Of a stretch of 29,549 nt of DNA, positions 1 to 29,549 are shown in pieces. The notes beneath the pieces are model-generated. The model saw only the letters and a program-made list of their open reading frames with translations, was not told where the DNA came from and did no database searches. A program made the position numbers and the translations under genes. Within the stretch, counting starts at the first letter, position 1. The number at the start of each line of letters is the position of its first letter. Origin of the DNA: a virus. The stretch spans positions 1 to 29,549 of IMG/VR virus record IMGVR_UViG_3300034051_000038; one strand, written 5' to 3'.

Positions 1-222
1 GCATTTGATTGTGTTTAGTAGGTAACTTTTTACCGTGTTTTCGTCGTTTATTTCTTTGTCTATTGTCAAGACGTGAAGATATGCGTTATTTATAACCGTG
101 TCGGCGTTTAACATCGAAAGATTAATGTTCTTTTTTTTGTTATAAGCCTTTAAGAAGTGGTTAGTATATTTCCTAACCTCGTCGTAATGCTCGCTTATGT
201 ATTTATCTAGCGTTTTCTTCAT
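1..222 (-). CDS. Sigma-like HTH regulator, N-terminal part (allele A, cut by window edge)
   Basis: The first 74 codons of the same gene that is complete at 28912-29472. ATG is at 220-222 and the frame stays open to base 1. The peptide begins MKKTLDKYISEHYDEV and differs from the complete copy at three residues (K3 for A3, I for V, I for T). In the circular reading this is not a second gene but the other end of the same locus, seen as a variant allele. The start overlaps the end of the upstream 68-residue gene by 20 nt, as in the other copy. Confidence 0.8.
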   Translation of the reverse strand, partial: MKKTLDKYISEHYDEVRKYTNHFLKAYNKKKNINLSMLNADTVINNAYLHVLTIDKEINDENTVKSYLLNTIKC

Positions 223-299
223 ACCAAGTTTGAAAATTAGCAAACCATTTTTTCCTTTTGTCTGGATGGCAGAAACATTCATTGTCACGCACGCCAGTT
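1..299. repeat. Terminal direct repeat, left copy
   Basis: Ungapped match to 29251-29549 (offset 29250). I count 16 mismatches in 299 positions, 13 of them between 205 and 243. The repeat begins at base 1, and its partner ends at the last base of the window, which is what an assembly overlap of a circular or circularly permuted genome looks like. The mismatches show that the two ends come from two alleles and are not a simple exact overlap. Confidence 0.9.
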
Positions 300-409
300 T
301 CTTTGACTTTGATTGCTTGTAATTTGCGTAGGTGCATCTTTGACAAGCGTTCGGGGTTTATTTCCGCTAAAAGTTTGTTTATTTCTAGTAATCCAGCCTC
401 TGTAAGCAT
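203..409 (-). CDS. Small conserved phage protein of unknown function
   Basis: 68 residues with a basic N-terminal half (helical, Leu/Lys rich) and a C-terminal block NECFCHPDKRKKW followed by an aromatic tail. The C-F-C-H cluster could bind a metal, but no known fold is recognised. It overlaps the preceding membrane-protein gene by 25 nt and the sigma-like gene by 20 nt, so the three are probably translated together. Its last codons differ strongly from the partial copy at 29456-29549 (F/Y, N/Q, Q/I, T/E, E/S, and one extra Arg before the stop) while the conserved block is identical. A structural or regulatory partner of the sigma-like protein is a guess from position only. Confidence 0.75.
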   Translation of the reverse strand: MLTEAGLLEINKLLAEINPERLSKMHLRKLQAIKVKETGVRDNECFCHPDKRKKWFANFQTWYEENAR

Positions 410-636
410 AAGTCAAGTATATAAGAACACAAACTAACTACGCAAGCCGTAAAGAAACTACCAGAAATAGCCAAAGTAAGCCAGAACCCTACGCATTTAG
501 GACAGCCTAAAGCTGAATGTAATGTAATTGTAAGGCTATTAATAGGCAATAGACTGAAAATGTAGTCAAAAGTCATTTGTAAAGGCTCGAACTTAACGAC
601 CCACCACGTAAAAGCTATGTAAAAAATGTATTCCAT
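385..636 (-). CDS. Small membrane protein with a GCPKC motif
   Basis: 83 residues, with an aromatic/hydrophobic N-terminal segment (about residues 3-15) and a clear transmembrane segment after the CPKC motif (about residues 50-72). The pair C-P-K-C followed by a helix suggests a metal site or redox pair at the membrane face. I do not recognise a named family. It is the first gene after the promoter-like box at 653-660 and the terminator at 702-727, so it probably opens the late transcript. The lysis genes lie elsewhere, so a holin role is possible but unsupported. Confidence 0.7.
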   Translation of the reverse strand: MEYIFYIAFTWWVVKFEPLQMTFDYIFSLLPINSLTITLHSALGCPKCVGFWLTLAISGSFFTACVVSLCSYILDLCLQRLDY

Positions 637-652
637 GTGATTAATTTTTAAT

Positions 653-660
653 CAAACTTA
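653..660 (-). promoter_or_regulatory. Candidate late promoter, -7 box TAAGTTTG
   Basis: The minus strand reads TAAGTTTG, a full match to the Bacteroidota -7 consensus TAnnTTTG, 17 nt upstream of the ATG at 636 and just downstream of the terminator at 702-727. No TTG stands at the usual distance; the nearest upstream sequence is T-rich with TTTACA. It is therefore either weak or dependent on a phage factor. Confidence 0.5.
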
Positions 661-701
661 CGATTATAATCTAATCATGTAAAAAAAAAGTTTTCAACAA
701 T

Positions 702-727
702 AAAAAAGCCAGCGGTTAAACTGGCTT
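702..727 (-). terminator. Rho-independent terminator ending the early operon
   Basis: On the minus strand AAGCCAG pairs with CTGGCTT around an 8-nt loop and is followed directly by a run of T (plus-strand A at 702-707). It starts five bases after the stop of the HTH gene at 732-932, so it ends the early transcript. Confidence 0.85.
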
Positions 728-731
728 CTAT

Positions 732-932
732 TTACATTCTTTCCCTTAATAGGAATTCGTCTAGCTTTATAGCTGTGTTTAGGCTTATGTCCTTTCCTTG
801 TAGAAACTTGTCAATCTGGTATTGGTGAAATTTACCAGTCCGTGTTTTGATGTCTGTTACTATTTGGTTTCTTGTTTTAGTCCTTAACACTTCTTTTAGC
901 TTGTTTCGTAGTTCGGTGTCGTTTACGTACAT
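732..932 (-). CDS. Small HTH protein, possible repressor or antirepressor
   Basis: 66 residues. Residues about 20-62 look like a compact helix-turn-helix of the XRE/Cro sort: a helix with TRNQIVTDI, a turn with TGKF, a recognition-like helix YQIDKFLQGK, then ISLNTAIKLDEFLL, which matches the usual 'G..is..t..kl..fl' ending of that fold. It is the last gene before the early terminator and abuts the SSB-like gene with a one-base gap. A DNA-binding regulator of the phage switch is inferred; no operator could be assigned. Confidence 0.6.
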   Translation of the reverse strand: MYVNDTELRNKLKEVLRTKTRNQIVTDIKTRTGKFHQYQIDKFLQGKDISLNTAIKLDEFLLRERM

Positions 933-933
933 A

Positions 934-1167
934 TTAGAACGGGAAATCGTCGTTATCTACTTTGCTAATTGGTTCGCTTTGCATTGGTGCTACATAAGGC
1001 TCGCTAAATGAAGCGGACATAAAAGAACCCGCTTTACCTTGTTTAACCCATAACGCTACTTCCATCTCTTTGCCGTTTACGTTTACTTTACCTCGATAGT
1101 CTGGGTGTGTGTCTTTCGTCTTTTTGTCGTTCTTAAAGATTGCACCCGAATTTAACTTGTTTTCCAT
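934..1167 (-). CDS. Putative single-stranded DNA-binding protein with SSB-type tail
   Basis: 77 residues. The body (about 8-55) is a small beta-rich domain with HPDYRGKVNVNGKEMEVALWVKQ, of the kind seen in short phage OB-like proteins annotated as DUF736 or SSB-like. A flexible stretch then leads to the last residues DNDDFPF. That closely resembles the acidic DDxPF tip by which bacterial SSB recruits replication and repair partners. The neighbours (exonuclease, ERF protein, NinG) fit an ssDNA-binding role in recombination. The body is too short to be a canonical SSB, so the function is inferred mainly from the tail and context. Confidence 0.55.
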   Translation of the reverse strand: MENKLNSGAIFKNDKKTKDTHPDYRGKVNVNGKEMEVALWVKQGKAGSFMSASFSEPYVAPMQSEPISKVDNDDFPF

Positions 1168-1192
1168 TGTATATTTATTTAATTGTTTACGT

Positions 1193-1297
1193 TTAAAATG
1201 CTCCTTTGAATACCCACGCTGCTATTAATGTGCTTAATGTAATGAGTAAACCCATCGCAAAGAATAGTCCGATTATTGCTAGTGTTTTTTCTTTCAT
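1193..1297 (-). CDS. 34-residue single-helix membrane peptide
   Basis: A short reading frame from ATG at 1297 to TAA at 1193. It has a charged start (MKEK), about 25 hydrophobic residues containing IIGLFFAMGLLITL, and a KGAF end. It fills the only spacer between the SSB-like gene and the gene at 1304, where an open, strongly hydrophobic frame is unlikely to be chance. It lies six bases after the stop of the upstream gene. The function is unknown; small one-helix peptides in phage early operons often act on the host membrane. Confidence 0.6.
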   Translation of the reverse strand: MKEKTLAIIGLFFAMGLLITLSTLIAAWVFKGAF

Positions 1298-1303
1298 CCG
1301 TTT

Positions 1304-1531
1304 TTATTTAGGCATTGTTCTACTTAAATCCTTGCTTTTATACTCGTCTTTCAGTCGTTCCAAGTAAAGAACAAAGTCCATTGCTTCTTCTTGTGCGTGT
1401 GTAAGCCATTGTAAGGTGCTTAAATCGGTTCTTTCTAGCGTTGTGTTATACTTGTTTATTCCTACTTGCGAACGTTCAGCAAATCGGCTTAAAACACGTA
1501 TTACTATTTGGTCTTCTATTAGTTGGTTCAT
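1304..1531 (-). CDS. Small protein with MazG-like helix signature
   Basis: 75 residues, all helical. Residues 41-60 read QWLTHAQEEAMDFVLYLERL, which resembles the E-E-x-x-D helix of MazG/dUTPase-type all-alpha NTP pyrophosphohydrolases and of short phage homologues. Only one half of the metal site is visible, so catalysis cannot be claimed. The start overlaps the stop of the gene at 1528-1761 by four bases (ATGA), which indicates coupled translation. Confidence 0.5.
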   Translation of the reverse strand: MNQLIEDQIVIRVLSRFAERSQVGINKYNTTLERTDLSTLQWLTHAQEEAMDFVLYLERLKDEYKSKDLSRTMPK

Positions 1532-1761
1532 ATCTTTTGTATTTCTTTTTTTACTTCATCCCAAAATAAACCCTCGCATCTAAATTCCCTTTTTGCTTGT
1601 TTAGCTAAAGTTTCTACTTCTTGAACTATTTTATTTTCAAATTGTATACACTCATCTACTGCAATCAATGCGTGTTTAATTGCTATTTCTCTACTTGCAA
1701 AATATTGGAAATCTTTTTCCATTTTATCAACTAGTTCTATTGCTTTTTCTTTTGCGCTCAT
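1528..1761 (-). CDS. Hypothetical early protein
   Basis: 77 residues, charged and predicted helical (MSAKEKAIELVDKMEKDF...). It ends with a WDEVKKEIQK helix. No domain is recognised. It overlaps the exonuclease gene and the gene at 1304 by four bases each, in a chain of ATGA junctions, so it belongs to the recombination operon. The regular helix pattern would fit a small adaptor or inhibitor, but nothing in the sequence proves it. Confidence 0.65.
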   Translation of the reverse strand: MSAKEKAIELVDKMEKDFQYFASREIAIKHALIAVDECIQFENKIVQEVETLAKQAKREFRCEGLFWDEVKKEIQKI

Positions 1762-2438
1762 AGGAAATTAATTAAGGTGTTATAATAGTCACGGCATAAC
1801 TCTACGCGTTCTTTAATTGCTTCGATAACGGCTTCGTCTTTTTTTACTTCGAATACTTTAACGCGTCGGTTATCTGGTATGTGGTCGAAGTTATGTCGTT
1901 TTTGTACTTCGTCCCGTAGGTCTATGCTTTCCTCTAGTAGATTAGCGTTCCAATGTGCGCGCCTTACTTCGTCTTCTACCATTTCTTCGGGTGTATTTAC
2001 CAAACAATAGCACAAAAACGATTCGGTTTTACCCGTAAGTTCCATGTAACCTTGAAGCTGGTAGTAATAGTCTTTTGTAGGTATTTCAGTAGCAAAAAAC
2101 GGAAAGGTGGTAGCATCCCATGAACTCTTAACGTCTAGTAGAACGGTGTCCGTGTTTACGTCGGGTGTCCCAGTCATCCAGTCGTTAGTAAAATGGTCTT
2201 CGTTTTTCCAAGTAAAGCCTAAATCTAGAATGTCCGAAACTAATTTAATAGCGTCGTCTTCTACTAGTATTCCTTTATCTGTGTAACGGCTGTAAAATTG
2301 CTTTTTAATTCCGTACTTGTCTTGGATAACTTGTTCTTCTATGTATGTCTTTGCGGTTTGGCTTAATAACTCCCCCTTTGTTCGGGGGTTTGTCATTATC
2401 TTACCTATTGCAGAACATCTAATCTTAAAAGTATTCAT
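1758..2438 (-). CDS. YqaJ/lambda-Exo-like 5'-3' exonuclease
   Basis: 226 residues of the PD-(D/E)XK exonuclease fold. Visible catalytic set: E60 (GILVEDDA), D93 (TGTPDV), D102-V-K104 (LLDVKSS) and Q127 in YYYQLQGYMELTG, the glutamine motif typical of the viral YqaJ recombinase nucleases. Such enzymes resect double-strand ends and leave 3' single strands for the annealing protein. The partner ERF gene is directly upstream, with a four-base overlap, making a complete exonuclease plus annealase recombination pair. The length is normal for this family. Confidence 0.85.
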   Translation of the reverse strand: MNTFKIRCSAIGKIMTNPRTKGELLSQTAKTYIEEQVIQDKYGIKKQFYSRYTDKGILVEDDAIKLVSDILDLGFTWKNEDHFTNDWMTGTPDVNTDTVLLDVKSSWDATTFPFFATEIPTKDYYYQLQGYMELTGKTESFLCYCLVNTPEEMVEDEVRRAHWNANLLEESIDLRDEVQKRHNFDHIPDNRRVKVFEVKKDEAVIEAIKERVELCRDYYNTLINFL

Positions 2439-2944
2439 AGTGCGTTAATAAAATCGGTTTGACCTTCTGTTAAACTAAACTTTGATTCTAGTTCTTCGCG
2501 CGTGTATTTACCCGCTTGGATAGCTTCGATAGCGCTTTGAAAACGTTTAGCATCAATCGTAGGTAGTTTCTTTACTTGTTCTCCGCTTGCGTCCGTGTCC
2601 TTATCCGTAACAAGTCCTAACATTGAACTGATAGCGTAACGTCTAACGTAAGTAATAGCAGACCCCATAACTTGAAAGTCGTTCATTCCTTTTAATGCTA
2701 CGTTTTGTGGTATTGCCGTAGTGCTTGTTAATTGCTCGCCACTTTCTACGTGAAATAAACACGTAACTAAATTCGTGTCGTTAATCAACTGGGTAAAGCC
2801 TAGTCCGTGTTTTTTTAGTAACGGATTAATAACGCTAAATATTTTAGGTAAGTCCGAGTAGGAATAGCCGTAACCTTGCGTAGCTTTGTGAATTACTGGT
2901 ACTTCTTGTTGGAATGTGGCCAACGCTTTAAATAGATTTTTCAT
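2435..2944 (-). CDS. erf: ERF-family single-strand annealing protein
   Basis: 169 residues. The N-terminal core carries two ERF hallmarks: YSYSDLPKIFSVINPLLKKH (about residues 27-46) and GSAITYVRRYAISSMLGL (about 94-111). The basic, variable C-terminal region (120-169) is predicted helical. ERF proteins anneal complementary strands during recombination and circularisation of phage DNA. Here the gene precedes the exonuclease. The 56-bp spacer upstream holds a weak TATCTTTA box, so the gene pair may also have its own promoter. Confidence 0.9.
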   Translation of the reverse strand: MKNLFKALATFQQEVPVIHKATQGYGYSYSDLPKIFSVINPLLKKHGLGFTQLINDTNLVTCLFHVESGEQLTSTTAIPQNVALKGMNDFQVMGSAITYVRRYAISSMLGLVTDKDTDASGEQVKKLPTIDAKRFQSAIEAIQAGKYTREELESKFSLTEGQTDFINAL

Positions 2945-3000
2945 AATAAATTAGTTTTGTTTGTGTAAAGATAGTTTATATTTCTATATAACCATAATTT

Positions 3001-3483
3001 TTAGTTAAATTTTTTCAAATTTTTTATTTTAGTGGTATACGTGTCACTTTTAAACGTCCATTCACCCCAGTCAATATCGCCTTTTTTCTTTAGTTCCGCT
3101 ATTTTGTAGAACTCGTCTTTTTCTAGGTAGCCTATTACGTAGCCGTAAGTCATGTCTAACGACACGTAACACCAAAGATAGTAGTCTGTTTGCTGTGTGT
3201 GATTAAACGCGCTTATATTAGCGTTATAATCGTCTTTTGGTTCATGGTTTGATTTGATTGTTTTAACGTCTATTTTTTTTCCGTTGCTAATTAAATCGTA
3301 ATTGTAGTCGCCTTCGTATTTAACTTCGTTATCTCTAGACCTTAATAGTTCCATAGCTATAACTTCGCCTATTGCTCCGTGTAACTGACTTTCGCCTTTG
3401 CTAATCGAATTCTTTAAGTTCTTAAAGTTGTATAGGTCTTTTGCTTCTTCGATTTGTTCGGGGGTTATGTATATTTTTTTCAT
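3001..3483 (-). CDS. PD-(D/E)XK nuclease-like protein
   Basis: 160 residues. GAIGEVIA gives E40; YDLISNGKKIDVKT gives D63 and D72-V-K74, the minimal E...D...DxK arrangement of a restriction-endonuclease-like fold. The rest has an aromatic beta-sheet pattern (DYYLWCYVSLDM). Possible roles are an extra recombination nuclease, a mismatch- or restriction-type enzyme, or a host-DNA nuclease. It overlaps NinG by four bases, and the methyltransferase lies one gene further upstream. The fold assignment is from motifs; the substrate is unknown. Confidence 0.7.
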   Translation of the reverse strand: MKKIYITPEQIEEAKDLYNFKNLKNSISKGESQLHGAIGEVIAMELLRSRDNEVKYEGDYNYDLISNGKKIDVKTIKSNHEPKDDYNANISAFNHTQQTDYYLWCYVSLDMTYGYVIGYLEKDEFYKIAELKKKGDIDWGEWTFKSDTYTTKIKNLKKFN

Positions 3484-3995
3484 TGTAGCTGTCTTACTTT
3501 GGTTTTATAGGTTTGTATTATTTCTTTTAGTTCTTCAATAGTCCATTTTTTGGTAACGTGCGCCCGTTCTTGTAGTTCAAGTAGCTTTTGCGCCCCGATT
3601 CTCTTTTGTATTCCTATTTGGTAGTTAAGAAGGTTGCCACTTAAGAACGTGTTACACGCTTCGCATTGAAGGTGAACGTTGTCTTCGTCGAATCGAATGT
3701 TTGAATGACCACCACTAGAATAGTAATGTCCCGCGTTTTTTTTCTTTGGCGGTAAACCGCATGAAATGCACGGTAAACCAGAGTCCCGAAGCCTTACGTA
3801 TTTGTTAAAGATTGTTTGGGTTTCTTTTAACCAGTCTTGTAATGTTTTTAGGTCTGTTTTCATTCGTGTTTTGGTTTCTTTCCATTGTTTTACTTTAACT
3901 TCTTCGACAAAGGCTTTAATACACTCGTCTTTTAAACAAAACTTGTGATTGAAACGGATAGGTTCGAACTTGTCTTTACAATTTTTACATCTCAT
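3480..3995 (-). CDS. ninG: NinG-type recombination protein
   Basis: 171 residues from ATG at 3995. A TTG six bases upstream also extends the frame, but the ATG gives MRCKNCKDKF and sits eight bases after the methyltransferase stop. An N-terminal zinc knuckle (C3, C6, C20, C25) is followed by a helical linker and the NinG core: C76/C79 (LPCISCG), AGHYYSSGGHSNIRF, and C111/C114 (HLQCEACN). Lambda NinG (Rap) is a structure-specific, Holliday-junction-acting endonuclease in recombination. Here it stands with the exonuclease and annealase genes, as expected. Confidence 0.9.
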   Translation of the reverse strand: MRCKNCKDKFEPIRFNHKFCLKDECIKAFVEEVKVKQWKETKTRMKTDLKTLQDWLKETQTIFNKYVRLRDSGLPCISCGLPPKKKNAGHYYSSGGHSNIRFDEDNVHLQCEACNTFLSGNLLNYQIGIQKRIGAQKLLELQERAHVTKKWTIEELKEIIQTYKTKVRQLQ

Positions 3996-4638
3996 AGTCA
4001 AAAATTGAGGTTTGATTTGTGTTAGATTTTTTAAAAATATTTAATGCGGTTTCAAAAATTGTTTTTCCAGCTTCGTAGTCAACTAAATTTCTAGCCATTT
4101 TATTTACTGGTTGTTCTCCTTTATATTTTTTAAAGTCATAGTCGTGAAATTCAGACAATTTATTTACTAAATCTTTAGTCCTAGATAAGTCTGGATTTTT
4201 ACGTTCGTTAATATCATTTGGTAAAATAAAATTAGTCCAGTACAAATGTCTTCCGCGTTGTTGAGCTGCAATTAATGGAGTATAAAACGGGATAACATTC
4301 TCAACACAATATCTACCCTCAAAAAAATTATCTAAAAAAATTATTTCTTGGTACAATTTCATGTCTGGATACTGCATTTTTCTAATCGTCTTCATAGAAG
4401 TTTGAAATCTACTATGTGTTGGGCAAGGTGGTGAACTCCAAATAAAATCAAACTCTTTATAGTGGTCTAATAAATATTGGTGTGCATCTGCAATTATTAC
4501 CGTATCATTTGGAAATCTCTCTTGATAAAGTCTTGCAGCTTCTGGGTCTAATTCTACTGCGGTTACTTCTATTTCTGCTACTTCATCCCACTTGTAACGG
4601 TTACCACCTAAACAAGCATATAAATTTAATACTTTCAT
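3985..4638 (-). CDS. C5-cytosine DNA methyltransferase, short phage type
   Basis: 217 residues. Motif I is LYACLGGNR (residues 6-13) for AdoMet binding; motif IV is SSPPCPTHS with catalytic C72 (PCP instead of PCQ); motif VI is VENV (112-115); motif VIII is QQRGRHLYW (126-134). The protein lacks the long target-recognition region and is clearly shorter than bacterial enzymes (about 300-400 residues), as many phage orphan methyltransferases are. Its probable role is protection of phage DNA from host restriction. No cognate endonuclease is adjacent, although a PD-(D/E)XK gene lies two genes downstream. The start overlaps the stop of the upstream gene (TGATG). Confidence 0.85.
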   Translation of the reverse strand: MKVLNLYACLGGNRYKWDEVAEIEVTAVELDPEAARLYQERFPNDTVIIADAHQYLLDHYKEFDFIWSSPPCPTHSRFQTSMKTIRKMQYPDMKLYQEIIFLDNFFEGRYCVENVIPFYTPLIAAQQRGRHLYWTNFILPNDINERKNPDLSRTKDLVNKLSEFHDYDFKKYKGEQPVNKMARNLVDYEAGKTIFETALNIFKKSNTNQTSIFDYEM

Positions 4639-4895
4639 CAGTCGAATTTTATAGTGTCTTTAATCCAGTTTCTAAACTCTAGCTGTAAATCTATTTGCTG
4701 TTTAAATATTTCTTCGCTATTTCCGTCTTCTATTCTTAAAAGTCGGTTATCTACTTTGCGTATTTCGTCTACAAGTATGTTAGCTTTACGCTTTAAGTCT
4801 TGTTTGAATACGAACTGGTCGTTAAGGTCTTCGATGAAGTCGGCTAATACGGGCAATACCACCGATAAGGCTACTAGTTTGTGCTGTTTAGTCAT
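4638..4895 (-). CDS. Hypothetical helical protein
   Basis: 85 residues, almost entirely helical. A hydrophobic N-terminal helix (LVALSVVLPVLADFIEDL) could be a membrane anchor or a buried helix, followed by a charged stretch KANILVDEIRKVDNRLLRIEDG. No known domain is recognised. It is coupled to the methyltransferase by an overlapping stop/start and to the gene at 4888 by an eight-base overlap. Confidence 0.65.
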   Translation of the reverse strand: MTKQHKLVALSVVLPVLADFIEDLNDQFVFKQDLKRKANILVDEIRKVDNRLLRIEDGNSEEIFKQQIDLQLEFRNWIKDTIKFD

Positions 4896-5073
4896 TAGTT
4901 TCGTCTTTTAAATTGTATATAAATTGTAATATCCCTCTAAATGTCCACGAAGCTAATACGTTATTTTCGTAAGTAGTCGTTATTATTTCGTCCCAGATAG
5001 GTAATTCTTTTTTATTTTCTATTTTGTCTTGAAGGTAATTGTATAAAATATCCCTTGCCAATTCTTTATTCAT
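4888..5073 (-). CDS. Hypothetical early protein
   Basis: 61 residues; acidic/basic helix in the first half, then WDEIITTTYENN and a short hydrophobic C-terminal part (WTFRGILQFIYNL). No family is recognised. It sits in a chain of overlapping small genes between the helicase and methyltransferase genes, with a four-base overlap on its 5' side. Confidence 0.6.
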   Translation of the reverse strand: MNKELARDILYNYLQDKIENKKELPIWDEIITTTYENNVLASWTFRGILQFIYNLKDETND

Positions 5074-5366
5074 AAGTCTAAGTTTTTAAATTTGTTTTCG
5101 TTTTCTAAATCGTTAATCTTTTCTTTTAGGTGTCCGTTTATTTTTAGCGCGTAGTTCATTTCACGTCCTATCATGCGCATTTCCATTTCTAGGTTGTTAA
5201 TAGTCTTTTCTATTTCCGTTAAATCGTTTTCTACGTCGTTTGCGCCTTTTATAAATGCTGTGGCGTTTGGCTTCTTTGCTTCTAGGTCTTCTCTAGTTAG
5301 TCTTATCCGTGTTTTAATACTTTGTAGTTTGCTTTTTACTAGTAAAAGCTGTAATGCTATGTCCAT
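5070..5366 (-). CDS. Small coiled-coil protein
   Basis: 98 residues with heptad-like spacing of Leu/Ile/Met in three blocks (about 5-30, 45-72, 75-92) and many Glu/Lys/Arg, so a coiled coil is likely. There is no catalytic motif. It overlaps the helicase gene by ten bases. Its position directly after the helicase would suit a helicase loader or accessory subunit, but that is inference only. Confidence 0.65.
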   Translation of the reverse strand: MDIALQLLLVKSKLQSIKTRIRLTREDLEAKKPNATAFIKGANDVENDLTEIEKTINNLEMEMRMIGREMNYALKINGHLKEKINDLENENKFKNLDL

Positions 5367-6316
5367 TCTATATTTTTTAATTTGTTGCCTAAATTCGTTA
5401 AGGTTTTTACTTCTTCTTTAATTGGTGCGCCGTAAATCTTTTCGTAAACATTCGGTGCTTTGGTAATTTGTTCAAAGTAACTTAATCTTTCTTTATCGAA
5501 CCATATTTCAATTTTACCTATGTTTCCATTTGAACGTGGCTTAATCTTATTAAAGTAAATTTCAGCTAGGTTAAACGTTGGGTCTTCACGGTGTACCGTT
5601 ATCATGCACTTGCCAGAATTAAACCATTCAGAACCTCCTTTTAAATCATATGGACTAGGTGGGTTACGTTTACCGTTTTCCTTTTCCGTTAGTTTCGGGT
5701 GAATTATAGTATGTAAATGTAAGCCGTTGTCTTCTGCTATTTGGTTTCTATATGGTAAAACGTATTCTAAGTATTGAGCATAACCGCCATATTCGTTATA
5801 AGGGTGGTTTAAATCCTTCCAGCTGTCAATAGAAGCCGTATGTAGTTCGCCTTTCTTTTGTATTTCTACTGCCATATCCCAAAATTGAATAGGTGTTAAC
5901 TTTGCTTTTATATCCGCACGGGTCAAAACTTTAAAATGATTGATAACCCAGTCAATAGCTTGTGTAATTTCACTATCCTTAATTACGTTTCGGTCTTCTG
6001 GATTAAAACTTTTTCCAGTCTTTTTATGTATTAAGTCAGCTATTATTTCTACGTTACTTCCTACATCTGGAAAATATACTAAATGCTTCCATCCGTAAAA
6101 CTTTGAAGTGTTCATCAAACATTCCATTAATACTTGTGTTTTACCACTCATAGGGAAACCCGTCCAATCTGTGCAATTACCTAAAGACATAGAGTAATGT
6201 TCGTGAAGGCTTTTAAATCCTAAATACTTTCCTTTTTGGTTATAGTTATCTCGGTGTTTAAATAAGTCCGTTATTACGTCGCCAGCTTCTGTTATTTTAA
6301 ATCCGTTTAACTCCAT
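5357..6316 (-). CDS. DnaB-like replicative helicase (RecA-fold ATPase)
   Basis: 319 residues with only the C-terminal, motor half of a DnaB-type helicase. Walker A is GFPMSGKT (53-60), the Walker B-like strand HTASIDSW has D164, the sensor-like LHTIIHPK is at 201-208, and the late motif DLKGGSEWFNSG...MITVHRED (224-245) matches the DnaB 'DLKGSSE...HR' region with its arginine-finger neighbourhood. The N-terminal primase-interacting domain is missing, as in many phage versions. It overlaps the initiator gene by ten bases; together they form the replication pair, comparable to lambda O and P in layout. Confidence 0.85.
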   Translation of the reverse strand: MELNGFKITEAGDVITDLFKHRDNYNQKGKYLGFKSLHEHYSMSLGNCTDWTGFPMSGKTQVLMECLMNTSKFYGWKHLVYFPDVGSNVEIIADLIHKKTGKSFNPEDRNVIKDSEITQAIDWVINHFKVLTRADIKAKLTPIQFWDMAVEIQKKGELHTASIDSWKDLNHPYNEYGGYAQYLEYVLPYRNQIAEDNGLHLHTIIHPKLTEKENGKRNPPSPYDLKGGSEWFNSGKCMITVHREDPTFNLAEIYFNKIKPRSNGNIGKIEIWFDKERLSYFEQITKAPNVYEKIYGAPIKEEVKTLTNLGNKLKNIEWT

Positions 6317-6939
6317 GCTGGTCTAAATTTATTTGGTTCTTTTACTTGTTCAATAGTTTGTATTTTATCCCAAAACAAACCAGTCCAACCCATTTCAATA
6401 GATTTTTCTATAACGCTTGTACATTGTTCATTTGTGTAGCTTTCCATTTTCTTTAAAATAGTATTTATTGTTTGTTGACTTAATGCCTTACGAATTGACT
6501 TTCTGTATTCAATCCAAGAATCTAAAATTAGTTCTTTTTCATTCTTTTCTTTCTTATCATTCTTGTTTGTTGTTGATCGTTTGTTAGTCGTTTGTTGATT
6601 GTTTGTTATTGGTTTGTTAGTAATTTCGTTTTCATCTTGGTAACACTCATATTTACAGATAGTTACTATCGTAAATTGGCTTGTTGATTTTACTTCAATT
6701 TCATTTGTCTTTTCTAACTTTTTTAAAATGGTTCTAATTTGCTGAATACTTATTCCAGTAGCATTAGAAATATTACCCAAAGAAGAAATAAATTGACCTC
6801 TTTTAACATCGTTACCTTGCCATTTAGCGTCTTTATGGTTCGCTTTAATTAACATGTACAAAAACAAATGTACAGCTTCGGACTTATTAAACCATTCCCA
6901 GTCTAAAAACTTTCTATGTATTTTAATCCAACCGCTCAT
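6307..6939 (-). CDS. Phage replication initiator with winged-helix N-terminus
   Basis: 210 residues. Residues about 1-95 (WIKIHRKFLDWEWFN, FLYMLIKANH, ISSLGNISNATGISIQQIRTILKKLE) have the pattern of DnaD-like or replisome-organiser N-terminal winged-helix domains. A low-complexity Asn/Thr/Lys linker (about 107-132) follows, then a helical C-terminal domain ending in KFRPAWS. The DNA encoding the linker holds four phased 11-bp repeats, so the protein probably binds inside its own gene as lambda O does. It overlaps the helicase gene and the gene at 6923. Confidence 0.75.
   Translation of the reverse strand: MSGWIKIHRKFLDWEWFNKSEAVHLFLYMLIKANHKDAKWQGNDVKRGQFISSLGNISNATGISIQQIRTILKKLEKTNEIEVKSTSQFTIVTICKYECYQDENEITNKPITNNQQTTNKRSTTNKNDKKEKNEKELILDSWIEYRKSIRKALSQQTINTILKKMESYTNEQCTSVIEKSIEMGWTGLFWDKIQTIEQVKEPNKFRPAWS
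6565..6618. repeat. Iteron-like tandem repeats, candidate replication origin
   Basis: Plus-strand GTTTGTT occurs at 6565, 6579, 6590, 6601 and 6612, so the last four are spaced exactly 11 bp, one helical turn. The repeats are in the linker part of the initiator gene. Because 11 is not a multiple of three, the periodicity cannot come from a repeated peptide and is a DNA-level signal. The flanks are AT-rich. Origin function is inferred by analogy with iterons in lambdoid initiator genes. Confidence 0.65.
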
Positions 6940-7105
6940 TTCTAAAACTTTCTAGTGCTTTAATAACTGTAAACGCTTGTTTGTCATCAATACAAATTGT
7001 CATTGAATTATCTCCTACAAATATTTCAAAGCAAATAAATTCACCTTTTGAAATAGCCATTTTGTCTTTACCATCGTATTGACATTCTAAATAAATTTCA
7101 TTCAT
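6923..7105 (-). CDS. Hypothetical small beta-rich protein
   Basis: 60 residues with alternating polar/hydrophobic strands (MNEIYLECQYDG, FICFEIFVGDNSMTICI) and a C-terminal helix (AFTVIKALESFRNERLD). No known family is recognised. It is the first gene downstream of the structured RNA at 7126-7217 and overlaps the initiator gene by 17 bases, so any attenuation by that RNA would act on this gene and the replication pair together. Confidence 0.65.
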   Translation of the reverse strand: MNEIYLECQYDGKDKMAISKGEFICFEIFVGDNSMTICIDDKQAFTVIKALESFRNERLD

Positions 7106-7125
7106 TTCTAATAATTTTTAAACAT

Positions 7126-7217
7126 AAAAAAAGCCCTATAAATCCACGAGGCTCGACTTTCGTTTCATTATAAGGCTTCAATAGTTCCTTTAGAGTTTAT
7201 GGTGTCGAGCCAACTCT
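7126..7217 (-). ncRNA. Candidate structured RNA with two kissing hairpins and a terminator
   Basis: On the minus strand hairpin 1 pairs 7212-7217 with 7192-7197 (AGAGUU/AACUCU, 14-nt loop). Hairpin 2 pairs 7168-7178 with 7131-7141 (11 bp, one G-U) plus an upper 4-bp stem (7060-series positions 7160-7163 with 7146-7149) closing a 10-nt loop. A U run covers 7126-7132. The first eight loop bases of hairpin 1, GGCUCGAC, are exactly complementary to GUCGAGCC in the apical loop of hairpin 2. A TATATTTG box ends five bases before hairpin 1, so the RNA would start at the hairpin. It is either an independent 92-nt sRNA or an attenuator of the replication genes. It matches no RNA family I know. Confidence 0.65.
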
Positions 7218-7221
7218 TTTA

Positions 7222-7229
7222 CAAATATA
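7222..7229 (-). promoter_or_regulatory. Promoter -7 box TATATTTG before the structured RNA
   Basis: The minus strand reads TATATTTG (TAnnTTTG consensus), placing a start near 7216, where hairpin 1 begins. No TTG stands at the -33 position. The box overlaps an extra copy of the AATATAGTTAT element that otherwise precedes late start codons, and begins right after the stop codon of the gene at 7231. Confidence 0.55.
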
Positions 7230-7230
7230 A

Positions 7231-7638
7231 CTATATTAATTGAATAGCCATATCTGTTTTATATTTATTTTCTGTGATCCATCTTTTTACACGTCTTAAC
7301 TGGTACACGTTTTCGCATTCTAAAACATCGTTTACTAAAACTCTAGTTTCTTCTACGTAATCCGTGTTTTCAAACGCTTCTAAATACTCGCTTATAATAG
7401 TTTCATAGTGTTCCGTGTTCCACTTCGTTAAATCAATATGCGTTTTGATATTGTGGATTGTAGAAGCATGGTGTTGATTAAATACATTTCCAATAAAAGA
7501 AAACGTGTATTTATGTTCGCGTAGCTTGTTCATTAAAAAACACTTCTTGTAAATCTTTTCTTGCTGTCTTCCTTTTTTATTTAGTTCGTCACGTTCTACG
7601 TAATATAATACCATTTCTAAAACTTGTTCAGTTTTCAT
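7231..7638 (-). CDS. DnaA domain-IV-like DNA-binding protein
   Basis: 135 residues. Residues 46-67 contain FIGNVFNQHHASTIHN, which lines up with the DnaA box-binding signature (IG..FggRDH-S/T-T-V-x-H-A): IG, F, H, ST, I, H are all in register. The AAA+ domain of DnaA is absent, so it is a free DNA-binding module. Such phage proteins may recognise DnaA-box-like sites or compete with the host initiator. Its gene is followed by the structured RNA and the iteron-containing initiator gene, which supports a role in replication control. Translation starts at an ATGA junction with the 48-residue gene upstream. Confidence 0.65.
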   Translation of the reverse strand: MKTEQVLEMVLYYVERDELNKKGRQQEKIYKKCFLMNKLREHKYTFSFIGNVFNQHHASTIHNIKTHIDLTKWNTEHYETIISEYLEAFENTDYVEETRVLVNDVLECENVYQLRRVKRWITENKYKTDMAIQLI

Positions 7639-7781
7639 ATTTCTTCGATTTTAAAGTGTCCCATATTAAAGCGACCAGTTTCTATTAAATCCCATTTTTT
7701 GTAGTGGGCTAAATTCTTAGAATTAAATATCCATTCTTGAACGGTTGTTAATCCGATAATGTATGTTAGTTTGTATTTCAT
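7635..7781 (-). CDS. 48-residue small protein
   Basis: Short reading frame from ATG at 7781 to TGA at 7635, MKYKLTYIIGLTTVQEWIF at the start. It is bounded on both sides by ATGA stop/start overlaps (with 7231-7638 and 7778-7906), the strongest support that it is translated. It has a hydrophobic beginning and a basic/aromatic middle (NLAHYKKWDLIETG). No family is recognised. Confidence 0.65.
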   Translation of the reverse strand: MKYKLTYIIGLTTVQEWIFNSKNLAHYKKWDLIETGRFNMGHFKIEEI

Positions 7782-7906
7782 AATTGTTGGTTAAATTTTA
7801 TTTCACATATTCTTCTGTAAAGGTCTTCATTAAAAGACCCTCTAATTGTTTCCGGTGATGACTTTGTTTTCCAAAACTGAATCATCCTTTGCAGTTTAAA
7901 TACCAT
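7778..7906 (-). CDS. 42-residue basic small protein
   Basis: ATG at 7906, TGA at 7778. The peptide begins MVFKLQRMIQFWKTK and is basic throughout. The stop overlaps the next ATG (ATGA), and the start lies inside the end of the upstream gene (11-base overlap), the usual packing of this operon. A small DNA- or protein-binding role is possible; nothing more can be read. Confidence 0.6.
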   Translation of the reverse strand: MVFKLQRMIQFWKTKSSPETIRGSFNEDLYRRICEIKFNQQL

Positions 7907-8237
7907 AATAAGACCAGTCTTTTTCGTCCGTGTATAAATCGCGCATTTTCTCTAGTGATTCGTTATATAGCCAAAGTGTTTGGTTTCTAAACTCTTTAAC
8001 TTGTTCTTGTAGCCATTGTTTATAATCGTCCGTTATTTCAATGTTACCAGCTTCGTCGTTAAGTTCGTGGAAAAACGTACCGCTCAAAGGAGTAATTGTA
8101 AAGTCTGTATAATGTCCCGTGCATTCTTCCGACCATTCAAACTCGCAAAGAACTTCGTAGTAATATTCGCCGTAAACATATTCTAAGTTCATGTGTAAAG
8201 CTGTAAGCGTGTAGTCTGTTATTTCAAAGTTGTTCAT
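7896..8237 (-). CDS. Hypothetical acidic, aromatic-rich protein
   Basis: 113 residues, rich in Glu, Asp, Tyr and Trp (EYVYGEYYYEVLCEFEW, then DWSYYGI at the end), with a beta-rich first half and a helical end (about 70-105). The negative charge would suit a DNA mimic or inhibitor of a host DNA-binding protein, a common early-phage strategy, but there is no family match to support it. It follows the small membrane gene by one base. Confidence 0.65.
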   Translation of the reverse strand: MNNFEITDYTLTALHMNLEYVYGEYYYEVLCEFEWSEECTGHYTDFTITPLSGTFFHELNDEAGNIEITDDYKQWLQEQVKEFRNQTLWLYNESLEKMRDLYTDEKDWSYYGI

Positions 8238-8238
8238 C

Positions 8239-8436
8239 TTATTTATTTTTAGTGATTAACGCTCCGTATTTTTCTAATACTGGCGATTGAATGTGTTTAG
8301 CTTCTGTTTGCGTTGCTTTATTCGTGTTTGTATAGTCTGGCTGTGTGAAAGTAAAGTAACCTATTACAGACCAAAATAATGTAAATGCAATAGCACTACC
8401 GATAAAGTCTTTTTGTGTTTCGTTTAGTGTTTTCAT
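8239..8436 (-). CDS. Small one-helix membrane protein
   Basis: 65 residues with one transmembrane segment (about residues 12-30, IGSAIAFTLFWSVIGYFTF) and a polar C-terminal tail rich in Thr, Asn and Lys, presumably exposed. No signal cleavage site is obvious. It is the second gene of the early operon and overlaps the first by four bases. Function unknown. Confidence 0.65.
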   Translation of the reverse strand: MKTLNETQKDFIGSAIAFTLFWSVIGYFTFTQPDYTNTNKATQTEAKHIQSPVLEKYGALITKNK

Positions 8437-8597
8437 GATTCTAAAGTTTTTAATAAGTTGTTAATAGTTGCCCAACGTGTAACAGCTGAATCTGTAATAG
8501 GGTCATTTGCGCCTAACGTTTCTAAACATTTTTGCACTTCATTGTACAAGTCTTGTTCTTGCGTTTTAATAATGTCAATCATTTGTTTTGCATTCAT
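8433..8597 (-). CDS. First gene of the early operon, small helical protein
   Basis: 54 residues from ATG at 8597 (MNAKQMIDIIKTQEQDLYNEV). The frame is open further upstream, but an earlier start (8666) would lie upstream of the promoter start site, so 8597 is chosen. It is acidic, with a helical hairpin pattern. It lies about 30 nt behind the predicted transcription start of the early promoter, so it is probably the first protein made. No family is recognised. Confidence 0.65.
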   Translation of the reverse strand: MNAKQMIDIIKTQEQDLYNEVQKCLETLGANDPITDSAVTRWATINNLLKTLES

Positions 8598-8633
8598 TGT
8601 AGTTAATTTTAGTGTTTGTGAATTAGTTATATG

Positions 8634-8663
8634 CAAATATAAATATAATGTTTCAATTATCAA
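8634..8663 (-). promoter_or_regulatory. Early promoter, TTG-N19-TATATTTG
   Basis: The minus strand has TTG at 8661-8663, 19 bases, then TATATTTG at 8634-8641. This agrees fully with the Bacteroidota primary sigma promoter (TTG about 19-20 bp before TAnnTTTG). Transcription would start near 8628, ahead of the ATG at 8597, and run through the replication and recombination genes to the terminator at 702-727. It is the best promoter in the window. Confidence 0.8.
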
Positions 8664-8758
8664 CAAATATTTTTCACTTATTTACAATTTATTTTTAAAA
8701 TGCTTGATTTTACTAGGGAAAATTTATACCCGATTGGGTGCAAAAACATATAATGGAG

Positions 8759-8769
8759 GTGAAATTCAC
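8759..8769. promoter_or_regulatory. Palindrome in the early/late intergenic region, possible operator
   Basis: GTGAAATTCAC is a perfect 5-bp inverted repeat around one base. A second small inverted repeat, ACCC-GATT-GGGT, lies at about 8728-8739. Both are in the longest gene-free stretch (8598-8864), which otherwise holds only the early promoter and the late terminator. A binding site for the phage HTH protein is a weak guess. Confidence 0.25.
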
Positions 8770-8791
8770 TTAATTATACTTGAATGCGTAT

Positions 8792-8827
8792 AAAAAAAGG
8801 GGCTACCAACGTAATGATAACCCCTTT
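8792..8827 (-). terminator. Rho-independent terminator ending the late operon
   Basis: On the minus strand AAAGGGG (8821-8827) pairs with CCCCTTT (8796-8802), followed by a T run (plus-strand A at 8792-8798). It lies 38 bases after the stop of the metallophosphoesterase gene and insulates the early promoter from late transcription. Confidence 0.85.
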
Positions 8828-8864
8828 CTATAATACAAAACTAATTTAACTCTGTAAATATACG

Positions 8865-9923
8865 TTAAAAATAATACTCATTAATACTTTTTTGTTCTTT
8901 TCCGTAATTAAAATGGATAAACCCACTTTGTCCTAGCTGAAAGTTAGTAGCCACCCAGTTACTAGAGGGGCTAAATGCTGGATAGTTGTAATACTTAAAC
9001 ACGTCCGAACTAGATGAGTCGAACAAGTATAAATGACTATCGCCTTTTTCGAATATTATTTCGTAGCCTTTGTTTAATAGTTGGTTCGTGTTTAAATAGC
9101 CTACTATTTTATTAATCTGGTTCGCGTCAATTTTTGGACGAAAACCGAACTTTAAGTTATGAGTGTCTTTTCCGTGTGTCGTAACAAAACAATAGTTACC
9201 GATTATCTGGTGATCAATAAATAAAGTCTGGTTAGTTACTTCTACGTTTTTTAAATCTCTTTCGACGTATGTTTTAAAAAACTGGTTAACAAAGTAACTA
9301 AAATCACCAGAATGATTATCATTACAGATATTACGCACGTAGATTTTATCGTAATATGGTGAAAGCTGTGTTACTAACATGGTCTTAAATAAGAATCCAA
9401 CGTCAAACGCTTTTTGGTTACTCATGTTCTGCGGTAACGAATGCCCACCGCGTGTAGTTTGTCCGTTAAATCCGTCTAAATAGTCGCCTAAATCCAGTAA
9501 ATAAAGTACGTTCGAATTCTGTTTAGCCAAAGTGTAGTTAATCATTTTTTCTAAACGCTCAAATAAAATGTTTTCGTTCCATTCCGAAGGGTATAAACTA
9601 CGACCTTTATCGCCAGCATCCATTCCTATATGAACATCGGTAAAAACTAACTTGTCGAATTCACCTTCGTAGACATTTCGCTTTACTTTTTCTACGTTTA
9701 ATTTAGGTGCGTTTTCTAGTAGCTTAACGAAGTCTAAATCTAGTTCTTCACCACTTGCAAAATTCGGGTTTTTAAAGAATAAACTTGCATCTTTTGTTTT
9801 TAACCACCCGTGCTTAACGTCTTTGTCATCTAGTCCTAGACTATTTGCTTCATGTTTAATAGCGCGGAATTGTTTTACTACATCGAATTCTTCTTGGCTT
9901 ATTCTCGGTCTAAAATTACCCAT
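8865..9923 (-). CDS. Calcineurin-like metallophosphoesterase
   Basis: 352 residues. After a charged 90-residue N-terminal region come the metal-binding motifs: D96-x-H98 (VFTDVHIG), G-D147 (LDLGDYLD), N203-H204 (CNDNHSGD, a variant of GNHD), H250 (VTTHGKD) and H255. All residues needed for a two-metal centre are present. The substrate is unknown; relatives include DNA/RNA phosphodiesterases and protein phosphatases. It is the last gene of the late transcript, after the lysis cassette and before a terminator, so it may be packaged, act late on nucleic acids, or be a moron gene. Confidence 0.8.
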   Translation of the reverse strand: MGNFRPRISQEEFDVVKQFRAIKHEANSLGLDDKDVKHGWLKTKDASLFFKNPNFASGEELDLDFVKLLENAPKLNVEKVKRNVYEGEFDKLVFTDVHIGMDAGDKGRSLYPSEWNENILFERLEKMINYTLAKQNSNVLYLLDLGDYLDGFNGQTTRGGHSLPQNMSNQKAFDVGFLFKTMLVTQLSPYYDKIYVRNICNDNHSGDFSYFVNQFFKTYVERDLKNVEVTNQTLFIDHQIIGNYCFVTTHGKDTHNLKFGFRPKIDANQINKIVGYLNTNQLLNKGYEIIFEKGDSHLYLFDSSSSDVFKYYNYPAFSPSSNWVATNFQLGQSGFIHFNYGKEQKSINEYYF

Positions 9924-9925
9924 AT

Positions 9926-10363
9926 TTAAAGTTTAGTAAGAAGTTTTAACCTACTTCTAAAGGTTTCATTAAAGGTAAACTTAACAAGTAAGCCTAAAAT
10001 GAATGACAATATTACAATAAACCAATTGATTTTATACTTTGTTATAAATTTATTTTTGTATTTAACTTTCAAAACGTCCGCTTTTACAACTTTAGTTTTG
10101 TATCTGTATTCAATACGCGTTTGAAACCTCGTTTTAGGCACGAAAGAAGCGTTGTAACGAACGATAGTATCTTTTTGAACGATTACCTTCTCCCAATAAA
10201 TAGAGTCTCTTAGAACGTACGGAATGGAGTCAATAGAATTTATTTTAATTGTGTCGCTAGTTTCATCACATTTATAGCCTTTTTTCATGGCTTTAACTAC
10301 GTGGTAATGTGCGGAACAAGAATAAAGAAATAGACTAGTAAGAAGTATAAATAGTTTTTCCAT
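9926..10363 (-). CDS. Single-protein spanin (u-spanin-like lipoprotein with C-terminal helix)
   Basis: 145 residues. The N-terminus is a lipoprotein signal, MEKLFILLTSLFLYSC, with lipobox L13-Y-S-C16. Residues 17-110 form a beta-rich, charged periplasmic span. One C-terminal transmembrane helix (about 113-130, WFIVILSFILGLLV) is followed by a basic tail (R137, R139, K140, K144) that should be cytoplasmic. An outer-membrane lipid anchor and inner-membrane helix in one chain is the architecture of T1-type unimolecular spanins. The gene overlaps the endolysin gene by 29 bases, completing a holin-endolysin-spanin cassette. The assignment is by topology and position. Confidence 0.75.
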   Translation of the reverse strand: MEKLFILLTSLFLYSCSAHYHVVKAMKKGYKCDETSDTIKINSIDSIPYVLRDSIYWEKVIVQKDTIVRYNASFVPKTRFQTRIEYRYKTKVVKADVLKVKYKNKFITKYKINWFIVILSFILGLLVKFTFNETFRSRLKLLTKL

Positions 10364-10772
10364 TTTTTTTAGTGGCTTTAAGAACTTGTTTACGATTGTT
10401 AGTTTTCTTGTAGCTAACGTGTACCCATGCTGGCTCTTTGTCCGTTCCGAATTCCCAGATTAACTGATCAAAAACTAAATTATCTTTTATGTAATTAAAA
10501 CCTTTAGCACCTATGTTAACGTCCATCGCTTCTGCCATAGAATGCTGTGAATTTTTTGCGCCACCGCAAGCCTTGTTAACAGCTACATTTCTAAACCCGC
10601 TATTAATTTTAATAGGAGTATTTAAGTATGCTCTTAATGGTTCGAATACGTTTTCACATAGAAGTTTAGCGCGTTCTATTTCAAACTCGTTCATCTTATT
10701 AGGTATAGACCTAGCTATCGCTGTGCCAGACGCTTCGAATTCAGCTACGGTTACGTGTTTACTTAAGTTCAT
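10335..10772 (-). CDS. Endolysin, M15-type zinc peptidase (D,D-carboxypeptidase-like)
   Basis: 145 residues of the peptidase M15A/M15_3 family. INSGFRNVAVNKACGGAKNSQH gives the 'SGFR' and 'SxH' motifs; zinc ligands are H77, D84 (SQHSMAEAMDV) and H118 (WVHVSY). The enzyme cuts peptide cross-links of peptidoglycan. It has no signal peptide, so it needs the holin encoded just before it (14-base overlap). Length and motif spacing are normal for phage enzymes of this type. Confidence 0.85.
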   Translation of the reverse strand: MNLSKHVTVAEFEASGTAIARSIPNKMNEFEIERAKLLCENVFEPLRAYLNTPIKINSGFRNVAVNKACGGAKNSQHSMAEAMDVNIGAKGFNYIKDNLVFDQLIWEFGTDKEPAWVHVSYKKTNNRKQVLKATKKNGKTIYTSY

Positions 10773-11184
10773 CTATTTGCTCTTTAGAACGCTTTAAAAA
10801 TGCTATAAATTTATCCCAAACATTTACGCCAGTTACACTAAAGTAGCTTTCGTTAATGCTTTTAACTTCTGTAATTACGCAGAAAAAAGTAAACGCTTTA
10901 GTTAACACTAGGTCAATAGCTATAAAGTGACCTAAAATGTCAGCAACTACAAATTTTTCTAGTAAGAAAATAAAAACAATCGCACCCGCATAAAGCAAAG
11001 ACTTTGTTATTGTGTGTGAAAGTCTACGGGAACGTATCGAAACCCATCCATTCTTTTTAACCGAACGCCATATACCAAAACAAGTATCTAACACTATGGA
11101 TAGCACGGCTATTAATACTAACGGCGCAACGGGTGCTAAAATTGCAAGTGTAGAAATAGCTAAAATGGACAGCTTTGTTTTCAT
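10759..11184 (-). CDS. Holin (phage holin family 4-like)
   Basis: 141 residues with three or four hydrophobic segments (about 5-31, 64-82, 88-105). A basic cytoplasmic loop after the first, RSVKKNGWVSIRSRRLSHTI, resembles the toxin-secretion/phage-lysis holin family. The C-terminal region is amphipathic and charged (FIAFLKRSKEQIDELK). It directly precedes and overlaps the endolysin gene, which supports the holin assignment. Start: the ATG at 11184 shares its last base with the stop of the connector gene. Confidence 0.75.
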   Translation of the reverse strand: MKTKLSILAISTLAILAPVAPLVLIAVLSIVLDTCFGIWRSVKKNGWVSIRSRRLSHTITKSLLYAGAIVFIFLLEKFVVADILGHFIAIDLVLTKAFTFFCVITEVKSINESYFSVTGVNVWDKFIAFLKRSKEQIDELK

Positions 11185-11741
11185 TAAAATACCATTATTT
11201 GGTTATTGTAACCATTGTCGTTATATCCGCGACCACAAGCACCACCACAAACACCAACGCAGTGACAAGCATCTATTTGAGGGCGTAAATCCGTGTCGCG
11301 GTTTTCTTGACTTATGAATAATGGAAATAAGTTTTTATTAGCTAGTAAATATCTAATTAATCTTTGCTCAAAGAACGACGCCTTTTGTGCGTAATGCTCC
11401 ATTCCGAATGCTACTTCTGCGCGACTAACCGAACCGCTATTATCGCCGAATTGTGTTTGTAAACCTTTGTTCTTAAGTTGGTAGGTAAGTCCGAAAATAG
11501 CGTCTTCTGCTGATCTCCAAGCCACAACGGGTTGTATAAATCCTACTAGCGTTTCTTCGTCTGGGTTTAAAGTCTGTGCGTTATAATCTGCAAGTAAAGC
11601 GTTATAAAACACACTACCTAGAATGGGTTGTACTCTTAAGTCTGCTTGTGTCTTAATGTAAGGCGTTACGTCTGTTACGTCTACGTTAGCAGTTATTGGC
11701 GTGTTCGTCTTTAAGTAGGTTTCTGTAATAAAATATAACAT
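11184..11741 (-). CDS. Head-tail connector-like protein with Cys-rich C-terminus
   Basis: 185 residues. It begins with MLYFITETYLKTNTPIT and a 'PYIKTQADLRVQPILG' segment that I associate with Bacteroidota head-tail adaptor proteins (DUF6712-like), followed by helices. The C-terminal 27 residues contain CHCVGVCGGACGRG (C159, H160, C161, C165, C169), an unusual cluster that might bind metal or form disulfides. It follows the portal gene with a one-base overlap, the normal place for a connector. Function by position and fold pattern only. Confidence 0.6.
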   Translation of the reverse strand: MLYFITETYLKTNTPITANVDVTDVTPYIKTQADLRVQPILGSVFYNALLADYNAQTLNPDEETLVGFIQPVVAWRSAEDAIFGLTYQLKNKGLQTQFGDNSGSVSRAEVAFGMEHYAQKASFFEQRLIRYLLANKNLFPLFISQENRDTDLRPQIDACHCVGVCGGACGRGYNDNGYNNQIMVF

Positions 11742-13054
11742 TAGATAGCTGTTTGTTGGTTAGTTGGTAACTCGTCGCCACCTTCGATAGGTGCTAAACT
11801 TGCAAGGGCGCGAACTTCGTTTACTGTCATGGTGTTTAATACTTTGGTAGCTACTAACGGCGACATAGCGTTCAAGGCGTCTTGTGTTTTACTTGCGTCG
11901 CCTTCTATTTCTACGATAGTTTCGTTAATTATCTGGAAATTCTTGATAGTAAATTCCGCTTTAAGTTTAGAAATAGCCAAAAGTTCTGTAAAGATTTCCG
12001 TAACCATTTCACGCAAAGGAATAACAACGTTCTTTTCAAAGATAACGTAGGCTTGTTTAATGTCTGCGCCACCACCCAAAGAACCAGTAGTACGAACACC
12101 CATTAAGATAGGGTCGATAGTATGCGCGAAACATATCTGCTCGGTGTTTAGTCCGCTAGCTTCTTGAAAAAGTTTATCGTTTTGGTTTGTAGGTATGCTT
12201 TCAATCTTTGGTAGTTGGTCAGCTGAATTTGCAAAGAATGCAACGCCTTTACCCGCGTTCTGCGCGCCTTTCATTCTGTCGATAGTGTCACGTAAGACCT
12301 TCTTTTCTTCTTCGCTTTGTGGACGTTTAGGGAACATCATAGCAAAAGCTGGGAAAATACTATTTTGAATGTTTGACTTCGCAAAGTAGGAAAGTTCACC
12401 ACTTAAAAAAGCAAAGTTTAACGCGCTTGTGTATTGCGGTAATGGATAGTAGTCTTGTCCGATAGCGTCAATTTCGTATGCGTAAAGCTGACATTTATCG
12501 GTGTTTAGTGGGTGGTATGCTGTTACTGGTATTACGTCGATTCTACTAGACCAGTCGTCACATAAAAAGTAACAATCTTTTTCACGGTTAACGCGCACTT
12601 TTTCTGGTGAAACGTTTTCCATTTTAACTACTTTGTTTTTCTCGTCAAAGTAAATCTTAAAATAAACTCTATTATGTAGTACAATCTGTTTTGTGACTTT
12701 ACGAATTGTCTTCGCTAGCTTTAACTTCTTTTCCCACGTGTACAAGTCTAGCTTTTCTTGTGGTGTTAACTTGTCCGTTCTTAATTCGTAACCCGCTCCG
12801 ATAGTAGCGTTCACTTTAAAGTCAACTATTGACCCGTGAAGTGGACTAGTAAAGTAAAGCTGGTTAAGGGTTTCTGGAAATAAATTATCGCTTCCAAATG
12901 GAATGTGTCCAGCAACTTGATAACGTCCGTTAACGTAAGGTAAAGACAAATTTCCGTGTCCTATCCTAGCAAATGGCGTACTAAAAGACTGATAGCCTTC
13001 TGTGCCTTCTATTACTTCTGTTTTAGCTGTTTTAAATCTGTCAAAAATTCCCAT
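11741..13054 (-). CDS. Portal protein
   Basis: 437 residues. The layout fits the phage portal family: an N-terminal region with LPYVNGRYQVAGHIPFGSDNLFPETLNQLY, a wing with the TSPLHGSIVDFK segment, a middle beta domain (HNRVYFKIYFDEKNKVVKM), and a helical C-terminal part with NTEQICFAHTIDPILMGV, typical of the stem/crown of PBSX/HK97-type portals. It forms the dodecameric DNA channel at the capsid vertex. The neighbouring connector supports this. Its position after the major capsid gene rather than next to terminase is unusual. Confidence 0.8.
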   Translation of the reverse strand: MGIFDRFKTAKTEVIEGTEGYQSFSTPFARIGHGNLSLPYVNGRYQVAGHIPFGSDNLFPETLNQLYFTSPLHGSIVDFKVNATIGAGYELRTDKLTPQEKLDLYTWEKKLKLAKTIRKVTKQIVLHNRVYFKIYFDEKNKVVKMENVSPEKVRVNREKDCYFLCDDWSSRIDVIPVTAYHPLNTDKCQLYAYEIDAIGQDYYPLPQYTSALNFAFLSGELSYFAKSNIQNSIFPAFAMMFPKRPQSEEEKKVLRDTIDRMKGAQNAGKGVAFFANSADQLPKIESIPTNQNDKLFQEASGLNTEQICFAHTIDPILMGVRTTGSLGGGADIKQAYVIFEKNVVIPLREMVTEIFTELLAISKLKAEFTIKNFQIINETIVEIEGDASKTQDALNAMSPLVATKVLNTMTVNEVRALASLAPIEGGDELPTNQQTAI

Positions 13055-13055
13055 G

Positions 13056-13400
13056 TTATGCGTATATAGAAGAAACGGGAACGCCAGAAACTACCATGCG
13101 CCCTTCTTCGATTAAGTTTAAATTATCTGTGTTCGTGTTTATGTCTACTGGTATAGGACTTTCAAAAACTAAGTATCTGTATTGTCCTTTTATTAAATCA
13201 ATGTCTACGCCTTCTTCCATCGTGAATAGATTATATCTATATGGATAGTTAGAAGTATCTACACCTTCCCAAAGAATAGGGTCTATGGCCGTGTTAAACT
13301 CGTCTTCAAAAACGAATAAATAAAAAGGGTCTACTAGCGTTGTAACTTCGGTAAGTGTCAAAGCAAACGTGTTAACTTGTCCTTTTTCAATGTAAATCAT
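13056..13400 (-). CDS. Putative virion accessory protein
   Basis: 114 residues, beta-rich and acidic (MIYIEKGQVNTFALTLTEVT, then FYLFVFEDEFN and QYRYLVFESPIPVD). No catalytic motif is present. The start at 13400 is fixed by the late start element (AATAATATAGTT, then ATG) directly upstream, and it lies between two structural genes, ending one base before the portal start. The all-beta pattern and location suggest a small capsid decoration or neck protein; this is inference. Confidence 0.55.
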   Translation of the reverse strand: MIYIEKGQVNTFALTLTEVTTLVDPFYLFVFEDEFNTAIDPILWEGVDTSNYPYRYNLFTMEEGVDIDLIKGQYRYLVFESPIPVDINTNTDNLNLIEEGRMVVSGVPVSSIYA

Positions 13401-13414
13401 AACTATATTATTTT
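13401..13414 (-). promoter_or_regulatory. Late start element abutting the ATG at 13400
   Basis: The minus strand reads AAAATAATATAGTT directly followed by ATG. It is one of five near-identical copies in front of virion genes. It lies about 20 nt downstream of the terminator at 13432-13463. Confidence 0.7.
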
Positions 13415-13431
13415 AAATTAGTCACTTGTTT

Positions 13432-13463
13432 AAAAAACAAAACCCCACCAATTAAGGTAGGGT
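13432..13463 (-). terminator. Terminator after the tail-tube candidate
   Basis: The minus-strand stem of 8 bp (ACCCTACC with GGTGGGGT, one G-U) around a 6-nt loop is followed by a T-rich tail (TTTTGTTTTTT). It lies 40 bases after the stop of the gene at 13503. The portal and lysis genes lie downstream, so it probably reduces rather than abolishes transcription. Confidence 0.8.
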
Positions 13464-13502
13464 CGTTATAAGTGTTACGTTTCTAGAATGTAACTAAAGC
13501 AA

Positions 13503-14018
13503 TTAAGCTGTTAAGCCAGCAATAATAGTAGGGTCTACTTCGTAAGCAAGGTCGGAATTTTCAGCAGTAAGAACTAAAGAATATTTCGAACCGTCTGCGC
13601 GAGCAGTTCCAGAACCTTCGCCGTATGCAGAAACTTGCAAGTATGGGAAATACCAGTATTTACCGTTTGCGTCACCTACGACAGCTGTTAAGTATTGTTG
13701 TCCAGCTCCAAGAATTTTAATCGCTTTAGATTTCTCTTGGTCGCGTCTGTGGAACATTAAGTTAATTGTTTGAGTAACATAAGAAGAACCGTTTACTAAA
13801 TCGATAGCGCCTTCTTCTGTAAAGTTACCAGTATTACGTTTAAACTCCATAGCTACGAAAGGCTCGGACTTTGTAATAGCTGTTACTTCCCAGTTAGTAG
13901 TGGTTTCGTTAGTAGTAATTGCAGTTATGTTATCTTGTTGGTTAATCAATAGGGTATAGATACCGCCCGAATTCGGGTCGCATCCTTTAAGTATTTCTTG
14001 TAATGTAGCACAAGCCAT
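13503..14018 (-). CDS. Putative major tail tube protein
   Basis: 171 residues, nearly all beta strands with Thr/Asn-rich loops (ITAITTNETTTNWEVTAI; INLMFHRRDQEKSK; TARADGSKYSLVLTAEN). The size and the single-domain beta pattern are those of siphovirus tail tube proteins. It is enclosed by two strong terminators and follows the capsid gene, as expected for a protein made in large amounts. No sheath gene follows. Alternative: a capsid decoration protein. Confidence 0.55.
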   Translation of the reverse strand: MACATLQEILKGCDPNSGGIYTLLINQQDNITAITTNETTTNWEVTAITKSEPFVAMEFKRNTGNFTEEGAIDLVNGSSYVTQTINLMFHRRDQEKSKAIKILGAGQQYLTAVVGDANGKYWYFPYLQVSAYGEGSGTARADGSKYSLVLTAENSDLAYEVDPTIIAGLTA

Positions 14019-14038
14019 GTTTTCTATGTTTTTATGTT

Positions 14039-14068
14039 AAAAAAAAAGGGTGGGCGTTCGACCCACCC
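14039..14068 (-). terminator. Terminator after the major capsid gene
   Basis: On the minus strand GGGTGGG pairs with CCCACCC around a 7-nt loop, followed by nine T. It stands 21 bases after the capsid stop codon and before the tail-tube candidate. Because essential genes follow, partial read-through is probable, giving a capsid-rich transcript. Confidence 0.85.
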
Positions 14069-14089
14069 CTATTATTTAGTTAGTTAAGA

Positions 14090-15016
14090 CTAGTCGAAAC
14101 AAACGTTATATACTACAATCTGGTCTGGGTTCGTGTAAGAGAAACCAGCTTTCAAGTTAGCACGTGTACGCAAGTAAGGTTCAGCAACTGTATCTGCAAG
14201 GTTAACCGCGCGTAACGCTTTAGAGTCACCTTCTGCATCGAATGCGTAGATAAGGTCTGTTTTCAAAGCAAGAACCATTGTTGAAGTTGGCATACCTTCT
14301 GCAAGAACGATTTTAATACCTAAGAACGTCGGAGCTAAAGGAGCAGTAACATAAGTTAATGTGTTTCCAGAAGCCGCTGCAATTTGGTAGTTTACGAATA
14401 CATCGCTAGATACGAACAAACGTAAGTCAGCACGTTTCGATTGAACCGCAGCTGGTGAATTTTGAAGTACCGTAGTCATTCTAGCTAATACGTTAGCAGA
14501 AGTGATAGCGTCTGTGTACAAACCGATAACAGCTGTGTCAGCACATAATTTTTTCAAGTAACCGTCACACAAAGAAAGAACTGGGTCTAAACTTTCTGTG
14601 TCACCTTGCCAACGGATTAACTCTAAATCGTTTCCGATACGTCCAGCCATTTCGTTCCAGTAGTAAGACATGAAAGAAGCTACGGTAAAGTCACCGTTTG
14701 AACCTTGTGACATTTGCAAAGCTAAAAACGATTGCTCGATGTCAAATTGACAAATTTGTGACATTGCACTTAAAGCACAAACGTCGATTGTGATAGCGTT
14801 TAACTCGTCGCTAGGTGCTGTAAAGTTACAAGTTGAAGGCGCAAGCAAGTTACCGAAAGTAACGTTAGCTAATTTAGTTGCTGATTTGATGCCAGGCAAC
14901 GTTCTGTAATTGTCTGCGATGTCTTCTGTTAAGTACGCACGTGAGTAAAACTCATCTGGGTTTGGGCAAAGTAAAGCGTTAGTCTCTACTTCAAGGTTGA
15001 ATTTAAGATTTCTCAT
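14090..15016 (-). CDS. Major capsid protein
   Basis: 308 residues. It follows the protease/scaffold gene by 20 bases and precedes a strong terminator, the usual setting of the most expressed capsid gene. Its pattern fits an HK97-like shell protein: an N-terminal arm with NPDEFYSRAYLTED, a helical spine region (FLALQMSQGSNGDFTVASFMSYYWNEMAGRIGN in part), and beta-rich C-terminal P and A domains (DLRLFVSSDVFVNYQIA; FLGIKIVLAEGMP; DLIYAFDAEGD). Seven cysteines, unusual for a capsid protein, raise the possibility of disulfides. The start ATG is preceded by an A-rich leader. Confidence 0.75.
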   Translation of the reverse strand: MRNLKFNLEVETNALLCPNPDEFYSRAYLTEDIADNYRTLPGIKSATKLANVTFGNLLAPSTCNFTAPSDELNAITIDVCALSAMSQICQFDIEQSFLALQMSQGSNGDFTVASFMSYYWNEMAGRIGNDLELIRWQGDTESLDPVLSLCDGYLKKLCADTAVIGLYTDAITSANVLARMTTVLQNSPAAVQSKRADLRLFVSSDVFVNYQIAAASGNTLTYVTAPLAPTFLGIKIVLAEGMPTSTMVLALKTDLIYAFDAEGDSKALRAVNLADTVAEPYLRTRANLKAGFSYTNPDQIVVYNVCFD

Positions 15017-15036
15017 TTTTTGTTTTTTATTTGTTA

Positions 15037-16017
15037 TTATTTGTTACTTGTTTTAAACGCTTTGAACTTGTCAAAAGCGGACATTTTAACATCTTTCGAC
15101 ATTAACATTTCGTCTTCTTCTTCTGTTCTAACTAGCATTTCTTCCATTGTGTTTTTCAAGTCTGCAATCATTGCTATTACCGCGTTGATGTTTTCTTCTA
15201 CAAATGGGCGAACGATAGCTAAAATAGCTTCTGTGTCAACAGCTGGGTCGATAGCCATAGCAACTTCTTCCGTAGCTACTTCTTCTTCTACTACTTCTTC
15301 TTCTGTTACCGCTGTGTCTTCCATAGCTACTTCTTCGGTAACTTCTTCTGTTACTTCTGCCATAGCTTCTTTTACTACGTCTTTAATTTCGGTTACTTCT
15401 CCGTCTTTTACTACGTAGATTTTACCTTCGATTGTGTGTTCTCCGTCTGGGAAATTCATATTATATCTGTTTATGTGTTTACTTAATTTCATCCCTAAAA
15501 AACCCTCGATACTAAATCCTACTTGTTCGTTTTTAACTAGTTCATTATAGTAGTCTACGTCGGTAACTTGTGCTGTTAGCATTAAAGTACCTTTTGGAAC
15601 TTCTATTCCGTAGGTTGTATAGGCTTTGTCTTGTTTAGGGTTTTCTACTATCCAAGACTCTAAAATATATGCTGGTACGTTTTGTTCTTTGTCATGTTCT
15701 AAATTGAACACGTCGCGGTTTTGTAGGTCGCGCATAAACTTCACGTAGATTTGTTCTATGGTTTGTTCGTCAAATTGCACATAGTAGTCGCCAGCTTCGT
15801 CGTCACGTCTATAAATTTCCATAGGTATCATGGCTGGCGCTGTTACTCTATATTTTAACTCATCGGAAAAGAAACGTTTTACGTCTTGACTGAATGCCAT
15901 TCCTTTTACTTTTATCGCTGGGTTATCTGTGAATGCAATTTGGTCGATACCTAGTTCTTCGCCTTCCGAATATTCGGGGTCGATTGTAATTTTGTAAATT
16001 GGTAGGTCTTTCAACAT
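15037..16017 (-). CDS. XkdF-like prohead protease fused to an acidic scaffold
   Basis: 326 residues from ATG at 16017. This start is chosen over the one two codons upstream because the late start element (AATATGGTT variant) directly abuts it. The N-terminal half is an XkdF-type serine protease: H108 (NLEHDKEQNV), YILESWIVENPKQDK, PKGTLMLTAQVTD, and S169 in GFSIEGF. The C-terminal half is an acidic Glu/Val/Thr/Ala repeat region (about 210-256), then a coiled helix and a basic end. Such fusions act as scaffold and maturation protease and are cleaved away. The capsid gene follows immediately. Confidence 0.85.
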   Translation of the reverse strand: MLKDLPIYKITIDPEYSEGEELGIDQIAFTDNPAIKVKGMAFSQDVKRFFSDELKYRVTAPAMIPMEIYRRDDEAGDYYVQFDEQTIEQIYVKFMRDLQNRDVFNLEHDKEQNVPAYILESWIVENPKQDKAYTTYGIEVPKGTLMLTAQVTDVDYYNELVKNEQVGFSIEGFLGMKLSKHINRYNMNFPDGEHTIEGKIYVVKDGEVTEIKDVVKEAMAEVTEEVTEEVAMEDTAVTEEEVVEEEVATEEVAMAIDPAVDTEAILAIVRPFVEENINAVIAMIADLKNTMEEMLVRTEEEDEMLMSKDVKMSAFDKFKAFKTSNK

Positions 16018-16030
16018 AACCATATTAAAT
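16018..16030 (-). promoter_or_regulatory. Late start element, variant, before the protease gene
   Basis: The minus strand reads TTTAATATGGTT followed by ATG. It differs from the AATAATATAGTT consensus at few positions and fixes the protease start at 16017. It overlaps the divergent promoter region of the plus-strand island. Confidence 0.5.
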
Positions 16031-16036
16031 TAATTG

Positions 16037-16044
16037 TATATTTG
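16037..16044 (+). promoter_or_regulatory. Candidate promoter -7 box of the rightward island
   Basis: The plus strand reads TATATTTG, an exact TAnnTTTG match, 15 nt before the ATG at 16060. No TTG stands at the proper distance upstream. It would give the inverted gene pair its own transcription, independent of the leftward late operon. Confidence 0.55.
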
Positions 16045-16059
16045 TTCAAAATTTATATT

Positions 16060-16608
16060 ATGGTAGAAATATTAGGTAAACAAATTATGCATGAAATGGA
16101 TGAACTTACGATTCAGCAGTTCGAAGAAATTACGGACATTCACGCCAGCGAAAAATTAGATGTTATCGAGAAACATTTAGCAGTCTTTAAATTTATGGGT
16201 GTGCCAGACGACATCGAAGAAATAGACTTCGAAGTTTTTAAAGAGTACGTAGATAAGTTTAACACGGCTAAAATGCCAAGTTCGGAACTTTTAAAACGTT
16301 TTGAAGTAGACGGCTATACTTACCAAGCCTACGACGAAGACTTTAAGTTGACAGCCAAAGACACCAAACTAATTGAAAAGATTTTAGGCAATAAGCATAA
16401 AGGTTATATTAGCGAAGTTTTGGCGGTGTTATTTAAACGAACTGACTTAACTAAAACAGAACATTACACGGACGCACACATTAAACAAAAAGCTAAATTA
16501 ATCCGTGAATTAAAAGCCGAAGTTGCTATACCTTATTTAGTAGCCGTAGCAAACAAAATAAATAACCACGTACAAAAGTCGAATGAAGATACCGAAGTCG
16601 TGGCATGA
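16060..16608 (+). CDS. Putative tail assembly chaperone 1
   Basis: 182 residues from ATG at 16060. A TTG frame extension of six codons would begin inside the promoter box and is rejected. Acidic and helical: ELTIQQFEEITDI near the start, FEVDGYTYQAYDEDFKLTAKDT in the middle, then a YISEVLAVLFKRTDL helix. It resembles the following gene product in order of motifs, so the two are paralogues. Its size, the overlap with the next gene, and the position among tail and capsid genes fit the tail assembly chaperone pair of long-tailed phages (lambda G/GT analogue), but no ribosomal slip site is visible. Strand orientation is opposite to all neighbours. Confidence 0.6.
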   Translation: MVEILGKQIMHEMDELTIQQFEEITDIHASEKLDVIEKHLAVFKFMGVPDDIEEIDFEVFKEYVDKFNTAKMPSSELLKRFEVDGYTYQAYDEDFKLTAKDTKLIEKILGNKHKGYISEVLAVLFKRTDLTKTEHYTDAHIKQKAKLIRELKAEVAIPYLVAVANKINNHVQKSNEDTEVVA

Positions 16609-17365
16609 TGTCAAGCTATACCAGTTTAAAGAACTTCGTCAACTAGACAGAACGCAAGGGTATTTTACGTTCCAAGTAGATACCCTTTCGATTTTAATGG
16701 ACGTAGACGCAGACGAACTAGAAAACTTGGACATTGACGAAATAAACGAAATGTTTAATAAGGTTAAATGGTGTTTAAATGAGCCACGTAAAAGCCATAA
16801 ACAAGAACTAACCATAGGCGATAACGTTTATTCGTTTAAAGATTTTAAGAAGTTAAGTCTTTATGAATTTATTGACCTAGAATATTTCTTAAGTAACGAC
16901 TACATTACGCATATTTCACACATAGCAAGCGTGTTTTACAGACGTATAGAACTAGATAAATGGCATAACGTAGAATTTGAGCCGTATGTATTTAGTCCGT
17001 TTGACCGATTCGAACTATTTGACGACGTTAATGTAACAGACGTTTACGGAATGCTTACCGAATACCTTAAGTATCGTGAAACTTTCATGAAGAAATACGA
17101 AAACTTGTTCAATGAAAGCGACGCAGAAGACGACGAAGACGAAGACATTAAAGACTTTGATTCTATTGATGAGTACAAAGCTAATAAAGAAGCCGTAGAA
17201 CAAGGTAAGAAGGCTAGAAAATGGGGTTGGGAACAATTACTCTACGACCTTTGCGAAGGCGACCTAACAAAGACAGACCAAGTAGGCGAACTACCTTTAA
17301 TATTTGTTTTTAATATGCTGTCAATGCGTAAAGAAATGGGTTATTTAGAAACCCCTAAATTTTAA
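16583..17365 (+). CDS. Putative tail assembly chaperone 2 (paralogue of preceding gene)
   Basis: 260 residues. DVKLYQFKELRQLDRTQ parallels the preceding protein's ELTIQQFEEITDI, and THISHIASVFYRRIELDKW parallels its YISEVLAVLFKRTDL. An Asp/Glu-rich stretch (DAEDDEDEDIKDFDS, about 178-195) and a basic C-terminal extension ending MGYLETPKF are unique to this copy. It starts 26 bases before the stop of the first gene, in another frame. It runs convergently into the gene at 17345, with a 21-base overlap and no terminator. A chaperone that keeps tape measure and tube subunits apart is inferred from context. Confidence 0.6.
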   Translation: MKIPKSWHDVKLYQFKELRQLDRTQGYFTFQVDTLSILMDVDADELENLDIDEINEMFNKVKWCLNEPRKSHKQELTIGDNVYSFKDFKKLSLYEFIDLEYFLSNDYITHISHIASVFYRRIELDKWHNVEFEPYVFSPFDRFELFDDVNVTDVYGMLTEYLKYRETFMKKYENLFNESDAEDDEDEDIKDFDSIDEYKANKEAVEQGKKARKWGWEQLLYDLCEGDLTKTDQVGELPLIFVFNMLSMRKEMGYLETPKF

Positions 17366-17776
17366 TGCAGCGTCAAACTCGCCACCGATAGGCTCAAAGG
17401 TATAAATCAAAGATGTTTTTTCACCTAGAATTGTAGCTACTTGTAAGATAGGATAACGTTCTGCCATCCATTGCGTGTACTGGTCGAATATTTCCGCAGT
17501 CGTTCCGTTGTTTTGTAGTTCGGCTGTTAGCTTCGCGCACAAGTCAAAAGAAGCCATGTTAACCGTTCCATTATTTAAGAAACCAAAATAGTACATAGCT
17601 ATAATCTGGATTTCTAATTGCCCCAAAGCGGGTATTTGTGCATTGATCCTAACGGAGTCGTAAAGACTACCAGTATCTATTAACGTTTCTGCTAAAATAA
17701 TACGTCGCAAAGTCTGCGCTATTTTATTACGTGTCTTATATTTTACGTTAAATACTCCGTTATTCTTGTAAGCCAT
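17345..17776 (-). CDS. Putative neck/tail component (HK97 gp10-like)
   Basis: 143 residues with LIDTGSLYDSVRINAQIPALGQLEIQI (about 36-62), the 'TGxLxxSI' motif followed by beta strands that marks many small gp10-like head-tail or tail-completion proteins, then MYYFGFLNNGT. The start at 17776 is fixed by the late start element. It is followed convergently by the plus-strand chaperone gene. Alternative: another minor tail protein. Confidence 0.5.
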   Translation of the reverse strand: MAYKNNGVFNVKYKTRNKIAQTLRRIILAETLIDTGSLYDSVRINAQIPALGQLEIQIIAMYYFGFLNNGTVNMASFDLCAKLTAELQNNGTTAEIFDQYTQWMAERYPILQVATILGEKTSLIYTFEPIGGEFDAALKFRGF

Positions 17777-17788
17777 AACTATATTATT
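17777..17788 (-). promoter_or_regulatory. Late start element abutting the ATG at 17776
   Basis: The minus strand reads AATAATATAGTT then ATG. The stop codon of the 42-residue gene at 17784-17912 is formed by the first TAA of this element. Confidence 0.7.
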
Positions 17789-17912
17789 CTACGTCCGCAG
17801 TTGGTTTACTAGCTTCGTTTAAGATGTTTAAAATTGGAACTCCGAACTTCATTGGTAGCTCAGATAAGATTGATTCTAATTGCTTTACTTGTTCTTCGTT
17901 TAATGTTAACAT
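17784..17912 (-). CDS. 42-residue small protein
   Basis: ATG at 17912, TAA at 17784. MLTLNEEQVKQLESILSELP, then MKFGVPILNILNEASKP. An amphipathic helix pair with two proline turns; I have the impression of similar short proteins near tail genes of Bacteroidota phages. It fills the 146-base spacer between two virion genes and is read in the same direction, ten bases after the preceding gene. Function unknown. Confidence 0.6.
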   Translation of the reverse strand: MLTLNEEQVKQLESILSELPMKFGVPILNILNEASKPTADVE

Positions 17913-17922
17913 TTTTCTTGTT

Positions 17923-18192
17923 TTAGATTAATACCACTCCGATAGCATCAGCCACATATTGATTGACTACGTTGTTATCAGTTCCCCAAGTTACAAATTC
18001 CTCCTCAGTTAACGTATAGTTCCCTTGACTTAATTGCTTTCCGCCTTCGGTTAGCAACTGCCAATACGTTGTGCAAGTTACCGCAGTCGTTTCAAAGTTC
18101 AATACAAGTACGCTTAATCGTGTCGCAGTACCTTCGTTAAGTGGGTATACGATAGGTTGTATCGCTACTCCTTGTGTGTTTGTTGTTTCCAT
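17923..18192 (-). CDS. Small tail-region protein
   Basis: 89 residues, beta-rich, ending in TEEEFVTWGTDNNVVNQYVADAIGVVLI. There is no catalytic residue pattern. It begins one base after the fibre gene stop, so it is made with the fibre. It could be a fibre chaperone or a minor structural protein. The TTGGATATAAT leader before its ATG is only loosely similar to the late start element. Confidence 0.6.
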   Translation of the reverse strand: METTNTQGVAIQPIVYPLNEGTATRLSVLVLNFETTAVTCTTYWQLLTEGGKQLSQGNYTLTEEEFVTWGTDNNVVNQYVADAIGVVLI

Positions 18193-18193
18193 A

Positions 18194-19687
18194 TTATATC
18201 CAAATTGTTCCGTTAAATACGGATATTAAATTAAGTGTCGTATCATATACCATTAGTCCCGTTGCGGGTGATGCAATAGCGTTCTTTTGTGTGGTTGTCA
18301 TTCGTGGAGGAAGGAATCCTTGTGTTGTTGAATCGGCTTGTAATACAGCCGAAGCGTTTACGCTAGTGGTATTAAAATATGCTCCACCTCTTGGTGCTTC
18401 GATTGCTCTAGTAGTTGTAAACCCCGTAAAGGTAGTTGTATCGTTTATATCAATAAAAATCCCACGCAAGGTAGTTGCATTTGATAAATTTGAAAATGAA
18501 TTGCTTTTTACATAAAGAACCGATTTGTCTGTCGCTCCTACGTTACCAAAATATCCACGAGTGATATTAATTGGATTTTGAACAGTAGATGACATTGTAG
18601 AATTTGCCCATTCTAAATTTATGTAGTCATCTCTTAATCTTAAAAAAGCACCATTTCCACTTGAGGTTCTTAAATAAGTTTCCGAAGCACTAACACCATT
18701 TGGAAATGATTGTAATACAATTATATTATTCTTATCGTATAATCTTATATTATTTGTATCTCCAAATAAATAACTTCCCGAAGCTCCAAAATACAAATTA
18801 CCTCGACTTCGTACAGTACCATTAACGTCAAGTTTGAATCCTGCGTCTGTGGTTGTGTTGATTAGGACGTTGCCCGTTGACTTAATAGTAAGCCAATTTG
18901 TTGTACCCGTTGCACCTCCTAAAATATTTAAGTTCGTGTTTATGGCTTGTAAAAAAATCTCATCTGCTGTATAGGTAGTTCCATTACCAATAAATTGTTT
19001 ATATCGGTCACTTGTCGAATTTCCTCTTATTGTTAATCCGTTATTTGAAGCACCTTGAATTGTTAGTGGTGTTCCCGTAGTTAAAGTTGAAGTACCTATA
19101 CCAACCGTTCCGTTGGAGTTTAAATACATTGTACTTAATTGAGTGCCTCCATTCCAATTTGTCTTAAAATCTAAAGCACCATTTGTTGAAGTATAAACAA
19201 CATTATCGCTTGCATCTACTTGAAACCATCCCGCTTTTGTAGCGTTGTTACTTGCTCTTGCAAAATTTAATAGTACAGTGTTGGCAGAAGCAAATAAATG
19301 AACTAATCCCGAAGGAGATGAACTTCCAATACCTAAACGATTATTGGTATTATCCCAAAACAAGTTAGCTGATTCTTGCACTACATTTCCCGTACCTTCA
19401 AACAAGACACGTCCAACAGTACCCGATGTGATTGCAGTAGTTCCGATTGTGATTCCCGTACTTATCGTAAATGTTCTATTTGCGGAAAGGTCTTGTGTAG
19501 TTCCGTTGATTGTTAAGGTGCGAGTCGTTGGGACAAAACCAGAACCTACGCCCCCTACAATTTCAGCACCCGTAATAGACTTTGAAACGTAACCCGTGCC
19601 GTTGAATTCCGATACTTCTAATAAGTCAGTAGCTTCAAGGTTTGCGCCCTTTGCTGGTAATTGTGATATTTTTATACTGGTAGCCAT
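18194..19687 (-). CDS. Tail fibre / receptor-binding protein
   Basis: 497 residues. The short N-terminal attachment region (MATSIKISQLPAKGANLEATDLLEV in part) is followed by Thr/Gly/Asn-rich beta repeats with 'NRLGIGSSSP', 'GTVGIGTSTL' and 'NVLINTTTDAG' beads, typical of trimeric fibres of Bacteroidota phages and of surface proteins. The C-terminus LPPRMTTTQKNAIASPATG is a known ending of such proteins, possibly a trimerisation or chaperone tip. It presumably decides host recognition. A full start element lies upstream. Confidence 0.75.
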   Translation of the reverse strand: MATSIKISQLPAKGANLEATDLLEVSEFNGTGYVSKSITGAEIVGGVGSGFVPTTRTLTINGTTQDLSANRTFTISTGITIGTTAITSGTVGRVLFEGTGNVVQESANLFWDNTNNRLGIGSSSPSGLVHLFASANTVLLNFARASNNATKAGWFQVDASDNVVYTSTNGALDFKTNWNGGTQLSTMYLNSNGTVGIGTSTLTTGTPLTIQGASNNGLTIRGNSTSDRYKQFIGNGTTYTADEIFLQAINTNLNILGGATGTTNWLTIKSTGNVLINTTTDAGFKLDVNGTVRSRGNLYFGASGSYLFGDTNNIRLYDKNNIIVLQSFPNGVSASETYLRTSSGNGAFLRLRDDYINLEWANSTMSSTVQNPINITRGYFGNVGATDKSVLYVKSNSFSNLSNATTLRGIFIDINDTTTFTGFTTTRAIEAPRGGAYFNTTSVNASAVLQADSTTQGFLPPRMTTTQKNAIASPATGLMVYDTTLNLISVFNGTIWI

Positions 19688-19701
19688 AACTATATTATTT
19701 T
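19688..19701 (-). promoter_or_regulatory. Late start element abutting the ATG at 19687
   Basis: The minus strand reads AAAATAATATAGTT then ATG, with four further A upstream. It is in the short spacer between the tail-completion-like gene and the fibre gene. Confidence 0.7.
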
Positions 19702-19703
19702 TT

Positions 19704-20150
19704 TTAGTTCCCTTGTTTAAGTGGCACAGCGCAGTCAGTCCAATTATTTACCGAATAAGTAGCAGTCATTACCCACCCAGCGCAGTAGTCTAACAAGTCA
19801 TTATTTAAGGGAGTAAATAACGGAATATCTACTACGTCAAAAGAGTAATTATCACTGTTAATAAAGTAAGTGTATAGGTCGTAAAGTATTTGCTGGCAAT
19901 CGGAAAGGATAACGTTAATGTTTTCGCGGTCTTTTTGGATAATGTCAAAGCAATAAATTTCTAAACTAAAATCGTTCGTGTTTTCAGTCGGTGTCGCGCT
20001 GACTGGTACGATATAGATAATCGGATATTTTTCGTCTTTCGTAGCAAAATTTGACATTTGTTCTTTGAAGTCCGAACCGACTTTCATTACTTGAACGTGG
20101 TTATCGTAGAACGCTGTTATTTCATTTATTAAGGCTTGGTAGCTTGTCAT
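19704..20150 (-). CDS. Putative tail completion/terminator protein
   Basis: 148 residues. An N-terminal helix (YQALINEITAFYDNH), beta strands with YPIIYIVPVSATPTEN and SLEIYCFDIIQKDRENI, and a helix with SDCQQILYDLYTYF: the alternating pattern and size of tail terminator proteins that cap the tail tube. It overlaps the tape-measure gene by four bases on its 5' side. Assignment by pattern and position. Confidence 0.5.
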   Translation of the reverse strand: MTSYQALINEITAFYDNHVQVMKVGSDFKEQMSNFATKDEKYPIIYIVPVSATPTENTNDFSLEIYCFDIIQKDRENINVILSDCQQILYDLYTYFINSDNYSFDVVDIPLFTPLNNDLLDYCAGWVMTATYSVNNWTDCAVPLKQGN

Positions 20151-22174
20151 AGTTCTGCGCTTTTTTGTAGTTTACTTATTTTTGCTTGTGTGTTTGTTAT
20201 ATCTGTTTCACTTACCACAGCCGTAACGACCATGTTTTGGTTAGCGTTTACAGATTGATTACCGCTAGCCGTGTTTAAGTTGTTACCTTGTCCGAACATT
20301 TGTATAGCTGGCGTTGCTTGACTTACCGAAGTACCAGACTCCGAACCGCCACCGCCACCACCACCAGAAGGCGAACCAGTAGGATTAGATAATAACGCTT
20401 TTGCTTTTGCTACGTTGGTTATAATTTGAACGATACCGCTGGCGTATTGTGCTATACCCGCACCACCCGCAGTAACCGCGTTTAATGGGTTAGCTTGTGA
20501 CATGGCAACTAACGAACTAATAGCTTTTGCTGTGTCGATACCTATTTGAACTAACGCTTGTGCTTTGTTAAACTTTTCTAATTTCTTTTGGTCTTTAATG
20601 AACATGTTTCCAATAGCACCGATCCCGTTAGCGATGTCGCCAGCGAAAGCTATTTTAGCGTCACGTTCATTTTTAGCTTTTTCAATAGACTCTAGTTTTA
20701 GCTTATTGTCTTCTTCTAAATTCTTTTTGTCCATTTCAGCTTTTTTCAATGCGAATTCAGCTTCGATATTAGTTGAGTCTACGCCGTACCTTGCAGCTTC
20801 TGCTAGTAATGCGTCGTAGTGATATTGTAAGTCTTGTCGTTCTTTTTCACGTGCTGTTAATCCAGCTTGGTAGTTTACTTCTTCTATGTCTTCTTGACGT
20901 TGTGCTTCTACTTCGTTAAATGCTTTTATTCCGTCTGCGATTCGTTTAGCGTTTGCTAGTTCTGCGTCCGTTATTTTCTTGTTTGCTGCGTCAAGTTCCG
21001 CAAGCCTTTGAACTTCGTAAAGTTTCATTAACTTAATACGTTCTTCATTTGTTAGGTTAGCGTTCTTTTTAGCGTCTTCTGCTAGTCTAATATACTTCTC
21101 GTTAGTCGTGGCTATTTCGCGCTCGTTATCGTCCTTAATTAGGCTTATTTCTATGTCCTTAATTGTACGACTTGCGTCTAGTCTATTTTTTGCAAACTCT
21201 TTATTACGTTCTATTCTAGCTTTGTTATCGGAAATAGCTTGCGCCTTGTCCGCTTCTGCGTCTTGAATGGCTATTAACTTACGTTCTTTTGAGCCATCGT
21301 TAATTATTTTCTTTTCTGCGTCGATTTGTTCACGTAGTTTTTTACGTTTTTCCGCGTTGTCTTTGCTTGCTACTTTTTGTAATGCGTTTAATTCACGTTG
21401 TGAACTACTTAATCTATTTTTAGCTTCTTTTTCTAGTGCTTTACTTTTAGCTATTTCTAAATCTGTGGTGTCTTTTCCAGTAGCTTTGGCTTTAGATATT
21501 TCAAAGTCGTATGCGCTACCTATTTTTTCACTTCGTTTTTTACTAGACTCCGTAGCTTTTTCGTTTGCTTTGCCTATTTTTTCTGCGTTTGCTTCTGCTT
21601 CGTAAGATGTTAAACCCATCCAGTCGGTCAAGTCTTTAAATCCTTGAATTAACGCATTGATAGGGATCATTAAAGTAGCTAGAACTTTATCTAAAACACC
21701 GATTTTATTTAAGAATATACCAATAGCTATTACGATACCAGTAATAACCGCAGTCAATATAAAGATAGGGTTAACTAATATCTGCGCGCCTAGCTTAAGA
21801 AACGCCGTACCCATTGTGGTAACCGTACTTGTAATTCCTTTTAATGCTGTGGAAATGTCGGCTTTACCAATCTTACCTAAACTACTAGCAAAAACTTGTG
21901 ATTTTTGCGCAGCTTCTTCAAAGTCTAAAGACATTATACTAGACTGAATACCACCAAAACTAGTTGATATTTGTTCGAACTTTGAACCACTAGCAAACAC
22001 GTTAACCGCGTCGTTAGCGTCTTTAATTCTGTCAGTAAGTTCACCAGCTTTTTTAGCTAGTGCTTCCATTTGTGCTGGGTCGGTTGCGTTAGCTATTGAC
22101 GCTTTTAAACTTCTTAACTCGGCTTTCATCGAGCCGACGCCCGTAAGTTTTAATGGTATCGTTACTTCATTCAT
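20147..22174 (-). CDS. Tail tape measure protein
   Basis: 675 residues. An N-terminal region of coiled coils (ELRSLKASIANATDPAQM...), one hydrophobic block (about 125-160, ILVNPIFILTAVITGIVIAIGIF), a very long Lys/Glu/Ala coiled coil (about 190-520), a second hydrophobic part near AISSLVAMSQANPLNAVTA, and a Gly run of about seven or eight before the Ser/Gln/Asn-rich end. This is the classic tape measure: its length sets the tail length, and the hydrophobic parts may help membrane passage. 675 residues predict roughly a 100-nm tail, by the usual 0.15 nm per residue. Confidence 0.9.
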   Translation of the reverse strand: MNEVTIPLKLTGVGSMKAELRSLKASIANATDPAQMEALAKKAGELTDRIKDANDAVNVFASGSKFEQISTSFGGIQSSIMSLDFEEAAQKSQVFASSLGKIGKADISTALKGITSTVTTMGTAFLKLGAQILVNPIFILTAVITGIVIAIGIFLNKIGVLDKVLATLMIPINALIQGFKDLTDWMGLTSYEAEANAEKIGKANEKATESSKKRSEKIGSAYDFEISKAKATGKDTTDLEIAKSKALEKEAKNRLSSSQRELNALQKVASKDNAEKRKKLREQIDAEKKIINDGSKERKLIAIQDAEADKAQAISDNKARIERNKEFAKNRLDASRTIKDIEISLIKDDNEREIATTNEKYIRLAEDAKKNANLTNEERIKLMKLYEVQRLAELDAANKKITDAELANAKRIADGIKAFNEVEAQRQEDIEEVNYQAGLTAREKERQDLQYHYDALLAEAARYGVDSTNIEAEFALKKAEMDKKNLEEDNKLKLESIEKAKNERDAKIAFAGDIANGIGAIGNMFIKDQKKLEKFNKAQALVQIGIDTAKAISSLVAMSQANPLNAVTAGGAGIAQYASGIVQIITNVAKAKALLSNPTGSPSGGGGGGGSESGTSVSQATPAIQMFGQGNNLNTASGNQSVNANQNMVVTAVVSETDITNTQAKISKLQKSAEL

Positions 22175-22188
22175 AACTATATTATTTT
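22175..22188 (-). promoter_or_regulatory. Late start element abutting the ATG at 22174
   Basis: The minus strand reads AAAATAATATAGTT then ATG. It fills the whole spacer between the stop of the 905-residue gene and the tape-measure start. Confidence 0.75.
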
Positions 22189-24906
22189 CTAGTAGGTTCG
22201 AATTTCTAAACTAGTGTTATTAAGTATGGAGTCTACGTGTGAATGTCCGCTAGTTTTACAAGTTATAATGTATATAAGTCCATCATTTCCTATAAACGCA
22301 GTAGTTAAGTGGTCGTGGTTTACATTGTTAATCGTTATAAACGTGTTTAATGAACTTAAATCAATACTTGGTGTTCCTTCATATTCGCCACTTCTTAACC
22401 TAGCCCAAGTCACGTCAAACGTATTAGCTATTATAACGCTTGTTGGTGCGGCTGTCCCTAGTTGCGTAAGGTTAGCTACATAGCTTTTTACTGGTGCGTT
22501 TAGTCCGTTAATTTTCGGGGTTATAATTCCGTCTTCGTTTAGTGTTTGGTCGTTACCAATAACCACACCCCTAACGTTTTGCGCTATTGTGTTTCTTACT
22601 CCGTAAACGTCTACGTCAGCACCTTCAAGAATAACGTTACCGCTATACATTGCAGAACGTCTAACCGACTCTAAAGCTACGTTAACAGTTGTACTTGGAT
22701 AAGGTTTACCCGTGTTTATAATAAATGGCGGTAAGTCAATTTCTGTATCTACGCTTATAAGTTCTACTTTGGTAAGTTGGTTTAAGTTGGCGTTATAATC
22801 AATGACCTTGTTAATGTTCCACCAGCTGTTATCAATACGTATTTTATCGTTAAGTTTTAAGCTATGGATGTCGCCTTCGTCAAGTTTAAAGTAGGCGGTT
22901 AACATTTTGCCTACGTTAATTTGTCCGATAGTTCTACGCCAGTAAAGATTAAATAAAGTGTTATTAGTTAACGTCGCTGGATTGTAATAGTAGAAGTCAC
23001 AAGTCCCGAAGTTAATATCAAAAGAAGGTGTGTTCGCGTTGTCAAAGTGTGTGATCGCTGGATAGGTGTCTATACCAAAAGTCCCTATCGTTCCGTTAGC
23101 TATTAAGTTCCAAGCCCCGCAAGGTTGTTCGCCACCGTCTAATAATATTCTTATGTTTGTTTTAGGAGTCTGTCCGTTAATCATTGGAACGATTGCACCG
23201 AATGGCGTTTGTGCTATTGGTGTCGGCGAAAAAATAAGTTCCTTTTGGTCTATGTCCCTAACATATTCACTATCGAAAATAAATTCTTGCTGTCCGTAAA
23301 TCTCGTCTGTGCTTTGTTGGAAAAGTACGTTAGGTTCGTCCGTGTCTTGTTTGTAAGTTAAGATTAAACGCTTGTTAGTTACGTCTGGTAGGAACTCTAA
23401 ATTTTGTTCGCGGTCTTTTGCTAGCTTGTAAGTCCAATCTTTTTCCGTTCCGTTATCGTAGTAATTATCTCGGTGTCTTAAAATAATGTTATTCGGCTGT
23501 TGAGGGTCTACGTCAGCAAACAAGTTGTACATCATGAATATCGACTTAACGAAGTCCGCTTGTTTAATCTTTTGCGGTACGTATTCGTTCATGTTTAAGA
23601 AGCCACCAATTACAGAGGTGTTACTATTAGGTTTAATTTCTACGCTTATAGATAACACGTTTATGTTTACGTCGACCAACGCAGAAACGCCCGTACTACT
23701 TCGCCAAGCTAAAGCACCGTTACTCATATTTGAGTCGATACCTATTACCATGTTTAGTAAATCGCCAGTAGTAATATAGCCAGCATTGGTAGTTATTCCC
23801 GAATTTGCATAACCCGTAAAGGTAGTAATTCCCGAAGGTATAAAGCCGTCTAATATTTTAGGAGAAACGTAGGCTTTTGTCCCGAATGTATTTCCGTTTT
23901 GAACTTGAATGTATGGTGCGAAAATTCCGCTAGTTGGTAAAAAACCAGAAGGCGTATAGAAATAAACTTGCGCTGGGTTTGCGTTATGGTTATTGAATAC
24001 TATTTCATATTCTATATTAAAGCTAAATTCATAGCATTGTGAAGCTAAAGAATCGGTGTCCGTTGGTGCTGTATATACGCCAGTAGTCGGGTTAAATATT
24101 CCTTGCGGGTCGCTTATTTCCGTAAACCCGTTTATAGTTTCGTAGAACGGAGTAAAATAACTAGGGAATGTTTCTACGTGTGTCGTAGTGAAAGCGTTTT
24201 CAGCTGTTACTATGTAGTCGTTCCAATCCACAGCGTTTTCGTCGCCGTTGTAAGGGATTAATAACTTGTCAAAGTTAGCTTGCGTTAACGTAGTCCATTC
24301 ATAAGTAAAACCAGCGTTGCTAAAAATCCTATCGAAATAAAGTTTAGCATAGATAGCGGGCTTCATTTGCCTCATGTGGTAGTCGTTACTACCAGTAGTC
24401 GAGTAAGGTAAGACGTACTTATAACCACCTACGACCGTGTTACTAAAACTAGCTACTATTCCCGCCGTACTTTGAAAATGGTCTAGGTCGCTAAAGTCTA
24501 GGTCGTTAAGTTCTGCGCTGTTCAATGCCGTAAATAGTTCCGCTTTGGTGTCTTTGATTAACACTTCGTAGTTTACTATTTGCTCGTGTGCGTCTGTTAG
24601 TTGCTGTTTGTTTACGTTGATAAGTTGAAGCAAAGCATTGTCTAAAATGACTACGTTATTTTGTACGACTTGACACTTCGTTAAGGTGGCAACGTTAAAA
24701 GTACCCGCTTCGATATTTACGTCGTAGTAGTGGTTTAGTAGTTGGTTATTGTTATCCGTTCCCGCAAGTACAATAGTCTTTGAGAACGTACCGCTACGCT
24801 TTGATATGTCCCGTATGTCACCTACTGAAAAGTTTAACGGAAAGGCTACGTCTTGACGTACTTCGAGTACGCCAGTTTCTAAAACTATTTTTACGATGTT
24901 AACCAT
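22189..24906 (-). CDS. Large tail tip / baseplate-like protein
   Basis: 905 residues, the largest product. The N-terminal 120 residues, with SVGDIRDISKRSGTFSKTI and LLNHYYDVNIEAGTFN, look like a conserved hub domain of tail-tip proteins of this phage group. The remainder is beta-rich, with Asn/Thr loops, ending in SHVDSILNNTSLEIRTY. Its gene lies between the tape measure and another large virion gene, overlapping the latter by eight bases, the usual place for distal tail, hub or tip proteins. No enzymatic motif was seen. Confidence 0.65.
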   Translation of the reverse strand: MVNIVKIVLETGVLEVRQDVAFPLNFSVGDIRDISKRSGTFSKTIVLAGTDNNNQLLNHYYDVNIEAGTFNVATLTKCQVVQNNVVILDNALLQLINVNKQQLTDAHEQIVNYEVLIKDTKAELFTALNSAELNDLDFSDLDHFQSTAGIVASFSNTVVGGYKYVLPYSTTGSNDYHMRQMKPAIYAKLYFDRIFSNAGFTYEWTTLTQANFDKLLIPYNGDENAVDWNDYIVTAENAFTTTHVETFPSYFTPFYETINGFTEISDPQGIFNPTTGVYTAPTDTDSLASQCYEFSFNIEYEIVFNNHNANPAQVYFYTPSGFLPTSGIFAPYIQVQNGNTFGTKAYVSPKILDGFIPSGITTFTGYANSGITTNAGYITTGDLLNMVIGIDSNMSNGALAWRSSTGVSALVDVNINVLSISVEIKPNSNTSVIGGFLNMNEYVPQKIKQADFVKSIFMMYNLFADVDPQQPNNIILRHRDNYYDNGTEKDWTYKLAKDREQNLEFLPDVTNKRLILTYKQDTDEPNVLFQQSTDEIYGQQEFIFDSEYVRDIDQKELIFSPTPIAQTPFGAIVPMINGQTPKTNIRILLDGGEQPCGAWNLIANGTIGTFGIDTYPAITHFDNANTPSFDINFGTCDFYYYNPATLTNNTLFNLYWRRTIGQINVGKMLTAYFKLDEGDIHSLKLNDKIRIDNSWWNINKVIDYNANLNQLTKVELISVDTEIDLPPFIINTGKPYPSTTVNVALESVRRSAMYSGNVILEGADVDVYGVRNTIAQNVRGVVIGNDQTLNEDGIITPKINGLNAPVKSYVANLTQLGTAAPTSVIIANTFDVTWARLRSGEYEGTPSIDLSSLNTFITINNVNHDHLTTAFIGNDGLIYIITCKTSGHSHVDSILNNTSLEIRTY

Positions 24907-26368
24907 TGATGTTATCGTTATTTGCTAGTTTAACTACTATGGATTGTTTGATAAGGTTCTTGTTTCTTTGTTGGAAAACTTCAAAGCTATTTGTTTGAAC
25001 TATACACGGAACGTAAGCCGTTGACTCCGCGCTATGGTATGGGCATCCGTCTTCGTCTAGCAATAGTTCGCCATCTTCTGTCGTTACGTATTGAACTAAC
25101 TTTAAAAACGTCTGTGGGGATGTTATAAGTTCTTGGAAATAATCACTCATATTTTGAGTCATCCAGTTCGTGTTTAGCTCTAGCGTTTTGGTTACGTTAA
25201 TGTTAAACGTATTAAAGCCAAACTCCTCATAGTTGTAACCCCATTTGCCACCACTTACAAAACCTTTAACGTCTTTGTTGAACTCGTCACGGGTAACCTC
25301 GCCACGCTCGTAGCTTTTAAGCTGAAAAGCAAAGCTAGAGAATGAGCCTTTACGGTCAAGGAACGAAATAACATACTCGTTAATTTGTACACGTCTGTCT
25401 ATGTTAACGCGGTACTTCTGTGATTTTTGTCCGCCGTTGTAATACCAGAAGTCGTAATAAGTCGTATCTGGTTTAATCATTGGTAGCACGCCAGCAATAG
25501 GAGTAACCACGCCATAGTTATTACAGCCGACACCTACTTGAACTATCGTATCGTTACTAACAACGTCTTTAGAATAAATGTCGCCGTCACTATTTTGAAA
25601 GTAGATTTTATTTCCTACGGCTGCTTTTGAATTTAACCAAAGGTCTTGTCCTAGCGTTGCGTAAAAGTCCGTCTTTGGCTGGTTTGTTAGCCATTGTTTA
25701 GTAACGCCGTTTAATACGTAGTCTTGGTCGTTATATACCACGAAGTCGACCCAGCTAACCGCGCCGTTAAATACCTTCTTGTTTGTTATTACCGTGATAC
25801 CGAATTCAATTACTTTTAAGTTGTCCGCATAGTTAACCGTCCCGTTTACGTTTACGTCTGTGATTGAACTAAAAGCTACGTTAACATCAAAGTAACTACC
25901 AGTAGCAGCAATAACCGTATGTAAGCCTTGAAGTAACGGGTTGGCTATACCGCCGTCGTCTTGTAAGATATTTATCTGGTCGCCGACCGCAAAGATGTTG
26001 GTAGCTGTGATTCGTGTATTTGTACCGCTTGCCGTTAACGCAGCAGTGTAGTCTAATTCGTATAAATACTCCTCGCCTACATTTACGTTATAATTTAGGT
26101 AGCTGTTAGGTGCTGGCTGGTCTTGTGTTATCGTAGGGTCAAAATCCCAGCTTACGTAAGAACTTAAGAATTTAGATAGGTCAAGTTCGCCGTAACCAGT
26201 TCCAAAGGTTGGTAAGACTTTAAAAGTACCCGTTAAAGTTGCACCGTTGTAAACTTGGAAAAGGTAACGAAAGCCAGTCTTATTTTTATTAGTGCTGTCT
26301 ATAATGTACTTGACTGGGTTGTAAGCGGGTGTAAACGCTTGCGGTTGTGCTATAATTGATTGTGCCAT
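24899..26368 (-). CDS. Large virion protein, probably distal tail
   Basis: 489 residues, all-beta in pattern. It has PAYNPVKYIIDSTNKNKTGF near the N-terminus, then repeats of aromatic strands, and a C-terminal part with LITSPQTFLKLVQYVTTEDG and SFEVFQQRNKNLIKQSIVVK. The N-terminal region resembles that of other Bacteroidota phage structural proteins; no specific fold is named with confidence. Start fixed by the late start element. Translated together with the 905-residue tip protein. Confidence 0.6.
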   Translation of the reverse strand: MAQSIIAQPQAFTPAYNPVKYIIDSTNKNKTGFRYLFQVYNGATLTGTFKVLPTFGTGYGELDLSKFLSSYVSWDFDPTITQDQPAPNSYLNYNVNVGEEYLYELDYTAALTASGTNTRITATNIFAVGDQINILQDDGGIANPLLQGLHTVIAATGSYFDVNVAFSSITDVNVNGTVNYADNLKVIEFGITVITNKKVFNGAVSWVDFVVYNDQDYVLNGVTKQWLTNQPKTDFYATLGQDLWLNSKAAVGNKIYFQNSDGDIYSKDVVSNDTIVQVGVGCNNYGVVTPIAGVLPMIKPDTTYYDFWYYNGGQKSQKYRVNIDRRVQINEYVISFLDRKGSFSSFAFQLKSYERGEVTRDEFNKDVKGFVSGGKWGYNYEEFGFNTFNINVTKTLELNTNWMTQNMSDYFQELITSPQTFLKLVQYVTTEDGELLLDEDGCPYHSAESTAYVPCIVQTNSFEVFQQRNKNLIKQSIVVKLANNDNING

Positions 26369-26382
26369 AACTATATTATTTT
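26369..26382 (-). promoter_or_regulatory. Late start element abutting the ATG at 26368
   Basis: The minus strand reads AAAATAATATAGTT then ATG, in the 29-base spacer after the large terminase stop. Confidence 0.7.
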
Positions 26383-26397
26383 CGGTCTATGTTTAGG

Positions 26398-27549
26398 TTA
26401 GAACGCGTAATAGGCGTCGTCTGTGAAGTATTGCTCTTTTATGTAGGCAACGGCGTAACGTGTCGCGTCCATAGCATCGTCCCAAAGTTTAATCGGTTCG
26501 TCTAGTATCTGGTCGCCTATCTTTTTCCATTTGTAATTTTGGTATTCTTTTTTTAAGCCTTCGTGTTCCATGCAGAAAACCCCGAACGTCTTTACGTTGT
26601 CTATTCCCTTCTTCACTGACTTGTTAGCGTTTATTACGTTATATCCGTTATTATTTAGTTCGGCTATTATTTCGGGTCTAGCGTAGTCGGCTATTATGTC
26701 GGCGTTCTTTTCGATGTTAAGTTGAGTAAAGCGGTCTAGTAGGTCGGACGTGGTTAGGTAGCTTTCGTAAATGACTGGTTCTATGAATATGTCTTTTTCA
26801 TGCCAGTAGATACGCATTAACGCGTTGGGATGGTTATACCCAAAATCGATTCCGTATATGAACTGAGTAAACCTAGCGGGTCTGTGTGGTAAGAATGTCC
26901 AATTAGAATAAATGTTAGACTTACTGATAGCCTTTTCACCTAGCGCGTAGATTTGATATAACGCTTCGTCGGTTCGTTTAAGGTCTTCTATTTGGGTCTT
27001 TATGGATTCTGGTAGGAACGGGTTGTCTTTGTAAGTGGATTTTATTAATACGGATTCGTTTTTTGGTAGGTCGTAAAGCCAGCTGTTTGAGTCGGACGGA
27101 TTGTAGTCAAATATTAACTTGGACTCGGTACGCATGTTAAGTTGTGTGAAGTCGTCGTAGTATAGTTCGTTCGCTTCATTACACCACGCTAAAGACCTTT
27201 TACGACCCCTTATTTTTTGCTCGTCATCGACTGAAAAGAACTCTACCATTGACCCGTTAGCGAATGTATAGATATGCTCGGACATGTTATGACTTGACTT
27301 GTCATAGATGCCAGACTCTTTAAGAACCTCGAAGAAGTCACGCATAGCCGTAGCGCGTAACGCTGGGAAAGTCTTACGAATGATTGACACTACTACGCCT
27401 TTGTTCTGTAAGCAATAGACAAGAATAAGCTGACATAGGCTGTAAGTCTTAGACGAACGCGAACCACCCTCGTTAATGATAAAACGCGCCTCGTTATTGT
27501 AAAGCGCGTCGTAATTCTTTTCAAAGACCACCGTAGATTTTAAATCCAT
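26398..27549 (-). CDS. terL: Terminase large subunit
   Basis: 383 residues. The ATPase domain has Walker A GGSRSSKT (28-35) and Walker B SLAWCNEAN with E125. The nuclease domain has D235 (YGIDFGYNHP), D288 (IIADYARPEI) and the DDAMDATRY acidic cluster (357-361). Together this is a complete PBSX/Terminase_3-type packaging motor and headful-type nuclease. It pumps DNA into the prohead with the small subunit encoded two genes before. Shares one base with the gene upstream. The length is slightly short for the family (usually about 400-430) but no motif is missing. Confidence 0.92.
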   Translation of the reverse strand: MDLKSTVVFEKNYDALYNNEARFIINEGGSRSSKTYSLCQLILVYCLQNKGVVVSIIRKTFPALRATAMRDFFEVLKESGIYDKSSHNMSEHIYTFANGSMVEFFSVDDEQKIRGRKRSLAWCNEANELYYDDFTQLNMRTESKLIFDYNPSDSNSWLYDLPKNESVLIKSTYKDNPFLPESIKTQIEDLKRTDEALYQIYALGEKAISKSNIYSNWTFLPHRPARFTQFIYGIDFGYNHPNALMRIYWHEKDIFIEPVIYESYLTTSDLLDRFTQLNIEKNADIIADYARPEIIAELNNNGYNVINANKSVKKGIDNVKTFGVFCMEHEGLKKEYQNYKWKKIGDQILDEPIKLWDDAMDATRYAVAYIKEQYFTDDAYYAF

Positions 27550-27743
27550 TAGTCTAGTATTTTAGCACTTACAAATATTAGGCGGTCAAGGTCTGGTAAT
27601 ACGGCTACTATTTCGCCGTTTTTACCCTTAACTATAATTGTGCGGTCTTCTATTTCTACAGTAGGGTCTATTACTTCAAAATAGCTATATCGTCCAAACA
27701 ATAGCGCGTCGTAGTGTACTACCTTATATTTTACTCTTACCAT
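27549..27743 (-). CDS. Hypothetical small protein between terminase genes
   Basis: 64 residues from ATG at 27743. A TTG start three codons upstream would overlap the small terminase stop, whereas the ATG follows that stop by one base. Beta-rich: VRVKYKVVHYDALLFGRYSYF, then RTIIVKGKNGEIVAVLPDL. No family is recognised. It may be a packaging accessory factor, because it is embedded between the two terminase genes. Confidence 0.65.
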   Translation of the reverse strand: MVRVKYKVVHYDALLFGRYSYFEVIDPTVEIEDRTIIVKGKNGEIVAVLPDLDRLIFVSAKILD

Positions 27744-27744
27744 G

Positions 27745-28176
27745 TTAGTCAAGTTGTTTAGTGTCGGGTCTAATTATGCTTATCTTAATTTCGTTTATCG
27801 CTTCGCCGTTTGTGGTGACATCCGTCTTTTCAGTTAGGTTGTTTAGTCTTTGGGTAATGGATGGGTTATATTGCCCGACCATGCCACCTTCAATCTGGTC
27901 TTGACGGATTGACTTCTTAATACGTTGGCAGACCCCGCAATAATCTTCGTACGCTCCATTCGTATTTCTAAAGTAGTGGTCTAGTGTCACGCCTTGTTCG
28001 TAGCCGAATACTTCAAAGCCTTCGTATGTTAGTGGAACTCTTAACGCTTCTTGTACTACTTTACCGCTTTGTAGTGCTTTGTCTACTAGTCTTGGATTGC
28101 TTTGTATTTTCTCTTTGTATGCTTCGAACATTTCCCATAGTAACTCTGGGGTTTTTATGTATTTATGTTTGCTCAT
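27745..28176 (-). CDS. terS: Terminase small subunit
   Basis: 143 residues. The N-terminal segment has PELLWEMFEAYKEKIQSNPR and VPLTYEGFEVFGY, a helical DNA-binding region as in small terminases of Bacteroidota phages. The middle is helical with NGAYEDYCGVCQRIKKSIRQDQ, and the C-terminus SITQRLNNLTEKTDVTTNGE is the stretch that many small terminases have before their oligomerisation part. It recognises the packaging start site. Located 195 bases upstream of the large subunit gene in the same transcript. Confidence 0.8.
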   Translation of the reverse strand: MSKHKYIKTPELLWEMFEAYKEKIQSNPRLVDKALQSGKVVQEALRVPLTYEGFEVFGYEQGVTLDHYFRNTNGAYEDYCGVCQRIKKSIRQDQIEGGMVGQYNPSITQRLNNLTEKTDVTTNGEAINEIKISIIRPDTKQLD

Positions 28177-28357
28177 TTCGTTTCGTGTTTTTAAAGTGGT
28201 TTAGGAACTCGTCTTCGTCTATTTCTTCCATGCAAAGTAAACCATCTGCGTTGGTTAAATAGGCTATGTGATGAAAACCCTCTCGTTCTAGGTAGTCGGT
28301 TAGTATCTTACCTTCGTGTATCATGTCCTTACCGTAATCTAGAATGTAGAATTTCAT
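28163..28357 (-). CDS. Hypothetical small protein
   Basis: 64 residues from ATG at 28357. The frame is open further upstream, but this ATG overlaps the stop of the preceding gene (ATGA), which fits the operon. MKFYILDYGKDMIHEGKILTDYLEREG: a beta-alpha pattern, then LLCMEEIDEDEF, an acidic helix. No known domain. It overlaps the start of the small terminase gene by 14 bases. Confidence 0.6.
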   Translation of the reverse strand: MKFYILDYGKDMIHEGKILTDYLEREGFHHIAYLTNADGLLCMEEIDEDEFLNHFKNTKRNEQT

Positions 28358-28536
28358 TTCTTTTCTTTTAACGTTTTTTTGTAGATACTTAACGCCTCGC
28401 GTGAATGCGTTTCCCATGTGTGAATACATACGGCGTACCTTTGTTTCTCGTCTGGATGGCTATCTATTGACTCTAGGTCGGACATGCATCTATTTAGGAA
28501 CGTCTGTTTTTGTTCTCCTTTTACTGGCTGTGGCAT
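28354..28536 (-). CDS. Small protein with phage 'RCMSD...KQRYAVC' motif
   Basis: 60 residues. NRCMSDLESIDSHPDEKQRYAVC followed by a tryptophan resembles a short conserved motif I recall in many phage head- or packaging-region proteins (F..RCM.........KQR.AVC...W). Function unknown. It lies just before the terminase genes and is coupled to the gene at 28163 by an ATGA overlap and to the gene at 28490 by a 47-base overlap. Confidence 0.65.
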   Translation of the reverse strand: MPQPVKGEQKQTFLNRCMSDLESIDSHPDEKQRYAVCIHTWETHSREALSIYKKTLKEKK

Positions 28537-28780
28537 TTGGTTTTCTTCTTACTGGTTTCTTAATAATTTCTTTTTCCGTGTTTACGTCGCCTTCTAGGTC
28601 TTCTTCGATTCCTTTGTAACTAATCGTAACGCTGTCAGCTTCAAAAATGTACCCTATACCGATTGTTTGGTAGTGTTTAAATTGTGCGGGGTGTATTTTG
28701 TCTACTTCTATTTTACGTTGCCCTAAAATGCTATCGTAAGTGATTATGGTTTTACCTTTGTATTCTTCTTTAATTTTCAT
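28490..28780 (-). CDS. Hypothetical protein near terminase
   Basis: 96 residues. A beta-rich first part (YKGKTIITYDSILGQRKIEVDKIHPAQFKHYQ, shown in part) and a basic C-terminal tail (KKPVRRKPNATASKRRTKTD), which could bind nucleic acid. No known family. The start overlaps the end of the small membrane gene at 28770-28931 by 11 bases; the last 47 bases overlap the next gene. Confidence 0.6.
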   Translation of the reverse strand: MKIKEEYKGKTIITYDSILGQRKIEVDKIHPAQFKHYQTIGIGYIFEADSVTISYKGIEEDLEGDVNTEKEIIKKPVRRKPNATASKRRTKTDVPK

Positions 28781-28931
28781 GCTCGTCTTTATTTAGTTCA
28801 TTTCCTATTGCTACTATCATGATTAAAACGCCTAACGTTCTTAAAGCAATTTCGTAGCTACCTATTAACATAAAGCCACCTATTGTAAAAATGGTAACTC
28901 TAGCGATTGATTCAATTATCTTTATTCTCAT
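28770..28931 (-). CDS. 53-residue two-helix membrane protein
   Basis: From ATG at 28931. The frame is open for 48 more codons upstream, but those lie entirely inside the sigma-like gene. The late start element AATATAGTT directly precedes this ATG, so it decides the start. MRIKIIESIARVTIFTIGGFM and a second hydrophobic helix (LGVLIMIVAIGN) predict two membrane segments. Function unknown. Confidence 0.7.
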   Translation of the reverse strand: MRIKIIESIARVTIFTIGGFMLIGSYEIALRTLGVLIMIVAIGNELNKDEHEN

Positions 28932-29472
28932 AACTATATTGGATTTTTCGGATTTTTTGTTTAATATCTCGTAACATATAATGCGCTGACGTTGTGGAAA
29001 TGCCGAAGTATTTAGATAAGCTACGTGCTGAATTAAAACCCTTGTCGTAATAGCATTCAAAAGTAACGCGTTCAATAGGGCAAGTTATTTGATTCCTAAA
29101 AATTTCAATGTATGCGCGCTGGTCGTTAAAGCGTTGTTCGATTCCTATCTTACGGCTTACTTCGTCGTCGTCTATTTCGTCGTTACCTATGTACTCGATA
29201 CTTTTACAGTCGTCTTGTTTGTGGCTTATTGACGTGTCCCAGATAATCTGGCATTTGATTGTGTTTAGTAGGTAACTTTTTACCGTGTTTTCGTCGTTTG
29301 TTTCTTTGTCTATTGTCAAGACGTGAAGGTATGCGTTATTTATAACCGTGTCAGCGTTTAACATCGAAAGATTAATGTTCTTTTTTTTGTTATAAGCCTT
29401 TAAGAAGTGGTTAGTATATTTCCTAACCTCGTCGTAATGCTCGCTTATGTATTTGTCAAGCGTTGCTTTCAT
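28912..29472 (-). CDS. Sigma-like HTH regulator, candidate late-gene activator (allele B, complete)
   Basis: 186 residues. The N-terminal part has a helical region (MLNADTVINNAYLHVLTIDKE) that resembles sigma region 2. A middle acidic linker (IGNDEIDDDEVSRKIG) follows, and the C-terminal part PIERVTFECYYDKGFNSARSLSKYFGISTTSAHYMLRDIKQK fits sigma region 4: a helix-turn-helix with G-I-S-T-T-S-A-H. The size and layout match an ECF-like sigma or sigma-like phage regulator. It lies at the head of the late transcript, so it may activate late transcription. Not proven, as similarity to named families is weak. Confidence 0.6.
   Translation of the reverse strand: MKATLDKYISEHYDEVRKYTNHFLKAYNKKKNINLSMLNADTVINNAYLHVLTIDKETNDENTVKSYLLNTIKCQIIWDTSISHKQDDCKSIEYIGNDEIDDDEVSRKIGIEQRFNDQRAYIEIFRNQITCPIERVTFECYYDKGFNSARSLSKYFGISTTSAHYMLRDIKQKIRKIQYSYENKDN
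28932..28941 (-). promoter_or_regulatory. Late start element (short copy) before the ATG at 28931
   Basis: The minus strand reads CCAATATAGTT followed by ATG, inside the 3' end of the sigma-like gene. The core AATATAGTT and the distance to the ATG match the other copies although this copy also codes for the sigma-like protein. Confidence 0.55.
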
Positions 29473-29549
29473 ACCATTCTATAAATTGAGCATACCATTT
29501 TTTCCTTTTGTCTGGATGGCAGAAACATTCATTGTCACGCACGCCAGTT
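29251..29549. repeat. Terminal direct repeat, right copy
   Basis: Partner of 1-299. It covers the start of the sigma-like gene and the C-terminal part of the small gene upstream. No indels relative to the left copy. In the circular genome the two copies collapse into one locus. Confidence 0.9.
29456..29549 (-). CDS. Small conserved phage protein, C-terminal part (allele B)
   Basis: The last 30 codons plus stop of the gene complete at 203-409. It is cut by the window edge. The block CFCHPDKRKKW is unchanged but the end reads YAQFIEWYESNA, with TGA as stop, against FANFQTWYEENAR and TAA in the other copy. The reading frame overlaps the sigma-like ATG by 17 bases. Confidence 0.75.
   Translation of the reverse strand, partial: TGVRDNECFCHPDKRKKWYAQFIEWYESNA

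Follow-up and report, generated by a model that had tools for sequence, protein, structure and literature searches.

The DNA between a DnaA-like gene and the replication initiator operon of one virus raises the question of whether it encodes a discrete RNA and, if so, what that RNA does. The window analysed was the whole of IMG/VR record IMGVR_UViG_3300034051_000038 (29,549 nt), with the RNA read on the minus strand. A sequence-only reading had placed here, between these two loci, a promoter box, two hairpins with loops complementary over eight bases and a U run. The domain and PHROG matches of the neighbouring genes agreed with this placement, and on re-reading the sequence both hairpins with their complementary loops, the U run and the TATATTTG box were found where they had been proposed, except that the box is separated from hairpin 1 by four bases rather than five (Table 1). 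The internal loop of hairpin 2 is UGAA/GGAU and its upper stem is ACGA/UCGU. Hairpin 1 probably lies at the extreme 5' end of the transcript.

Table 1. Positions of the RNA, its parts and the flanking genes in the window, with one further hairpin found in related phages
Feature	Position	Strand	Description
DnaA domain-IV-like helix-turn-helix gene, 135 aa	7231..7638	-	Bac_DnaA_C, window member E 5e-4
TATATTTG box	7222..7229	-	matches Bacteroidota -7 promoter element TAnnTTTG; from sequence and homologues
Hairpin 1	7192..7217	-	6-bp stem AGAGUU/AACUCU; 5/6 pairs with double-sided changes
Loop-1 kissing strand GGCUCGAC	7204..7211	-	pairs with loop 2
Single-stranded linker AAAGGAACUAUUG	7179..7191	-	13 nt; family consensus in the alignment AAGGNAUUAUU, about 13 nt
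Hairpin 2, intrinsic-terminator shape	7131..7178	-	11-bp base stem, 4x4 internal loop, 4-bp upper stem, 10-nt loop
Loop-2 kissing strand GUCGAGCC	7150..7157	-	within the 10-nt loop of hairpin 2; complementary to loop 1
U run	7126..7132	-	retained by almost all homologues; the ~90-nt RNA is expected to end here
Short leader	7106..7125	-	separates the terminator from the replication operon's first ORF
60-aa ORF, first gene downstream	6923..7105	-	similar ORF (MNEIYLECQ..) starts after the RNA in L216, L336 and L337
Lambda-O/DnaD-like replication initiator / helicase loader	6307..6939	-	PHROG 2514, E 2e-30
Iteron-like tandem repeats, 11 and 22 bp	6570..6621		candidate origin inside the initiator gene, comparable to lambda gene O; check covered the window only
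Small hairpin in phages tooticki, phi18:3 and Harreka_1	L352 ~2240-2290 (tooticki); L358 ~1240-1285; L354 ~2255-2292		before a small ORF preceding the initiator

The Bac_DnaA_C domain was matched by 19 of the 20 aligned homologues of the upstream gene (best 1e-13), and a protein search with this gene among named phages gave no match. Its product, a stand-alone protein resembling DnaA domain IV and conserved beside the RNA, could be a competitor of host DnaA or a promoter regulator. The initiator encoded downstream also matched PHROG 678, 'replication initiation O-like' (E 3e-12), and phage O proteins.

The window by itself was suggestive only, and it was the comparison of relatives that settled the reality of the RNA. 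The fold of the window RNA had a z of -1.99, with 7 of 200 shuffles folding equally well. A loose detector of terminator loops complementary to the loop of an upstream hairpin had a single match in the window, which was this RNA, and it found at least one match in 79 of 400 dinucleotide shuffles of the same sequence. The window held 37 TANNTTTG boxes against 42.8 expected, so that the box by itself cannot establish a promoter. Among homologues, TAnnTTTG or a one-base variant was located 4-10 nt 5' of hairpin 1 in nearly all cases, and the box also recurred where the sequence upstream was unrelated.

Four contigs recovered through the upstream DnaA-like gene each had the same layout directly downstream, with loops that were altered yet complementary (CCTTCGAC/GTCGAAGG, AAGCAG/CTGCTT and GAGCAG/CTGCTC). 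A core pattern search of IMG/VR identified 69 stretches, essentially all of them with promoter box, hairpin 1, linker and terminator hairpin 2. Because this pattern prescribed UAAUGAA and GGAUUU next to the internal loop, part of the conservation at that site comes from the search itself; the UAUU part of the linker was also prescribed and the remainder was not. In a later variant, UAUUGAA/GGAUAU (L207 and L216), the pairs around the internal loop covary as well. In the alignment of 42 distinct RNAs of this form, here called type A, 95.3% of cells were paired and double-sided changes numbered 299, compared to 94.8 +/- 8.3 after shuffling and 18-38 when the partner strand was slid. The 8-bp kissing helix was 97% paired through many loop sequences and 6 of its 8 pairs carried double-sided changes, and the helices of hairpin 2 (helices 3 and 4) were 98% paired with 8 pairs changed on both sides. 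The proposed structure was to be tested by compensatory change in its stems and its two loops. Such change was in strong excess, and this covariation argues for all four helices, the kissing helix included. A further suggestion, that the central UCGA permits dimerisation, does not apply to the family as a whole, as self-complementarity is missing from most loop variants.

An exact scan of IMG/VR for the 8-mer pair of the window itself gave matches of which most, among those listed, were unrelated, and at least two (L012 and L022) were true members. One natural recombinant was observed (L159:3367-3468), in which hairpin 1 comes from the CCTTCGAC type and hairpin 2 from the GTCGGATG type, so that one kissing pair is mismatched.

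The RNA was carried by most of the examined viruses of Flavobacterium-type bacteria. When loci were sampled with the upstream DnaA-like gene rather than the RNA as query, the RNA was directly downstream in 40 of 40 and 16 of 16 cases, and in these samples the same site was occupied by type A or by a sister form, type B. A scan of 42 records found exactly one type-A copy in 40 of them and none in two type-B records. The same architecture with different sequences was located before the initiator operon of the cultured Flavobacterium phages tooticki, elemoA, elemoD and 11b, of lillamy and hemulen, and likewise in Cellulophaga phages phi19:3, phi13:2 and phi18:3 and in Olleya phage Harreka_1. Tooticki and elemo have the GUGAG/CUCAC loops in swapped polarity. 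Near the initiators of tooticki, phi18:3 and Harreka_1 there is also a small hairpin, GGUAAUCUUUAAACC (or CGGUAGCUUAAAACCG), which is possibly another leader element (Table 1).

An R1 search returned no match in FCL-2, in the first 50 kb of crAss001 and phi38:1, or in the initiator regions of Riemerella PJA1 and Vibrio 1.157.O, and an R2 search of these negative-control sequences gave marginal scores only. In 84,980 cellular genomes the type-A pattern had one match, on an archaeal contig, which was rejected by the covariance model, so there was no sign of type A, the form that the pattern covers, in prophages or hosts. Matches in Klebsiella were short matches within a topoisomerase gene. The RNA had been proposed as new, and the Rfam comparison bore this out: the window had no match at the gathering threshold in Rfam 15, fourteen loci comprising types A, B and swapped polarity yielded just a tRNA, and three weak matches at E<=10 were at chance level (at best 17 bits, where the gathering scores are 59-90). 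Literature searches, which covered open papers and not subscription journals, found no description of the RNA. Judged by Rfam and by those open papers, the family is new.

The position of the RNA is the first indication of its function. In 90 of 91 distinct RNAs a same-strand ORF begins 8-47 nt past the U run of hairpin 2 (medians 19 and 16), compared to 84 of 399 control sites (GC3+T5) with an ORF start within 60 nt. An ORF this close leaves no space for a further promoter, and the RNA would therefore be the leader of the replication operon, with an intrinsic terminator before the first ORF. The neighbour was a replication gene in most loci, including initiators, primase-helicases (L151 and L155) and a thymidylate synthase (L131). 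In 51 of 76 initiator loci the RNA was 15-31 nt before the start codon of the initiator, and in at least seven more it was at the head of the operon. A few contigs have the RNA ahead of genes other than initiators, and in Flavobacterium phage FL-1 a type-A copy precedes a non-initiator gene. These cases count against the explanation favoured below, as do a second copy in tooticki and the lack of a second target in type A. The tooticki copy (L352 ~1090-1190) is a kissing-terminator RNA with GTCGTCG/CGACGAC loops directly before an HNH-endonuclease gene, also present at the corresponding site in hemulen, which suggests that the cassette can travel with other genes. In a separate contig (L126:2427-2970) the gene after the RNA begins like a GIY-YIG nuclease and not like an initiator.

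The explanation we favour, with about even confidence, is that the RNA is a promoter-proximal terminator RNA which limits the replication operon and to which type B adds antisense control of the initiator. The RNA appears to be an undescribed switch on the timing or amount of viral replication. Transcription would begin at the RNA's own Bacteroidota-type promoter, almost at hairpin 1, and the ~90-nt product would fold into two hairpins locked by the 8-bp loop-loop helix, the second of them an intrinsic terminator. Most transcripts would stop at the short RNA, leaving read-through as the only source of mRNA for the initiator operon, whose first start codon lies some 20 nt on. Termination may in this way limit or time initiator synthesis and also transcription through the initiator gene with its iterons. 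Covariation shows the structure and the loop pairing, and the position, the single copy, the shape of the terminator and the type-B match are likewise observed; we infer that the promoter is used and that transcription actually ends at hairpin 2. The one nested alternative examined, in which loop 1 pairs with loop 2 in place of the terminator, was 4.6-11.3 kcal/mol worse and was rejected as an antiterminator on energy. Loop pairing is thus compatible with the terminator and no classical antiterminator is apparent. The pairing may instead fix the terminator in a compact fold open to disturbance by a protein, a ligand or a second RNA. Of the functions first suggested for the RNA, that of an attenuator of replication genes is favoured by its distance to the ORF start.

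Type B shares its locus with type A and has shorter loops, a kissing helix of 6-7 bp and an AGUA/GAA internal loop that we read as sarcin-ricin/loop-E-like. In 31 distinct type-B RNAs 93.9% of cells were paired, with 84 double changes against 24 after shuffling. In type B the translation start of the initiator is a second complement of loop 2, since an exact copy of loop 1 was found in the short leader 3-5 nt before the initiator start in 22 of 26 RNAs, compared to a mean of 7.1 copies (maximum 15) when leaders were shuffled among RNAs. The copy covaries with the loop in six loop types at adjacent starts (AAGCAG, GAGCAG, AGGCAG, ATGCAG, GTTGCAG and GTCGCAG). For a seventh, thyA and other genes lie between the initiator and the operon head, and the initiator start reads GTGCAG TAAAATG, from which a type-B RNA with GTGCAG/CTGCAC loops was predicted at the operon head. 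This RNA was found about 1.85 kb upstream in five of six records, the contig of the sixth beginning too late to include the site. The complement therefore tracks the start codon of the initiator and not the adjoining leader. Control of initiator translation by direct base pairing is strongly indicated for type B by these sequence matches. Exceptions were L229/L243, L233 and the hybrid L265, and the start-codon copies predicted for L229-type RNAs were looked for and not found.

The window RNA, which is of type A, had no copy of loop 1 near any start codon, and in 21 type-A genomes there were 5 loop-2 targets at start codons compared to 8.1 expected by permutation; the copy in L155/L182 (CTTCGACATAATG) may be a coincidence. 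Support for a base-pairing small RNA thus comes from type B and not from the type of the window. Type A may do the same job as type B and control the same step through termination alone. In L412, L424 and L434 the initiator leader (60-130 nt before the ATG) has no two-hairpin RNA but seems to form a different pseudoknot-like arrangement, where a hairpin loop (UCGUGUUU or GCGUUGU) is complementary to sequence just 5' of the start codon (AAACACGA or ACAACGC).

These observations can be taken further than termination. Tentatively, the RNA may represent a widespread, undescribed class of replication-control RNA that combines in one transcript a terminator, an antisense loop against the initiator start and a built-in target mimic masking that loop. 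Its loops would diversify into allelic types like plasmid incompatibility groups and might determine the copy number of the phage and its compatibility in superinfection. Less probable than the favoured explanation is that the terminated product acts as a diffusible antisense RNA, whose loop 2 pairs in trans with the initiator start so that repression scales with genome copy number, and whose loop 1 is a target mimic holding loop 2 until it is required. The excess of start-codon copies in type B, their covariation across loop types, including the predicted GTGCAG case, and the organisation of the RNA as a unit with its own promoter box and terminator are as this would require. However, the target is absent from type A as well as from the L229/L243 and L233 exceptions, loop 2 already has a partner inside the same RNA, and action in trans does not need the constant proximity to an ORF start.

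We think it unlikely that the RNA is a boundary element only, i.e. an ordinary terminator separating operons in which loop pairing stabilises the hairpin without regulation. Its location at an operon boundary and its intrinsic-terminator fold are what such an element would show, but ordinary terminators need neither a promoter box and a conserved linker nor two-hairpin covariation across highly diverse phages and a match to the initiator as in type B. A direct role in replication, for example as a primer or R-loop at an origin by the iterons, is improbable. Beside the RNA are a gene with a DnaA domain and an O-like gene that contains iteron repeats; against this, in L389 and its relatives thyA and other genes separate the RNA from the initiator by ~1.85 kb, and the second copy in tooticki precedes an endonuclease gene. 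Least probable is an anti-host or oligomeric structural RNA (pRNA-, 6S- or GOLLD-like) acting on a host protein or on packaging, since its compact and probably stable fold, its occurrence as one gene in diverse phages and a linker and internal loop that could bind protein are set against strict coupling to the start of the replication operon, interchangeable loop sequences and the lack of an Rfam match, and nothing was found in support of the anti-host function first suggested.

Parts of the favoured arrangement, a terminator leader of the replication operon, have counterparts in known systems. In plasmid ColIb-P9 (IncI-B), the loop of a repZ leader hairpin is complementary to sequence beside the initiator start, and loop-loop contacts govern initiator synthesis. 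The kissing RNA resembles repZ and Inc RNA in that a leader loop matches the initiator start region, in type B only, and differs in that the regulator of ColIb-P9 is a countertranscript from the opposite strand, whereas here the partner loops are on one transcript and one of them belongs to a terminator hairpin. Premature termination in the leader of an initiator mRNA, as predicted for the phage RNA, is known from pT181 and pIP501; unlike in those plasmids, no obvious antiterminator was found and the terminator loop pairs with an upstream hairpin. The put RNAs of phage HK022 likewise open an early phage operon with two hairpins. They suppress termination and are without a terminator or complementary loops, both of which the RNA described here contains. 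The lambda O/ori module has the similar feature of an O-like initiator, here directly downstream, with iteron-like repeats inside the gene, and we know of no comparable kissing leader in lambda. As in the pRNA of phi29, complementary interlocking loops vary in sequence among phages with pairing kept, but the neighbours are replication and not packaging genes, a replication ORF follows and Rfam gave no match to the pRNA. GOLLD and ROOL are described, in PMC12286853, as large ornate structured phage non-coding RNAs that form homo-oligomers; the RNA is also a structured phage RNA and differs from that description in being ~90 nt and without an Rfam match. Control of an initiator by a leader or small RNA is familiar from plasmids, and what is new is the combination on one transcript of a terminator, its kissing partner and a start-codon match.

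The loop pairs are swapped as allelic types, which makes a clean genetic test feasible, and in type B the start codon offers a further site. Cultured carriers exist (FL-1, tooticki, elemo, 11b, phi19:3, phi18:3 and Harreka_1), so the question is testable now. If true, the finding would add a regulatory RNA family common to very different phages of Flavobacteriia, its relatives being of siphovirus, podovirus and myovirus type from both IMG/VR contigs and cultured isolates, and would place it where DNA replication begins, at the decision with the greatest consequences for an infection.
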